From Sergeia podlipaevii (taxonomy: Eukaryota; Euglenozoa; Kinetoplastea; Trypanosomatida; Trypanosomatidae), in assembly GCA_030849805.1 (NCBI GenBank), contig JASANZ010002274.1, forward strand, positions 1 through 64,000: a stretch of DNA of 64,000 nt, in the 5' to 3' direction. The notes beneath the pieces were generated by a model. That model did no database searches. It saw nothing but the letters and a program-made list of their open reading frames with translations, and was not told where the DNA came from. Each line of letters opens with the position of its first letter. The stretch's first letter is position 1. The position numbers were made by a program, and so were the translations under genes. This document shows positions 1 through 64,000 of this stretch, in pieces.

Positions 1-2925
1 GATGTCCGTATAAATGAACGGGTTTTTTTTTTCTTCTCTTCTTCTACTTCCCCTCAACCTTCTACAATTTCAAAGCGTGCTAAAACCAAAGCTATTTGTT
101 TTTCCTGCTTCAGTTAGACACTTGCCAGAGAGCACAGTGCATATGTTAGTTTTGTGCGTGTGTGAGCATTTTGTTTCTCACTGCTTGGTGTACACATGGG
201 CACGTTGAATACTTTTGTTGTTTGTACGCAACCAATCTATTGTGTTCGCTTCTCGCACTGCTGAAAGGAAGGTAAGATTGCTTTAGCGGGCGAAGGTACA
301 ATGAGTTAAAAAGGAACAAACGACATGAGGGCATCAAAAATTGTTTAGCACAATACAAAGTGCATTTGTGTGTGTGTGTTTATTTGTGTGCTTGCTGTCT
401 TAAAATGTATCAGCGCTTTTTTTTTTCTGGATGAGGCATTTAGAGATTGCAAAATACACATATATTTTGTAAACAGGAAAGGAAACTTTTTCGCGGACAT
501 TTTTATCTTGATTTCTTCTTTTTCTTCAGTGAGAAAAAAAATACAATCAAAGTGAAACCCCTTTTTGAGTATGCGTAGAGGTAGTTAAAAAAGGTCGCGG
601 TAGCTTACATACATTTCACGTTTTTTATTATTGTATTACTGTATTTCTTCTTTCTCTCTTCTTTATTGTTATTTTTTTGTGTGCAGGGTGGCTCCTGCTC
701 CGTGCATCATATTCCTTCCCTCCTCATCCACATTTTTTTTTTTTACGTTTCATTTCCTCCTTCGATTTGATGAAACTGAATTTTGGGAAAGCGATCTTTT
801 GAAATAACCACCGCTATTTTTTTTTTACGCAGCATGTTCGCCTTTCCGCTGAAATTCTCTCATCACGTACTATTCATCTTTTATTTTTGTCCGTTAGTTG
901 CTCTTCCTTGTCTTTTTGCTCGTTCTTTATTTGTGCCTTTATCCCATCCCCCATCCCCCCCTCTCGTACTCTTGCACAAGAAAGTTTGCTGAAATGGCGG
1001 TATCTTTAGGCAGTTAGTACTGGAGAAACAAATTCTCAAACCGTTTTTTTTTTTCTCATGCTATATACACATACACTGGGTACTAGTCACAATTATTAAT
1101 GTTATCTACTTTTTCTCCACATGGAAGGCGCATATTTCAAAAAGACAGCAAAAAAGGACACAACGACATTTTGTATATTTGCAAATACAGCTTTCTCATT
1201 CCACTGACTCTTTTCTATATTGTGTTTCTTATAGGAGTGTCTGCTTGCAAAACTCCTTAACGTTGTGGCCGTCACTTTAAGCAGTTTGATACGCGCTGGA
1301 TAAGTGGCAGGAAGGAAGAAAGAAAGAATAAAGAATGCATCGCCCCCCCCCCTTGACTACATATAGGAGCGTTGCGTTGTCCCCGTATTAATAAAAGAAA
1401 AAAGATTGCTGTGTTTTGCATTCAGTTATATTCTGTATATGGTTGCTATCATTTTTCTATATTCTCATTGAACCGCTGTAAATCAAAACTTCTGGATTGT
1501 TTGGTAATACGTGCCACTTTCTCACAGGCATTCTTTCTCATGCGTACAATGTACCATCATACATTTATTAATTTGTAATATCCCCCCCCCCTCCTCACCC
1601 ACATACACACAAACACAAAATGTATGTATAGGACCATACATATATATATATATATATAGTACATAGTATTTTTGAGTAAATTCAAGTTCTTTTCAATTTT
1701 ATGTTGTGTGCTATATACATTATAAATTTAGTCCATTCTCCCTCCTCTCCCCTCCTTTTAAAAAGAAAAGGTCATTCAACAAAAGCGAAGAGATTCTCAT
1801 ATACGCGAGATCATCAGTTTTTTTTTTTGTTGTTGTTGGAATGAGTGCAGAACATGGACGACTTATTAGTGTGTTTCTATATCATGAATGTGAATGTGTG
1901 TGTGTATGTGTGTGCATTTTTCCGTTTTTGCAATTGACTGTGTGAACCTCGCCATTTTTTTTTCTTTTCCTTTTAGCCTCTCCCTCTCTAAGACTCCCTA
2001 TTTTTTTTTTTTTTTTGCTGTTGGTTGTGTACAACTGCAAGTGTATGGAATTTAGCCAATGCATTGGCAATACATCTGCTACCTCTATTTATATATATGC
2101 TACTCTACCCTTGCTTTGTTTTCTTGGAGATTTTTGCGTGTCCTCATGAATTTAATGGCTGGCATTCCAAAAATGAAGAAGGACACTTTTTTGTTGTTGG
2201 TTTTGCCAAGCGCATCTTTTCTTTTTTATCCCACCCTATCTCTCCGTACTCCTCTTTCTTTTTTTCTATCTCCGTTCAAATAGGTTGGGTATGTAGTGTC
2301 TGAGTACTGTTATGATGAATGCCTCGTATATTCAAGTCACTTTGTCTTTTTTTTTTTTTTAATGCTATCACAGTGACCCCGGGGAGCAGATTCTTGAGTG
2401 CACGTGGATATTAACAATAGCGGTGTGCAAGTTATGATTTGCAAAGATAAAATACGGGCAACGGGCGTTTCGTTGTGGATCATACACACATATCATGTTT
2501 GCAAAACAAAAAAAAAACCAAAAAAAAAGCAATATACGTGCGCGGTGATTGCGAAAAGGGGATAAAAAATCACAAATAATGATAATGAACATAACTATGT
2601 GAGTTTTTACAAGACGTGCTTGATAGTGTTGTAGTTATCACTAGTCGCGTGAGTTTGTATGGGCAAGCTACTTCTTTGGTATATAGGGACGGGCGGAAAA
2701 ACTATGCTCTTATCATATTTTTTTGTTATCTTTTTATTTATTCTTTTTTCTTTTCCTTTACTTCTCTAATTGCTTTTCTGAACTTTAGAATTTTATAACT
2801 ATTAGTAGTTTTTTCAACTATTATTATTGCGGATTTTCTAAAAGCATCTACGATTTTATACATAGCTTTACAAGTATCTACAGGTTTATAATTATTGTGT
2901 TGTGCGTCCCGAACATACGTTCATA
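1..2925. other. Gene-free AT-rich region (left edge)
   Basis: No convincing coding region was found on either strand. The short open frames here are T-rich or A-rich low-complexity reads. The DNA contains many T runs, a TA tract near 1640-1659, a TG tract near 1890-1914 and C runs near 1340 and 1581. The right end holds a pyrimidine tract (about 2718-2780) followed by AG at 2787-2788, a good candidate spliced-leader acceptor for the first gene. The rest may be a long 3' UTR of a gene to the left, or part of a transcription-start or strand-switch region; the window cannot tell which. Confidence 0.6.
1640..1659. repeat. TA dinucleotide microsatellite
   Basis: About ten TA repeats within the gene-free left region, one of several TA tracts in this window's spacers (others near 7050, 24850 and 47331). 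Confidence 0.8.
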
Positions 2926-4890
2926 ATGGAAGATGGTTCAGCAGCAGCGGCGGCGGCACAGTCGCTCCTGCAGAATCCGGAGTTTATGCAGATGTTTCAG
3001 CGGGCACTAGGAGCCAACGATGATGGAGCACGTGATGCTCTCAAGGGTATGCCTCCAGAAGGTGATCCCAAGCGAGAACAATGGCTGAAAGAATTGCAGA
3101 CGAAGCTGCAACGAGAGGCAATGGCGAGCGCCAAGAAGGAACTGGAGCAGGTACACAGCGATGAGCATGGGCAGTGGATGTACATTATGCCGGAGCCAGG
3201 CTTTTGTCTAAAGTGCACTGTGAGCGGTGGTGGCAAGGTGTTTATAAACGTTTGCCAGCATGAACGTATCGCGGAGCCAATGCCAATCACCGCTGCTGCC
3301 GCTTCCAATGTATCTGGTGCGGCGGCTGTACAGGATGACGAAGTTCAATTTCGCATTCCACTCAGCTGCGGCCAGGCTCGTCCGGATAGCGATAAGAGCG
3401 GTAAGCCTTGCAAGGTGTATGATGTCATTGTAAATCCAGCGACTGTGAAGCGATGTGGTGAGGACAGTGAGTTTAGGCGCTTCGTAGCTGCGTTGTGTAT
3501 GCAGTGGATTAAGCAGAAATCAGAACCTACGCTCAATGCGGATGAGTTTCGAAACCTCAACTTCAAGGCAAAAGGCACACTGGAGTCGCAGCGTATTCGA
3601 CTTTCCACCATTCAAAGGGATAAGAATGCGATGGGGGATGAGATCAAACTCCCATCCATGTCAGAGGCATCTGCGCCAAGCCAGGTTGGTGGCACAAGTG
3701 GCACAGGCAAGCTAATCGAAGAGTTAGGCACCTCTGTAGACAATAAAAAAGCCGTCACGAGTGCCAGTGGACAGCAGACGGCCACGGGCGTGGATGAGCG
3801 CGTTGTTCTCGCCAGTGAAGGTGCTGCTGCTGCTGGGACTTCTGGTGGTGGTGCGAAGGAACGCGCTGAGCCTTCGCCAGAGTTGGGTGGTGCGGCGGCG
3901 GTGCTCAAAGTGGAAAAGGAAGGCTCGTATGACTGGAGCACGCACAAGAAACCGACGCTCAACAGCTTTTTCAAAGAAGCTGTGCCTGCCATGTACTATG
4001 TTGAAATGTACATCCCCGGTGTGCAGACAATACGTGAGGTGGAAGTGCGGGTGAGTCCAAAGCGAGTGGAGTGCTACTACGTGGACGACGACGATGGTGA
4101 AGACAACTCTCACCCGTTTCTCTCCGTTGTGTTTGACTATCCTATTTCTGAGGAAATAACTGAGGCGAAGTTCATCAAGAAAAAGGCGGTTCTCAAGATG
4201 CGGTTTAATGTGCAGCTTCCCGATGAGACAGAGCAGCCTCGCACGCAGGCCTCCCGCGATGCGGTGGAAGAAGAAGAAGAAGAGGTCCGGCTTGCCGCAG
4301 AGAAGCGACGTGCCGAGTGGGAGGCACAGCGGGCACGCATGCAACAGCAGGAACAAGCGGAGGCGGAGGTGATGTCAGAGCGTAAGAGCTACGTCGAGAA
4401 CTTGGCTGCGGTACAGTCAGGCAACTTGCCGCCAATGCTCAAGAGCGAAATCGATGAGATGCCCAAGGAGCAACTGCCAGCCATGCTGCAACGACTGGAG
4501 GGGAAAGTGCGCAAGGGCGACTCCATCGACACTCTTCTCGAGAAGCTACCTGGCGAGGTACTGGATGCCGTATGTGCGTACATCCGCGAGAAGCTGTCAC
4601 TCGCCCCGCTGAAACGCAATGACAGTAATGTGGAAGAAAAGAAGAAGAAAGTGCACTTTGGGGGTACCACTTCATCTGTCAGTGAAGATTCTACGGAGCC
4701 ATTGCCATCATCATCGGCCGCCGCTAAGGCTCTGCAGCAGGGACGCATGAAGGTCGCCGCGAATGCCGCCAATAAGCTTGAAACCGACGATGGAGAGGGA
4801 TCACGGGTGGAGTACAACTACGCTAAGAAGTCAGAGAAGCTCTTTGGGGTTGCTTTTCACAACCGCTATCTATTTGCTCTTGACAATTAA
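2926..4890 (+). CDS. PIH1-domain protein, kintoun/PIH1D-like assembly co-chaperone
   Basis: Product of 654 residues, starting at the first in-frame ATG. Residues about 70-230 resemble the PIH1 N-terminal domain (FCLKC then GKVFINVCQHE around residues 95-115). A second beta-rich segment, about residues 335-435, starts at YDWSTHKKP and looks like the CS/p23-like domain of PIH1 family members. An acidic and Arg/Glu-rich helix follows (about 446-485), then a low-complexity tail. PIH1 proteins work with HSP90 in assembling large complexes; the PIH-plus-CS arrangement and the length fit axonemal dynein assembly factors such as DNAAF2. That role is inferred from family. Which PIH1 paralogue this is cannot be settled without alignment. 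A candidate trans-splice acceptor lies 137 bases upstream. Confidence 0.75.
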   Translation: MEDGSAAAAAAQSLLQNPEFMQMFQRALGANDDGARDALKGMPPEGDPKREQWLKELQTKLQREAMASAKKELEQVHSDEHGQWMYIMPEPGFCLKCTVSGGGKVFINVCQHERIAEPMPITAAAASNVSGAAAVQDDEVQFRIPLSCGQARPDSDKSGKPCKVYDVIVNPATVKRCGEDSEFRRFVAALCMQWIKQKSEPTLNADEFRNLNFKAKGTLESQRIRLSTIQRDKNAMGDEIKLPSMSEASAPSQVGGTSGTGKLIEELGTSVDNKKAVTSASGQQTATGVDERVVLASEGAAAAGTSGGGAKERAEPSPELGGAAAVLKVEKEGSYDWSTHKKPTLNSFFKEAVPAMYYVEMYIPGVQTIREVEVRVSPKRVECYYVDDDDGEDNSHPFLSVVFDYPISEEITEAKFIKKKAVLKMRFNVQLPDETEQPRTQASRDAVEEEEEEVRLAAEKRRAEWEAQRARMQQQEQAEAEVMSERKSYVENLAAVQSGNLPPMLKSEIDEMPKEQLPAMLQRLEGKVRKGDSIDTLLEKLPGEVLDAVCAYIREKLSLAPLKRNDSNVEEKKKKVHFGGTTSSVSEDSTEPLPSSSAAAKALQQGRMKVAANAANKLETDDGEGSRVEYNYAKKSEKLFGVAFHNRYLFALDN

Positions 4891-5682
4891 ATAGGTTTTT
4901 TTTTATTCTTTTGAGTGAGGAGAGGTGGGGTTGGGGGGAGGCGTCAGGCGAGGCTTATTATTATCATTCGATTGAGGTCGCTTATTTTTGCTCTAATCAC
5001 AGGTACTTTAGTAGCTCTGCTCAATCTCCAATTTTATTACATTTGTGTATAAAAAAAAAGATCATCATGTTTATAGAACTATTGATCGCTACACACTTTT
5101 TTTTTCTATTGTGGAGGTTTTCTCTATAGAAATGCACAGAGGAATGGGAGGGTGGTATTTAGACGTAGTGTACATTACATATATGAATGATGTACAGCGG
5201 TCATACACGCATAGAGTTAAAGGAAGAAACTAAGGAAAGAATAACGTACTTTTTATATTTGACTGTGCCGATTCAGCAGACCATATTATGAAGGGGGAAA
5301 AATATTTACCGTATTTATTGATATATATTTTTTTGCGCATTATATATTAACTTTTCAAATATCTTTTTTTTTTTACTATTTATTGCTCACTTTCTTATTC
5401 TTTATTGTGCCTAGAATTGAGGAGCTTCCAATCCCTCGTTTTCAAAGTAGTCTACTACTCACATATATATTTAGCACACGGACGCAGATAAGTCAATTCT
5501 ATTATTATACGCGTTTTGCATTACGGCATAACGAAAAGAAAAGGTGAAGAAGCAAGCGGGGGAAAAAGAACAATTAACTTTCAAAAACTACTTTTGACAG
5601 TAGAGATACATACTCTCGTCACATTTAAAAATACACATACACACAAACCGATCTAGTTAGTTAAAATTTAATAGCAGCAAAC
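4891..5682 (+). other. Spacer: 3' UTR and splice-acceptor region
   Basis: No gene seen. A GGGG-rich stretch follows the stop codon of the PIH1 gene, then T-rich DNA. A long pyrimidine tract at about 5351-5405 ends in CCTAG, placing a candidate spliced-leader acceptor at 5413-5414 for the next gene. Confidence 0.55.
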
Positions 5683-6714
5683 ATGCTTCGTCGTACGTCG
5701 GTGCGTTGCGTGCACCTGTTTTCTGCTCTAGTGCCACATTCATCAGTAAAGGGTCCGAAGTTCCTCGACGACACTCAACTTGCAGTTGCTCAGGAGGCAC
5801 TGCGAGAAAAGGCGGATATTCTTCGTGGCGTGTCTCTTGCTGAAGCTTTCAGCGCACTGTGCGACATATCCAAATTCCAGGTGCAGCGTGACACCGCAAA
5901 CAAACTTGGGGACTGTATCGATTCTATGCGCGGAATTCTCTATAAGAAGGACTGCACAGATCCGCTGCAACGGCTGGTGCTGCACGAAGCAATCATGGCT
6001 GCTGGGTTTTACCAACGCGCCATCAGTCCCACTGAACTCAAAGGGGAGAGTCTACGGTTTGTGCTGAATCACTTTAACTTTGACGTTCGCCGAGATGTGC
6101 CTATCACCAGAACAGTACATGACTCATTGTTCGAGGATCGGGCCACGACAGAACAGTCTGAGCAGCTACTGACAGACTTACTTCTTTTAGAGCGTCACCT
6201 TTTTGGTAAGTACCGCCTTGTCCCATCAGGGGGTCGCCGTTGGTTTGCTCTGGGGCTCCCACTGTCAGACATCAAAACAGAAGAGGAGCTTGATCGTATT
6301 CTTGATCTACCCGTGGTCAAGTCCGTGGGCAACTTTTCTTCTAGCCTTTCTCAAGACACAGAGAAGCTGTGGAAGACGATTGTTGTCACTCCCGGAACGG
6401 AGCCGGAGGTGTCGTTCTTTGAGGCTGCCGAGCTACAGGGAACGGTTTCCGCAACAGACGCAGTTTATGAGCTCCGTGTGCAGAAGCCTCAAAAGCCAGT
6501 TGAATATTGGGATAAGCTGCGGGAGATCTTACTCAGGTATTGGGTAATTTGGTTCACACTGTGGGCAATGTTCTTTATGGTGGATGAGGAGATTATCACT
6601 CTACTCGCCCTCATCTTTTTGAAGTACAAGCAGACGAAGATCTTAGAGGAAGAGGCAGAGAGGACCGGTGGGAAAGTGTACGTTGCGTCTGCCGTGGGTC
6701 GCTCTATAGGATAG
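5683..6714 (+). CDS. Conserved-type mitochondrial membrane protein of unknown function
   Basis: Product of 343 residues. I do not recognise a family. The N-terminus (MLRRTSVRCVHLFSAL) is Arg-rich, free of acidic residues and amphipathic, as in mitochondrial presequences. The central 250 residues are soluble-looking and mostly helical. Near residues 284-315 there are two closely spaced hydrophobic stretches (YWVIWFTLWAMFFMV and IITLLALIFLKY) separated only by DEE, suggesting a membrane hairpin or one long re-entrant helix, followed by a short charged tail. The likely location is the inner mitochondrial membrane. The short acidic turn inside the hairpin is a notable detail. Function is unassigned; the mitochondrial placement is inference from composition. 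Confidence 0.7.
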   Translation: MLRRTSVRCVHLFSALVPHSSVKGPKFLDDTQLAVAQEALREKADILRGVSLAEAFSALCDISKFQVQRDTANKLGDCIDSMRGILYKKDCTDPLQRLVLHEAIMAAGFYQRAISPTELKGESLRFVLNHFNFDVRRDVPITRTVHDSLFEDRATTEQSEQLLTDLLLLERHLFGKYRLVPSGGRRWFALGLPLSDIKTEEELDRILDLPVVKSVGNFSSSLSQDTEKLWKTIVVTPGTEPEVSFFEAAELQGTVSATDAVYELRVQKPQKPVEYWDKLREILLRYWVIWFTLWAMFFMVDEEIITLLALIFLKYKQTKILEEEAERTGGKVYVASAVGRSIG

Positions 6715-7910
6715 TGCTCATAGTAAAGTGCGCATATATATCAGAGAAAGCATGTAGCACTTCGACTATCGTCGTTGATTATTATCTGAAGTGTATCCGC
6801 TGTGCGTAGTTGCTATGTCTGTAGTAGTTTGACATATAGGGGGAGAGAAGGGGAGGGGACACGATTTAAAGCACCCCTGCGTGCATCATTCCAAACTTTT
6901 TTTTTTTTTTTTTGCGATGGCTGATGTTTAGATATATATCGTATGTATGCCATATTGTTTTCTTTAGTATTGCGTGGCGCGGTAATTTTTTGTTTCTCTT
7001 TTCTTTCTATTTAGCTCTTTTTATATTTTAGTATAGCATTTTTGTTCCTCATATATATATATATGTACACCCCCGCGGCGCGCTTGTTTACAGTGATGAA
7101 ACATTGCTAGCTTTATACACTCATACGCTCAGATGCAGGCGAAAAGGAGAGGGTAACCCACCGTATAAGTGACTGGTTGTGCATGGCAGAAGCAAAACAC
7201 ATATCTTTGTGGCCAGTAATGAAACTTTAACCTTTTATAAATAGTCCCTTCTTTATGAACAAAGCCATGTGAGATATGTAAGGCACTCGAGCTCTGGTAC
7301 ATTTTTTCCTTTTACCTCCTCGCATTTTCTTTTTTTTTATATATTTAGCATAGGAGCATATACTCAAATTGACGACGCGATTTTCTGTTGTCGGAGTGTA
7401 CGACTTTTGTTTGTAAAAATGTTGCTCATGAGCTTTGTCTCATTTTTTAATATGTTTGATGTTTTTTTCGTTGCAAAATGGATAGCATTTTCTTTTTGAA
7501 AAGTTGTTCGTACTAAGCAGCGCAGAATAATTTCGGTTATGTACGCCTTTGTATCAAACTAAACAGAAAAAAAAGTACCTGACTACGATCTTCTTAACCA
7601 CTGTGTGGCTTTCTACCTTTCACCCTTAAAAAAAAAAAACCTTCACGGGTGCACTCTCGCAAAGGGGGCTAAGTAGCAAACGTCTGCTTGGGATACTCCT
7701 CGAGGAAAAAAAAAGGGGAAGGAAAGCGGTTGCACGCGGCTACTGACGTAAGGAAGGTGATTGTGAAGTTGATATCTGTTGCTACATTCGCTTCTTTTAA
7801 CACATTTTTCCTCATTCGTTTATTTCTTTTTTTTTTTTCTGTGGCATTTCACCTCCAAAAGAAAACGATACGACACTAACACAGCAAAGGGAGTATACTA
7901 GTAGTGATCA
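6715..7910 (+). other. Spacer of about 1.2 kb, no gene seen
   Basis: T-rich and A-rich DNA with TA tracts (around 7050-7062) and a GC-rich islet CCCCGCGGCGCGC near 7071. Open frames here are short and low-complexity. A pyrimidine tract at about 7818-7841 precedes an AG at 7860-7861, the best candidate spliced-leader acceptor for the next gene. Confidence 0.5.
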
Positions 7911-10900
7911 ATGGCTCTCAACGGTAAGCGTCGCGTCAACGCGGCGATTTCGCTGTTCTTGTTTGCATTTCTCATTCTTTTAGTATTTAGTTTCTCCTAT
8001 GGTGCGTACCAGTGGGCCTTCAAGGTCAACCGTATGCAGTCCCATGCCATCAACCCTATCATGTATCCCAACTTCCGTCTGGTCAATACCTCCAGTGTGT
8101 GTTGTAGCCAAGAACCCTACTATAAATTGTGGAGAACCTACGACTACATGGCGGACGGCTACGCGCCAAAACGCCCAAAAGGCACGTTTACCCGAGTGCC
8201 GGTTATCTATGTGCATGGCAATGGTGGCTCCTACTTCTGTGCTCGCTCTCTCGCACGCTTTCTCTATGAGTCTAATGTGCGTATGCGTGAGCGTGCCGCG
8301 GACGCTTTCCATATGAGTGTGCTAAAGCATGTGCACGCCGCGCTTCGCCTCAACGCATCAGCTGAAGCGGCGATGGAGGAGATGCCACTCTCTGATAATG
8401 AAACATCCGGTGATGCACTTGTCAAACGGCTTGTGCCTCAGTGGATGCATTGGGCAGCAGAGGAGGACACTATTGCAGAGGAAATGCCCTTGCTTGCGAC
8501 TGAACTCTTTTCGGTAGACTATCTAGAAGAGTCCTACACGCACAGTGGCGTTATCACCATGAAAGAGGCCCGCTTTCTGAATCATTCTCTGCATGTCTTG
8601 ATGCGTGGCTTTATGGACACGTACAGCGCGGTCACCTCCTCTTCTACCCGCCCACTTCGCCTCGAGCCGAACGGAGGGGAGGACACGCACAGTAGGAAGG
8701 CACCATATCCAGTGCCTCTGGTCGAGGAGGAGTACACTTCAAGTCTCTGCCAGGATACCTACGACAGCGTCGCCAAGGCACGTTGCCGCCTAGCCCGCAA
8801 GCATCTACGTGACTACTCGTCACTTGAGCGGGTTCGCCGTGAGGCACAGCGGGTGCAGGAACGTGGTTTTTGGTTGTGGGCAGAGTCCCTTGGGGGCACG
8901 GTTGCTATCATGGCAGCGCTACTAAGCCCGCACTTGTGTGCAGGCGTGGTGCTCATTGCCTCCCCCGTGCATTATCCTCCTCTTTTCTTTGACGTTGGGA
9001 GCGTTTGGCTCTTTCGCGCTGTGCACGCAGCCTCTGCACTTCACTATCCACTGGCAGCACGTGACAGCGCCGTCAACTGGGAGAGGGATGTCTTTGCCAA
9101 GCGCAGCAGCAGCGATAAAGGCGGTGGATCTGCTGACTTGAACAGCGTCCTAGCTCGTATGCGTGACCTGCCAACGGAGGAACTGGCTGTGCGCATCGCC
9201 AACGTGACGCTGCTCTCTATCAATGGCGGTGCGCTCGATGACGTTATTCCTTCAATCTCAGCGTATCTACTGCGGTCCACCCCACGGCTACCTTCTATGG
9301 AAAAGTCTGTACTTTTCAACTCCCGTCATCGCCATCGCCGTGTTACCGGGGTCTCTCCACAGTGTGCGTACCGTCGAGATTTGTCCACCGAGGCGCTGCG
9401 AGGATGCGGCTTGCCCATGGATCATCGTGGGCTGGTATATGGGCTTCAGTTTCTTGAAGCATCGGCAAACTCCCTCGTTCTTGCGGCACTCATGAAGGAC
9501 TCGCACGCTTATTTCGGCCCTGAGGCAGCTCTTCCGTATCTGCACAGCCCAAGGTTATTCCCATCTATCGTCGAAACCATCGGTGCCACACGAGACGCAG
9601 CACTACAAGAAGAATTCAGGTCCGTGTCCTCCATGTCTCTAGTGACCCAGGAAGGAGACGCGAATGCAGAGCGCGTGCCACGTATAGCGATATCACACGT
9701 TGCGTCTCTGATACAAGACAAAAAGAGGAGTGAGGACGCCAGTATCATCCCAGACGGCATGTTAGAGGTTTGCGTAGGGTCCGGAAGCCCCGTTGACCTA
9801 TGGAGCCTCCGACCAGAACACGGGGAGCGTCTCACAGACGCTGGTTACTACGATGGGAACGACGTCCTTCATGTTTTTGTGGGCTCCACCACGTATGCAC
9901 CTGAGCACGTACACATGCCACGGCTGCAGTTTTTCAAGGACCGCGAGAGAAGACAGCGTTTTAACGATGGAGAGGCCACATTTCCACGTGTTTCTACTTG
10001 GCTTGCGACGAAGCTGCACCTCCCAGTGCTCCTGAAAGGGTCCAAAGCGATCCCTGGCAAGACGCTTCTCACTCTACTCAGCTTTCAGGCCACACGTGAT
10101 GAGATCAGCGTCCCGATAAAGGACAAGGTCTCACTTGCGTGGCCACAGTTTTGCTTCTACGTCAATACCAGCATCGCTCACAAGGAGCTGGAAGCTAAGC
10201 ACCACAATAGTTTTCTTCAGTACGACCGCATTGATTTTGAAACCTTTGCACGGCTACACCGCGAGCGTCACCTACCAGGGGTTGGCGTGTACGAGGGCAA
10301 CAACCTGCACGTCGAGGCACACAACGGGTATTCTCTCGTTACGGGTGTTACGCCTGCGACTCAAGAAACGAGTCTTTCGTTGAGCATCAACAGTGCTGCC
10401 GCAGTGTTTCCTGTGGTCATCTGTGGCTCCGCGCATGCCTTTTATTTAGCTACTCGGGGCACCGAAGGGCTTGCTTTGGACGAGCCGGAGGATCAGATAC
10501 AGCTGTTCTTTGGACCCTTTCTACCGGAACAGAGAGAGTTTACGTTCAGCTGGAAGGTGTTTAGCGCCTATCCCGGTAACTTTAACAGTACGTACATTTG
10601 CTATGCTGTGGGTGACAGCTATCACATCGAAAGCATGAATGACAAAGCTGCAAGGGAAGATGTGGAAGAGGTGCGTCCCCAAGTTGACATGCTCATGCTC
10701 CGGACCCTCGCTGAGGAGCCTGTGTTGTCGCAGCGGTTTTTGTATTGGCTGCTGCATGAGTGGCCTGAGCGCTGGGTGGCGTCCTTCTCTGTCTACACCG
10801 CCATTGGCAAGCTGGGTGGCAGCTATGTGGTATACACTTGTACGCTGCTCTTTCCACTTTATGGACTTTTGCAGAACAAGTTCTTCCAAACAGAGCAGTT

Positions 10901-12026
10901 GCAGGCTGACTATGACCGCACATTGTGGCGCTGGCTGGCGTGGATGCGGTGTGCGCCAGCGCTGGTGCTGGTGCTTGTGGTTGGTGCTGTGGTGGAAATG
11001 GTAATGGGACTCTGGGCGGAGCACGCACTGCAGGTATGCCGTACCGCAGACATAGCGGGCCGCACCGATGCTGAGATGACAGCGTTGATGGGGTTGCGTG
11101 AGAAGGCAACGCTGGTGCTGCTCTACTGGATGAAGCCAAGCTTCAAGGAATGCCAGTTTCCGTGGATTCGCATCCACACCGTGCCTATCTGGCCACTCCT
11201 GGCCGAGCACATCGCAAATGTCTGGATAGGAGCCTGCATCGCTGCTATTTTACTAGTTACTATTCTTATCGTGTCTATTTTCATTGGCGCCGCTGTGTAT
11301 CCACTCGAGCGGTTTATCTTGCGTCCGCTTCTCCGCCGTCATTCCCATATTACCGCAGGGTTGCTACTTGCACTGTGGCTACTCCCCAGCACTGTGCTTT
11401 CATGGGTCGTCCCTGCTGTGCCCATGGCGTATCGCATGCTGTTTTCCGCCTTACTCGCGCAAGGCGTAGCGTCTATGCTTCCTTGGAGGATTCGCCCAGG
11501 ATTGTGCTACTGGTGGATTTGCACCATACTCGTCGTCGCGTGCTGGTTCCCCTCACACTTTGAAGGTCTTGTACTTACGATTCGCAACACGGTGATGCTG
11601 AGGGACCATCTCGACGCATTTTTTGATCCAGAGCGCTACGAGCTTACGCTGCAGCAGAAAATTGTTTACTGCATTGTCCAGGCTGCGCTGGCGGTGAATT
11701 ATGGGACAGTATATGCGGTTCTTCGCAATGAAGCAACATTGACGATTCAGGACGCTGCCAAGCGCATTGTGACAAAAGAGGAAAAGGTCGACAGGGTGGA
11801 CAGTGACCCCGAGGTGCTGCGAAGCGACGGCTACATATTGGGGGACCTTGGGAGACGATGGCCGTGGCTTCACCGTGGCGCTCTCTACGTGCATAATGTG
11901 ACGCTTATCTTGTCTATGTGGGGAGCTCTGGTGGCGATGCGACGCCCACTAGAAGGGGGTGTAACGCTTGTGGGGAATATGCTGTTATTGGTGCATATTG
12001 CTTCATTCTGTGCTACCAGGTGGTAG
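7911..12026 (+). CDS. PGAP1: GPI inositol-deacylase, PGAP1/Bst1 type
   Basis: Product of 1371 residues. A signal-anchor-like helix lies at about residues 12-34. The alpha/beta-hydrolase core follows: VIYVHGNGGSY at about 99-109 is the oxyanion-region strand typical of PGAP1, and WAESLGG places the nucleophile at Ser326. The C-terminal third, from about residue 945, is strongly hydrophobic with many predicted membrane helices, as in the ER-resident Bst1/PGAP1 family. The family removes the acyl chain from the inositol of GPI anchors after protein attachment, which would fit a GPI-rich trypanosomatid surface. The nucleophile elbow reads A-E-S-L-G rather than G-H-S-M-G. The long lumenal region of about 600 residues between hydrolase and membrane part is not recognised. 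The family call rests on motif order and topology. Confidence 0.85.
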   Translation: MALNGKRRVNAAISLFLFAFLILLVFSFSYGAYQWAFKVNRMQSHAINPIMYPNFRLVNTSSVCCSQEPYYKLWRTYDYMADGYAPKRPKGTFTRVPVIYVHGNGGSYFCARSLARFLYESNVRMRERAADAFHMSVLKHVHAALRLNASAEAAMEEMPLSDNETSGDALVKRLVPQWMHWAAEEDTIAEEMPLLATELFSVDYLEESYTHSGVITMKEARFLNHSLHVLMRGFMDTYSAVTSSSTRPLRLEPNGGEDTHSRKAPYPVPLVEEEYTSSLCQDTYDSVAKARCRLARKHLRDYSSLERVRREAQRVQERGFWLWAESLGGTVAIMAALLSPHLCAGVVLIASPVHYPPLFFDVGSVWLFRAVHAASALHYPLAARDSAVNWERDVFAKRSSSDKGGGSADLNSVLARMRDLPTEELAVRIANVTLLSINGGALDDVIPSISAYLLRSTPRLPSMEKSVLFNSRHRHRRVTGVSPQCAYRRDLSTEALRGCGLPMDHRGLVYGLQFLEASANSLVLAALMKDSHAYFGPEAALPYLHSPRLFPSIVETIGATRDAALQEEFRSVSSMSLVTQEGDANAERVPRIAISHVASLIQDKKRSEDASIIPDGMLEVCVGSGSPVDLWSLRPEHGERLTDAGYYDGNDVLHVFVGSTTYAPEHVHMPRLQFFKDRERRQRFNDGEATFPRVSTWLATKLHLPVLLKGSKAIPGKTLLTLLSFQATRDEISVPIKDKVSLAWPQFCFYVNTSIAHKELEAKHHNSFLQYDRIDFETFARLHRERHLPGVGVYEGNNLHVEAHNGYSLVTGVTPATQETSLSLSINSAAAVFPVVICGSAHAFYLATRGTEGLALDEPEDQIQLFFGPFLPEQREFTFSWKVFSAYPGNFNSTYICYAVGDSYHIESMNDKAAREDVEEVRPQVDMLMLRTLAEEPVLSQRFLYWLLHEWPERWVASFSVYTAIGKLGGSYVVYTCTLLFPLYGLLQNKFFQTEQLQADYDRTLWRWLAWMRCAPALVLVLVVGAVVEMVMGLWAEHALQVCRTADIAGRTDAEMTALMGLREKATLVLLYWMKPSFKECQFPWIRIHTVPIWPLLAEHIANVWIGACIAAILLVTILIVSIFIGAAVYPLERFILRPLLRRHSHITAGLLLALWLLPSTVLSWVVPAVPMAYRMLFSALLAQGVASMLPWRIRPGLCYWWICTILVVACWFPSHFEGLVLTIRNTVMLRDHLDAFFDPERYELTLQQKIVYCIVQAALAVNYGTVYAVLRNEATLTIQDAAKRIVTKEEKVDRVDSDPEVLRSDGYILGDLGRRWPWLHRGALYVHNVTLILSMWGALVAMRRPLEGGVTLVGNMLLLVHIASFCATRW

Positions 12027-12756
12027 CGGAAGGTGTTGGGGGAGAGAGAAAACGAGCTCTAATGGTTCGCCGATGTGAATATCGTGCGCCAATGGCTCTT
12101 TGTATGTTTTTTTTCCCCCAGCTCATCTTTACAAATATACATACAATATCGTCTATAACAATCATAAGATAGAAACATATAATTTATCATGTGGCGTCTT
12201 GCATATCTCCATTGACGGGGAAAAGATGGGACTGATCTAAGCCGGTGCTAGAGTAATTGCTGTTTTTGTTTTCCTCTTATTGCATGTTGTGCATTTGTTT
12301 TTCTAAATGACACCCTTCATATACCCTTCTCATTTCTTTTTTAATCCTACCCTATTATATGTGTTACATATTAAGCTAGCAGTCGAAAGGTATTTCGACT
12401 GTAAGAAACAACCATACGTGGGCGTGCTACTACCCCGGCCTATAGAAGTCTCTCCTCGTTCATTGCATAGAGCACATCTTTTTTTAAAAAAAACTTTTCA
12501 CTTACAAAGCTAAAAAATAAAATAGTAGCTTGGGCGGCTGTTTTTCTTTTCCTTTCTTTCTTTCTTTTTGATTATTGCTTTTTTTTTTCTAAAGAAACGC
12601 TGTGAACTAAAAGTGACAAGAACAACTTTCACTTCAACTAGTTACGCCAAAAAAAAAGAAGATTTAGAGGTACCCGACTAACGACGCCACTCACAACTTA
12701 ACTTTTTTTTGATTTTTCTTTATATTGGTTTTGGAGAGAAGGAAACATAAAATAGG
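12027..12756 (+). other. Spacer: UTRs and splice-acceptor region
   Basis: No gene seen. Two pyrimidine tracts are present: about 12540-12591, ending CTAAAG, and about 12702-12722, ending TTTTGGAGAG. Either AG could accept the spliced leader for the polymerase gene. Confidence 0.5.
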
Positions 12757-15700
12757 ATGCCAATTCCGCGCCTTGAAAGCGGCACGCGCACTGGTTGGCT
12801 CTTCAATTATCATGCAACGACAGAAACAAGCGAGGAAGATGCCGAAGGGATTGAAGGACAGCCAGTTGGGCGTGCGGCGCTCACGCTGCTTTTTCAAGAT
12901 CACGCGGGTGATACATTTAGCGTGAACCTACACTATAACCCGTATATTCTTGTGCTGGCTGTCGAAGGACACGAGCGTGAGGTGGAGCTAGGCATGATGT
13001 CCATGTTTGGTCCTCAGCTGATTACGCAGATTGTCCCTATTGAGAAGGAGGACTTGGATCTCATCAATCATCTTAGCGGCCGCAAACGACTCTACCTCAA
13101 GGTAGTCTTCAACAACGTACAGGATCTCACTAACGTCCGCGGCCGTCTTGAGAAGGTGGTGAAGCGCAACAGCAGCATGACGGGCGACAACCCGTTTTGG
13201 GGCCAGTTCAGTGGCTCGCTTGGCGATGCGATGGCCAAGTCGTTTGAGGAGGACCCTCTGCACAACCAAATGGGTTCTGAGCGCTGGATGGACTGGGTTC
13301 ACGATATCCGTGAGTACGACGTGAAGTACTACATGCGCGTTGCAATTGACCTGAAGGTGTTTTGTGGTTTGTGGTACGATATCTCCATCACCGACGGCGA
13401 GGCAACTGTGGTGCGCTGTGACGACAGCAAGTACGCCCCAGCGATGCCACGTGTGGTGGCATTTGACATTGAGACCACCAAGGCTCCGCTGCGCTTTCCG
13501 CAGCCCGAGGTGGATCAGATCTATATGATTTCGTACATGCTCGATGGTCGCGGCTACCTCATCGTCAATCGCGAGATCGTCACAGAGGACATATTTGCAT
13601 TTGAGTACACCCCGAAGCCAGAATATGAAGGTTTTTTTGACACTTTCAACGAACCCGATGAAGCCGCCACGCTACGCCGCTTTTTTGATGAGATGAACAA
13701 GTACCAGCCGAATGTGTACGTGACATACAACGGCGACTACTTCGACTTTCCATTTATCCACGCACGTGCGCTCTTTCACGGAATGAACATGCGCCGTGAA
13801 ATTGGCTTTTCACAAATGGCGGATGGGGCCTTTCTCAATCAGTCTATTCCACATCTCGATTGCTTTTATTGGGTGAAGCGCGATTCATATCTGCCGCAGG
13901 GCAGTCAAGGCCTCAAGGCTGTCACCAAATACAAGCTCGGCTACGATCCTATTGAAGTGGACCCTGAAGACATGCTTCCACTCGCGCAGAACCACCCGCA
14001 GCGCATGGCCTCCTACTCTGTTTCAGATGCCGTCTCGACGTGGTATCTCTATCAAAAGTACGTGCACCCCTTTATTTTCTCTTTAGCCACGATTATTCCC
14101 ATGTCCCCGGATGACGTGCTGCGGAAAGGCTCAGGCGGCCTTTGTGAGTCACTCCTCATGGTGCAGGCTGAGGCGAACAGCGTGGTCTTTCCCAACAAGA
14201 AGGAACTCGTGAGAGAGCGCTTCCACGATGGGCATCTTATTGACACGGAAACGTACATTGGCGGGCGCGTGGAGGCTCTTCGCAGCGGTGTATACCGTTC
14301 AGATATTCCCATGGCGTTCAACATGAACCCCGATACCTACCAGAATCTCATTGATGACGTGGACAGTGCCATGCGGTTCACGCTTGAGGTGGAAAACGGA
14401 GTTACGGTGGAAGAGGTCACCAATTTTGAGGAGGTGAAGGAGGCCATCACTGCAAAGCTTGTGCTCCTGCGAGACCGACCACGCCAAGAGGAAAAGCCGG
14501 TTATTTATCACTTGGATGTCGGTGCCATGTATCCCAATATTATTCTCACAAACCGCCTTCAGCCGTACGCCATCCCATCTCACGACGTGTGCGCTGGTTG
14601 CTGCTTCAACTCCCCAACGAATGAGAATCACTGCAAGCGCGTCATGCCATGGAAGTGGCGCGCCGAGCTCTTTACGGCTGGCCGCTACGAGTTCCAACGC
14701 GTGAAGGCGCAGCTTGAGAACGAATCTTTTGCGGCCTCCGTGGTGGAGCAGGCCAATCTCGCCGCGGTACAGAAGAAGGCGTACGGCAACCGCAAGGGCA
14801 ACGTGCTTGAGGGTACCGCGTATGAGCGCAAGGACGAGTGGAAGAAAAGGAAGGACGGCGCAGGTGGCGGCGGCGGTGGCAGCGGGTATCGTCAAGAAAC
14901 AAAGCAGCAGCAGCGGGAAGCAAGTGATGCCCTACTGAGAAAGGAATTTGGTACCAACAGAGGTAGTGATGACGACGACGATGACGATGACGACGATGGG
15001 AGTCCCAAGGCATATCACAAGCTGAATGAAAGCACGCAATTTAACATGCTCAAGAGACGACTAGCCGAGTACAGTCGTAAGGCGTATGGTAAGATTCGCG
15101 AGTCTCGCGAGATTATGCGCTCCAACGTGGTGTGCCAGCGCGAGAACTCCTTCTACGTGGACACAGTGCGCCTCTTTCGTGATCGCCGGTATGAGTACAA
15201 GGCGGCACTCAAGACGTGGAAGAAGCGCCTCGACGCCGCCAAGGATACTGATGAAGTGAAACTCTGCAAGAGCCGCTGTGTCCAGATGGAGTCCCTTCAG
15301 CTCGCACACAAGTGCATTCTCAACTCCTTCTACGGCTACGTGATGCGCAAAGGGAGCCGTTGGTCCAGTATGGAGATGGCGGGTATTGTGACCTACCTTG
15401 GCGCCGGTCTCATTCAGATGGCTCGTGCGCTTGTGCAGCACATTGGCATTACACTTGAGCTTGATACAGATGGTATTTGGTGTTGCCTGCCCTCCACTTT
15501 TCCGGAAAACTTTACCTTTACAACGAACAATCCAAAGAAGCCCAAGATTGGCGTTTCATATCCGTGTGTCGTACTCAACAAGATGGTGGCGGATCGCTAT
15601 AGCAATGAACAGTATCAAAATCTAGTCAGTCCTGGCGTGTACAAGATGCACAAGGAATGCTCCATCTATTTTGAGGTGGATGGGCCTTATCTAGCGATGC

Positions 15701-18700
15701 TACTGCCGGCGAGTAGAGAGGAAGGCAAGAGCATTAAGAAGCGCTATGCTGTCTTCAATCCAGATGGTAAGTTGGCTGAGCTCAAGGGTTTTGAGCTGAA
15801 GAGACGTGGTGAGCTCATGCTCATTAAGGACTTTCAGTCACAGGTGTTTAGGCGCTTTCTCGATGGTACAACGCTTCTGGAGTCCTATGCATCGGCAGCT
15901 GTGGTGGCAAATGCCGCGCTGGACATGCTAGAATCAAAGGGTGCCGGCTTCGACACGGAGGAAATACTGGAGAAGATTACCGAAAGCAGCAACATGTCAC
16001 GTAAGCTTTCGGAATACCCCGAGGCTCAGAAGTCTCTTGCAATTACAACTGCGAGACGCATTGCAGAGTTTCTGGGGCCACAGATGGTCAAGGACAAAGG
16101 GCTTGCGTGCCACTTCATCATCTCCAGGTTACCCGCCGGGCGTCCCGTGACAGAGCGCGCCATCCCCACAGTCATCTTCCGCGCAGAGCCGGCGGTACGC
16201 GTGCACTTCATGCGCAAGTGGACAGGGGACACGTCGATCACCGCAGATTGTGATCTCAAAACGGTGCTCGACTGGGACTACTACACCGCGCGCTTTAACG
16301 CCTGTGTTCAGAAGATCATTACAATTCCGGCTGCGCTGCAGTCGGTGCCTAACCCTGTGCCTCGTGTGGCACACCCGGAGTGGCTGCACAAGCGCGTGCA
16401 GCAGCAGAACTCGCGGTTCCGTCAGGTCACTCTTGCGGGAATGCTGAATAACAGCAAGAAAAGGCAGGAGGGGGAGGAGGAAGGGGAGGAAGAAGGCGCT
16501 GACGTGGTGGAGGTGACGAGCGGTCTACTACCTCGCGTAGAGTTGCAGGATATTGAATCTCTTGCTGATCCTTTTCAAAATCAGAAGCAGCATCACGAGG
16601 CGCATAGGAAGGTTGGGAGTCTCAAGGACAAGTTACACAAGGATAAGGAAACAGAGCTCATAGACCCGGAAGAGGTAGATGGCGATGAGGATGATGGCAT
16701 AAGTGTGCAATCCGATGACGATGTGGCACGTGCACAGCGTGAGGCAGAGGCAGAGCAAGAGGAGCGCGTTCACGCGCTCACACAAGCCTATTTTACACCA
16801 AAAAGCACAAGAACAATTGATAACGCTTTCTTCTGCGATGCAGCTGCACGCCCGTGGCTGTCGGCTCAGAGGCAAGCGTGGCTACACCGTGCGCGATTGA
16901 GAAAGGAGCTGGCTACTTCAATGAATGCAGCTGGCAAGGGAGGCCATGACGCACGAGCAGCTAGAGGGGCGGGAAAACTGACGGACGGACTGTCTGCTGG
17001 AATGGAGACCCTCGACGCCCACTTTATCGATGTGAAGAGTCGTGCTCTGTCTACGACGTGGAATATTCTGGAGACGCGGCTGAGTGCGCTTGAGGACCCT
17101 GGTGTCGTGACGGTGCTTGCAGCCCTGGACGGCGCGCTACACACCTTCCGCGTTCGCGTTCCACGACGAATTCTCGTGGATGCTGACCCTGGCACCAAAC
17201 TGGACGTAGTAGCGGCAAATACAGTGGAGGTGGCAGGCCGTATCTTGCCCCGCCACATCCACAGCGGACGACTCTACCAGGTCGAAGTACCCCCAGGCTC
17301 TGAAGGAGAGCTACTCCTCAACAACTTGTCCATAACAGAAGGGGTAAGGGAGCTGTATGAGACGCACATTACGCTAGAGGAGCGCTGTGTGGAGGCGCTT
17401 GGGTGCAGAGCGACGGTGAACACGCAGCTCTATCTGAAGAACTCTCGGCTCCGTCTTGGTCAAGCAAGTGATCTCTTTGAGCTCGACGAACTCGTCTCCT
17501 GCGGTAGCGGTGGTGGTGCCAACTACCTCACAAAATCATCCGATCGCTCTGCTTTTATATTCCATGCCGTCGCCGATACGCGTGGTGTGGTGGCGCTTAT
17601 CAACGTGCAAACCAGCGCCGCGACGGTGGTTTTTATTCAGCCCGCTGGTGCACAGCGGCCGACTAACATCAACTGGACAACTCTCAGTGAGGAAGCTGCC
17701 AAGATGCTTCACGCTGCGCCAGTCAAGCTGGATGTGAAGATAACCATCGTGACGGACCAGGCTGCTGCGTGGCGCGTTGTTCAGGCAGCACTGCTGGACG
17801 CAAGTGAAGGTGGGCCGTCTGGCTTACGTGGCCCACTGTTGGCGGTACTCCAGAGCGCCACCCCTACGGAGGAATTGCTCAAACAACGTTTCATTCCAGC
17901 TACCCTGCCGTATCTTTGCGTTCTTGGTGCTGTTGAGGATGAGAAACTCTTTGCAGATCCGTTCTTCTGGGCCCGTCTCCTTGCGCGGCGTCTGCTGCAG
18001 CGATACTACGCGTCCGTGCTGTGGGTGGAGGAGCGACTTGCGCTGAGCCGCATCGCTGGTATCCCTGTATGCAACCTCGCACAGGACAGCTGTGCGCACG
18101 CTCTCGATGTGCTGTACAGTCGATCTCTGCACCGCCACTCGCACGTGCTGTGGCGCAGCTCTGATCCGGCCATTGCATTTGACGCTGTCGATGAGCGACC
18201 GCGGGATGTTGTAATGCCGGGTGGTTACACGTCGTGGTGTGTGGAGTTCAGTCTTTCTCGCCTCGACGTAGTTGCTGTTCTCTTCTCGCAGGTCATTCAA
18301 GAAGGGGATGATCCGAGTTCGCACATTCTGTGCGACCGTGGCGTATCCACACACTTTAACATTCTGCGTGACCTTATCGCTGACCTTCTCGGCCAAGCCG
18401 TCCACAGCAGTGTCGCGGATCTGCTCCTCACAAATGTGGCACGCTGGCTACGTGATCCTGTGTCCGCGAGCTATGAGCCCCGCATTGTCGAAATGCTGAG
18501 TGGGTTGGCCCATCGCGCTCTTACTTCTATTCTTATCCGTCTTGCCAAACTAGGCGGACGTACTGTCAAGGTAGACGCCAGCTCTGTGGTGGTCCTCACT
18601 TCCAAGCACTCCTTACCTGAGGCCGTCAGCTTTGGCCGCTTTGTGACGAGCTCTGTGCAGGACCAGCCCATGCTCATCTTGCTTGCTCTCCAGCCTGCCC

Positions 18701-19683
18701 GGTACTGGAGTCCTCTTGTTGTACTGGACCGACGGGACTACGCGGGTCTTTATATCGCTGCCGACGACGCGGTGCGGGTGATGCCCGACAACGAAGTTGC
18801 CAAGGAGGGCAACTTGGCTAGTCTGATGCAGCTGGAGCACGCCTTCACTGTTCATGGTCGCCTACCACAGAAGTTGCGAGAGCTCTTTGTAAGGCGCGTG
18901 CGTAAGACCCTGTTGGCACTCAGCGAGGAAGCCGCCGAGGTGCATCGGCAGATGCAGACGGATCCAACTGTAACTCTTGCCACGCGTGGAGAGCAGGTGC
19001 AACAGCGGCTGATGGGGCGCAGCCAAGTTCTCTTTGAAGATCGTATACAAACGGAGTTGATGGACGAGGTCCAACTTGTCCTGGACACTCGCGATCTCTA
19101 CACTGCAGAGGAACGCGACGCCACGCCGGTCGTGGACGGGACCCCGCAGCTTGCTTCTAACTGGTCGCTGGCGTTAGAGTACAGCAAATGCATCTGCCGC
19201 GTTCTTGACCTCTTCCCATCGCGAGGCGCCATTGGAAAGATTCGGAACAACTGCATGCGTCTGTGCAACATCAGCCCCTTTTCTCAACAAGCGCTGTTTG
19301 AGCCAGATCCACTCAATCTGGTACGCACACAGTGTGTGACGTGCAGTTTCTGCAATGCGGCTGTGTACGTTGACCTCTGCGCCAAGCCTAAGGCTTCTGG
19401 TTTTACGTGTCCTGAATGCCAGGCTCCGTTTTCGGCCGCTGCGATGGAGGCGCGGCTTGTTCGTCACGTGAATCAGCTAGTGATGAACTACAACCAGCAG
19501 GATTTTGTTTGCTCCAAGTGTAAGGAGATGGCCTCCACGTATTTGTCAGAAAGCTGCTGTGGACCACTCGTTGGAAAAGAGAAGCCGTTGCAGACGGAGC
19601 TACGCGCATTGCTGTATGTAGCTAATATGCAGGACTTCACATGGTTGCATGAGTGCGTCGAAGCAGCTCTATTGACCTCTTAG
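12757..19683 (+). CDS. POLE: DNA polymerase epsilon catalytic subunit A
   Basis: Product of 2308 residues, the usual size for this leading-strand replicase. Exonuclease motifs are intact: Exo I FDIETTK (Asp237, Glu239), Exo II with Asp330 in NGDYFDF, and Exo III YSVSD (Tyr420, Asp424). Polymerase motifs are intact: motif A DVGAMYPN (Asp587), motif B NSFYG (Asn856 on) and motif C DTD (903-905). Cys612, Cys615 and nearby Cys626 lie where Pol epsilon carries its catalytic-core iron-sulfur cysteines. A Gly-rich and Asp-rich insert (about residues 700-750, with ten consecutive Asp) interrupts the palm side. The C-terminal half keeps the inactive B-family fold, and the tail has CysA (Cys2193, 2196, 2199 and downstream CPEC) and CysB (Cys2252, 2255, 2267, 2268). 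Acidic linkers lie around 1240-1340. Proofreading and synthesis both appear competent. Confidence 0.97.
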   Translation: MPIPRLESGTRTGWLFNYHATTETSEEDAEGIEGQPVGRAALTLLFQDHAGDTFSVNLHYNPYILVLAVEGHEREVELGMMSMFGPQLITQIVPIEKEDLDLINHLSGRKRLYLKVVFNNVQDLTNVRGRLEKVVKRNSSMTGDNPFWGQFSGSLGDAMAKSFEEDPLHNQMGSERWMDWVHDIREYDVKYYMRVAIDLKVFCGLWYDISITDGEATVVRCDDSKYAPAMPRVVAFDIETTKAPLRFPQPEVDQIYMISYMLDGRGYLIVNREIVTEDIFAFEYTPKPEYEGFFDTFNEPDEAATLRRFFDEMNKYQPNVYVTYNGDYFDFPFIHARALFHGMNMRREIGFSQMADGAFLNQSIPHLDCFYWVKRDSYLPQGSQGLKAVTKYKLGYDPIEVDPEDMLPLAQNHPQRMASYSVSDAVSTWYLYQKYVHPFIFSLATIIPMSPDDVLRKGSGGLCESLLMVQAEANSVVFPNKKELVRERFHDGHLIDTETYIGGRVEALRSGVYRSDIPMAFNMNPDTYQNLIDDVDSAMRFTLEVENGVTVEEVTNFEEVKEAITAKLVLLRDRPRQEEKPVIYHLDVGAMYPNIILTNRLQPYAIPSHDVCAGCCFNSPTNENHCKRVMPWKWRAELFTAGRYEFQRVKAQLENESFAASVVEQANLAAVQKKAYGNRKGNVLEGTAYERKDEWKKRKDGAGGGGGGSGYRQETKQQQREASDALLRKEFGTNRGSDDDDDDDDDDGSPKAYHKLNESTQFNMLKRRLAEYSRKAYGKIRESREIMRSNVVCQRENSFYVDTVRLFRDRRYEYKAALKTWKKRLDAAKDTDEVKLCKSRCVQMESLQLAHKCILNSFYGYVMRKGSRWSSMEMAGIVTYLGAGLIQMARALVQHIGITLELDTDGIWCCLPSTFPENFTFTTNNPKKPKIGVSYPCVVLNKMVADRYSNEQYQNLVSPGVYKMHKECSIYFEVDGPYLAMLLPASREEGKSIKKRYAVFNPDGKLAELKGFELKRRGELMLIKDFQSQVFRRFLDGTTLLESYASAAVVANAALDMLESKGAGFDTEEILEKITESSNMSRKLSEYPEAQKSLAITTARRIAEFLGPQMVKDKGLACHFIISRLPAGRPVTERAIPTVIFRAEPAVRVHFMRKWTGDTSITADCDLKTVLDWDYYTARFNACVQKIITIPAALQSVPNPVPRVAHPEWLHKRVQQQNSRFRQVTLAGMLNNSKKRQEGEEEGEEEGADVVEVTSGLLPRVELQDIESLADPFQNQKQHHEAHRKVGSLKDKLHKDKETELIDPEEVDGDEDDGISVQSDDDVARAQREAEAEQEERVHALTQAYFTPKSTRTIDNAFFCDAAARPWLSAQRQAWLHRARLRKELATSMNAAGKGGHDARAARGAGKLTDGLSAGMETLDAHFIDVKSRALSTTWNILETRLSALEDPGVVTVLAALDGALHTFRVRVPRRILVDADPGTKLDVVAANTVEVAGRILPRHIHSGRLYQVEVPPGSEGELLLNNLSITEGVRELYETHITLEERCVEALGCRATVNTQLYLKNSRLRLGQASDLFELDELVSCGSGGGANYLTKSSDRSAFIFHAVADTRGVVALINVQTSAATVVFIQPAGAQRPTNINWTTLSEEAAKMLHAAPVKLDVKITIVTDQAAAWRVVQAALLDASEGGPSGLRGPLLAVLQSATPTEELLKQRFIPATLPYLCVLGAVEDEKLFADPFFWARLLARRLLQRYYASVLWVEERLALSRIAGIPVCNLAQDSCAHALDVLYSRSLHRHSHVLWRSSDPAIAFDAVDERPRDVVMPGGYTSWCVEFSLSRLDVVAVLFSQVIQEGDDPSSHILCDRGVSTHFNILRDLIADLLGQAVHSSVADLLLTNVARWLRDPVSASYEPRIVEMLSGLAHRALTSILIRLAKLGGRTVKVDASSVVVLTSKHSLPEAVSFGRFVTSSVQDQPMLILLALQPARYWSPLVVLDRRDYAGLYIAADDAVRVMPDNEVAKEGNLASLMQLEHAFTVHGRLPQKLRELFVRRVRKTLLALSEEAAEVHRQMQTDPTVTLATRGEQVQQRLMGRSQVLFEDRIQTELMDEVQLVLDTRDLYTAEERDATPVVDGTPQLASNWSLALEYSKCICRVLDLFPSRGAIGKIRNNCMRLCNISPFSQQALFEPDPLNLVRTQCVTCSFCNAAVYVDLCAKPKASGFTCPECQAPFSAAAMEARLVRHVNQLVMNYNQQDFVCSKCKEMASTYLSESCCGPLVGKEKPLQTELRALLYVANMQDFTWLHECVEAALLTS

Positions 19684-20220
19684 TGGAGTGAGAGTTATAA
19701 TGGATCACTAAAAAAAAATATTGAAGTGGTGTAATATATAATATATACCTACATACATCCCCGCTGGTCACCCCCCTGTCTGCTATTCATAGATATTACT
19801 GCTTGCAGTGACAGTTCAACAACATAGAATTCTGCTAAGAAATATGTGCTCGCAACAATTGTTTTTTTTTAAAAAAAAATTTGGAAAAGCACTCACAACA
19901 TTTTCTCATCTGCAAGAACCACTATTATTATTTCCACTGTTGTTTGAGTATTGCATGCCAATGCCAAGTTGCTCTTCACACGCATATATATGTATGTGTG
20001 TGTGTGCGCGCGCATGTGCCGCTTTTTTTTTTTGCTTTGCTTTGCTCTGAAGAAGAAGCGGTTTACGTCGTTTCCCTTGTGAGTCTCTCAAACTACTCTC
20101 CTTTTTTCTCACTTTCTTTATTCCTTTTCATAAATATATATTACAGTGTTGCACGGTAAAATAGAAGCAAACAGAAATTATAATAAATTCACGAATATAG
20201 AACGTATCAGTGCTATCCAA
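19684..20220 (+). other. Spacer: UTRs and splice-acceptor region
   Basis: No gene seen. Contains TA, TG and GC dinucleotide tracts (about 19984-20012). A pyrimidine tract at about 20098-20129 is followed by TATTACAG, putting a candidate spliced-leader acceptor at 20145-20146. Confidence 0.5.
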
Positions 20221-20565
20221 ATGCTCAGCAGGACAGCGTTTTTGCTGCTGAGGCCTAGACACATCATGTTTACTCCTCCACCACTTGTGAAGCGTCCAGG
20301 CCAGTTTCGATGCAAACAGTGCAAAAGCGAGTGGAATTCTGATAGTGTTTGGGTCACTAAGACCACTCAGAGTGTGTATCAAGGTGAGACCTGTGAGGCG
20401 TGCGGTACAACAAATAAACCGTACTATGTGGGTAGACGCGAGGAGAGCATTTTCAACCGGACACGCACTCCACATCCTGTGAAGTCGGGAGCCTCCTCCG
20501 ATAGATACGGGAAGAAGCTGAAGCACTCACGTTACGACTGGCGCGTACAGCGTGGCCGCTTCTAA
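20221..20565 (+). CDS. Small zinc-binding protein with zf-3CxxC-like domain
   Basis: Product of 114 residues from the first ATG after the predicted splice acceptor. The core has two CxxC pairs: FRCKQCKSEW (about residues 36-45) and ETCEACG (about 59-65), with W-N-S-D-S-V-W between them. The order CxxC, W-S-x-x-V-W, then a second CxxC preceded by a Y-x-G/Q step matches what I know of the 3CxxC zinc domain of ZAR1 and RTP proteins, which in ZAR1 binds RNA. The N-terminus (MLSRTAFLLLRPRHIM) is hydrophobic and basic and could be a mitochondrial presequence; a methionine at residue 17 is an alternative start that would remove it. The C-terminal tail is very basic (KKLKHSRYDWRVQRGRF), consistent with nucleic-acid binding. 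The family call is tentative; a mitoribosomal or RNA-processing zinc-ribbon protein is the main alternative. Confidence 0.65.
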   Translation: MLSRTAFLLLRPRHIMFTPPPLVKRPGQFRCKQCKSEWNSDSVWVTKTTQSVYQGETCEACGTTNKPYYVGRREESIFNRTRTPHPVKSGASSDRYGKKLKHSRYDWRVQRGRF

Positions 20566-20973
20566 TGGATGCTGCACAGGAGGTCCCTTCTATTATTATT
20601 GCTTTTCTTTTTCTTTTTCGAAGAGAAAGGTGCCTCTTTTGGCCATATGCTTGCATTGTTGCATGCCATACAGCCAGAGGAATTGTGTTTCTGTATAGTA
20701 GTTGTGGTTAGTATTGTTCACAAATCTTACGCTAAAGGAGGAAATGAAAGAGCGATGTAATGTTGCCCTCGCTTTTTTTTTTTTGTGGTTTCTATGTACT
20801 CACATTCTTTTTTTCTTGTGCCTGCACTTCACGTTCGCGTGCCTTTTCCATCAGCATTAAAATAAATGTCTCCCTTTCTCTTTCTTTCTTTCTTTCTTTC
20901 TTTTCAACTTATTTTTGTCACCTCTCTATTTACAAAGTAATTGTATACACACCCTTTCTTGTTTCTATCTATC
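20566..20973 (+). other. Spacer: UTRs and splice-acceptor region
   Basis: No gene seen. A CTTT-rich pyrimidine tract at about 20869-20908 and a CCTCTCTATT stretch precede TACAAAG, giving a candidate acceptor at 20936-20937 and a 5' UTR of about 36 bases for the nucleolar protein. Confidence 0.55.
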
Positions 20974-22167
20974 ATGTCTCTTCGTCTCTCCAAGAACGAG
21001 CTTGAGGCTCAGATCTACCGCTACTTCAAGGAGAACAAATATACTGAGGCCGCTGACGCTCTTGAGGAGGCTAACCCCGCTGTTGTGGCCGCTTCCAAGA
21101 AGCTCCAGACCCCCGCTCTCATTGCTGTCAAGAACTCCGTTGCCGACGACTCCTCCTCCGATGACGAGCCCGTGAAGAAGCCCGCGGCCAAGAAGGCTTC
21201 CCCCAAGTCCTCTCCTCGGATGGCCCCCAAGAAGGCCCCCATCGCTGACTCCTCTGATGACGACGAACCCGTGAGGAAGCCTGTCACAAAGAAGGCCCCC
21301 ATTGCTGATTCTTCCGATGATGATGAACCTGTGAAGAAGCCCGCTGCCCGCAAGGCCTCCCCCAAGCCTTCCCCCAAGGCGGCCCCAAAGAAGGCCCCAA
21401 TCGCTGACTCTTCTGATGACGACGAGCCCGTGAAGAAGCCCGCCGCCAAGAAGGCTTCCCCCAAGTCCTCTCCTCGCATGGCCCCCAAGAAAGCCCCAAT
21501 CGCTTACTCTTCTGATGACGACGAGCCCGTGAAAAAGCCCGCGGCCAAGAAGGCTTCCCCCAAGTCCTCTCCTCGCATGGCACCCAAGAAAGCCCCAATC
21601 GCCGACTCCTCCGATGACGACGAGCCCGTGAAGAAGCCCGCCGCCAAGAAGGCCCCCATGTCTGAGTCTGATAGCGACGACGATATGCCCGCGAAGAAGG
21701 CTAACCACACGAAGGCCACAAACGATGACGACTGCGATGATGAGCCCGTTCGCCAGGTGAACCGCGTTGAGAGCGGCAACAGCTTCCAACCTCGTGGTGG
21801 CTTCGGTGACCGTGGTGGTCGCGGTGGCTTCGGCGATCGTGGTGGTCGTGGTGGCTTCGGTGACCGTGGTGGTCGCGGCGGCTTCGGTGATCGTGGTGGT
21901 CGCGGCGGCTTCGGTGATCGTGGCGGTCGTGGTGGCTTCGGTGATCGTGGTGGTCGCGGCGGCTTCGGTGATCGTGGTGGTCGTGGTGGCTTCGGTGATC
22001 GTGGTGGTCGCGGTGGCTTCGGTGACCGCGGTGGTCGCGGTGGCTTCGGCGGTCGTGGCGGACGCGGTGGTGACCGTGGCGGTGCCCCTCGCTTTGGCAA
22101 CCCCACCCCTTCCTTTGATATGTCCCGCAAGAACGTGGTCAAGCTGGACAACAGCGATAGCGACTAA
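20974..22167 (+). CDS. Nopp140-like nucleolar protein with C-terminal RGG array (NoLP-type)
   Basis: Product of 397 residues. The N-terminus (about residues 1-35, ELEAQIYRYFKENKY) looks like the LisH-type motif that starts Nopp140. The middle consists of about eight acidic Ser/Asp blocks (SSDDDEPV), ideal casein kinase 2 sites, alternating with Lys/Pro/Ala modules (KKPAAKKASPKSSPRMAPKK). The C-terminal part is an array of ten 9-residue GGFGDRGGR units, the last one varied, ending in a short acidic tail. Trypanosomes are known to have a Nopp140-like protein in which an RGG region replaces the SRP40 domain, and this gene has that plan. The likely role is nucleolar, in Pol I or rRNA/snoRNP maturation. 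Codon use is strongly biased to C/G third positions, suggesting high expression. One module has Tyr instead of Asp before SSDDDE. Confidence 0.85.
   Translation: MSLRLSKNELEAQIYRYFKENKYTEAADALEEANPAVVAASKKLQTPALIAVKNSVADDSSSDDEPVKKPAAKKASPKSSPRMAPKKAPIADSSDDDEPVRKPVTKKAPIADSSDDDEPVKKPAARKASPKPSPKAAPKKAPIADSSDDDEPVKKPAAKKASPKSSPRMAPKKAPIAYSSDDDEPVKKPAAKKASPKSSPRMAPKKAPIADSSDDDEPVKKPAAKKAPMSESDSDDDMPAKKANHTKATNDDDCDDEPVRQVNRVESGNSFQPRGGFGDRGGRGGFGDRGGRGGFGDRGGRGGFGDRGGRGGFGDRGGRGGFGDRGGRGGFGDRGGRGGFGDRGGRGGFGDRGGRGGFGGRGGRGGDRGGAPRFGNPTPSFDMSRKNVVKLDNSDSD
21796..22065 (+). repeat. 27-bp coding minisatellite, ten units (RGG array)
   Basis: Ten head-to-tail 27-base units encode GGFGDRGGR. Units differ only at synonymous third positions, except the last, where Asp is replaced by Gly. 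The lack of protein change alongside third-position variation suggests purifying selection on the unit rather than very recent expansion alone. The complementary strand is also open through this stretch, which is a by-product of the repeat composition. Confidence 0.95.
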
Positions 22168-23071
22168 GCTCAGCGTCTTTTCCGCCCACAGTACGTGTGC
22201 GTGTACACTCACTTGCACACAATTTTAGCCTTCCGTTTCCTTTTTTTTTTCACTACTTACCTGCTAAGCACATATACACACATGCTACTGATGGGAGGGG
22301 GAGGGAGGGGGAGTGAAGCAACATTACGCATTTTAACGACTGCTTTGGTAAGTGTGTGTTAGGGACTAGTTAAATGAAGGAAAGAGAAAGAAAGTTAACA
22401 TTAAAAGGCCAAATAGGACAGGCGTGAATACATATAAGAGAGGTACTCTCTTCATGTTAACAACAAAGATAATATTAAAAGAAAAACTTTAAAAAACAAA
22501 AATGAAGAGTTATAAGTCGTGTTAACATAGCGTATGGAATGCAGACATAAAAGACTTGCCTAGCGCATATGAACGCTGTTGGCCAGGAGTGATACACAAG
22601 TCCCAAAAGGCTGTTTTCGCATCTGTTTTCCTTTCTTTTTCCTTTCACGGATCTTCTGTTGTGTGTTTCGCATACTCATTTCCAAAAGGAAAAGACAAGA
22701 AAGAAAGAAGAAAGGGAATATATGGTCGCCTCCATGAAACGAGCAAGCAGGTAATTGCGTTTAGCAGTGGATACTACAGTGAAACAAAACAAATATCTAT
22801 AATCAACTGTGCTGCGGATGGCGGTCTACCTGCTTCCGTCAGGCTTTTTTTTCTTTTTGTTTGCAATCTGCGGCGATATTTTGATTTGAATGGGTGGTAT
22901 GTGGGTTAATGTTGAAAACATACATACAACGTGATAGATGCATATTATTTTTTATTTTTTATTTTTTCTCCTTTCTTTATGTTTAATTGCTGTTGCTATC
23001 TACTTTATTGCTGGTTATAAACGTACTCAATCTCTTTTAAAAGGTTCCTGTAGATAGCACGCACGTAAATA
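22168..23071 (+). other. Spacer of about 0.9 kb, no gene seen
   Basis: Contains a G-rich stretch (about 22293-22313), A-rich DNA around 22370-22500, and a T-rich tract at about 22945-22978 followed by candidate acceptors at 23042-23043 and 23052-23053 for the next gene. Short open frames look non-coding. Confidence 0.5.
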
Positions 23072-24316
23072 ATGTCAACGTACCGTCGCACGACAAACCA
23101 CAGTGTGAGCTCGCCCAACCGTCGCTATAACGCCTCTTTTACCAGTGGAAGGGCCACCAATGTCGACGACCCATTTGATATCTCAAATGTGGGCTGGTCT
23201 ACTCTTGAAAGTCGTTTCTTTCAGCTCATGGACCTTATGGGCATCCCTACCACTGGTATCAACGCGCTTCAGGCACGCTCCAGTCACGTCGACCGTGTTT
23301 CAACTGTCATCACCACCTTGCTCGACCGCGCTCAGGAAGAGTGCCGAAAGCTCCTTGTGGACGGTAGCGGTGAGGCAGCAGAGGAGGCTGGTGTCAAGTT
23401 GCTGCGCCTGCGTGAAGAATTCTTTGGAAAGAATCACCTGCAGCTGCTCCCTGCCTACTTGCATCTTGCACGCACGAAACAGTTTCTGGGCCGCTACGGT
23501 GATGCTGAGGACATGCTTTCTTTAGCTCACTTTATCCTGCTCAAGAATCAAGATTCTGCCTCCGTCACCATGAAGGCTGAGCTACATCAAACTTTTGGCC
23601 TGCTTTATGCTGCAGATGAGCAGCTCGATACGGCCGTAAAGCATCTCACATGCGCAACCTACTACCTTAGCACTCTCTACGGCCCACAACACATTCTCAC
23701 CACGTTTAGCTACTTTGATTTAGGCAACGTCTTTGCTGCCAAGGCAAGCATGGAGAGTGCGATGGCAATGTACGATAGCGTAAAGGAAGTGTGGTACACC
23801 TATTTGACTGGTGTGCTGGAGGAGGTACTTCAACAAAAGGCGGAAGCGGAGAAGATGAAGAAGTACGAAGACGACGCCACCGAGGCGGAAAACGGCTACG
23901 CATCAGCACGCGCCTTTGGGGCAGAAAATTTGGCGGATGCCTCCAAGATGCTTCATGGCATTCTCAGCATCCAGAAGGAGCGGTTCCGCGTCTCACACCC
24001 TAGTCCCACTCGTGCTGAGTTTGTGCTCGGTCTCTTCCTGCTCTGGGTGGAAGACGAGGAGGAAGCGCAGGTTCACCTTACCGCCGCGCGCCTGGGGTCA
24101 CAAAAATTTTACGGCCCACGCCATCCCGTCGTTCAAGAAATTGAAGGGTGGTGTGAAAAGTTTGATATTCGCTACGATGCGACAAGCTACTTCGACGACG
24201 ATAGAGACGTACCGTCGCCCATGTCACGTGCATCGACTGGTAGTGCTGGAGACGAAGCACGCGGCGTAGAATCCACCGAAGAGGAAGAGAAGGCTACCCG
24301 GACTTCATCTGACTAG
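23072..24316 (+). CDS. ZMYND12/TAX-1-like TPR protein, probable axonemal protein
   Basis: Product of 414 residues. After a Ser/Arg-rich head (1-35), the protein is a series of paired helices of TPR type: an AQEECRKLL helix near residue 90, LPAYLHLARTKQFLGRYGDAEDML at about 128-151, ELHQTFGLLYAADEQLDTAVKHL, then a YFDLGNVFAAKASMESAMAMYDSV repeat, and a final EAQVHLTAARLGSQKFYG repeat. A charged tail ends in Ser/Thr-rich residues. This layout and the phrase G-x-x-H-L-Q-L-L-P-A-Y resemble ZMYND12, without its MYND finger. The trypanosome orthologue TAX-1 is a flagellar axoneme protein that works with TTC29, needed for motility. Assignment to that family is from pattern memory; a general TPR protein is the fallback. 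Confidence 0.65.
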   Translation: MSTYRRTTNHSVSSPNRRYNASFTSGRATNVDDPFDISNVGWSTLESRFFQLMDLMGIPTTGINALQARSSHVDRVSTVITTLLDRAQEECRKLLVDGSGEAAEEAGVKLLRLREEFFGKNHLQLLPAYLHLARTKQFLGRYGDAEDMLSLAHFILLKNQDSASVTMKAELHQTFGLLYAADEQLDTAVKHLTCATYYLSTLYGPQHILTTFSYFDLGNVFAAKASMESAMAMYDSVKEVWYTYLTGVLEEVLQQKAEAEKMKKYEDDATEAENGYASARAFGAENLADASKMLHGILSIQKERFRVSHPSPTRAEFVLGLFLLWVEDEEEAQVHLTAARLGSQKFYGPRHPVVQEIEGWCEKFDIRYDATSYFDDDRDVPSPMSRASTGSAGDEARGVESTEEEEKATRTSSD

Positions 24317-24922
24317 TAATCCCTAGACCCTTCCTCAAGTTGTCTCTTTCTTCCTTCTCTCTCTCTCCTCCTACTTACTTTATGATTCTGCCGACATGTA
24401 AACCAGAGAATATCGGGGGAGGGGGAGCAAACTGTGCCACTTTAGATTGTGGAAAAGGAAAAGAAAAAGACAGCAGAGAAGAGACTCTTTTTTGGGAGGG
24501 ATAGATGAATAGATGAAGAAAGGAAACATGAACAAAATGTGAGCCAGCGTGTGGTGTGCTGAAGACTGTGTTGCTGCTTTTGTATGTATAGATGTGTCGG
24601 AATTTTTCTCCACCTGTGTATAAAAAAAAAATTTGAAGGTTGATTTTAATGATTCATGCGCATAAGCAAGGTGTTGACGGTATTCAAGCTTCACTGCATG
24701 ATCGAATGCAGTACAATAGGAAGCGCATTGGATGAGTCACTGATTGTAGTGGGCAGTTGACTTATGTGCATTCTTAACCGTGCTATTTTTTCTTCCTCCC
24801 TTCTCTTCTCAACCTTCTATCTTTGCCCATAGGGAATACACTTAGAAGCATATATATATATATATTACAGCTACAGCTCATTACGACCCTCAGTGGCTCC
24901 TCCTCCCTCTCTTTCAGCAAAG
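24317..24922 (+). other. Spacer: UTRs and splice-acceptor region
   Basis: No gene seen. A long C/T tract at about 24786-24827 ends in GCCCATAG, giving a clear spliced-leader acceptor candidate at 24831-24832. A TA tract follows at about 24850-24864. Confidence 0.6.
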
Positions 24923-25540
24923 ATGTCTATGGATAAGTTGATGGATATTCAGTTCCAGCTGAAGTTTACCGCAAAGCAGTTTTCAAAGAATGCGACGAAA
25001 TGTGAGAAGGAGCAGAAGAGCGAAATGAACAAGTGCAAGAGAGCGATGGAAAAAGGCAACATGGAAGGCGCGCGCATTTATGCACAGAACAGCATCAGAA
25101 AAAAGAATGAAGCTCTCAATCACCTGCGCCTCTCCGCGCGCATGGACGCCGTAGTATCTCGTCTAGACACCGCGATCAAAATGAAGATGGTGAGCAAGAG
25201 CATGGGCCAGATGGTGAAGGGCATGGACAGTGTGCTCAAGACGATGGATCCAGAAAAAATTAGCAAGTTGATGGACACCTTTGAAAAGCAATTCGAGACC
25301 ATGGATGTGACGTCTGCCTACATGGAAGGTGCCATTGGTCAGAGCACAGCGGGTTCTATGCCCGAGGATGAGGTGACGCAACTCATGGCACAGGTAGCAG
25401 ATGAGCATGGCCTGGACATCAAGCATACCTTGGATGACAAAATTGTCTCCACAGGGGTGCCGGTTGGACCACAGGTTGAATCTGCTAACACAGAAGACGA
25501 TGACTTGGAGGCCAAGTTTGCGATGCTCCGTGGTCGTTAA
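24923..25540 (+). CDS. CHMP1: ESCRT-III subunit CHMP1/Did2 (Vps46)
   Basis: Product of 205 residues, the usual CHMP1 length. The start is the first in-frame ATG (MSMDKLMDIQFQLKF). Residues 1-150 form the helical Snf7 core, with QFQLKFTAKQF, then Lys-rich helix 1-2 (KCEKEQKSEMNKCKRAMEKG), and MDSVLKTMDPEKISKLMDTF in helices 3-4, wording that is characteristic of CHMP1 rather than other ESCRT-III subunits. The extreme C-terminus DDLEAKFAMLRGR is a MIM1 helix of the D/E-L-x-x-R/K-L-x-x-L-R type, which recruits the VPS4 ATPase. The role is late-stage membrane scission and VPS4 regulation in multivesicular body sorting and cytokinesis. Confidence 0.93.
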   Translation: MSMDKLMDIQFQLKFTAKQFSKNATKCEKEQKSEMNKCKRAMEKGNMEGARIYAQNSIRKKNEALNHLRLSARMDAVVSRLDTAIKMKMVSKSMGQMVKGMDSVLKTMDPEKISKLMDTFEKQFETMDVTSAYMEGAIGQSTAGSMPEDEVTQLMAQVADEHGLDIKHTLDDKIVSTGVPVGPQVESANTEDDDLEAKFAMLRGR

Positions 25541-26363
25541 CAGGGTGCATATGTATACACATACACACGCGCAATGAAGAAAGAGAGCAATAAATTATTG
25601 CTATTGTTCTTGTGGTTTCTTCCGCTTTAGGGGCAAATTGCTTTTTGGTTCCTTTTTTATTATTATATTGTATTTTTTTTGCCATGCTTTCGTCAGCATG
25701 ATATCACTATTTCTATTATTGTGCGTGAAAGCACTCTGCGTGTGCGCGTACGCTTTCTTTTTGGTCTTTTTTTGCTTCATATTTTTGCTTTTGCTTTTGT
25801 TGTGGTATATCCCCCCCTCCCTTCCCTCAACCACTTTACCCACTTTGCCTTGTTTTAAAGAACAACATCTATCTTTATTGTATAGTACCTTGTGGCAGAG
25901 AGGAGGAGCGAGGGGGGGAGCACCTGTGTGGATGTGGTTTGCCTCACATACGGTGAGCATTTCGACTTCAGAGTGGTCATGGTGAAAAGATTCACTCTGT
26001 CCCTGTGCATTACAAGGGAAGAAAGAAAACCGAAGAGAGGAGATTTGCTTCATAGCAGTATGAGCAAGCTATCTAGTTCATGCATATTACGCTTGACTGT
26101 TAGCTTCATTCCAGTACATAGTTGGGCACGAAGAGATGGAGACAATATTTTGATGTCGCTTTCTTTATTCATTTAAAAATGATTATATTTATGTACTCCT
26201 TTTTTTCTGTGTGCACAATTGTAGGTACTGTTATACATTTTGTTTCATATTCTGGTGAGATCTTTTCTCTCTGGTCAGTGCACGCTTTTCTTTTGTTGTC
26301 GTTGTTGCTGTTTCATTTTCTTAGTAGCTTCTCTGAAGACTCTCTCACATTGAGTACTACGGG
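25541..26363 (+). other. Spacer of about 0.8 kb, no gene seen
   Basis: T-rich and A-rich DNA, with a GA-rich stretch near 25898-25920. A pyrimidine tract at about 26284-26320 ends in TTTTCTTAG, giving a candidate spliced-leader acceptor at 26323-26324 for the permease gene. Confidence 0.5.
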
Positions 26364-27938
26364 ATGCGTCAAGGAAGAGACACTTCACCCCGACAGGCAG
26401 ATGGCCGCGGACGCAGTTACTCGCCCATTGTGCGCTTCCGGAGTCCCCGCATGCGGGATGACCCGCGGCCGAAGGCACTGCTCACGACGCTCACTCTCCT
26501 CGGCGTCATCTACACTGCAAGCATCAGCGGCGGATACGGCCTTGAGGATTCTGTCAGCGCTGGTGGGCCGCTGCTCTCCATTATCTTTCTCTGCCTGATC
26601 CCCTTTCTTTGGGGTATTCCAGTCTCCCTCTGTGTAGCCGAACTAGCCTGCTCCATCCCCTCCAACGCAGGACCCATCATGTGGGTGAACTGTGCCTTTC
26701 CATCCTGGGTCACCTTCTCCACAGTTCTGTGGACTGCGTTCTTGAATGCCGTAGATAACAGTTTGTACCCCGCTGTGTTTGCCGACTACTGCGCTACCTT
26801 CTTCAAGCTCACGTTTCTTCAGAAGTCTCTGCTAAAGGTGTGTTTTCTGTCACTCTGCGCGGCAGTCAACATTGTTGGCGTCATGTTTGTCGGCGCCTTC
26901 AGTGTTGGTATAATGTTCATCACGATTCTTCCCTTCTTTCTGATGTTCGTGCTTCAGTTACCGCATGGGTTCAACTGGGAGCGCATCGCGTACGTCCCCG
27001 ATAAGATCAATTGGGCTCTCTTCCTCCCTGTCATTTCATGGAACTTTTCTGGCTTTGACTCGGCTGGTAATGTCATTGAGGAGGTGCAGAACCCCAACCC
27101 GACCTTTATTAACGCCCTGATCCTCATGATCGTCGCAGCTCTCGCGACGTACATTCCGCCCATTCTGGCTGGTGCTAGCGCGCCAAATCTAGATCAAGTT
27201 CCTTTTGAAAAATGGGGAGATGGATTTTGGGTCAAGGTGGGTGAAGCGGTTGGCGGGAAGCCCATGGCGGCTACGGTGATGATCGGCAGCGCCATCTCTA
27301 CGCTAGGCCTCATGACGACCCTTCTCGCCACCACGTCGCGCTCGCTCGCCGGCATGGGCACCCTCAACGCCTTTCCGTCCTTCTTTTCTGACTGGGTGTC
27401 TCGCTACTCGCAAAGGTACTCCACACCTGTGAACGCTATTTTAGTCAACACCGTCATCACTTGCGTGCTTTCTATCTGCCTTACTTTTCATACCCTCGTG
27501 CAGGTCGACCAGGTGCTGTATGCGCTGCGTCTTATCGCAATTTTGTCGTCATTTTTAAAGCTGCGGCTGCGTCAGCCACTACTCGAACGACCTTATCAAG
27601 CTCCTGGTGGGAACGTGATGGCGTGCATACTAGCAGGTGTGCCTATTGCCTTCAGTGTTTTTCTCATTGTCATGGCTCTTAGTGGTGGCCCGCTCATTTT
27701 TTATGCAGGCACGGCGTTGGTGCTAGGCACCTCGCTTATTTCTTACGTCACTGTGCGCTTCTTCCGCCCAGAAGGTTTCGAGGGAGAGCTTGTAGAGGAA
27801 TATGTGGACGCGGATATGCAGACTTACGGTACTATTCTTGGCGCTGAATCGGAGGAATGGCGCAAGTACCATCCCTCGCACGTCTTCATTGAGGATCCTC
27901 CCAAGATCAATCACAAGCGCTTTGATGCGATGAAGTGA
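26364..27938 (+). CDS. APC-superfamily permease, probable polyamine transporter (POT1-like)
   Basis: Product of 524 residues with a basic cytosolic head of about 38 residues and about 12 predicted membrane helices. The first helix has the unwound substrate motif ISGGYGLEDS (about residues 50-59), matching the G-S-G-G-x-x-G-x-E pattern of the amino acid/polyamine/cation symporters. Helix 6 carries SWNFSGFDSAGNVIEEV (about 229-245), and the central segment has TTSRSLAGMGTLNAFPSFF (about 325-343). These features, the short loops and the hydrophilic tail are those of the POT1 polyamine transporters of Leishmania and trypanosomes, plus the plant LAT/PUT family. The expected role is plasma-membrane uptake of putrescine and spermidine, feeding trypanothione synthesis. 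Amino acid substrates cannot be excluded from sequence. Confidence 0.85.
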   Translation: MRQGRDTSPRQADGRGRSYSPIVRFRSPRMRDDPRPKALLTTLTLLGVIYTASISGGYGLEDSVSAGGPLLSIIFLCLIPFLWGIPVSLCVAELACSIPSNAGPIMWVNCAFPSWVTFSTVLWTAFLNAVDNSLYPAVFADYCATFFKLTFLQKSLLKVCFLSLCAAVNIVGVMFVGAFSVGIMFITILPFFLMFVLQLPHGFNWERIAYVPDKINWALFLPVISWNFSGFDSAGNVIEEVQNPNPTFINALILMIVAALATYIPPILAGASAPNLDQVPFEKWGDGFWVKVGEAVGGKPMAATVMIGSAISTLGLMTTLLATTSRSLAGMGTLNAFPSFFSDWVSRYSQRYSTPVNAILVNTVITCVLSICLTFHTLVQVDQVLYALRLIAILSSFLKLRLRQPLLERPYQAPGGNVMACILAGVPIAFSVFLIVMALSGGPLIFYAGTALVLGTSLISYVTVRFFRPEGFEGELVEEYVDADMQTYGTILGAESEEWRKYHPSHVFIEDPPKINHKRFDAMK

Positions 27939-28803
27939 AGGGAGATGAACGAAGGACGGAAAGCACTCTTGGGTGCGAAGAGTTGCCTTGTTTTTGTTTT
28001 TGCGCTTCACATACATGCATATCCACAACGTTTTTTTTTTTTTGATGAGGGTAGTATTGGACGCTGCACGTGCGTATGCGTTCCATATATTTTTTTTTTT
28101 GATGTCGAATGCCCCATCGAAGCTTTCTTTACTTTTTTGAGAGGGTCTGTGGGTGCAGACATTTATAATCTTTTTAAAAAGAAGATAAGGTTTGGAGCAC
28201 GGTATGTGAGACCCTGCTGATATCTCTCTCAACTGTTGTTCTGCGTATATAACTCACGTCTTTGGTTGTATATGTTTTTCATTTTCTTCTATATCGTTTT
28301 TTTTTTCCTGTATATTGCTATGGTGCTTTCTGAAGAGTAGAGAAGTGGAGGGCGAACCATTCTTCTACACCTGGCAGGCACAAGCGAAAAATAATATTAG
28401 TTTTTTTTTCTATACTCCTATTTCTTTTTTTATGTTGTGTGTGAATAGCGTAGTCCTTTGCAGCGGCACACTTGGGACAATTTCACTTTTTTAAAAAAAG
28501 AAGAAAAGGTGGAGACGCCATGTTTCCTCTTCTTACATTGGAAGCCTTCTATATTTTGTGTCTTTTTTTTTCTTTGCATTTCATCTTCTTTTGATTCTTC
28601 GCTAAGTTGAATTTCCTTCTTCACCATACTTTTTTTAAAGAGAAACACAACAAAGCCAAAGCAATTTGCAATACAATATCTGCATACTTGTATTAGAAAT
28701 CGTGTTCAGCAGTTTTGAACGTACTATCAAGATTTCTCATTGATTTTTTGAAGCACAGAAAACTTTGTATACATCAAACTGTTAGAGGTGGCACTGCCTG
28801 CAG
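27939..28803 (+). other. Spacer of about 0.87 kb, no gene seen
   Basis: Many T runs and several (T)nGATG stretches. A candidate acceptor is the TTTTTTTAAAG at 28630-28640. No coding or structural RNA feature could be supported. Confidence 0.45.
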
Positions 28804-30441
28804 ATGCCGTCTTTGCGTTCTTTGATCTCCGGTACGTGTCAGCTCACTGTTCTTGGAGGAATAGTGGCGGCTGTGCAGTATCGCCGTACATGCACAAACA
28901 TTTCCTGCGACTCACAGGGCGTGTCGCGGTCCTTCTCAAGGTACAACCGCACCACTGACCGTGAAATGTATGATGTGGCGGTCATTGGTGGTGGTATTGT
29001 GGGTGTAGCCACTGCACGAGAACTGCGATGTCGCTTCCCTAGCATGTCAGTGGTGCTGCTTGAGAAAGAGGCAGACGTAGCACAGCATCAGTCAGGTCAT
29101 AACAGTGGATGCATTCATGCCGGCATGTACTATCCTCCTGGCACCTCCATGGCGCGCCTCTGCCCTCGGGGTCACGACCTCATGATTGACTACTGCCGGC
29201 GTGAGAAGCTGCCTTATGAACTGTGCGGCAAACTCATCGTTGGCACCAAGGAGACTGACACATCAACAATTGAACAGATGTTTTCATATGGCGTGGCAAA
29301 CGGCGTCAAAGGACTGCGGATATTACGTGGCACGGCGGAGATTAAGCTCAAGGAGCCAGCAGTAGAAGGAGTGATTGCACTCTGGTCACCATATTCGGGC
29401 ATTACTGACTTCGCCAATGTCACACGTCACATGTTCCAGCAGCTGTGCAGCAGCAACAAGTTTGCCTATCAGTTTCAATTTGAAGCACTCGACTTTGTTG
29501 GCGTGAAGACCTCCTCATCTTCAAACACGAATTATAGTGAGGATCTTGTGCTCATCCGCGGACGGGAGCATGGGCACCGAGGCCCTGAAAAGACTGTTCT
29601 CGCCCGGCGAGTCATTACCTGCTGTGGGCTTGACAACGATCAGGTCGCTCGCAGTTCCGGTACAGTTCTCTCACGTATTGGCGATCGCATTGTGCAGACT
29701 TACGGGTTTCGTGGACGATACTACCAACTCGTACCTGAGCGTCTTGGCTTGGTGACCCGACACGTGTATCCATGTCCAGCTCCCGAAGACGCCACTGGTG
29801 TAAGTCTTGGGGTTCACTTTACCCCTACTCTGGACGCACGCCGCGGCCGGCAGTTGATCATCGGCCCTGGATGCGCGCTTGCGTTTGCACGCAACGGGTA
29901 CTCAGCTTACTTGGTTGATCTTGAGTACTGCCTTCACTGTGCTTTTAGTAAGGGAGGGTGGGTAAGTTTATTGTCCAACTTTCTATCTGTCGCCAAGATG
30001 TACAACATTGACCTCAACAAGCGTGCCTTTTTGCGCGACGCGCAGCGGCTGATTCCCTCTCTTAGAGCTGAAGACATCGAGCATAGTTTCTGTGGGGTCA
30101 TGGCGTATGGCGTGGCGCAGGAAGGCACGGTTAATTTTGATCTTGCGATGGAGCTGGTGCGTCCACGAGTGACGCTTTCAGCGGTGCGCGACGCCGAGCG
30201 AGTACTTATCGCTAGTGGCGTTGTCCCCGCCGCCGTGGACGGTGGAGCGGATGGCAACCCGTTGATTCTTAATGTGCGCAACGCTCCAAGTCCTGCAGCA
30301 ACCGCGTGTATGTCTATCGCAGAAGATATTGTCAATACTGCTGAGGGAAGCTTTGGGTGGAAAGAGGGCGGCCTTTTCAAAAAAAATAGTTATTGTATGC
30401 TTGCCAAGCAGGCAAGTTCTTTGTTTTATTCCTCAGCATAA
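28804..30441 (+). CDS. L2HGDH: L-2-hydroxyglutarate dehydrogenase, mitochondrial, FAD-dependent
   Basis: Product of 545 residues. An N-terminal segment rich in Ser, Arg and hydrophobics (1-50) may be a mitochondrial presequence. The dinucleotide-binding fold follows: DVAVIGGGIVGVATAREL (about residues 57-74) with the acidic end of strand 2 at LLEKE. The family signature QSGHNSGCIHAGMYYPPGT (about 95-113) is the expected L2HGDH/LhgO motif. Near the C-terminus is the Gly-rich NVRNAPSPAATACMSIAEDIV block that closes the FAD site in the DAO superfamily. The enzyme oxidises L-2-hydroxyglutarate to 2-oxoglutarate and passes electrons to the quinone pool, acting as metabolite repair. At 545 residues it is longer than the usual 440-460, mostly from the N-terminal extension and an internal Ser/Asn loop near residues 239-247. 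Confidence 0.93.
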   Translation: MPSLRSLISGTCQLTVLGGIVAAVQYRRTCTNISCDSQGVSRSFSRYNRTTDREMYDVAVIGGGIVGVATARELRCRFPSMSVVLLEKEADVAQHQSGHNSGCIHAGMYYPPGTSMARLCPRGHDLMIDYCRREKLPYELCGKLIVGTKETDTSTIEQMFSYGVANGVKGLRILRGTAEIKLKEPAVEGVIALWSPYSGITDFANVTRHMFQQLCSSNKFAYQFQFEALDFVGVKTSSSSNTNYSEDLVLIRGREHGHRGPEKTVLARRVITCCGLDNDQVARSSGTVLSRIGDRIVQTYGFRGRYYQLVPERLGLVTRHVYPCPAPEDATGVSLGVHFTPTLDARRGRQLIIGPGCALAFARNGYSAYLVDLEYCLHCAFSKGGWVSLLSNFLSVAKMYNIDLNKRAFLRDAQRLIPSLRAEDIEHSFCGVMAYGVAQEGTVNFDLAMELVRPRVTLSAVRDAERVLIASGVVPAAVDGGADGNPLILNVRNAPSPAATACMSIAEDIVNTAEGSFGWKEGGLFKKNSYCMLAKQASSLFYSSA

Positions 30442-30985
30442 AATACTGGAAGCAGGCTAAGAATGCTCTTTGTAGCAAGTAAAAATGCCCGTCTTCAAAC
30501 TGTCATATCTAAAATGACTTAGAAGTACTTGAACATTTACTTCTTCTTCTTCTCCTTCATTCAATCACGTCTTTATTATTTTATCTTAGCACATGCACAT
30601 CCTTCTGTAAAGTTCTTTTCTTTTCTCCTGATCTGTTGTATGTTCAGTTTAAAGTTGTGCTACAAGGGAGAATAGAGTTGATGCCGCATTTTAAAAATCC
30701 TAACTCATACAAACAAAACTGTTTTAAATTACTGTGTGAACTTTCGTTTTGATCTTTTCATTTGTGAGAGCCAGAAGAAAAAAAGACGTTGTCTTCTCGT
30801 GTTTATAAATATTCATTTCCCATATGCAGATGCCACTTGTGAATTTTCTTTACTCCTTTTCTTTTTATTACTCCTTACTTTTCACGCAGCAAACCAGCAA
30901 AAAAAAGCAAAAAAAAAAAACTAATTTTATCTTCTTATCGCTTTCCAACCCATCAATAACATACACACACACACAACAACGAGCC
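30442..30985 (+). other. Spacer with acceptor and an in-frame upstream extension
   Basis: No separate gene. A pyrimidine tract at about 30843-30882 ends in CACGCAG (AG at 30888-30889), a strong spliced-leader acceptor candidate. An upstream ATG at 30824 is in frame with the phosphate carrier and no stop separates them, but it lies 5' of that acceptor, and the extension reads as UTR. Confidence 0.55.
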
Positions 30986-31939
30986 ATGTCCACTGACGCC
31001 ATTCTGAAGAAGCCTTGGGATGCCCGCTACCTCAACCCTGCAGCTCCCCATGACAGCAAGTACTACGTAAAGTGCATTGGTGGTGGTATCCTTGCGTGCG
31101 GTACCACCCACACTGCTGTCTGCCCGCTTGACGTGATCAAGTGCAACATGCAGGTGAGTCCCGAGAAGTTCAAGTCTCTCGGTCAGGGCTTCAGTCTGGT
31201 GGTGAAGGAGCAAGGCTATGGTGCCAAGGGCCTCATCAAGGGCTGGCTCCCCACCTTTATTGGCTACTCCTTTCAAGGTGCCGGCAAGTTTGGTCTCTAT
31301 GAAGTCTTCAAAGATCAGTACTCCAACCTTGCTGGTGAGAATATCACCAAGAACTGGGGTGGAGTTATCTGGCTTGCTGGCTCTGCCTCTGCCGAGTTCT
31401 TTGCTGATATCCTTCTGTGCCCCCTTGAGATGATCAAGGTCAAGGTTCAGACATCTCCCGCTGGCACCTTTCCCACCGAATTCGGAAAGGCCTGGGCTGG
31501 GATGCGCGCTGACCCCAAGTCCGGCTTCCCCTTCAAGTCTCTTCCCGCTCTGTGGTGCCGCCAGATCCCCTACACAATGGCCAAGTTCTACTTCTTTGAA
31601 AAGGTCGTCCGCCTCTTCTACCAGTACGTCTTCAATGCGAAGCCTCGCGAGGAGTACAGCAAGGCCACCCAGCTCGGCATCACCTTCGCCTCTGGCTACC
31701 TCGCTGGCATTATCTGCGCCATCGTGTCCCACCCCGCGGACTCTCTTGTATCTGCCCGCGGTAAGGCTTCGAATGCAGGCAAGGGCTACGGCCAGATCGC
31801 CAAGGAGATGGGCTACATGAACCTCTGCACCAAGGGCTTGGGCACTCGTATTCTGATGATCGGTACCCTCACCGGCCTCCAGTGGTGGATCTACGACTCT
31901 TACAAGACCGCACTTGGCATGGGCACCAGTGGTCATTAG
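30986..31939 (+). CDS. Mitochondrial phosphate carrier, copy 1
   Basis: Product of 317 residues, the standard length of an SLC25 carrier without a presequence. Three repeats of about 100 residues each carry a carrier signature: CPLDVIKCNMQ in repeat 1, CPLEMIKVKVQ in repeat 2 and the variant HPADSLVSARGK in repeat 3. The phrase YYVKCIGGGILACGTTHTAVCPLD and the GWLPTFIGYSFQGAGKFGLYEVFK block are typical of the phosphate carrier (SLC25A3/Mir1) rather than nucleotide carriers. It imports phosphate with protons into the matrix for ATP synthesis. It is the first of three tandem paralogues; some 3' blocks are near-identical to copy 2 and one 5' block is identical to copy 3. Codons favour C/G third positions, suggesting strong expression. 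The start after the CACGCAG acceptor is preferred. Confidence 0.94.
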   Translation: MSTDAILKKPWDARYLNPAAPHDSKYYVKCIGGGILACGTTHTAVCPLDVIKCNMQVSPEKFKSLGQGFSLVVKEQGYGAKGLIKGWLPTFIGYSFQGAGKFGLYEVFKDQYSNLAGENITKNWGGVIWLAGSASAEFFADILLCPLEMIKVKVQTSPAGTFPTEFGKAWAGMRADPKSGFPFKSLPALWCRQIPYTMAKFYFFEKVVRLFYQYVFNAKPREEYSKATQLGITFASGYLAGIICAIVSHPADSLVSARGKASNAGKGYGQIAKEMGYMNLCTKGLGTRILMIGTLTGLQWWIYDSYKTALGMGTSGH

Positions 31940-33245
31940 TAATGTATAGGCCCAGCGGTGTATATATATGCTGCAGATCGTGTGATCAGCCTTGTTTTGC
32001 CGCTTGTTGCCCTTAGAAGTGCAAGTTTGTACCGTGTGTGCGTGCGTATTTTTTTAAAAAAAGAAACTCTTTTTTTTTTTGACAATGATTGCTCTTTGAA
32101 CAGTATTTGTTTCGCTGTGTTGCGTGTTTGTGGATGCAGCTACATTGCGTCCTTGGCGAAATCTGTGCACGTATTGCCTTCATTTTGATTTCTAGTTCGG
32201 AACTCTTGATAGAGTGTTTCATGTATCTTCAAATCGAGAACAAAGTTATTTTTATTTCTCTTCTGAATGATTGTACAGATGTTTGCTGAACAGCAAGATG
32301 CTATCGTCTCTGGTTGTCAATGTAGTCTGAAATTTGTTTTGTACTGTGTTTTTTTTAATGAGCACATTATTTTCTTTAATTTAGCGGAAACAAAAATTGA
32401 ATAGGCCTATTATATTTTTTATTATTTACTTATGGACAATCGGTGTAAACGTCGTAAAATGTGTCCATTAAATGATGGTGTAGATGCAAGTGTACACAAG
32501 GAAAAGCACTTGGCATCCACCTTACGTGAGAGGGGAAGTGTACGAAAGAAAAGTAATACGGTGAACTGAGAACGCGCAATTATATCCATATTGACTAACA
32601 AGTTCTCAAAAGGCTTAAAAGTGAAGTTTATGTCTTCATTCAGCCAACACCTGTTTCTTGGTTAGCCAGCGCGTTTCTCGTCACCATAGTTTTAATGCTA
32701 AGGTCATGAATTTATATATGTGTGTGAACAAAGAGCAAACATAGAGAGGGCTAAAAAGCAAAGGAGCTCTCGTGACTGCCATCAGTTCCTCCTACCACCT
32801 CCAAGCATAGCTGCACCATTCAAGCAATAAACAAGTCAGAGACGACAGAAGGAGAAGACATAGTTCTTCTTGAGTTTGTTTTTTTGTGTTATCTTTTACT
32901 TCTTACTATTAGAACAAAAACTTGCCTTCTTTCTATGGCAACATCGTTTGGTGTATGCGTGTGTGCATGCGTAGAATAAAAAAAGCAGTAGCAGTAGCGC
33001 AACCTGCTGATAAAACCCACTGTGTCGCTAGCAATGATCACTGCTTTTTTTTTTGTCGCTGCTCACTACCAAGAATATATTTCATTACTTTTTTCCTTTC
33101 TTTGAAACAATAGCCTCTTTGTTGTTGCTGTCAGCCCATATATAAATACATATTTCTAAGCATTTTTACATGCATCACTCGCACTTAACCACAGCACATT
33201 AGCAAGCTTTTCTATCTATATCTACTTTAATTCCTCCTCGCACAA
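31940..33245 (+). other. Spacer of about 1.3 kb between carrier copies 1 and 2
   Basis: No gene seen. T-rich, with a pyrimidine tract at about 33086-33102 and an AG at 33112-33113 as candidate spliced-leader acceptor. I see no obvious similarity to the spacer between copies 2 and 3, so the duplicated unit now appears limited to the coding DNA. Confidence 0.5.
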
Positions 33246-34202
33246 ATGGTCTCTACAACTAGCAGCGCTCCTGGCAAGTGGGACGCGCGCTACCTCAACC
33301 CTGAGATCCCACACAATAGTAGCTACTACATCAAATGTATATTTGGCGGTGTCCTTGCATGTGGTACCACCCACACCTCCGTATGTCCGCTTGACGTGAT
33401 CAAGTGCAACATGCAGGTGAGCCCCGAGAAGTACAAGTCGCTTGGCCAAGGTTTTAAACTAGTTGCGAAGGAACAGGGCTATGGTGCTACGGGGCTGCTC
33501 AAGGGCTGGCTCCCCACCTTTATTGGCTACTCCTTTCAAGGTGCTGGCAAGTTTGGTCTCTATGAAGTCTTCAAAGATCAGTACTCCAACCTTGCTGGTG
33601 AGAATATCACCAAGAACTGGGGCGGTATTGTGTGGTTGTCTGCCTCTGCTTCAGCAGAGTTTGTTGCTGACCTCTTTCTCTGCCCATTTGAGATGGCCAA
33701 GGTCAAGGTTCAGACATCTCCCGCTGGCACCTTTCCTACCGGGCTTGGCAAGGCTATTGCGGTCATGCGCGCTGACCCCAAGTCTGGTTTTCCATACAAG
33801 TCCCTCGTTCCCCTCTGGTGCCGCCAGATCCCCTACACAATGGCCAAGTTCTACTTCTTTGAGCGCATCATTCGCACGTTCTACACGTACGTCTTCAATG
33901 CGAAGCCTCGCGAGGAGTACAGCAAGGCCACCCAGCTCGGCATCACCTTCGCCTCTGGCTACCTCGCTGGTATTATCTGCGCCATCGTGTCCCACCCCGC
34001 GGACTCTCTTGTATCTGCCCGCGGCAAGGCCTCCAACGTTGGCAAGGGCTATGGCCAGATCGCCAAGGAGATGGGCTACATGAACCTCTGCACCAAAGGT
34101 CTGGGCACTCGTATTCTGATGATCGGTACCCTCACCGGTCTCCAGTGGTGGATCTACGACTCCTACAAGGCGGCACTTGGCATGGGCAGCAGTGGGCATT
34201 AG
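33246..34202 (+). CDS. Mitochondrial phosphate carrier, copy 2
   Basis: Product of 318 residues with three SLC25 repeats. Signatures are CPLDVIKCNMQ, CPFEMAKVKVQ and HPADSLVSARGK. It differs from copy 1 mainly in the first 30 residues (MVSTTSSAPGKWDARYLNP), in repeat 2 (IVWLSASASAEFVADLFLCP) and around residues 215-222 (RIIRTFYTYVF). The middle block beginning GWLPTFIGYSFQGAG, and the last third from about 33889 onward, are nearly identical in DNA to copy 1, pointing to recent gene conversion. Repeat 2 reads PFEMAK as in copy 3, so this copy is a mosaic. The expected role is mitochondrial phosphate import; separate expression by life stage is possible but not shown by the sequence. Confidence 0.94.
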   Translation: MVSTTSSAPGKWDARYLNPEIPHNSSYYIKCIFGGVLACGTTHTSVCPLDVIKCNMQVSPEKYKSLGQGFKLVAKEQGYGATGLLKGWLPTFIGYSFQGAGKFGLYEVFKDQYSNLAGENITKNWGGIVWLSASASAEFVADLFLCPFEMAKVKVQTSPAGTFPTGLGKAIAVMRADPKSGFPYKSLVPLWCRQIPYTMAKFYFFERIIRTFYTYVFNAKPREEYSKATQLGITFASGYLAGIICAIVSHPADSLVSARGKASNVGKGYGQIAKEMGYMNLCTKGLGTRILMIGTLTGLQWWIYDSYKAALGMGSSGH

Positions 34203-35553
34203 AAGTATTGTGAGCCGTTTGGTGTGATGATAGGTCCCTCATTGGTATGCATGGTATGATAGATTTGGATTTTCATAAGTAATTTTCTGAATTTCCACAC
34301 ATATCTATTCGATTCCATTTCTTTTTTTCTATCTTATTAAACTATTTCCTACACCGCATCTTATATATATGTATTCAATTCAGCTTTTTTTTTTCACATA
34401 TATAGCTGCCTATTTTTAGACGAGCTGTAAATGATTGAAGAGTGGAGACAAAGAGGTCAGTCTTCATTCAGGCTTTCATCTGAATTCAATAACGGGAGAA
34501 ATAGGCGGCAACCAACTGGCGCGATATTGCAAGCTCAAATTTGTTCATTCGAGCATTCATCAAAATGCTGCTTTTTTTTTTTAATGCGGTCATTCCAGGC
34601 ACCCTCACCAAAGGGTGATATCGGGGCGATACGTTACCTTCTTCTTTTTTGTATTTGAAGTATCATTATATATTACAGTTCGAGCGTGCGTACCAATATT
34701 TTTGATTTTTTGTTCTTGGGGTTCTTTTTTTTTTTTTTGCACATTTCAATATATACGAGATGAGCAGCAAGTCAGTGTGTGTATATCGTTCATCCTATCT
34801 GCGCATATTTTTTACTGAGAGGACGATGATATTGAGTGAAACTCGTCATCTTCCTTTATTGTATTTTTTTTTCTCTTCACTTTTATTGGTATATGTCTAT
34901 ATGTGTTTAACTCATTTTTTTTCTGCGGGGCTGCTTTTTGCATGCAACATTAGCGTTTCGATACTCAAAGAGGACTACATCGTTAAAAAAAAAAAAGGAG
35001 ATGAATGTATCAATATTGATGAAATGAAGATACAAATCCGAGACACGAATGAGTGAGTAGGTTTAAAGTAACAATTTGTGCTCAAGGGCTCATCATATTT
35101 AAAGAACAGCTTTTTGGTCAACAAACAAGGAGGCTTAGCATGTCCACTTGCAGACAGGCGCTCGAGCTTACGTATATGAATGTGCCTGTGTGTGTGTGTG
35201 TGTATATGTGAGTCTACGCTAGTTTCTTAGCCATATCGCACTTGCGTTGATCCCAAGAAGAGTAAAAAGGAATGTTAAAAATTGTCTTTGTTTTTGCCCA
35301 TACTTGCGATTGGATGCAGCTGCCCTCTTTTGGTCCAATACCGTTGCGCAATTTTTATCAGTTTTCATCGTCGATTTCTGAGTATAACTTCTTTCATTCC
35401 CATGTACCACCTTCTTTTCCATTCTTTCTCTTTTTTTTTTTTTGCTACCGCGATGCACTATCGAAAAAAAACATTTAGATAAATACAGCTTTACAGACAC
35501 ACACAGCTCAAGTGAACCCTCCCCCTCCTGTATCCTAATCGCTTTACAGAGAA
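34203..35553 (+). other. Spacer of about 1.35 kb between carrier copies 2 and 3
   Basis: No gene seen. Holds T runs (for example 34727-34739), a TG tract near 35186-35201 and a pyrimidine tract at about 35410-35443, with the next AG at 35477-35478 as candidate acceptor. Short open frames are low-complexity. Confidence 0.5.
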
Positions 35554-36516
35554 ATGAGCGCTGCTATGGAGAAGAAGCCGTGGGATGCCCGCTACGTGAA
35601 CCCCGCCATTCCTCACGATGGTACTTATTACTTCAAGTGCATTGGTGGTGGTATCCTTGCGTGCGGTACCACCCACACTGCTGTCTGCCCGCTTGACGTG
35701 ATCAAGTGCAACATGCAGGTGAGTCCCGAGAAGTTCAAGTCTCTCGGTCAGGGATTTAAGCTCATCGCTAAGGAGGAGGGCTATGGCGCCACCGGTCTGC
35801 TCAAGGGCTGGCTCCCCACCTTTATTGGCTACTCCACCCAGGGTGCCTTCAAGTTTGGTCTCTACGAGTTCTTCAAGGATACCTACGCCAACCTTGCCGG
35901 CGAGCAGAACGCTGAGAAGTACCAGGGCCTGATCTGGCTCGCTGGTTCCGCCTCTGCCGAGTTCTTTGCTGATATTGGTCTCTGCCCCTTCGAGATGGCC
36001 AAGGTCAAGATGCAGACGTCTCCCCCTGGCACATTCCCTACCAGTTTGGGTGCTGCCATGAGTGTCATGCGCGCTGACCCCAAGTCCGGCTTCCCCTTCA
36101 AGTCCCTTGTTCCCCTCTGGTGCCGCCAGATCCCCTACACGATGGCCAAGTTCTACTTCTTCGAGAAGGTCGTCCGCCTCTTCTACCAGTGCATTTTCAC
36201 CAAGCCTAAGGACGAGTACAGCAAGGCCACCCAGCTCGGCATCACCTTCGCTTCTGGCTACCTCGCTGGTGTCATCTGCGCCATCGTGTCTCACCCTGCC
36301 GATACCCTTGTATCTGCCCGCGGTAAGGCCTCCAACGTTGGCAAGGGCTACGGCCAGATCGCCAAGGAGATGGGCTACATGAACCTCTGCACCAAGGGCT
36401 TGGGCACTCGTATTCTGATGATCGGTACCCTCACCGGTCTCCAGTGGTGGATCTACGACTCTTACAAGACCGCACTTGGCATGGGCACCAGCGGTGGCTC
36501 TGGAGCTAAGAAGTAA
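35554..36516 (+). CDS. Mitochondrial phosphate carrier, copy 3
   Basis: Product of 320 residues with carrier signatures CPLDVIKCNMQ, CPFEMAKVKMQ and HPADTLVSARGK. It shares a 119-base stretch with copy 1 without a single difference (35635-35753 here, 31070-31188 there), yet it diverges clearly in the loop after helix 2 (TYANLAGEQNAEKYQGL against QYSNLAGENITKNWGGV) and in the FTKPKDEYSK segment. The tail is distinct, ending GGSGAKK. Codon use is the most biased of the three (almost all C/G endings), suggesting this may be the most highly expressed copy. The function is phosphate/proton import into mitochondria, by family. Confidence 0.94.
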   Translation: MSAAMEKKPWDARYVNPAIPHDGTYYFKCIGGGILACGTTHTAVCPLDVIKCNMQVSPEKFKSLGQGFKLIAKEEGYGATGLLKGWLPTFIGYSTQGAFKFGLYEFFKDTYANLAGEQNAEKYQGLIWLAGSASAEFFADIGLCPFEMAKVKMQTSPPGTFPTSLGAAMSVMRADPKSGFPFKSLVPLWCRQIPYTMAKFYFFEKVVRLFYQCIFTKPKDEYSKATQLGITFASGYLAGVICAIVSHPADTLVSARGKASNVGKGYGQIAKEMGYMNLCTKGLGTRILMIGTLTGLQWWIYDSYKTALGMGTSGGSGAKK

Positions 36517-37827
36517 GACAAGTGGAGTTTATAGTTGTAGTGGAAAGAACAACGCTCTGTGTGGATTGGGATGGAACTAGATGATGACAGAATGCCTTTG
36601 CATCTGTGTCTCGAAGCCCGACCCTTCCACTGGCTGATATCACCTTTTCTTTTTTTTAATATATGTGTGCTTTGTAATCTTTCCTGGAGGAAAGCATTAA
36701 AAATTGATACTTATATTGGTGATAGCTATCGGGTGTGTGATTATGCAAAATTTTCATTGAATACACATGTGCGTGTGTGTAGTGCATCTTGGAGCCTCTT
36801 CTAGTGTATAGGAAGTGTATGTGGAGGGTACACTGGGGGGGAAGCCGGGGGCGACTCTGTTGTTCTTATTCTCTGCATGAGTCCGCCGTGCCATGAAATA
36901 TGCGGTAAAGGAAAAGTAAATGTGTGTGTTTTTTTTTTTAAGGAAAAGGTAGGATAGAAGAGAGGAAATGAAAAATGGAATATAAACATTTATATGATTG
37001 ATTGTATGGATCTGTTTTTATTCTCACATGTATCCATTTGTTTTGTGGTTAAAGCATGCTCGAGTTGTCTACAATGTCATCTTATTACTATTATATTTAT
37101 TTCTTTGGGGATGGACAGTGAAAGCACCAACTATGTCACTTGAGTGTTACGGATGTTTTTTTATCAGTTCCCTCGGTGCTGATGAGGATACCTTTGTCAT
37201 CATTATTATTTTTCCTTCGCTCAGCAGGTGGGCAGTAACCTTATATACTCTGTCCTCCTTTTCTTTGTTACATACATTATCTAAGGAAAGTATGAATAGG
37301 TTTTTGTACTGGTCATTGCTACTAAACGCTTTGTTTATCTATATATTTATATATGTGGAAGAAGAATAAGGGGAGAAAAGAAAAATGCTAGACAACGCTA
37401 AAGTTGGGCGAGCACAGCTCGTATATTTGAGATGCAAATTCGCCCTTGAGTCACTCGTTATCAAGTATATTTAGTAGTGTGATCATGATTTGAGAGCGTA
37501 ATCAAAAATACATGTTATCTGGATACCAGAAGAACGAATGTGAAGAAAAACTTGTTTGTTTCCTCTCTCTCTTTCGCTGATTCTTTTTATATTAAGCGTA
37601 GTAACTTCAGATTTTCAATCCCACTGCGTTGTCCTCAAGGATAAGGCAGGGTTTTGTTTGATGGGCGACACGTACTGCATGCCATTCTTTATCTTCTTCT
37701 CTCTCCTCCTACTTCTTTATTTTTCTTGAAGTGGTATATTTTCATATACAGTATCTCTTCTTTACAACTGAGAGCTCATAGTTATATATTTTGATGCATT
37801 AGTTTTTCTTTTCTTTATTATTTTGTA
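36517..37827 (+). other. Spacer of about 1.3 kb, no gene seen
   Basis: AT-rich, with short low-complexity open frames only. A C/T tract at about 37686-37727 ends in CTTGAAG, giving an acceptor candidate at 37730-37731; AG at 37750-37751 is an alternative. Confidence 0.5.
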
Positions 37828-38622
37828 ATGCAAGAGAGTCCTTCTCTCACTCTTGCTGAAGAATACAGCGTGTGGAGCGAGCGGATACGCACGCTCTTTG
37901 GGAGTGGAACCGTGTTTGAAGACATGGTGCCTACCCGATACGATCGCGGCTATAGCAATGCGGAGTCACCACTCTGCGAGAAAGTCGCCACCTCTGCGCA
38001 GCCAACGTCTAGCAAATCTGAGACAGACACGCACATGGAGGAGAGAAGTGATGCAAACAAAGAGAGCGAAGCCACGCGTGGTAATGAGAGTGTAGTTTTT
38101 TACGACGAGAGCTCCTACCCTCTTTGCTTTTATACTCGAATGTTGCGTAACTACTCTGGAGATGCCTCACATCTCCGTCTGGAAAAGCAACGGAAATTTG
38201 AGACAAACACCGCTAAGCAGCTTCGCTGTGAAGAACAAGGGCAGGAAGACGTGACCCCAAGCACTGCCAGAGATAATATTGAGGTGTATTCCTCCGCCTC
38301 GCAGCATCTCTACCTTGGGGACGACGCACTCGCAGCTCGCCTCGCATCTAAGCTACGAGCAAGGACTGCCGAGAATAAGAGGCGACAGCATGAAGGCCTG
38401 GGCACACAGGATGAGTTTGGATGCATTGAAGGTCATTCCTTCTGTGACCCAAAGGTGGAGGCAGTTCAGTCGAAACTCTATGAAGAGATGACTGACCTGC
38501 TGCTATCGCTGAGGAAGCAGAACGCCGCCGCGGCGCAGCTCAAGGCACAACTGACTCACACCAAGCTCCTCATGCAGCGTGAGCGCACGATTCAAGAGCG
38601 TGGAGCGGTAAACTCATTATAG
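37828..38622 (+). CDS. Coiled-coil protein of unknown function, possibly USE1-like
   Basis: Product of 264 residues. The body is polar and rich in Glu, Ser and Arg with no membrane segment. A short conserved-looking segment SYPLCFYTRMLRNYSGDAS (about 98-116) is followed by a basic region KLRARTAENKRR and a C-terminal heptad helix from about residue 212 (VQSKLYEEMTDLLLSLRKQNAAAAQLKAQLTH begins it). The order of a small N-terminal domain, a linker and a single C-terminal heptad helix recalls the ER SNARE USE1, but the final transmembrane anchor expected there is absent and the protein ends soon after the helix. I therefore leave it unnamed. Codon quality and length support a real gene. Confidence 0.65.
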   Translation: MQESPSLTLAEEYSVWSERIRTLFGSGTVFEDMVPTRYDRGYSNAESPLCEKVATSAQPTSSKSETDTHMEERSDANKESEATRGNESVVFYDESSYPLCFYTRMLRNYSGDASHLRLEKQRKFETNTAKQLRCEEQGQEDVTPSTARDNIEVYSSASQHLYLGDDALAARLASKLRARTAENKRRQHEGLGTQDEFGCIEGHSFCDPKVEAVQSKLYEEMTDLLLSLRKQNAAAAQLKAQLTHTKLLMQRERTIQERGAVNSL

Positions 38623-38939
38623 ACGAAAGCAGTGCTTTCAATTGCATCTGGTATATGCAGACATTTACTTTTGGTACTTGTTTGTATTTTATGGAAAAGA
38701 AAAAAATGCCAACAACATTGTCATTGCGAACAGAATGAAAGTTAAACACATTTATCAAAATCAAAACGCCCCAATAATTATGTGGGCTTTTCTTTCTAGC
38801 TCTTTTCAGTTGCTGTTTACCATGTTTTTTTCTTTTGCTTCCTTATTTCTTTTTGTTTGTCTTGTTATATTGACATCATTTTTTTTATAAAAAAAATTTA
38901 TACACTAAAGTATCTAGAACTTTTTTAAACTCTCCTTTC
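38623..38939 (+). other. Short spacer before SmF
   Basis: No gene seen. Pyrimidine-rich DNA at about 38789-38884 is followed by an A-rich step and TACACTAAAG, with AG at 38909-38910, leaving a 5' UTR of about 29 bases. Confidence 0.5.
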
Positions 38940-39167
38940 ATGAACACAGATCTGCCCGCGGCGTTTCTGACCAGTCTGGTCGGACGCACCATTCACGTGA
39001 AGAGCAAGTGGGGCCCCGTGTATGTGGGGACTCTAGTGAGCTGTGATGCATATATGAACCTGCAGCTGCGCGACGCTGTGGAGAGGTCAAAGGAGGAGAC
39101 CGAGCTTGGTGAGATGCTGCTGCGCAACAACAATATTCTCTACATCCGCGAAGCTCCGATGGCATAG
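38940..39167 (+). CDS. SNRPF: Small nuclear ribonucleoprotein SmF
   Basis: Product of 75 residues. The Sm fold is evident: Sm1 runs through [20 protein letters not shown] and [13 protein letters not shown] (about residues 13-46), and Sm2 is [12 protein letters not shown] (about 60-71). KWG followed by Y-x-G and D-x-Y-M-N is the specific signature of the F subunit. Phe/Tyr, Asn and the Arg-Asn pair of Sm2 that contact U-rich RNA are mostly kept, here as R-N-N-N. SmF is one of seven ring subunits on spliceosomal snRNAs and, in trypanosomatids, on the spliced-leader RNA used in trans-splicing. LSm6 is the nearest alternative, but KWG-x-x-Y-x-G favours SmF. Confidence 0.9.
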
Positions 39168-39816
39168 GTGTGCAGGTGGGCATGTTTTCCCGTATAAATG
39201 TACGCGGAAGAGAGAGGAGAGGTAGAGTGTGGTGAGGAAGGAAGGAGGAAAGAGAGTTGCAGATGGCACGTTGAGTGGCGATTCCATGAAAAATGGCGCG
39301 TGGGTTGTGTGTGTGTGTGTGTGTACTTTTTTAATAGGGAGATGGTGATTCTTTTTGTTGGCATGCTCCTCCTCCCTTTCGTGTTTTTATTTTCTTTTTT
39401 TGTATGTGTGTGCATAGCTGCACTGCTGGGGAAGGCGCTTCTTGGCGTGAGCTTTCGCATATCGCTATATTGTAAAGCTACACAGCAACGAAAAGTGGTT
39501 GGAGAGAGCAGTTATCATTCAAAGAAGCGATGCACTTCTCATGCACTAGTGCTTGCCTTTAAATTATATTGTTGGTAGATGTATTTGTATCACTCCCATA
39601 TATATATATTGACACTTGTTGGTATACCACATTTGTTTGCTTGATGCATGAAAATTTGATACATTTGTATCCTGCTTCTCTTCCTCTTTACTTCCTTCTG
39701 CCGAATAAACTACATAATACGCGACACAAAATAGGAATTTCACAACTAAACAGCGTATATATTTTATTTTCTTTATTTTCCACATACAGTGAGAATACTC
39801 TTGATACAATTCAGCA
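39168..39816 (+). other. Spacer: UTRs and splice-acceptor region
   Basis: No gene seen. A TG tract lies at about 39304-39323 and a TA tract near 39597-39609. A T-rich tract at about 39759-39780 ends in CACATACAG, with AG at 39788-39789, giving a 27-base 5' UTR for the p23 gene. Confidence 0.55.
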
Positions 39817-40428
39817 ATGACGCACCTTCCGACCAAGTGGGCTGAGCGTGGCGATCGCCTCTTCATCACTATTGAAGCCAGCAACGCTGAGAATGTGGAG
39901 GTCCAGTTCACCGAGAAGGCCATCTCCATCACCGGCAAGGGCATCACCGCTCGCAGCTCCGAGCCTCGCGATCTCAAGGATGAGCTGCATCTGCTCAAAG
40001 AGATTGACCCCGTGAAGTCTACCTTCAAGGTGCTCGGTGTCGCTATTCAGATCTGCGCCATCAAGAAGGAGGAAGGCTACTGGAACCGCCTCGTAGAGCA
40101 GCCAGTGCGCGAGACCAAGGCATGGCTTTCTGCTGACTGGAACCTTTGGAAGGATGAGGATGATGAGGAGGAGCCCGCTGTGCCTGACAATTTTGGTGGT
40201 TACGGCGATCTCTCCTCCATGATGGGTGGTATGGGTGGTATGGGCGGCATGGGCGGTATGGGTGGTATGGGTGGCATGGGCGGTATGGGTGGCATGGGCG
40301 GTATGGACCTCGCCTCCATGATGGGCGGCATGGGTGGTATGGGCGACATGAATATGGGTGACATGCCCGACTCCGATGACGAGGAAGGCGAGGAGGCCGG
40401 CGAGGACCTCAAGGACCTGGATGACTAA
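39817..40428 (+). CDS. p23/Sba1 HSP90 co-chaperone with GGM tail
   Basis: Product of 203 residues. Residues 1-108 form a CS domain: W-A-E-R-G-D-R-L-F-I-T-I in the first strands, then EVQFTEKAISITGK and the ICAIKKEEGYWNRL end, where p23 proteins carry W-P-R-L-T-K. The usual WPRL reads WNRL here. The following WLSADWNLWKDEDDEEE is the client/HSP90-contact region. A run of GGM triplets occupies about residues 135-164 and recurs at 169-176, followed by an acidic tail (DSDDEEGEEAGEDLKDLDD). p23 closes the HSP90 N-domain dimer and slows its ATPase. Trypanosomatids have two p23 paralogues; I cannot say which this is. Codon bias suggests high expression. Confidence 0.9.
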   Translation: MTHLPTKWAERGDRLFITIEASNAENVEVQFTEKAISITGKGITARSSEPRDLKDELHLLKEIDPVKSTFKVLGVAIQICAIKKEEGYWNRLVEQPVRETKAWLSADWNLWKDEDDEEEPAVPDNFGGYGDLSSMMGGMGGMGGMGGMGGMGGMGGMGGMGGMDLASMMGGMGGMGDMNMGDMPDSDDEEGEEAGEDLKDLDD

Positions 40429-41381
40429 TGACCCTAACAAAACCAGACAATACTACAGTACCTGGGATTTCTTTTTTTTTTTTTACTTACGAGCTACATG
40501 GCATCACACGTATATCTACAGAAACGTTCCTTCTGCGTAACCGCGAAACTGGGACGTCTGTTTTTCTTCGTGTTGTTTCTACGGAACATGTGAAGCGTGT
40601 TGCCTGCAGGCGTCGTAATACTTACTATTTCATCCCGGCGTACCGTGAGGGGGGGAGGGAGGGGAAGACACAGACGCAATGTCTACGTCTTGAAGAAGAA
40701 TAACGTATTAATTGAAAGAAACAGAAAGGTAAAATGAATAAGATGGCAAGCATGGGTATTGAGAGAGAATCAATCCCAGAGCAATGAGAAGGCATCATAT
40801 GAGATGGAGAGGGGAGGGAGGAAGAACAGGTACGATAAAGAGTGCGCGATTGACGATTCAGTCGTTTGTGGTTCTCTTTTTTATGAGTTTATCCGTACTG
40901 GCCTCTCCCCCCCTCCTCGCGTTTTGCTTTCTTTGTTCTCCTCCTTTCTTTCTGAGGTGCGCTGTACTACCACCCTTTCAATATTGATATTATTACTATT
41001 TATTTATCTATTTTAACAGAATCTTATGGTCGAAAACAAAAAGGTGAACTTTAAGCATTGACAAATTTTGTACGTTCTCGCGTTTTATGTTGTTGTTTTT
41101 TTAGATGTACGAGGGGAGAGGGGGGAGGGAGAATTGTTTTGATGGAGAAGTAATGCAGTATGCTTAATGTATGTGTGTAGCTCTTTTTTTGTACCTTGTC
41201 CGTCCTATTTATCTACGCCTTTTTTCCTTTGATGTTGTACTTGTTCTCCCTTTCTTTCTTTTTTTTTCTTTCGCCTCTGCGTTTTTTGCCCAATAATACC
41301 TGCTAGCAACACCACGCTCATTATTCATCCATACAATATAAACAGCTCCAATCACAATCATCAGCATTATATATTTATAGG
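40429..41381 (+). other. Spacer of about 0.95 kb, no gene seen
   Basis: Contains a G-rich stretch near 40649-40667 and another near 41111-41131. A pyrimidine tract at about 41219-41275 is followed by CTGCTAG (AG at 41305-41306); TTATAG at 41379-41380 is a second possible acceptor directly beside the start codon. Confidence 0.5.
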
Positions 41382-41843
41382 ATGAACGTCGGATCTGCAA
41401 GTCCGCTTTTAGAGCGTCTTGACGCCTTCTTTGGCGAAGGCGCCAACACAGACGCTGTGGGTGATTTCATGGCTGCTGAGCAGGAGGCGCTGCTCTCTGT
41501 AACTGGTGAAACCGTCGCCCCAGATTCCCGTGAGGGCCTCGTAGCATATGCACTCTTTAAGCGCTACAGCGTGATGATGGAGGACATGCTAGAGAAGTTT
41601 ATCGTCAAGGAAGCAGCTTCGGAGAGTCCGATCAGCCTTGAGCAACTGGCTGAGGCCGTCATGGACGAACTGAAGCAACCCTATGGGTCTTTCCGCCTGC
41701 TTTGCACGCCATACATTGCAGCGGCTTTGGACTTTGACGCGTTTGTCCAGCTCGCACTGGAGACGACCGATATTGGCTGTTATGATGGAGAGGAGTACAG
41801 CGAGGAGGAGGAGGAAGACGAAGAGGATGGAGAAACTCAGTGA
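41382..41843 (+). CDS. BART-domain protein (ARL2BP/CFAP36-like)
   Basis: Product of 153 residues. Residues about 1-122 read as the all-helical BART fold: LLERLDAFFGEG, then FMAAEQEALLSV, a long YALFKRYSVMMEDMLEKFI helix (about 53-71), SLEQLAEAVMDEL and FDAFVQLALETTD. The F-x-x-Y-x-x-M-x-x-x-L-E pattern is the part that binds ARF-like GTPases ARL2 and ARL3 in ARL2BP. A Glu/Asp tail (EEYSEEEEEDEEDGETQ) ends the protein. BART proteins act in ciliary cargo handling with ARL3, or, in CFAP36, sit in the cilium. Size fits ARL2BP. No CFAP36-specific coiled coil follows the domain. Confidence 0.75.
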   Translation: MNVGSASPLLERLDAFFGEGANTDAVGDFMAAEQEALLSVTGETVAPDSREGLVAYALFKRYSVMMEDMLEKFIVKEAASESPISLEQLAEAVMDELKQPYGSFRLLCTPYIAAALDFDAFVQLALETTDIGCYDGEEYSEEEEEDEEDGETQ

Positions 41844-42607
41844 GGTGCAGCTGGAAAAAAAAAATATTCTAATCAGGAATACATAAACCTACTTTGCAAT
41901 TGCATGTAAACAAAAGATTTTTATGTGGTCCAATAGCACGCAGAGATAATTGCAATTCCTCACATACATACATACATACGAACATAAGAGAACACAGCAA
42001 ATTATTATCCATGGTTCTACACAACGTGTGAGATTTCTTTTTTGTAAGTAACGGATCAGCATCTACGGCACAGAATTTCTGTCTCATGTTTTCAAACTGT
42101 TTTTTTTTGTTGTTTGCTGAATTCTTTTTCTTTGTTGTTTCTTGTTTGTTCATATTTCTTTTTTTTTTTTTTTGTGTGTGTAGTGTGGAAGGGAGTACGG
42201 TCGCTCATTGGTACGATCACTGAGCATTACTTGTATTTTTTTTTCTTTCTATATGAGGAAAATACGCCTGCACCACCATCACCACCACCAGAAGTATCTA
42301 CATTTGTACAACAATAGTTTTTTTTGTAGATCATTGTTACCATTATTTTTCCTATCTTGTGAACAACATAGTTTTGGCTTGTCTCAAACACTTTGCTGAG
42401 ACTATTCATATATTGCATATTATATATATATATATATATATAGAAAGACTGAAAGCCCCTTCATATATCAAAAATAAAAATAAAAAAAAAACGATTGTGC
42501 TGTTGACCCCTTTAGAATAGAACTGCGCAGTGACACACGTTGCGCTCTTACGGTCTTTTAGCGTTTTTTTTTTTCTTCTTCTTTCTTTCTCTCATAGCGA
42601 CATCACC
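41844..42607 (+). other. Spacer: UTRs, TA tract and splice acceptor
   Basis: No gene seen. A TA dinucleotide tract lies at about 42418-42442. A pure pyrimidine tract at about 42564-42593 ends in CTCATAG (AG at 42596-42597), leaving only about 10 bases before the start codon of the next gene. Confidence 0.6.
42418..42442. repeat. TA dinucleotide microsatellite upstream of the four-pass protein gene
   Basis: An uninterrupted alternating TA tract of about 24 bases, about 170 bases upstream of the start codon at 42608 and 5' of the predicted splice acceptor, so probably outside both mature mRNAs or in the 3' UTR of the BART gene. Confidence 0.8.
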
Positions 42608-45600
42608 ATGAGCGGCTACAGCGAAAGCTCTCCGTTACCGTCTATCAGAAATGAGGACAACTCCTCTCAAGCATCAACGCCACTACCTCAGGCGGGGCTC
42701 CGAGGCACGCAGCGCGCTGAGGCTCTCTATGGGGAGGGTTCCTTCTTCTCTGGCGGCATGGATCATCACGCGCCACGTGCGCTGATGCGGAGTAGCGCCT
42801 TTGGCTCACCGCTTGCCAGTGGAAGTCAACTAGATGTCCAGAACAGCACCATGTCGTACCACCCTATGGAACTGCGCATGCCGAACCGGGCTTCCCATCT
42901 TACACCAACCATCTCGCTGATGAGCGGAGGACAAGAAGATATGCACTCATGGGAGGCGCACTCACCGCGTGAAGAGCACCATGTGCGGCACCAGCAACGA
43001 GTGGATAGCACTGGTAACCCTAGCAGCGATGATAAAGGGAATACCCAAGGAAGCGGGCGTCACGCCTCCAGCGATCACCACCTTGAGGACAGTCTTCCAG
43101 GCGTCTCGCAACATGAGGGTGAGGAGGACGAAGGTCAAGATGGCCGCGGCAGGGGTGGAGAAGGAGCAGATGGCAGTACTCCCAACTCAGGCCCTCCGCC
43201 TGCCCCGCTTGATGTCACATGTGGGCCAGAGAGCGTCATTCATCCAACGTTGAAGACTTTCACGTTTGGTACTCGCAGTGAGTCTCAGAAATCTCTCCGC
43301 ACCGTCGCGGCTCCAGCAAGAGCAGTGGTAGCAGAGCACCCGTGCGTTCCCGTTGTCGCGAGGCTGTGTGAGGTGGCAGTAGTCAGCGGCGCTACCTCCC
43401 CACGATGCAACTCCTCACTGCGCTCCACCAATGGACCACAGCAAGTGGAAGCACAAACTGGTACAACAAACACTAGTAGCACTAGCTGCCCGACGACGGC
43501 GACCACGACGATTACGAGCGTTGCACCGCCTCCTTTCGTCGGAGGTATCGCCCCACGTCCAATAGAGTCGCGTGCTCCTAGCGGGGTGGGGCCATGCCAC
43601 GTGGAGGGCACTGACGTGCGAGATACCAGCAAAGTGGAGGCCCTTCACTCACCTCCACTTCCGCCATCGCGAGAGCCCTCTTTATTCGGCTTGAGGCCCA
43701 TTTTTTTCTCCCCTCCGCCACTTCTTTCGTGTTCCTCAAAAATCCTCGGCCCTTCTCCAGACCCACCGGTTGCTATTGTGCCGAGTCCTCCTGAAGCGAT
43801 AGAAGTAGATGACGGCAGTAGCAACACTACAAGTAGTAGGAGCAGCCACACGAACAAGGAGGATGTGGTCGTGTCTGGCGATGACAGTAAGAAAAGTGAT
43901 GGCAGGCCAGAGGACTCTAGCCCGCTCTCCGCGCTATCACCTCCACCACCGTCGGCACCATGTAGCATCACCACTTCGGCATTACACAACGTATCTCCTC
44001 TTATCCAGCAGTACAACTACTGCAAGTCAGATATTAAGCGTATTGCCTCTACTAGCGAGTATACTTTTGATGTTTTGCGCAGTCGCAGTGTAGCACTGCG
44101 CGTACTTCCAGAGAAGACACTGCAGCGCTTGAACCCTGCACGGTCGGTCCACGCGGCACTTGTGGAAGCTGGTGACGTGGCCCAGTACTGGATCAAGGAG
44201 AAGCAAAAGAAGCGACATCAGCGACACGCGAGTGGAGGTGTAGCTAGTACGAAACACAAAGGCAAGGATGCTGCCGCGACGTTGCGTGAGATCACAGTGA
44301 AGCAGTTTCCACCTTCCCTGGTCACCTACGACAGCATTGCGCTGGCACTCGCAGTGTCACTGTGGAGCACGGTTCTGTATCACAACGATCTTGTTACCGC
44401 CGCGCTCACATACTTCGCCAGCCTTCATGACAACGTCACGGTTGGCCGAGAAAGTAACGTCGACGGTGATGCCAAAGAAGACGGAAATGGGAAATTGATG
44501 GATAGCAGGGAGGGCGAGGAGGCAGGGAGCAAGGAGGCAGGGGTAAGTTCCTCCTCTTCATCGACTAGTTCTTCTGCTGCGTGGCGTGGAGGAAGTGACT
44601 CCTCAACGGGAAGCAGCGCGTCTGGCACGATGGAAGTCTCCATACCAGCGCTCTTTTCCTGGCTCAACAGGGAGGGCATTGACATTATTGTCTTATCCGC
44701 TGATAGGCGCGCCGCCTCGTCGTTTTGCGTCAAGCACCGTTACGTATCCCGAAACTCGCTAAATACTTCACGACAGCAACACCTCAAGCGTGCGCTGGTA
44801 GCTCTAGAGTATGATGTGGAGAAGGACTTGTGGGCCCCGCTTACACTTCGTCGGCCCATCAGAGCTGCCGCTGCCGCGCAGCATGCACAACGCCGAGCAG
44901 AGAGACGCCGACAGAAGAGAAGGGCGAGGAAGGAAGCCGAGGCGGCGGTGCGGGCAGCAGTAGAGGCGAAGGCCGCCGCCACAATGAATAGGAAGAAGGA
45001 AAAATGGATGACGCGACTGCGCCGCTACGATCAAGTACCTGTTTTTCAGAGCGCAGAGCAGGTGCAGCCACGCTTCGTCATGGCGCTGCCAGGCGAGAAG
45101 GCGGACGCCGCTCGTGCAGAAGCACAACGCCTAGAGCTTCCCTTTGCCAGTATGAACTATCCAAACACCGTACAGACAGATATGGGGCTCGTGCCCGTTT
45201 TGAGGGAAAGCACGCACCGCAAGTTGCCTCTGACCTGCGTCAAGCTGCTTTTAGGTTTCCCCAATGCATTCATCGCGGTCCTCATTGGCATTGCTCTTAT
45301 AATTTACGTCAGCATCACGCTGAGTAGTTGCTGTTACTCGGACACGCTGCACCGCTGTTTGACGAGCGACGAGGCTGCTCTCTCATTAGCGAACGGGCAC
45401 GCTGGTGGTAGCGGCAGCAATGACGGCCTAGGTTGTCCTGCGCTAGTGTGCCAGACACAGTATCAGTCTAGCCTTGCCAATCGGTTTCTCTATGGTGCCG
45501 TTGTGGCGCCTGGCAATGTGCTGGTTGTGGTGGTCAGTATGATGTTCTGTGCCGCGATTGCCTGCGTTCTCGTGGTGTTCTTTTCCACTCGCTTCATGGC

Positions 45601-47305
45601 AGTGGGCAGCAATCGCCCCTGCTTCTTCTACATCATGCAGCTAGTCCATGTGTTGTGCAGCGCCGTAGCTTGTGCATTCGCCGCGTACGCACTCTACTCA
45701 TTGCACGGTCACACACATCGTGTTGGATGCGGAAACCTTCACCCAGCGGACGCAAAAGTGTGTCGCGCACGGCAGGGTGCCTGTCCAGGGATTGGATACG
45801 GCGTGGTGGAGCGCTCCTCACCGCCGCAGGTGACGCTAGCGCTATGCATTGTGCTGCTGGTTCTCTGTGCTATTGAGCTGGCGATTGCGCTGCTGCCGAC
45901 CCTACCCTCGGCAGAGGTGTTGTGCACGCTTCCAGTTGCCAAGCCTGATACTCACGCCTTCCAACCGAGCGTGTACGCACCGGATGGCATGTCTGCCCAG
46001 CAGGCAGCTGAGTTGCTGGCAGAGATCAAGCCGGTTCTAAGCACTGACCTCAAGCAGCAGAGGCAAGTGCAGGACTCTTTGCTGACGCGCTCTGCAACAG
46101 TCGGAGAGATGATGCAGACCAATGTAGAGCAGAGCATACGGATGATGGAGTTGAGCAAGACGTCAAAGAAGCGCCGAGGATTTACGCTGCGACATCGCTC
46201 AAGACACGGGAAGCATTTGCGCTACATGTACTTGCAGGATCACGAGGAGGCGGCAGGCGAGGGGGTTGAAGCTTGGCATGTCCCGGGGGGCACTAGTAGT
46301 ATTAATGGTAGCGGCCGTGCAGCAGCCAACAGCGTGACTCATATGGACAGCAAATGCTACGAAGACAATGCGGTGGTTTCTTTGCCGCCGCAGGTAGCGA
46401 TGCGTGTGGATAGGATCAGCAGGCACGTGCAAGCACGTGCGGTCAACCCATTTACCGCTATGGACGCAGCTACCACTACCACTACCACTACTACTACAAT
46501 TGCACCGATGACGCCGCTGCGGAATCCAACAGAGTCGTTAGGGCCTGTCGCCACGGCAAAACGTACGCGCAAGGCGGGTAGCAAAGATTCCCCACGGCCA
46601 GTCTCCAGGGCTTCTGTGTGTCCCTCCACTCACTCCAAAGCTACTGCTGTCTCCCCCACACAAGCGGCGTGTACCGCAAAAGAAGATGGCAGCGACCCAC
46701 AAATGAACTCCCGCTCGTCGTACGGAAGCCTCGCGAGCATGGATGTGGAGCTGGTGTGGCATCGCAGCTCAGCTGGCTTTCCATCCCCATTGGACACTCC
46801 GGCGCCTTCATCAGTGGACACCAATCCAAGCGCAACCAAACCTGGCCGCATCGCTGGCTACGTAAAGATACCAGAGATTTTGCCTCTACCACCGGCATTG
46901 CCGGCGGGTGCTGCAGCAGTGACCGTAGCGGCAAGCTCTGATGTATCCATCTGCCGACCTCCCACGCCACTGCCGGAAGGAGGTGATGGTGGTGCGCAGG
47001 GCAATCCATCTATTTTGATTACGGCGCGTCCACGACAGAGTCGGACGCTGAATCCGACGACAGTGAGTGGCATTGATCGTTTCGTCACTCCGACCCCTGG
47101 CGGCGGGTTGAAGAAGGAAACGACTGCCCATGAAATCTCTTTCAAACCCAAAGCTGATGCGCAGTATGTGCGGCGCACAGAGCGGCAGGTGCAGCGAGTG
47201 CTGCTGGAGAAGATGGGGCTCCTCGATGCTATCGCTGAGCGTGTGCGCTCCAAATGGGACGGTGATGAGGCAGAAAAAGCCTCAAGGCTCAACGCAGAGA
47301 GATAG
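42608..47305 (+). CDS. Large four-pass membrane protein of unknown function
   Basis: Product of 1565 residues, starting at the first ATG after the predicted spliced-leader acceptor. I do not recognise a family. The first 450 residues are low-complexity (Ser, Pro, Gly, His). A more ordered part, about 460-880, begins NYCKSDIKRIAST and contains FPPSLVTYDSIALALAVSLWSTVLYHND, interrupted by a Ser-rich insert and followed by an Ala/Arg-rich charged helix (about 755-810). Four hydrophobic helices lie at about 886-906, 966-993, 1009-1031 and 1075-1097. The loops between helices 1-2 and 3-4 are Cys-rich (SSCCYSDTLHRCL, GCPALVCQ; GCGNLHPADAKVCRARQGAC), consistent with disulfide-bonded extracytoplasmic loops. 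The C-terminal 450 residues are again low-complexity, with a Thr run near residue 1290 and a final helix (about 1520-1560). Confidence 0.75.
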   Translation: MSGYSESSPLPSIRNEDNSSQASTPLPQAGLRGTQRAEALYGEGSFFSGGMDHHAPRALMRSSAFGSPLASGSQLDVQNSTMSYHPMELRMPNRASHLTPTISLMSGGQEDMHSWEAHSPREEHHVRHQQRVDSTGNPSSDDKGNTQGSGRHASSDHHLEDSLPGVSQHEGEEDEGQDGRGRGGEGADGSTPNSGPPPAPLDVTCGPESVIHPTLKTFTFGTRSESQKSLRTVAAPARAVVAEHPCVPVVARLCEVAVVSGATSPRCNSSLRSTNGPQQVEAQTGTTNTSSTSCPTTATTTITSVAPPPFVGGIAPRPIESRAPSGVGPCHVEGTDVRDTSKVEALHSPPLPPSREPSLFGLRPIFFSPPPLLSCSSKILGPSPDPPVAIVPSPPEAIEVDDGSSNTTSSRSSHTNKEDVVVSGDDSKKSDGRPEDSSPLSALSPPPPSAPCSITTSALHNVSPLIQQYNYCKSDIKRIASTSEYTFDVLRSRSVALRVLPEKTLQRLNPARSVHAALVEAGDVAQYWIKEKQKKRHQRHASGGVASTKHKGKDAAATLREITVKQFPPSLVTYDSIALALAVSLWSTVLYHNDLVTAALTYFASLHDNVTVGRESNVDGDAKEDGNGKLMDSREGEEAGSKEAGVSSSSSSTSSSAAWRGGSDSSTGSSASGTMEVSIPALFSWLNREGIDIIVLSADRRAASSFCVKHRYVSRNSLNTSRQQHLKRALVALEYDVEKDLWAPLTLRRPIRAAAAAQHAQRRAERRRQKRRARKEAEAAVRAAVEAKAAATMNRKKEKWMTRLRRYDQVPVFQSAEQVQPRFVMALPGEKADAARAEAQRLELPFASMNYPNTVQTDMGLVPVLRESTHRKLPLTCVKLLLGFPNAFIAVLIGIALIIYVSITLSSCCYSDTLHRCLTSDEAALSLANGHAGGSGSNDGLGCPALVCQTQYQSSLANRFLYGAVVAPGNVLVVVVSMMFCAAIACVLVVFFSTRFMAVGSNRPCFFYIMQLVHVLCSAVACAFAAYALYSLHGHTHRVGCGNLHPADAKVCRARQGACPGIGYGVVERSSPPQVTLALCIVLLVLCAIELAIALLPTLPSAEVLCTLPVAKPDTHAFQPSVYAPDGMSAQQAAELLAEIKPVLSTDLKQQRQVQDSLLTRSATVGEMMQTNVEQSIRMMELSKTSKKRRGFTLRHRSRHGKHLRYMYLQDHEEAAGEGVEAWHVPGGTSSINGSGRAAANSVTHMDSKCYEDNAVVSLPPQVAMRVDRISRHVQARAVNPFTAMDAATTTTTTTTTIAPMTPLRNPTESLGPVATAKRTRKAGSKDSPRPVSRASVCPSTHSKATAVSPTQAACTAKEDGSDPQMNSRSSYGSLASMDVELVWHRSSAGFPSPLDTPAPSSVDTNPSATKPGRIAGYVKIPEILPLPPALPAGAAAVTVAASSDVSICRPPTPLPEGGDGGAQGNPSILITARPRQSRTLNPTTVSGIDRFVTPTPGGGLKKETTAHEISFKPKADAQYVRRTERQVQRVLLEKMGLLDAIAERVRSKWDGDEAEKASRLNAER

Positions 47306-47682
47306 AGCGCACTTTTGAATCATTAGAAAGTATATATATATATATGTGTGTGTGTGTGTGCGTGTATGTTACATTTTATAGATTTTTTTTTTCTCTACAG
47401 ACAATTTGAATGAAAGGGGGAGGGGGGGTCTTCAAAACGAAGAGTTCCTTTTTATATTTATCTGTACGTGCTACACCTGGACTTGTGGGCCACATTGTTC
47501 TCACTCCGCGCATCCACCTCCTTATATTGGAGCACAAATGATATCATTACACTTTGTCCCATTGCTTCATTTTCATCCCTCTTTTTCTCTTTTTTACTAT
47601 TGTTAGCAAGTAGCAAACTTCGGTATTGCGGTGGTGCTCTATTTATTATCATTACTATTATCCCCCCCTCCTCCCTGTAGCA
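47306..47682 (+). other. Short spacer with two candidate splice acceptors
   Basis: No gene seen. TA and TG tracts lie at about 47331-47360. Two pyrimidine tracts end in AG: TATTGTTAG at 47605-47606, and CCTCCTCCCTGTAG at 47679-47680, the latter only two bases before the APC11 start. Confidence 0.5.
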
Positions 47683-47934
47683 ATGGACGTAAATATCAAG
47701 TCGGTGCACCTCGTCGCGCAGTGGATGTGGGACTGCCGAGGTGACACCTGTGGCATCTGCCGCCAACCTTTTGAGGCATGCTGTCCCCAATGTCGCATCC
47801 CTGGTGATGACTGTTCGATTATCACTGGGCGGTGCACTCACACATTCCACATTCACTGTATAGAAAAATGGTCAGCACGGGAAGAACGTGCGGCACCAAT
47901 GTGTCCAATGTGTCGCGAACCGTGGGAATTTTAA
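47683..47934 (+). CDS. APC11: Anaphase-promoting complex subunit 11 (RING-H2)
   Basis: Product of 83 residues, the canonical APC11 length. It starts MDVNIKSVHLVAQWMWD, the beta strand that inserts into the cullin-like subunit APC2. The RING-H2 ligands follow: CGICRQPFEACCPQC, then GDDCSII, CTHTFHIHCIEKW and CPMCREPWEF at the end. The extra Cys cluster between the first RING pair and the GDDC segment, and the final W-x-F, distinguish APC11 from RBX1, which has a longer N-terminus and a different insert. It is the catalytic E3 module of the APC/C, driving mitotic exit by ubiquitination. The ATG at 47683 gives the family's exact N-terminus; a longer frame upstream is not needed. Confidence 0.93.
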   Translation: MDVNIKSVHLVAQWMWDCRGDTCGICRQPFEACCPQCRIPGDDCSIITGRCTHTFHIHCIEKWSAREERAAPMCPMCREPWEF

Positions 47935-48396
47935 CTGACGAATATGTCCATAACAGCACAGTAGCATGAGGATGTGGTTCATTACATATTTTTTTATCTT
48001 TTTGCGGATATTTTTGCTCGTGTGTTGTGGCAGTTAGATAGACTCACATTACTTTGTCTCAAAATCGATAGCATTTAAATAAAAAATATGTATGTGTCCT
48101 TAGCAATAATAAAAAAATAGATTGTTTCATTGTCATCATTATCTTTTTCTCTGTCTAACTACTTGTATTACATTTTCACGATCGAATACTTCCTTTTTTT
48201 TGTCTATTTCAAGTAGATAGTTGTAGTATTATGGTATTGAACGGTTACATATCATTTTTTTATACTTTGTGTCTGTGATTGCTTTATCTTCGAAAAAAAA
48301 AATTGTGTCCTTTGGTCGTTAATCTACCTAGATATATACTGGCGATTCAATAGGTACATATTTTGGAATATATAGGCAATTCTCTGCTCCTCTGCC
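47935..48396 (+). other. Spacer of about 0.46 kb, no gene seen
   Basis: AT-rich. A T-rich tract at about 48190-48210 ends in TTCAAG (AG at 48212-48213), one candidate acceptor for the next gene. Nothing else recognisable. Confidence 0.45.
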
Positions 48397-49116
48397 ATGC
48401 GCCGTGCACAGTTCTACTTTGCTGCCAGCGCGGCTAAGACCGTGGCCACTGCTGCGCCGAGTGTGCTCCCCACGGCTAGCAGCAACGGCGACGTCGAGCA
48501 CGCATTAACTGACCTCGCCGCGGCGACTAAACCAGCCCGCAAGACACGTGTCGAGGTGGCGGAACCCCCTCCGAGCAACTTCATGCCGTCCGCTTCGGAG
48601 GCTCCAGAGTTGCTTCAGTCTTATGTAGAGCCGAAGCCTTTCATCAGCCAGCGCCGCATCCAGCATTTCACGGTATCGCTTGCGCTCGGGGCGACGACGG
48701 TGGGGATGGTATACTTGCTGCTAAGCAAAAACATCAGCGACTGTGTGGAGGAGGAGCAGCATCAAGTGGACCTTGTGAGGCAGCAGCACGCCGCTGCGGT
48801 GCGTCAGCGCGAGCGCTTGTTGAAGGAGTTCTCAGCCCCCAGCTCATACGAGGAGCTCCGCAGCATCATGGCGGAGCGCAACGAGAGGTTAGACTCTCAG
48901 ATGGGCGAGATCACGCGTGGCACGGGTACCTTGCATAGAGAAGCCGTGCACATGATCAAGCTGTGGTGGAACGAGTGTCTCACCAACATTCAAAAGGCAG
49001 TGGACGCGTTTTTAGTGTCACAGGAGCTTCGCAGAGACCGCGTGCAGAACGCCAGCATCAAGGCCACACTCCGCCATCAAGGATATGAGCTTCTTAGCAT
49101 AAAGAAGATCGAATAG
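48397..49116 (+). CDS. Single-pass mitochondrial protein candidate, unknown function
   Basis: Product of 239 residues. The first 20 residues (MRRAQFYFAASAAKTVATAA) are basic and Ala-rich without acidic residues, typical of a mitochondrial presequence. A Pro-rich linker follows, then one transmembrane helix at about 94-110 (FTVSLALGATTVGMVYLLL). The rest is a long helical, charged domain (about 118-239) with coiled-coil character (EEEQHQVDLVRQQHAAAVRQRERLLKEF begins it) and a Trp-containing helix MIKLWWNECLTNIQ. The plan fits an inner-membrane protein with a helical domain in the intermembrane space or matrix. I do not recognise a family; trypanosomatid-specific respiratory or MICOS-like subunits are possibilities only. 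Confidence 0.7.
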   Translation: MRRAQFYFAASAAKTVATAAPSVLPTASSNGDVEHALTDLAAATKPARKTRVEVAEPPPSNFMPSASEAPELLQSYVEPKPFISQRRIQHFTVSLALGATTVGMVYLLLSKNISDCVEEEQHQVDLVRQQHAAAVRQRERLLKEFSAPSSYEELRSIMAERNERLDSQMGEITRGTGTLHREAVHMIKLWWNECLTNIQKAVDAFLVSQELRRDRVQNASIKATLRHQGYELLSIKKIE

Positions 49117-49732
49117 TCCCACAGTCACTGCTGAAGTGACTTGCATGCGCGCACGTGGGGGAAAGGAACAGAAGCGAAGGCTTTCTTTTTAGCTGTTGTT
49201 GTTCATGGGCATTGTTACTCACACAGAGACATTCACACATACGCAAAGGTCTATTTCTATCGCTTCGTTGGGTAGGTTTTCAAAAAAAAAAAAAGGGCAT
49301 CTAAAGCAGATTTATTTCTATTTGGTAGACTTGTGATATTGCAAAGGTTCATTATGTTGAACCTGCTATTTTTGTTGGCCTCAAGGAGCATTTGCAAGCG
49401 CACATGTTGCATCAAGTCCTTCCTTCTTTTGAGTAATTCATGCCTTTTCTCTCTTTAAATAATGATATTTAGCATTACGTGTATTTCTTATCTCTGTTCC
49501 TATATTTTACAATATATGAAGCCCAGCTAGTCGTAGAACAACACTTTACAATTCTGTCTACTTATCCACTTCGCGCAGTAGTTTTTTTTCTCTGTATACA
49601 TTTGCTTACCAATTCTCACAGTGATATATATATACATATATATTTTTACATAAATATTTCTCTTTTTCTTCTTGCTATTTCTTTCTTCTGACTTTTCACA
49701 AGTACTTGAAGAGGAAGAAACTTGACCTCAAG
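49117..49732 (+). other. Spacer: UTRs and splice-acceptor region
   Basis: No gene seen. A long pyrimidine tract at about 49658-49698 ends in TTCACAAG (AG at 49701-49702), leaving a 30-base 5' UTR. Confidence 0.55.
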
Positions 49733-50293
49733 ATGTGGACTTACCTTGATAATTACTTCAATCTCAAGAAGAGCTTTGTCTTCTATGGCTCCTACCATCA
49801 TGAGTGGCACAACCAGCTCGTGCACGTTATTTTCGTTCCTATGATTTTTACTAGTGCTCTCAGCATTGCGTCTCGTATCCCAATTACTGAAACAGTCAAT
49901 CTTTCTCAGCCTGTGGCAGCTTTTTACGCGCTCTCTTTCATTGTCATGGAACCCGTTGCTGGTGCTCTGTATGCGCCGGTTATTGCTGGTATGCAGTACA
50001 TTGCTCAGACCATCCTACAGCCGTATCTTGGCCTTGCCATTGGCATCAATGTGATTGGCTGGGCAGCTCAGATCCTTGCACACAAATTTTTAGAAAAGCG
50101 CAAACCCGCTTTTATGGAGGATCCGTTGCAGGCAATTCACTCTGCGGTTTTCTTTGTGTGGCTGGAGGTTCTCTACGCTCTTGGCTTCAAGTCGAAGGAG
50201 AAAGCTGAGCTTGATGCGCTTATCGCTGAGCGGATCGCTCGTATGGACAGTGAAGCTACTGAAGCCAAGAAAACTGTGCCAGCAACGGCTTAG
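49733..50293 (+). CDS. MPO1/DUF962-family membrane protein
   Basis: Product of 186 residues from the first in-frame ATG. The N-terminal segment has NLKKSFVFYGSYHHEWHNQLVHVIFVP (residues about 11-37 overall), with the family pattern Y-x-x-x-H-x-x-x-x-N-x-x-x-H. Four predicted membrane helices follow, with AQILAHKFLEKRKPAF between helices 3 and 4, where the second histidine motif H-K-x-x-E-x-R-x-P-A lies. The yeast relative Mpo1 is an Fe(II)-dependent dioxygenase in the ER that takes part in alpha-oxidation of 2-hydroxy fatty acids derived from phytosphingosine. The His residues are kept, so catalysis is plausible; the substrate here is not known. The tail is charged and soluble. Confidence 0.87.
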   Translation: MWTYLDNYFNLKKSFVFYGSYHHEWHNQLVHVIFVPMIFTSALSIASRIPITETVNLSQPVAAFYALSFIVMEPVAGALYAPVIAGMQYIAQTILQPYLGLAIGINVIGWAAQILAHKFLEKRKPAFMEDPLQAIHSAVFFVWLEVLYALGFKSKEKAELDALIAERIARMDSEATEAKKTVPATA

Positions 50294-51266
50294 CAGCCGC
50301 TTGGAGGTTGTTGAACAGCAGCAGCGGCGAAAACAGACTGATATTGAAAAGTGAAATCAAAACAAGCACTTACCACTTAAAGTATATCTTATCATCGTCT
50401 TATATTGCTTTTTCAAGTTATATCTGGCACTTACATTGAGGGAGGGGAAGGGAGAGAAAGAGAGAGAGAGGCACACAAGTTCATTTTTGCCCGTACTTGT
50501 GTGTGACAAAGTGGATGCATCCCCTCCCCTCCCCCCCCCCCACCTCTCCCCGATCTCGCTGTTGCTGCCACTACTAGTTTTACATCTATAGCAAAATGAG
50601 AGGCACATGGACACATTCCTTTTTCTTTACTATATCACGTGGCTTATCATATATGTGTGTGTGTGCGCGCGTTTTCCCTGTTTGGCTAGCGAGAAAAAAG
50701 AGTATCCAATTTTCTTCTATTGTAGAAGAATTTGACACTTCTTTTTTTTTTTCTTTTTTTTTGAAGTGACAAATATATATATGCACGCATATCGTTGTGA
50801 AACCCTTACGTAGTAGGTTTTGTGAGGCAGTCGTTTATGTGTGTCGCAAAAGAAAAAAAAACGTCCTGAGAAGCTTTTAGAACGTTGTTGACACCCTAAA
50901 TAGGATGCGTTTTACTGAGTATCATGTGGTTCACAACCAGATTTTGGGAAGTTGGCAAGATTGTGGAGCAAAAAAAAAAAATGGCATTGATCTTTCACAA
51001 AGTGGCACACCGGTAATTGTTTTAGTTTTGCGACTCCCTTTTTGGGCAGTTTTTTAAGGTGCTCACCACCTTTATTTATTTATTTTTTTATTATTATTAT
51101 TTTTCTCTCTCTAACTCTATAATTCTTTCACTTCATGTTTCATCTGTGGATTTACGGCTGTTTTATTTTAGTTCACTGCACACAGAAACAAACACACACG
51201 CATACCCAAGAATTTTTTGTTGTTGTTGGAGTGGGGAAGAGAAAAGAGGGATAGCGCTAGAAGGAA
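50294..51266 (+). other. Spacer of about 0.97 kb, no gene seen
   Basis: Holds a GA-rich stretch (about 50440-50470), a long C-rich stretch (about 50520-50550), TG/GC tracts near 50653-50671 and T runs. A T-rich tract at about 51068-51170 ends in TTTTATTTTAG, with AG at 51170-51171, a likely acceptor. Confidence 0.5.
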
Positions 51267-53489
51267 ATGGATATTGGAAACGTCAGGAATAGAACTCTAC
51301 TTCCTCTTACATGTGGGGAGGAGACGGACCTGCCCGGCATCCCTTCAGTTGGCTGCGCCACTTCTGTCACGTGTCGCCCTGGCGCACCTGACTCCTTCTC
51401 TGTCTGTGTGTTTGCCTCAACGAATGCAGTTTCAATTTTAGGTCCCAACTTGGATAAGCGTCGCAATGAGGAAGCTCTTACGACACGGCAAGTGTGGAAG
51501 GTACCGGCAGTGCCCTCGAGGGTAGCAGAGGCGCTCGGTGAAGCAGCGGCATCAGAGGCTACGGCTGCTCATATTGTGTCCATCACTGCCTTCATGCTCA
51601 GCGATGAGGATAGCGTGACTGGTAGTAGAAGCGATGAAGAGAGAGCAATGGACGAATCTCTCGGAGTGCTGGTAGCGTGGGGCGACGCGCACGGCCAACA
51701 TCACGTTTCCCTTTTGGTTGTATCTCTCACTGTTGCCCTCTCACCATCCCTTCACGTCGATGACCCACGAGGCGATTTCTGCCCCTGCTGTTCTTGCTGC
51801 TGCTGTGCGGATACACTCGCGTTGCGGCCGCAGCAGCGTGTTCTGAGACTGTTTTGTGTGCCCGCTGTCAAGAACGATTGTTGTCAAGGTGATTGTCTAC
51901 TGAGTCGGCACGTGGTGATGTGCAGTATGTATGAGCTGGTACGACGGGAACAGCAGGGAGCTGGCGAGGCGCTGAGGCCTAGCACCGCATCTAGCGGTCG
52001 CACACGCGTCGGGGAGAGCGCAACACTGGTGGGCAATATTATGTACATTTCCTTGGATATATACAAAGGCATGGGAGCTACTACTGCGGCACAGGAGGAC
52101 ATAGCGCAGAGTCAGAAGCCTACCACAGGTGCAGGTGCGAAGATCCCAGGGGCATCTTCTTTACCTCCGCTCCGCACCGTCTTTGTAATGGAGCAGGACA
52201 GCTTCGGATCGTGCTGGAAGTCGTGTACGCCAAACATGACGGCGGCAGCAGTGGCGACTCCTAATCCACTAGTAAGTGCGTTGGTGGGTTGCGCCTCACC
52301 GTCTGTAGTACCTACGGCTTTGTGGGAGTTCGCGCCTGGACGCCCAGTTTGTGCCTTTGCCGTGCAGTATCCGCAAGTAAAGAGGGAAGCAGGGTGCGCG
52401 GGAGAGGGAGGAGATGCTTCGATATTGGCGGCTGCCGGTACGATCGACGGACGACTGTATCTTCTTCGGCGCTCCTCGGGTACGGCACGTCTGGCACGAC
52501 GCCTCGCAGGCCCTGTCGCCGATCTCTGCTTTGTTGACGTCAAAGCCTCCGTGGACGTCGCAGCGCGGAGTCGCACTGTCGATGATCTTCTCGACGAGGC
52601 AATGCAGAAGAAGTTGAAAGACAGCGGACTTGATCCACTCTTTATCACCAACGACGGTCGCGTCTCGCCTTCCAATACTGACGGGGGCGGTGGTGCTTCT
52701 TTGGTAGTGTTGGACAGCGCGGGGCGGGTAGTGGTGCTGCGCTCTGTCAACAGTGGGGCTCCCATTCCGCAGATAGTGCAGGATATCCCCCAAGTGGTGA
52801 CGTTGGCGCGGCAGCCTAGCTATGGGCTTGGCTTTGTCGCTGCGGACTCCTCTGCTTCATCTCCTGCTACTGCAAATGTGCAAGGTGGTGATACTCACGT
52901 GACCAACTCAAAGAGTTTCCTCGATCTCAGCACGCTGCGGCTCTTCTTTGGTCGATCACGGCGCTCACGTAGAACTCGCCTGGGCGTCTCTGGTGACAAA
53001 CTTCACCCCGCACCCAACGGGAATGCGGTGGCAGGGGCATCGCCAATTGTGACGAACGAAAGTGGATTAAGCCGCCTTTCCACAAATACCGGCGCAGCTT
53101 CACTGGATGACGACGGCACTATTTGCGGACACATCTTGAGTCGTGGTTTACTGTGCCTCACGCACCTCGAGAAAGGACGTGGAACAACCGAGCTCATCGT
53201 GAGTACGATGGGCCAGGTGGTGGTGTCTATTCCTTTTGATAGAAACGAAGGCGCCTTCAGCATTGCTGGGTTCACCACTACCCCAGCACCGATGCACTAC
53301 GTCGGTGTGATTGACTTCTTTGCTAATGGCTGCGGTCAGTTGGTAATGGCGAGTATCGACAACGTGCTGGTAGCGCGGCGGCCGCGCGCGGCTATCAAGG
53401 AACGAGCTCAAATGCTGCTGAATCTTCTTGAGCGCAAGCACGCAATGCGATCAACGCAAGGAGATTCACGTGTGGACAAGCAATTATAA
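51267..53489 (+). CDS. Beta-propeller-like protein of unknown function
   Basis: Product of 740 residues with no membrane helix or signal peptide. The sequence is a succession of short hydrophobic strands with Gly/Asp turns (SFSVCVFASTNAVSILG; LGVLVAWGDAHGQHHVSLLVVS; ILAAAGTIDGRLYLLRR; SLVVLDSAGRVVVLRS; TELIVSTMGQVVVSIP; GQLVMASIDNVLVARR), as in WD40-like or FG-GAP-like propellers, separated by Ser/Ala-rich low-complexity inserts. A Cys cluster CPCCSCCCC (about residues 172-181) stands out. The last 35 residues form a charged helix (IKERAQMLLNLLERKHAM). I do not recognise the family; candidates would be trypanosomatid-specific trafficking or flagellar propeller proteins, but nothing in the sequence decides this. 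Confidence 0.65.
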   Translation: MDIGNVRNRTLLPLTCGEETDLPGIPSVGCATSVTCRPGAPDSFSVCVFASTNAVSILGPNLDKRRNEEALTTRQVWKVPAVPSRVAEALGEAAASEATAAHIVSITAFMLSDEDSVTGSRSDEERAMDESLGVLVAWGDAHGQHHVSLLVVSLTVALSPSLHVDDPRGDFCPCCSCCCCADTLALRPQQRVLRLFCVPAVKNDCCQGDCLLSRHVVMCSMYELVRREQQGAGEALRPSTASSGRTRVGESATLVGNIMYISLDIYKGMGATTAAQEDIAQSQKPTTGAGAKIPGASSLPPLRTVFVMEQDSFGSCWKSCTPNMTAAAVATPNPLVSALVGCASPSVVPTALWEFAPGRPVCAFAVQYPQVKREAGCAGEGGDASILAAAGTIDGRLYLLRRSSGTARLARRLAGPVADLCFVDVKASVDVAARSRTVDDLLDEAMQKKLKDSGLDPLFITNDGRVSPSNTDGGGGASLVVLDSAGRVVVLRSVNSGAPIPQIVQDIPQVVTLARQPSYGLGFVAADSSASSPATANVQGGDTHVTNSKSFLDLSTLRLFFGRSRRSRRTRLGVSGDKLHPAPNGNAVAGASPIVTNESGLSRLSTNTGAASLDDDGTICGHILSRGLLCLTHLEKGRGTTELIVSTMGQVVVSIPFDRNEGAFSIAGFTTTPAPMHYVGVIDFFANGCGQLVMASIDNVLVARRPRAAIKERAQMLLNLLERKHAMRSTQGDSRVDKQL

Positions 53490-53936
53490 TGAGGAGGTGA
53501 GATGACGAAAAGTAGAGGAGTGCACTCCGCACCACTACCGCTTCTACCGAAGCATCATTTACTCTTTGCAAGGAAAGCAAACAGTTTGTATTGCACTATG
53601 GTTTTTGTTTTTGCTTTCTTTATCGTTGTTGCTATAGAAAACTAAAAGTAAAAAATCAAATTTGCTGTGATGCTATAGCATATTGTCTTTTGATAGAATA
53701 GCAGTCTTTCCCATTTTTCTCTTCCGTGTATCAATTCCCATTTGGTTGTACCATGATAGCGTGTAACACTTTCTTATTTTTTTATCATTACTCTCTCATT
53801 TTTCATTTGCTGTATTGGTGCTTTGTACTTTCTTTTTTAAAAATCACGACAACGAGACAGAAACACGCATGATACAATAAAGCCTCCCCCTCCCCTCAAA
53901 TTTTGTTTTGCTTGGTAGCTGACGAATACGTCACAC
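53490..53936 (+). other. Spacer of about 0.45 kb, no gene seen
   Basis: T-rich. A tract at about 53777-53838 is followed by AGs at 53855-53856 and 53859-53860 (GAGACAG), candidate acceptors for the next gene. Confidence 0.45.
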
Positions 53937-56423
53937 ATGCTATCAGTACTGCGTCCGCAGAGGACACCAAAGTTCTCAGTGGAAAACGCCCTGTCACTAT
54001 GCAAAGCTTTAGAACAACTTGAAGAAAACGGTGGGACCCTGCCCGCCTCCGTCAGGCGAAACGATGACAATTTCATCACCGTTTTCCGCGAACTCGCAGA
54101 GGTGATGGTGTGGGGTGACAAGCATGAAGAGATGATTTTTGATCGTGTGCTAGAGCGCGACGTTATGTCAACGCTAGAACGACTGGTAACCAACGCACAA
54201 GTGCCTTCGATAGTGAAGGCGCAGGTGTTCCAGTGTGTTACGATGCTCCTTCAGCATCTCACCCGGGCCTCCTCCGTGTACGTGCTCTGCAGCAACCATC
54301 ACATCAACCGCATGATAGCGAGCGAGTTAGATCCCAACGATGAGGAACTCGTTGCGGTGCACATCTCCTTCCTCAAGACGCTTGCTCTGCGTCTTGACGA
54401 CAACACAGTTCAGTTCTTTTTTGAGAGCGAGACCGGTGCGTTTCCCCTTTTTGACAAGGCTGTAAAACTGCTAAGTGTATCAGACTCCATGGTGCGCACT
54501 GCAGCACGTCAAGTGGTTGTTAGTGTCGCGCAGCTCACGGATGACGGTGTTGCGGCATTTCTTTCTGTCTCGCTCTCAGACGTATTCACAGTAGTGGCGC
54601 GCTCTGTCGCAGATCACGTCGCCTCGCTTGAGAAACTAGTAACGGTGGCGATGGCAGGTGGGGAAGCTGCCATGGAGCCAACGACGTTTGCGCGGGCGTT
54701 CAGCAATTGCCTTGAAGACGCCGTTGACGACCTGTACTATATCAACGATCTTTGTGAATGCCCGCAGAAAGGTGCCGAAGCACAGCTGCTAGCATGCTTA
54801 GAAAAGGACGTTTTATTGCCAATGCGCGCGTCGATTGAAGCAGCAGAGGATAATAATAATAATAATAATAATGTATGCGGCGGAAGGAAAAGCGAGCTAT
54901 CCTGTGCCACTGTCCAGATTTCTGCTGCTGCGGTGGCGTTAGCCTTCCTCGCACGCTGGATGCTTGTGAATGACGTGAGTGCGTTGCGGGAGCTGGTGAT
55001 TCAAGACTATGTCTGCCAAAGTGGCGCTGTCGGTGATGTAACCGCGCAAACGCCATCAGTTGGTGCACCTGAGCATGGTGTCCTGCTTCGTATTTTTGAA
55101 CGGCCACATCTTGCCAATTACAGTGGCGCTTTGCTACTCATGATGGCATTATTGAAAGAGGATGTCGAGACAGTGGTGCTGAATGAAGATCAAGAGGACG
55201 CTGATGATGCTGGTGACGCGTATGGTGAAGAAGACCATATCGCGCACGTTATGACTACTGCTGCAACTTTCACTGCGGAAGACTTTTTCAATGAGGGCAT
55301 TCCAAGTACGCTTCTCCAGGAACTGCCGTCGGACGCGGTAGGGCAAGCAAAGCGAAAAGCACTGGGTTCACTTGTGGCTGCGCTATACCACCAGGTAAAG
55401 GCTCCTGCGCAGTGCTCCATTGATTATCTCCATTTAACCATGGTTCTGCTTCACACGCTTCTTTCGCAAGCCGTGCGACCTGGCTGCAAGCGTCACGCCT
55501 GGCGCCACTTTCTTGGATGCGCGTTGAATGTATCAAGCAAGCGCGTCCGCCTCGTTGAAGCGTTGTATGAAGATGGTAGAGACGGCTGCTCTTCTTCTTC
55601 TTGCCCTTCCGCAGAGTGGCGTCACGCATTGAATCGCCTGTGTGAGCCACTGTCTTCGTACGAGGCAGCCTTTCTGCGGCTCCGTCTTGCAGCTCGTCAG
55701 TTTCGGGCTTTACCACCGCACCTCATTTCGTTGCAGCACACGCCGGCGGCGAAAAATGTGATGTCCTTTTTGCCTACCTTTTGCTCTCTCTCTGGCACGG
55801 AGTCCCTCGCTTGGGAGCACACCGTGTGGAGACTGCTTGGGGCACCACGAACCTTGACGGATCGCACCGCTCTCACCGCTACTGAGACGGAGACCGTTAC
55901 ATGCTTGACATGGCTTTTGCTAATGCGACTCAGCGGCAGGGACCTTGGTGGCGTGCATGAAGCCGCTCTTGCTGGGCCGCTGTCGATCTTGGGGGAGAAA
56001 ATTTCTGCTCACTCTACTACGGCATACTGGCGCTGTGAAGTAGTCCGTGTGTCCTATGCGGATGCTGCAAGGCATCCGTTGGTAGCGCCAGGTACCCCCG
56101 CATGCATCGCTCTCACGCTAACTAGAGAAGTGGTGCTTTGCACTCCAGCTAACAATGTTGATCGCGGTACTTCTCTCGGTACTATTTTTGTTTCACTGGA
56201 TGCTGTGTTTGTTTATGCCCTGCAACACTCTAAGTATCCTTTTAAGGTGCAGCTGCGCTTCTGTGAACCTGGCCACCGAGCCACGTATTGGATCACACTG
56301 AGAGACGCTGATGCTGCCAGGTGTGTGACCGATACCGTGAACTCTCTAGCTCGCGAGACGAGGCAGCAAGGAGCATCGTTGTGCCGACTCTTACTTGAAG
56401 AAGGCAAAACGTGCACAACGTGA
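53937..56423 (+). CDS. CLEC16A/GOP-1-like protein with FPL domain
   Basis: Product of 828 residues. Residues about 45-195 read as the FPL domain of the CLEC16A family: FRELAEVMVWGDKHEEMIFD, then a run of helices including LQHLTRASSVYVLCSNHHINRMI and VAVHISFLKTLALRLDDNTVQFFF, ending FPLFDKAVKLL. The rest is armadillo-like helical repeat with low-complexity breaks, including seven consecutive Asn (about residues 305-311) encoded by an AAT microsatellite. The C-terminal 110 residues have beta strands (VQLRFCEPGHRATYWITLRDADAARCVTD) resembling a PH-like end. CLEC16A proteins act on endosomal and autophagic membranes, regulating endosome maturation and mitophagy. Assignment is strong for the FPL part, weaker for the rest. 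Confidence 0.87.
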   Translation: MLSVLRPQRTPKFSVENALSLCKALEQLEENGGTLPASVRRNDDNFITVFRELAEVMVWGDKHEEMIFDRVLERDVMSTLERLVTNAQVPSIVKAQVFQCVTMLLQHLTRASSVYVLCSNHHINRMIASELDPNDEELVAVHISFLKTLALRLDDNTVQFFFESETGAFPLFDKAVKLLSVSDSMVRTAARQVVVSVAQLTDDGVAAFLSVSLSDVFTVVARSVADHVASLEKLVTVAMAGGEAAMEPTTFARAFSNCLEDAVDDLYYINDLCECPQKGAEAQLLACLEKDVLLPMRASIEAAEDNNNNNNNVCGGRKSELSCATVQISAAAVALAFLARWMLVNDVSALRELVIQDYVCQSGAVGDVTAQTPSVGAPEHGVLLRIFERPHLANYSGALLLMMALLKEDVETVVLNEDQEDADDAGDAYGEEDHIAHVMTTAATFTAEDFFNEGIPSTLLQELPSDAVGQAKRKALGSLVAALYHQVKAPAQCSIDYLHLTMVLLHTLLSQAVRPGCKRHAWRHFLGCALNVSSKRVRLVEALYEDGRDGCSSSSCPSAEWRHALNRLCEPLSSYEAAFLRLRLAARQFRALPPHLISLQHTPAAKNVMSFLPTFCSLSGTESLAWEHTVWRLLGAPRTLTDRTALTATETETVTCLTWLLLMRLSGRDLGGVHEAALAGPLSILGEKISAHSTTAYWRCEVVRVSYADAARHPLVAPGTPACIALTLTREVVLCTPANNVDRGTSLGTIFVSLDAVFVYALQHSKYPFKVQLRFCEPGHRATYWITLRDADAARCVTDTVNSLARETRQQGASLCRLLLEEGKTCTT

Positions 56424-57112
56424 GGGGCGGGGGTATCTTTATGTCTCCCATCATCCTTTTTTTTTCTATTTATCTTGCACCTTGGTATGTTTCCGGTGAC
56501 TTGCCTTGCCTTACTTGTAAAGAGCAGAAACAAACATGTGAACAGGTTGTAATGACTATTTTCTTCTTTTTTGATAGCGCAATGACTCAATATGAGCATC
56601 ATGAACCTTTCTGTACTGTTTATTGACATTTCGTTTTTACTTATCTTCACATGTTACTTTTCTTTTATTGTTTTTTCTTTTTCTTTTTCTCCAACAAAGA
56701 TAACCATTTGATCTTCCGAAATATCAGCTTTCCAATTTATTTTTCTTTCTTCATCAATCGATATAGTTTAAAGTTTCGATTTTTTGTTTGTTTAAGTTGT
56801 TTATTACCGTTGTGCAACGCAGTGTCTTTCCACCTATTTTTTTTTGATTGTGCTTTTGTTCTAGCAGTTGCTACTATTTTGATATTTAGCGCCTTTTTTG
56901 GTTGCTTTTAACGACCAGGTTAAAAAAAAAAATTATAGAAACACTTACTTTGACTATATATATATTGTAGTGAGAAGTACACCCAAACACCCCCTCCCGC
57001 AAAGAAAAAAAAGAGATAAGTTGTGTATCTCTTAAAGCAAAGGGCAAACGTTTATTTTTTTTATAACAGGTACTGTTGAAAGGAACGTTGTGATATCAGC
57101 CACTTTTGAGCG
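56424..57112 (+). other. Spacer of about 0.69 kb, no gene seen
   Basis: T-rich with many TTTTCTTT runs. The tract at about 57050-57062 ends in TATAACAG (AG at 57068-57069), a candidate acceptor giving a 43-base 5' UTR for the SET-array gene. Open frames are low-complexity. Confidence 0.5.
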
Positions 57113-60100
57113 ATGATGAAGTCAACATCAGTAATGCAGGTGGGGGACATCGTCTGCCCCCTTCCTCGTACCTTCAACGTCGTCGGCGAGAACGTGCTAC
57201 TCCCTGGGGGTGAAAAGATCCGTCACAATGACACGTTCAATGTGACCATCATCAGCCACTTCCTCGTCGCCGTCAAGCCGATCGCTGTGGATGAAGAGAT
57301 TGTGCTGAACCTCAACCTCGCCTTCTACGACATGATCAAGACTCCCGATACGATCAGCTCCTTCGAAAACCCCGCCGCCTCCGGTTTCCGCTACCTCACC
57401 GAAGAGGAAAAGCAGCAGCTGTATCTTTTTGCAGATGAGGATGTGCGCCAGGCTGCCATCACGGACGGATTTGTGCCCAAGGGGAAGGAAGGCGGCATCA
57501 ACGTTAAACGCACCAAGCACGACACACTCGCCGCTGTCTCCTCGCGTGACCACCCAGCCGGCGCAGTGGTGTTCACCGCCACTGGTGTTCTTCTGCCCTT
57601 CCCCGTGCGCAGCACCATCGAGGTGCCGGGTGACCGCCACTTGCGTCTTACTGGTGGCTCTCAGTTCCTTCTCCACTCGTGCCTGCCGAATCTGCGACTG
57701 GAGATTGTCGGCAACGAGATTCGCGGCGTCGCCCTACGCCCTATTGAGGAAGGCGAGCGCCTCACCTACAATTACCTCTGCACGGAGTGGGAGGTGTCGA
57801 AGGTGTTCCACTGCTCCTGCAACAAATACTGCTGCTACGGCCTCATTCGCGGCTTCAGGGTATTGGAGCGTGAGCAGCAGGAACATCTCTTGCCTCAGTG
57901 CAGCGCGGCTGTACAGGAGAAGTTTCATGCCTACGCCGCTACCACCGCAGTCACGCAGGGCGGTGGCGCAACGTTGCCGAGCATCACCGCAGCTGGCGAC
58001 ACTGCAGCCCTCTCTACCGCCGGTGCGACAGGGGATCTGGTTGCGCAGCGATACATTCAGGCTGGCACCGTGCTGCTCACCGCCTCGCATCCTGCGCGCG
58101 TGGAGGTGGACACGCAAACCGCTGTCTGTTCCGAGAGAGGTCTCTCATCACGGTGTTTGGTGATTGGCTCTGTGCGCCTCCCTCATGCATGCGACGCGAA
58201 CACAGCACTCGTGGAAGGCCGTCTCGTCTCCACTCGTCCCCTGCTATCTGGCGATGTGCTCACGTTCAACCTGAACCTTTTAGCCCACCACTACCCTGGC
58301 GGCCCGTGGCCCTGTACGTGCGGATGCACAGACTGCCCCGGTACTGTGGAAGGATTCGGCAGTCTCACCCACGCAGCGCGAGAAGCCCTGTGGCACTTGG
58401 CCTCGCCAGAGGCCAGGGCGGGTGCGCTTGCCGCAGGTCACGCACTTGGATGCTGCTGTCCCTCTGTTGAGGTGCGCGAGACCGCGGTGATGGGCCACAC
58501 AACGTACGCCACTGCTCCCATCGCCACCAGTACTCGCATTTTTCACATGAAGGGACTTGTGCTACCATTTCCGACCGTCTACACGATCTATCTTGGCGAG
58601 GATCGTCACCTGCTCTTTGCAGGTGGGGCTCAGTGCCTTGCACACTGCTGCAACCCAAACACTCGCATTGTCACCAATCCTGTCAGCGGCAGTTTTGACT
58701 GCATTGCGTTACGCAACATTGCCGCTGATGAGGTGGTGAGCTTCAACTACCTGACGACGGAGTGGGACATGGACTCGCCTTTTCGTTGTGCCTGTGGCGG
58801 CGCCAAGGGCAGCGAAGGCCAAAGTTCGTGCTTCAAGTGCATTGCTGGTTTCCGTCATCTCAGTCGTCAGGATCAGCTGCGGCTCTGGCCCAGCGCCACG
58901 CAGGCAATCCGCTCCTTGTTTGCTCACTCGAGCAACACCGCCGTGGAGAGTGTCTTGGCAAGGCTGGACGCTGATCTGGTGGCGCCAGAGGGCTCGCGGG
59001 GTGAGCTATGCATTCAGCGCGACCTTCCCTCTGGCACCGTAATTCTCACCACCCCGCAGCGACACCAGCTGCGCGAAGGTGGGCGGGCCATCGTCCTAGG
59101 TGATGTTACCGTCTGGCACGAGTGCGAGGCCTCGGCAGTTCTCTTGGAGGGCCGCCTGGTGCTTTGCCGCGCAGCCACTGCTGGTACACGAGTTACAATA
59201 AACGTGTGCCAACTGGCTTACCGCTTGGAAGGCACCGGCTTCGAGTGTGACTGTGGAGCCGCGACTTGCATCAAGACGGTTGGCGGCTTTTCAGAACTCA
59301 CGGAGTCTCAGCAGGATGCTCTGCTTCTCTGCACTGCCCCTGACGTGCGAGCCGAGGCCGTCTCCACAGTGGCTGGTGGCGCAGGCTACAAGAACAAGAG
59401 CTGCTGCCACATGGTAGAGGTAAAGGCGAATGGCTCAATGGGGCAGGCCACCTTTGCGGCCCAGTGCATCCCTGCTGGCACTCGCTTCTTCCGTGTGACC
59501 GGACTCGTGCTTTCTTTTCCTACTGTGTACACGATTTTGCTTGAGCCTGGTCGTCACTTGCTCTTTGCCGGCGGTGCGCAGTGCCTCGCCCACAGCTGTG
59601 AGCCCAACGTCCGTGTGATTGTGGATGCGGAAAGTCGTGCCATTGACTGCCTCGCGCTGCGCGATATCACCCCTGGCGAAGTCATCAGTTTCAACTACCT
59701 GACGACGGAGTGGGACATGAGCGCGCCATTCAAGTGTGTCTGCGGTTCCGCGCGCTGCTTTGGCAAGATCAGTGGGTTCAAGCACCTCTCCAACTGGAGC
59801 AGGCAGCTGCTGTGGCAACAGGCCGCTCCAGGCATTCGCCTCTTGGCGCATGAAGATGTCAACAGGAACAACTGGCGCCGTCTTGCGTCCCCGCAACTAC
59901 GGACAGACAACCAAGGTCACGTGCTTGCCGCGCGAGAGCTGCATGAGGGGCAGCCGGTGCTTGATGCAGTGCGGGTGGAGCTTCTTCGCGATGATGATCT
60001 ACTGACGAACGCAACGGCAGTGTTGGTGGATGGTGTGCGGCTGCGTCACAGCTGCCGCCCCACCGCTGCCATCATCGAAAATCACGTGGTGCTTGTGCAG

Positions 60101-61639
60101 ACTGTCTGCTCTGGTGAAGAGATCAGCGTTGATGTCAACTGCCTTCGCTACAAGTTGGACACGCCATTTACATGCACGTGTGTTGCGCAGCCACAGGGGC
60201 ACATTGTGTCCGGCTTTGTTGGTCTCTCTAATGAGCTCAAGGCTGCCCGAGTCATCTACACCGACCCCTCGGTACGCGCTGCAGCCCTGCGCGACGGTTT
60301 CAAGGTGCCATGCCCTTCTCCAGTCGTGGGTGTGCGCGCCAACGGTGAGATGGGACAGGCGACGTTTGCCAAAACCGGTATCTCCGCAGGCACGCGATTT
60401 CTCCGTGTAAAGGGCCTCAGCATCCCCTTTCCCACCGTGTACACGATCATGCTCACTGAGCGCCGCCACCTTCTCTTTGCCGATGGAGCCCAGTGCCTTG
60501 CGCACAGTTGCGACCCAAATGTACTTATCTGTGTCGATGCAGTCAACAACACGCTTGAGTGCGAGGCGTTGCGCGACATCGCTGCTGGCGAGCTTATCGC
60601 TTTCAACTACAACACCACGGAGTGGGACATGAGCGCACCTTTCCGTTGCCTCTGCGGCGGTGCGGAGTGTGCCTTTGAAATTCGTGGCTTCAAGCACCTC
60701 TCACGCGACCAGCGCGAGAAGCTGCAGCCGTACACTACACCCGCCATCCGAGAACTGGCTGGTGCCTCTACCGAGGTTCACCTGCCGTCCCACCTGCTTC
60801 GAGAGGACATTGCTGGCTACCTATACTCAGTATGCGCCATCAGCTCTGAAACAATTGTCATGGAACTGTTCTACATGGATGTGCAGCCAAACCAACTCTG
60901 TGTGGGCAAGAACTACACGATCGCGCATAGCAGCACAAGCAACTGTGTGTTGGTTGAGGGCCGCATCGTCGCCTGCGCAGACATTGCTCCAGGAGAGCGC
61001 TTGACTATTAACATGAATTACTTCGTGTATGACATGGCGAAGCTGTTCCGCAGTGGCCTCGCCGATGACTGCCGTGGGTTCAAGTATATGGACGAGTCTC
61101 TCAAGCAGCGGCAGCTATATCTGTGCGAGCCAGCAGTTCGAGCTCAGGCGATGCGCGATGGATGGATTGTGAAGAGCACGCAAGACGCCCTCACGGTGCG
61201 GCCCAACGGTGATATGGGGCAGACCGCCTACGCGACATGCGACATCCCTGTTGGGACACGTCTCTTCCACTGCACGGGGCTCGTTGTGCCCTTCCCAACC
61301 ATGTACACCATTTGCGTAGGAGATCGCAAGCATCTTCTCTTTGGTGATGCCGCTGAATGCATTGCTCATCACTGCGACCCCAATGTGCGTGTGATCGTGA
61401 ACGACGACGGCGCAAGTTTTGATTTTGTGACAATCAAGCCGGTGCAGATTGGCGAGATGGTGACGTTCAACTACTGCACGACAGAGTGGCACATGAACAC
61501 ACCTTTTGTGTGCCTCTGTGGCTCACCAGTGTGCGCACACACTATCCAAGGCTTCAAGCATCTAAACGATGCTCAGCGTCAGCGTCTGTGGCCCATCACT
61601 AGCGATGTGGTGAAGCAGTACTGCAACGCGGAGCAGTAA
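57113..61639 (+). CDS. Tandem SET-domain array protein (ten SET-like lobes)
   Basis: Product of 1508 residues, almost wholly repeats. Five composite units each contain a degenerate lobe (B) then a canonical SET/post-SET lobe (A). Canonical lobes carry GGAQCLAHSCEPN-type pseudoknot motifs (His188, 511, 827, 1131, 1419), a GEVISFNYLTTEWDM-type strand with the catalytic-position Tyr kept in all five, and in four of the five a post-SET zinc motif C-x-C-x4-C (first case Cys234, 236, 240) ending in GFKHLS. Degenerate lobes keep a shortened H-x-C-x-x-N and G-E/D-x-x-x-x-N-x-N but lose the Tyr. The usual Asn of N-H-S-C is Ala (Leu in unit 1), and the N-terminal G-x-G of SET is not evident. Lysine methylation is the family activity; substrate and location are unknown. 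There is no signal or membrane segment. Either a multi-active-site methyltransferase or a scaffold of pseudo-SET lobes would fit. Confidence 0.85.
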   Translation: MMKSTSVMQVGDIVCPLPRTFNVVGENVLLPGGEKIRHNDTFNVTIISHFLVAVKPIAVDEEIVLNLNLAFYDMIKTPDTISSFENPAASGFRYLTEEEKQQLYLFADEDVRQAAITDGFVPKGKEGGINVKRTKHDTLAAVSSRDHPAGAVVFTATGVLLPFPVRSTIEVPGDRHLRLTGGSQFLLHSCLPNLRLEIVGNEIRGVALRPIEEGERLTYNYLCTEWEVSKVFHCSCNKYCCYGLIRGFRVLEREQQEHLLPQCSAAVQEKFHAYAATTAVTQGGGATLPSITAAGDTAALSTAGATGDLVAQRYIQAGTVLLTASHPARVEVDTQTAVCSERGLSSRCLVIGSVRLPHACDANTALVEGRLVSTRPLLSGDVLTFNLNLLAHHYPGGPWPCTCGCTDCPGTVEGFGSLTHAAREALWHLASPEARAGALAAGHALGCCCPSVEVRETAVMGHTTYATAPIATSTRIFHMKGLVLPFPTVYTIYLGEDRHLLFAGGAQCLAHCCNPNTRIVTNPVSGSFDCIALRNIAADEVVSFNYLTTEWDMDSPFRCACGGAKGSEGQSSCFKCIAGFRHLSRQDQLRLWPSATQAIRSLFAHSSNTAVESVLARLDADLVAPEGSRGELCIQRDLPSGTVILTTPQRHQLREGGRAIVLGDVTVWHECEASAVLLEGRLVLCRAATAGTRVTINVCQLAYRLEGTGFECDCGAATCIKTVGGFSELTESQQDALLLCTAPDVRAEAVSTVAGGAGYKNKSCCHMVEVKANGSMGQATFAAQCIPAGTRFFRVTGLVLSFPTVYTILLEPGRHLLFAGGAQCLAHSCEPNVRVIVDAESRAIDCLALRDITPGEVISFNYLTTEWDMSAPFKCVCGSARCFGKISGFKHLSNWSRQLLWQQAAPGIRLLAHEDVNRNNWRRLASPQLRTDNQGHVLAARELHEGQPVLDAVRVELLRDDDLLTNATAVLVDGVRLRHSCRPTAAIIENHVVLVQTVCSGEEISVDVNCLRYKLDTPFTCTCVAQPQGHIVSGFVGLSNELKAARVIYTDPSVRAAALRDGFKVPCPSPVVGVRANGEMGQATFAKTGISAGTRFLRVKGLSIPFPTVYTIMLTERRHLLFADGAQCLAHSCDPNVLICVDAVNNTLECEALRDIAAGELIAFNYNTTEWDMSAPFRCLCGGAECAFEIRGFKHLSRDQREKLQPYTTPAIRELAGASTEVHLPSHLLREDIAGYLYSVCAISSETIVMELFYMDVQPNQLCVGKNYTIAHSSTSNCVLVEGRIVACADIAPGERLTINMNYFVYDMAKLFRSGLADDCRGFKYMDESLKQRQLYLCEPAVRAQAMRDGWIVKSTQDALTVRPNGDMGQTAYATCDIPVGTRLFHCTGLVVPFPTMYTICVGDRKHLLFGDAAECIAHHCDPNVRVIVNDDGASFDFVTIKPVQIGEMVTFNYCTTEWHMNTPFVCLCGSPVCAHTIQGFKHLNDAQRQRLWPITSDVVKQYCNAEQ
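57113..61639 (+). repeat. Five-fold B-A composite SET repeat
   Basis: Units begin at about 57113, 58031, 58964, 59873 and 60779, each of 0.86 to 0.93 kb (about 287 to 311 residues). Canonical A lobes recur at His-to-His distances of 323, 316, 304 and 288 residues. Protein identity between A lobes is high (for example AQCLAHSCEPN against AQCLAHSCDPN), while DNA identity is modest, so the duplication is old and held by selection rather than a fresh tandem expansion. A3 and A4 look most alike; A1 is the most divergent. Confidence 0.9.
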
Positions 61640-62439
61640 GCGAGCGCGAGATAGCATTTTTGCAGCGTGCATAGTTACCGTTCATATACCACTTCTCTAT
61701 TCCTTACATATATATACATGTTTGTGTGTGTGGTCAAGTTCCTTGCATATATGAAGGCAAGTGAGTTTTTCTGCTTTATTTACCATCATTTTTTCTTCCT
61801 TTTTGAACTTACATGAGATTGCTGCTGCGCAGTGCATAGCAGCTGTTTTAAGTATGCTTTTTTTCATTGGCAAAATGGTAGCATTACGTATGCAGAAATA
61901 AATATTTGTATACGTATATATATATATATATATATATACGTATACAAATAAGCTGAGCTCTTGGTTTGATAGAAAAGTGGAAAAAAATTTCTACATAGAA
62001 ACGAAAAAAAAAAAAACGAGCAGGAAAGGGAAAAGCTACGTTATATGAAAACAGTAGTCTATAGAGTTTGGTATGCATCCGTTATGAATTTTTCATAGTA
62101 AGGGGACAGGTGCTGAGAGGGAAAGGCAGGTCAGTTGGCTCCGGCATTATTGCCTCACTCCTATACTTGTGTTACGTATTTAAAGGTAAAATAATGAAAA
62201 CCCCTGACGCAAGGGATAGAAGCACACAATAGCGCTTTGATAAGTTTCCCACTTGCAGTTCAACGGGAAATTGTTCCGAAAATAGAGCTTTCTATTCTCA
62301 CACGTCTTTATTTTTTTCTCAGTGTTTTCATACTTTTTTTTCTTCGCCTTCTTTCTTCTCTCTCCGAGTACAAAAATTTCATTCACATACATTCTTATAC
62401 ATAGACACACAGAGTCAAAAGAGAAAAAAAAGGGAGGGA
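61640..62439 (+). other. Spacer of about 0.8 kb, no gene seen
   Basis: Contains the long palindrome listed separately. A C/T tract at about 62331-62365 ends in CTCTCCGAG, with AG at 62367-62368, a strong spliced-leader acceptor candidate for the next gene. The remaining DNA is AT-rich. Confidence 0.5.
61903..61950. repeat. Perfect 48-bp palindrome with TA core
   Basis: Every base pairs with its mirror partner about a centre between 61926 and 61927. The arms begin TATTTGTATACGTA and the core is alternating TA. It lies about 260 bases downstream of the SET-array stop codon, probably in its 3' UTR, and could form a hairpin in RNA or a cruciform in DNA. A TA microsatellite flanked by inverted GTATAC steps is the simple explanation. 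Confidence 0.9.
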
Positions 62440-63795
62440 ATGCCACCAACAGATCGAACCATTACGAAGAAGAGGAAACGAGTCGAATTTGGCGGCGTTA
62501 CGATCATTTCAATCCCCGCCCGAGGCCATGAGCAGTCTATCGGGACTTACACATTTGATGAGGACACTCCCCCGTGGGCTGTGCCAATAGAGCCGCGCAC
62601 GCCACTGGATGAACTGGGCCTGCTAGGGGGTCATGCCGCGCCTTCTCAAGCGTCACCGCACACTCTCCTTGGAGGTAGCCCACAAGATATGGGAGACGAC
62701 GACTGCGCGCCATTCAGCGCTTCTCCGGACCCACAGTGCTCGCCAGCGGTGCCAACAACCCAGCGACCACGCAGCGCAACACTACTCATCGAACAGTCAT
62801 CTCGCAGCAGCAGCAGCTGCAGCCACAACGGCAGTGCCAGTGAAAGCGCCACATTAGACGACGCGACAGAAATTGCGCTGATGGTAGCAGCGAGCAAGAA
62901 CATTTTTCTCGGTAGCGATGCGTTGCAGCAGGCACCATCCCCCGCAGACATAAATGGTGGAGTTGCCACGGCACGAGTTGCGAACGTCATGAACGGTTCT
63001 GCGGCCTCGTTTGGGGCCATGAATGAAGGAGCTCACTCGCCTACAGAGTCACAATTGCGGATTGCTCTGGACGACGTCATTGGTGCTACTCCACTTTCGC
63101 AGTGCTGTCAGGGTGCCGTTACGACGGCTAGGGTAGGCTACGACGATCTTACGTCTTCGGAGCCGTCTGCAGCACGCAAGCGTCACCGTCATCCTTTGCA
63201 GGAGGCATTGCTGGGTGCGGAAAACCATGACATACACAATAGTAATGAAGAAGAAGAAGAAGAGGAAGAAGAAGGCGGTGGGGATCTCGCGGAAACTAAT
63301 CATTGCGTGAAGGCGAGACGTCTTGATCAACACGGGTCCTTTCTCCCGGTAACACGCAAGCTCGACCTCAGCAGCAGCGGCAGCAGCAGCAGTGAGCCGC
63401 TCGTCTGTGCATTTTGCAAACATCTGGCGCCAGCAGGAGATGCAAATGCGCTTGACGCCGAAGGCGTTCATTGCCATTTCGCCTGTGCTTTGTGGTGCCC
63501 AGAAGTGTACTTTGAGGCTGTGGAAGGCGAAGCAGGGGGTGGAAGTCTGCGCTGCGTCAAGGCAGCGCTGGAGCGAAGCGCGAACATCAAGTGTGCGGTG
63601 TGTCGTAAGGGAGGAGCCGCGGTGGGCTGCGTGAATCGATATTGTCAGCTTAGCTACCATGTAGTTTGTGCTGCGACAACAAACGCCCAGATAGACAGAG
63701 AAGCATTTCTGATTCGATGCCCGCGGCATGCGGTTGCTTCCAAGGATGTGCATAACGGCGCGACAATCGGGGGAGTTTCAGAAACGATTACATAG
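62440..63795 (+). CDS. Extended-PHD (ePHD) nuclear protein with N-terminal RVxF motif
   Basis: Product of 451 residues. The N-terminus is basic (ITKKRKRVEFGG): KKRKR looks like a nuclear localisation signal and RVEF (residues 14-17) matches the RVxF docking motif for protein phosphatase 1. Residues about 40-320 are Ser/Ala-rich and disordered, with a Glu run (about 268-278). The C-terminal domain (about residues 320-440) is an extended PHD finger: CAFCKHL at Cys323/Cys326, then VHCHFACALWCPEVYF, the knuckle IKCAVCRKGGAAVGC, and a final CQLSYHVVCAATTN with CPRH. This C2HC-plus-PHD order is that of ePHD modules in chromatin regulators such as JADE, BRPF and MLL, where the LWCPE-type phrase recurs. 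A histone or nucleic-acid reader role is inferred. No enzymatic domain accompanies it. Confidence 0.87.
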   Translation: MPPTDRTITKKRKRVEFGGVTIISIPARGHEQSIGTYTFDEDTPPWAVPIEPRTPLDELGLLGGHAAPSQASPHTLLGGSPQDMGDDDCAPFSASPDPQCSPAVPTTQRPRSATLLIEQSSRSSSSCSHNGSASESATLDDATEIALMVAASKNIFLGSDALQQAPSPADINGGVATARVANVMNGSAASFGAMNEGAHSPTESQLRIALDDVIGATPLSQCCQGAVTTARVGYDDLTSSEPSAARKRHRHPLQEALLGAENHDIHNSNEEEEEEEEEGGGDLAETNHCVKARRLDQHGSFLPVTRKLDLSSSGSSSSEPLVCAFCKHLAPAGDANALDAEGVHCHFACALWCPEVYFEAVEGEAGGGSLRCVKAALERSANIKCAVCRKGGAAVGCVNRYCQLSYHVVCAATTNAQIDREAFLIRCPRHAVASKDVHNGATIGGVSETIT

Positions 63796-64000
63796 AGGAA
63801 GAAAAGGGGGTCATTGTACTCTGCGTAGAGTGTAGATTATATATATATATATTTATTTATTTATTTATTTATTTGCTTTTTCTTACCTTTGTTTTGTCAA
63901 AACAGAGAAGAATTTCTTTGTTTTTCAAAATTGTTGAAAGACAATTCTTCAGGTATGCGCACGCAAAATTTTTACCTTTTGCTTTCTTTTCATTTTTTTT
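63796..64000 (+). other. Right edge: 3' UTR and probable next acceptor
   Basis: TA tract at about 63836-63852, then six copies of ATTT (about 63851-63874). Pyrimidine-rich DNA at about 63875-63898 is followed by AACAG (AG at 63904-63905), and another tract reaches the window end, so a further gene probably starts just outside. Confidence 0.45.

What the first reader, a model, noticed from the sequence alone, without database searches (positions are those of the whole stretch)
57113..61639. A single protein made of ten SET-like lobes in five B-A pairs
Known SET proteins normally carry one SET domain. Here canonical lobes with the post-SET zinc motif alternate strictly with degenerate lobes, five times, with almost nothing else in 1508 residues. 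The T-E-W-D-M step and G-F-K-H-L-S ending recall small single-domain post-SET proteins of bacteria, fungi and algae (from memory). An ancestral B-A pair multiplied within the gene would explain the layout. I know of no described function for such an array.
Basis: partly seen in the sequence, partly recalled or inferred. Interest (0 to 1): 0.8.

Follow-up and report, generated by a model that had tools for sequence, protein, structure and literature searches.

The report
Ten-lobe SET methyltransferase array
A gene of a trypanosome-like single-celled organism encodes one long protein built almost only from ten copies of a methyl-transferring (SET) fold, alternating worn-out and better-kept copies; trypanosomes and Leishmania share it, and its job is unknown.

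Summary
ORF 57113-61639 (+) encodes 1508 residues that consist almost only of ten homologous lobes in strict B-A order, five times. A lobes match Pfam SET. B lobes do not, but profile comparison with A lobes and a confident AlphaFold model of B3 (best solved matches: SET proteins, BurB first) show that they are worn SET lobes without the catalytic-type tyrosine. The same order occurs in all 26 full-length proteins found (1444-1510 aa; Leishmania, T. cruzi, T. brucei and others) and in one metagenomic protein. A Bodo saltans fragment, an eight-lobe relative and a 301-aa BA protein point to multiplication from a B-A pair. By the searches made, the gene is single-copy in its genome. Decay is uneven: A1 has mostly lost its SAM loop, A4 varies, A3 and A5 keep nearly every key position. 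Closest named single-lobe relatives are compact bacterial and archaeal post-SET proteins; the closest solved one is BurB, a methionine S-methyltransferase. Best reading: a multi-site methyltransferase with about four usable sites (at least A3 and A5), B lobes acting as dead structural partners; substrate unknown, lysine-type amine favoured. New variant of a known kind.

The parts
57113..61639 (+). whole coding sequence, 1508 aa plus stop; ten lobes BABABABABA
57113..57487 (+). lobe B1 (aa 1-125): degenerate SET lobe, zinc cysteines lost
   Evidence: hhalign to A lobes 94.5-97.4%; zinc set complete in 0 of 26 orthologues
57488..57982 (+). lobe A1 (aa 126-290): SET lobe with HxC, Tyr and zinc kept; SAM-loop glycine and two of the channel aromatics mostly lost
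   Evidence: Pfam SET 1.3e-6; residue counts
57983..58456 (+). lobe B2 (aa 291-448): degenerate SET lobe, complete zinc set kept
   Evidence: hhalign 98.2-99.6% to A lobes; zinc set 26 of 26
58457..58936 (+). lobe A2 (aa 449-608): SET lobe with key residues kept
   Evidence: Pfam SET 0.0036, below cut-off; Tyr 26 of 26, SAM-loop Gly 26 of 26
58937..59398 (+). lobe B3 (aa 609-762): degenerate SET lobe, modelled alone (aa 611-748)
59399..59848 (+). lobe A3 (aa 763-912): with A5 the best-kept SET lobe; 44 invariant positions in 26 orthologues
   Evidence: Pfam SET 4.8e-7
59849..60310 (+). lobe B4 (aa 913-1066): degenerate SET lobe, fourth zinc Cys lost
   Evidence: hhalign 96.5-98.2% to A lobes
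60311..60760 (+). lobe A4 (aa 1067-1216): SET lobe, key residues kept here, variable among orthologues
   Evidence: Pfam SET 3.1e-6
60761..61174 (+). lobe B5 (aa 1217-1354): degenerate SET lobe, zinc lost
   Evidence: Pfam SET 0.074; hhalign 94.4-96.8% to A lobes
61175..61636 (+). lobe A5 (aa 1355-1508): with A3 the best-kept SET lobe; 48 invariant positions in 26 orthologues
   Evidence: Pfam SET 1.4e-6

Best explanation
A kinetoplastid multi-site SET methyltransferase. One polypeptide carries five units, each made of a dead B lobe followed by an A lobe. SHOWN by comparison: all ten lobes are homologous; A lobes keep the SET frame (His-x-Cys, the catalytic-type Tyr, post-SET zinc, compact SET-I); B lobes have lost the Tyr and much of SET-I; A1 has mostly lost its SAM loop; A3 and A5 keep nearly everything. 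INFERRED: A2-A5 (at least A3 and A5) bind SAM and transfer methyl groups; B lobes and A1 are structural partners that hold or shape the working lobes, in place of the self-association that single-lobe BurB shows; pairs multiplied by unequal exchange inside the gene and then drifted, so that some sites could be lost because others remained. The substrate is unknown. I favour a lysine-type amine, on a protein with several target sites or an oligomer, because A2-A5 carry aromatic residues at the positions of the lysine channel of G9a (channel roles recalled).
For: Homology of all lobes; SET fold of a B lobe; eight-lobe model with mean pLDDT 85.6, 16 of 1200 residues under 50. Order BABABABABA in 27 of the 32 proteins P0001-P0032; the other five are an eight-lobe protein, three shorter records (six or seven lobes) and P0032, an NRPS-like bacterial protein with one SET (the profiles were built from 26 of the 27). 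Tyr at the BurB Y124 position: A1 25, A2 26, A3 26, A4 25, A5 26 of 26; B lobes 0 of 130. Key set (Tyr, His, Cys, SAM-loop Gly) complete in all of A2-A5 in 24 of 26 orthologues; P0002 lacks the A3 glycine and P0025 has Phe for Tyr in A4. Phe at -9 and Phe at 122 in 26 of 26 for A3 and A5. Array found once in its genome.
Against: No activity, SAM binding or location was measured, and no orthologue with a known function was found. The Asn of the usual NHSC motif is absent from all 130 A lobes (Ala in 93 of the 104 A2-A5 lobes), while 100 of 118 single-lobe relatives have it; BurB has Leu there and is active (PMC12542666), so this does not exclude activity. The second glycine of the SAM loop is mostly Ala (A2-A4) or Thr (A5). 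Whole-array packing is uncertain (pTM 0.60). The channel comparison with G9a rests on recalled residue roles; only its C-terminal part was seen in a printed alignment, to EHMT1, and no model coordinates were inspected.
Confidence: 0.55

Rival explanations
1. Small-molecule methyltransferase: the array is kin to a bacterial biosynthetic enzyme of the BurB sort and still methylates an amino acid, amine or thioether rather than protein.
For: BurB, a methionine S-methyltransferase, is the best solved relative by sequence (E 2.4e-13 against 1.2e-4 for the next; A-lobe profile 6.6e-21 against 2.1e-10) and by Foldseek. A lobes share BurB's 29-residue G-to-H spacing in 125 of 130 cases (30 in the other five), against 47 in MLL1 and Set2. 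In 5 of the 15 fetched loci a scanned neighbour is amino-acid chemistry: a PLP decarboxylase of the Orn/DAP/Arg type (L005, L006), an ATP-grasp ligase (L004), an AMP-binding/carrier/hexapeptide protein (L010, L012, which are close relatives of each other); the same kind is fused to SET in P0032.
Against: Of the residues by which BurB contacts SAM, A2-A5 lack R42, R133 and H138 in 104 of 104 lobes and have H72 in only 6 of 104; they have an aromatic channel that BurB lacks. The other scanned neighbours show no such theme (peptide deformylase, GreA, SNase, PP-loop, integrase, AAA, lectin and others); 20 neighbours of 11 of the 15 loci were scanned. The genome's only PF02574 match lies in a 1254-aa frame, of methionine-synthase size by recall, so no separate user of S-methylmethionine was seen; one paper search listed none on trypanosome S-methylmethionine (listing only).
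Confidence: 0.2
2. Non-catalytic scaffold or binding protein: all lobes are worn SET folds used as repeats to bind partners or SAM.
For: Six of ten lobes (B1-B5 and A1) are worn at key sites; the Asn of NHSC is absent from all A lobes; A4 varies. The repeat build recalls scaffold proteins.
Against: Tyr, His, Phe and zinc positions of A3 and A5 are invariant across 26 orthologues from Trypanosoma to Leishmania, in the most conserved lobes; a pure scaffold would not need this.
Confidence: 0.2
3. Artefact: a gene-model, assembly or repeat-collapse error.
For: P0027 and P0030 carry near-identical internal stretches that could be assembly effects.
Against: One open frame on one contig here; the same ten-lobe order at 45-62% identity in 25 other full-length proteins.
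Confidence: 0.02

Closest known systems
BurB (Burkholderia thailandensis methionine S-methyltransferase; PDB 9l4t, 9l4v; PMC12542666)
   Same: Compact SET plus post-SET; same 29-residue spacing before His93; His93, Cys95, Tyr124 and zinc cysteines; best sequence and Foldseek match.
   Different: 172 aa, one lobe, tetramer in solution by gel filtration (paper); its SAM contacts R42, R133, H138 and mostly H72 are not kept in A2-A5; it lacks their Phe at -9 and at 122.
Small bacterial and archaeal post-SET proteins (some named 'SET domain-containing protein-lysine N-methyltransferase' by their sources)
   Same: About 30-50% identity; NYLTTEW, GFKHL and CxCx4C motifs.
   Different: One lobe in 121 of the 129 proteins P0033-P0161; Asn before His in 100 of 118.
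Histone lysine methyltransferases MLL, ASH1L, SETD2, NSD, EHMT
   Same: SET plus post-SET fold; HxC, Tyr and CxCx4C.
   Different: One SET per chain with other domains (recalled), Asn-His-x-Cys, SET-I spacing 47 in the two measured; weaker sequence scores than BurB.
Chlamydomonas SET class IV-C (PMC5725981, passages)
   Same: More than one SET domain in one chain.
   Different: Two SET domains behind SAD_SRA and PreSET domains, not a repeat array.

Membership tests
SET-domain proteins (PF00856) | match to the SET profile | tested here: met
   A1, A3, A4, A5 over the curated cut-off on their own, A2 below it; whole protein 2e-38
SET-domain proteins (PF00856) | SET fold in the degenerate lobes | tested here: met
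SET-domain proteins (PF00856) | catalytic-type Tyr and His-x-Cys with post-SET zinc cysteines | tested here: met
   met in A lobes (Tyr 25-26 of 26, zinc 26 of 26 each); Tyr absent from all 130 B lobes
SET-domain proteins (PF00856) | methyltransferase activity | not testable with these tools
   no assay
BurB-type methionine S-methyltransferases | closest sequence and fold among solved proteins | tested here: met
   the place of BurB in the tree is unresolved
BurB-type methionine S-methyltransferases | BurB's SAM-contacting residues R42, H72, R133, H138 (paper) | tested here: not met
   in 104 A2-A5 lobes: R42 0, H72 6, R133 0, H138 0; only His93 is kept
BurB-type methionine S-methyltransferases | methionine to S-methylmethionine activity | not testable with these tools
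   no assay
Histone lysine methyltransferases | Asn-His-Ser-Cys motif | tested here: not met
   Asn before His in 0 of 130 A lobes
Histone lysine methyltransferases | aromatic channel residues (G9a Y1067, Y1085, F1152, Y1154; roles recalled) | tested here: inconclusive
   A2-A5 here have Tyr, Phe, Phe, Tyr; [quoted passage not shown]
Histone lysine methyltransferases | nuclear location, histone substrate | not testable with these tools
   orthologue not identified in PMC8559703, whose supplement could not be read; [quoted passage not shown]

The most novel reading that the evidence does not exclude
A bacterial-type amino-acid or amine methyltransferase entered an ancestor of kinetoplastids, paired with a dead sister lobe, and multiplied into a single-chain array with several active sites that works as one machine on a repeated substrate or metabolite: as far as the searches here go, the first tandem SET enzyme array.
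Probability: 0.2. Interest if true: 0.82.

Novelty: new variant of a known kind. Interest (0 to 1): 0.6.

Why it matters
No SET protein built as an array of ten lobes came up in the searches made here; two SET domains in one algal protein were the nearest mention read. If several lobes are active it is a multi-site methyltransferase on one chain with built-in dead partners, kept across human and animal parasites, with a related fragment in free-living Bodo. It gives a natural test of how enzymes turn into pseudoenzymes (B lobes, A1, A4) beside better-kept sisters (A3, A5), in a protein for which no report of function was found.

Tried and rejected
Self-BLAST returned only the full-length self-match, so lobes were set from motifs and profiles. 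The zinc motif as the mark of 'canonical' lobes was rejected because B2-B4 carry all or most of it. A tree with P0036 put BurB inside the A3 clade; P0036 looks like a hybrid of an array lobe and a BurB-like end. Without it BurB is a long unresolved branch, so no claim is made that BurB descends from, or gave rise to, the array. P0147 was also left out of the trees for its long branch. The trees used 24 or 23 single-lobe proteins picked at even steps, plus 15 translated loci, and lobes of 14 array proteins. A single origin of all array lobes apart from single-lobe proteins is not shown (array on one side in 26% of bootstrap trees), so entry from bacteria is inference. B2 lobes did not form one group. 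A first alignment for B3 had scrambled ends and was redone shorter. A role in an S-methylmethionine cycle was looked for: one PF02574 match only and no listed paper on it in trypanosomes. The T. brucei gene number was not found; a guess at chromosome 9 led nowhere. LdSET29 (PMC11871502, passages) is a different, about 1.16-kb gene with PHD and SET. Virus contigs gave three relatives, with no array noted (two of the three looked at). Some automatic spacing output for single-lobe proteins was ambiguous and was replaced.

Full report
WHAT IS THERE. The ORF at 57113-61639 on the + strand is open for 1508 residues. The marker GFxx[LM] that ends each lobe occurs ten times. I call the worn lobes B and the better-kept lobes A; the protein starts with B. 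Bounds in residues: B1 1-125, A1 126-290, B2 291-448, A2 449-608, B3 609-762, A3 763-912, B4 913-1066, A4 1067-1216, B5 1217-1354, A5 1355-1508. Almost nothing lies outside the lobes.

CONSERVATION AND SPREAD. A homologue search returned 31 proteins, the 7987 candidates sharing most words having been scored. Of the 32 proteins P0001-P0032, 27 read BABABABABA under A and B profiles, one reads BABABABA (P0030, 1147 aa), three are shorter (BABABA twice, BABABAB once) and one is an NRPS-like bacterial protein with a single SET (P0032). For 26 of the 27 this is partly by construction, since the profiles were built from them; P0027 and P0030 were not used. Of the 129 proteins P0033-P0161, 121 read A, four BA, two BABA, one ABA and one AA; two of the BA calls have only a short B tail (P0034, P0037). 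Named holders of the long form include Leishmania, Leptomonas, Lotmaria, Novymonas, Porcisia, T. cruzi, T. grayi, T. theileri, T. vivax and T. brucei equiperdum. A Bodo saltans fragment reads B-A-B-A, cut at its end, and a 301-aa protein of unnamed source, starting with Met, reads BA, its B lobe with a weak score of 33 bits. Identity to the window protein is 45-62%. In its own 23.4-Mb genome the array was found once, and no other frame held more than one SET match (such counts are lower bounds).

HOW IT GREW. In the A-lobe tree the A1 lobes of trypanosomatids, Bodo, P0027 and P0030 form one group (99/97), while A2, A3, A4 and A5 of trypanosomatids each keep their position, A4 and A5 with fragment lobes beside them. 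B1 groups likewise (92/93), and B3, B4 and B5 hold their places; B2 does not form one group. In P0027, A2 nearly equals A3 and A4 nearly equals A5, and so do their B lobes: late pair duplication, conversion or assembly effect. P0030 fits less well: A4 is closest to A2 but B4 to B3, so single lobes can be exchanged too. The pair is the likeliest unit of growth. Whether all array lobes stem from one single-lobe ancestor is not resolved.

WHICH LOBES CAN WORK. BurB's positions were mapped on 26 orthologues. The Tyr at BurB 124 is kept in A1 25, A2 26, A3 26, A4 25 and A5 26 of 26, and in 0 of 130 B lobes. All four zinc cysteines are present in 26 of 26 for every A lobe and for B2, 25 for B3, and 0 for B1, B4 and B5 (B4 keeps three of four). 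The SAM-loop glycine is 26 of 26 in A2, A4 and A5, 25 in A3, and 2 in A1; one protein (P0026, T. vivax) has the whole key set even in A1. Channel positions: Phe at -9 and Phe at 122 are 26 of 26 in A3 and A5, 24 and 25 in A2, 17 and 19 in A4; A1 has lost the -9 and 72 aromatics but keeps Phe or Tyr at 122 in 21. Asn before the His is found in 0 of 130 A lobes. The gap between BurB G63 and H93 is 29 in BurB and in 125 of 130 A lobes (30 in five), 47 in MLL1 and Set2, and 16-18 in 128 of 130 B lobes; the 118 of 120 listed single-lobe hits that have that His have gaps of 26-40. So A3 and A5 are the likeliest working sites everywhere, A2 and A4 probable here, A1 doubtful, all B lobes dead.

CLOSEST RELATIVES. 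Single-lobe relatives (282 hits, 120 listed; the search admits only proteins of 0.55-1.75 times the query's length) that carry an organism name are bacterial or archaeal; 15 loci in prokaryote genomes were fetched. Near some of these genes lie amino-acid chemistry genes: a PLP decarboxylase in L005 and L006, ATP-grasp ligases in L004 (one with its own SET), and AMP-binding/carrier/hexapeptide proteins in L010 and L012; the other scanned neighbours show no theme (20 mechanically called ORFs of 11 of the 15 loci). BurB, read in the first two of four parts of PMC12542666, makes S-methylmethionine, has no single catalytic residue by its authors' account (Y124F keeps over 60% activity, Y124A almost none) and is a tetramer in solution. 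The A lobes are close to BurB but lack most of its SAM contacts; they are not filed as BurB enzymes.

LITERATURE. Searches for trypanosomatid or multiple SET domains, for SET with T. brucei gene numbers and for six orthologue locus tags found no study of this protein. Passages read say that T. brucei has 29 (PMC8559703) or 33 (PMC5976210) SET proteins, most of the 29 concentrated in the cytoplasm; the 2018 paper says none was characterised, and the 2025 paper PMC11871502 names TbSET27 as the only one characterised in T. brucei. Passages of PMC7468196, PMC8544896, PMC4695855 and PMC12699882 added nothing on this protein. A Chlamydomonas class with two SET domains is described in PMC5725981 (passage). 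Whether the T. brucei orthologue is among the proteins tagged in PMC8559703 could not be checked.

VERDICT. The layout is real, shared by the trypanosomatids found and older than their split from Bodo at least for the first pairs, and, as far as the searches go, undescribed. Enzyme activity and substrate are inference.

Noticed in passing
P0036 (186 aa, ENA, 1107-base contig): N half reads like an array A lobe with the tail of a B lobe, C half like BurB; either a chimera or a natural link between arrays and BurB-type enzymes.
   Followed up: partly
P0027 (1392 aa, JGI): A2/A3 and A4/A5 pairs are nearly identical within one protein: recent duplication, gene conversion or assembly effect.
   Followed up: partly
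P0030 (1147 aa, ENA): Mosaic: A4 is closest to A2 but B4 is closest to B3, so the exchanged unit is not always a B-A pair.
   Followed up: partly
L004:7500-9047: ORF with an ATP-grasp (D-Ala-D-Ala ligase-like) domain and its own C-terminal SET, two ORFs downstream of a single-lobe SET gene.
   Followed up: no
P0032 (1500 aa): Bacterial AMP-binding, carrier and hexapeptide protein with an N-terminal SET whose post-SET end reads GFKHL.
   Followed up: no
window 62440-63795 (+): Next gene downstream has an extended PHD-like zinc finger (zf-HC5HC2H, E 1.2e-13).
   Followed up: no
window 53937-56423 (+): Upstream gene has an FPL domain (E 2.4e-51).
   Followed up: no
L020:2078-2476, L021:4959-5336: Two virus contigs carry single-lobe SET genes, each followed by a similar 97-aa ORF.
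   Followed up: no
G000:C475:9000-9158 and 16611-16922: Two further SET matches in separate frames lie within 8 kb of each other in the same genome.
   Followed up: no
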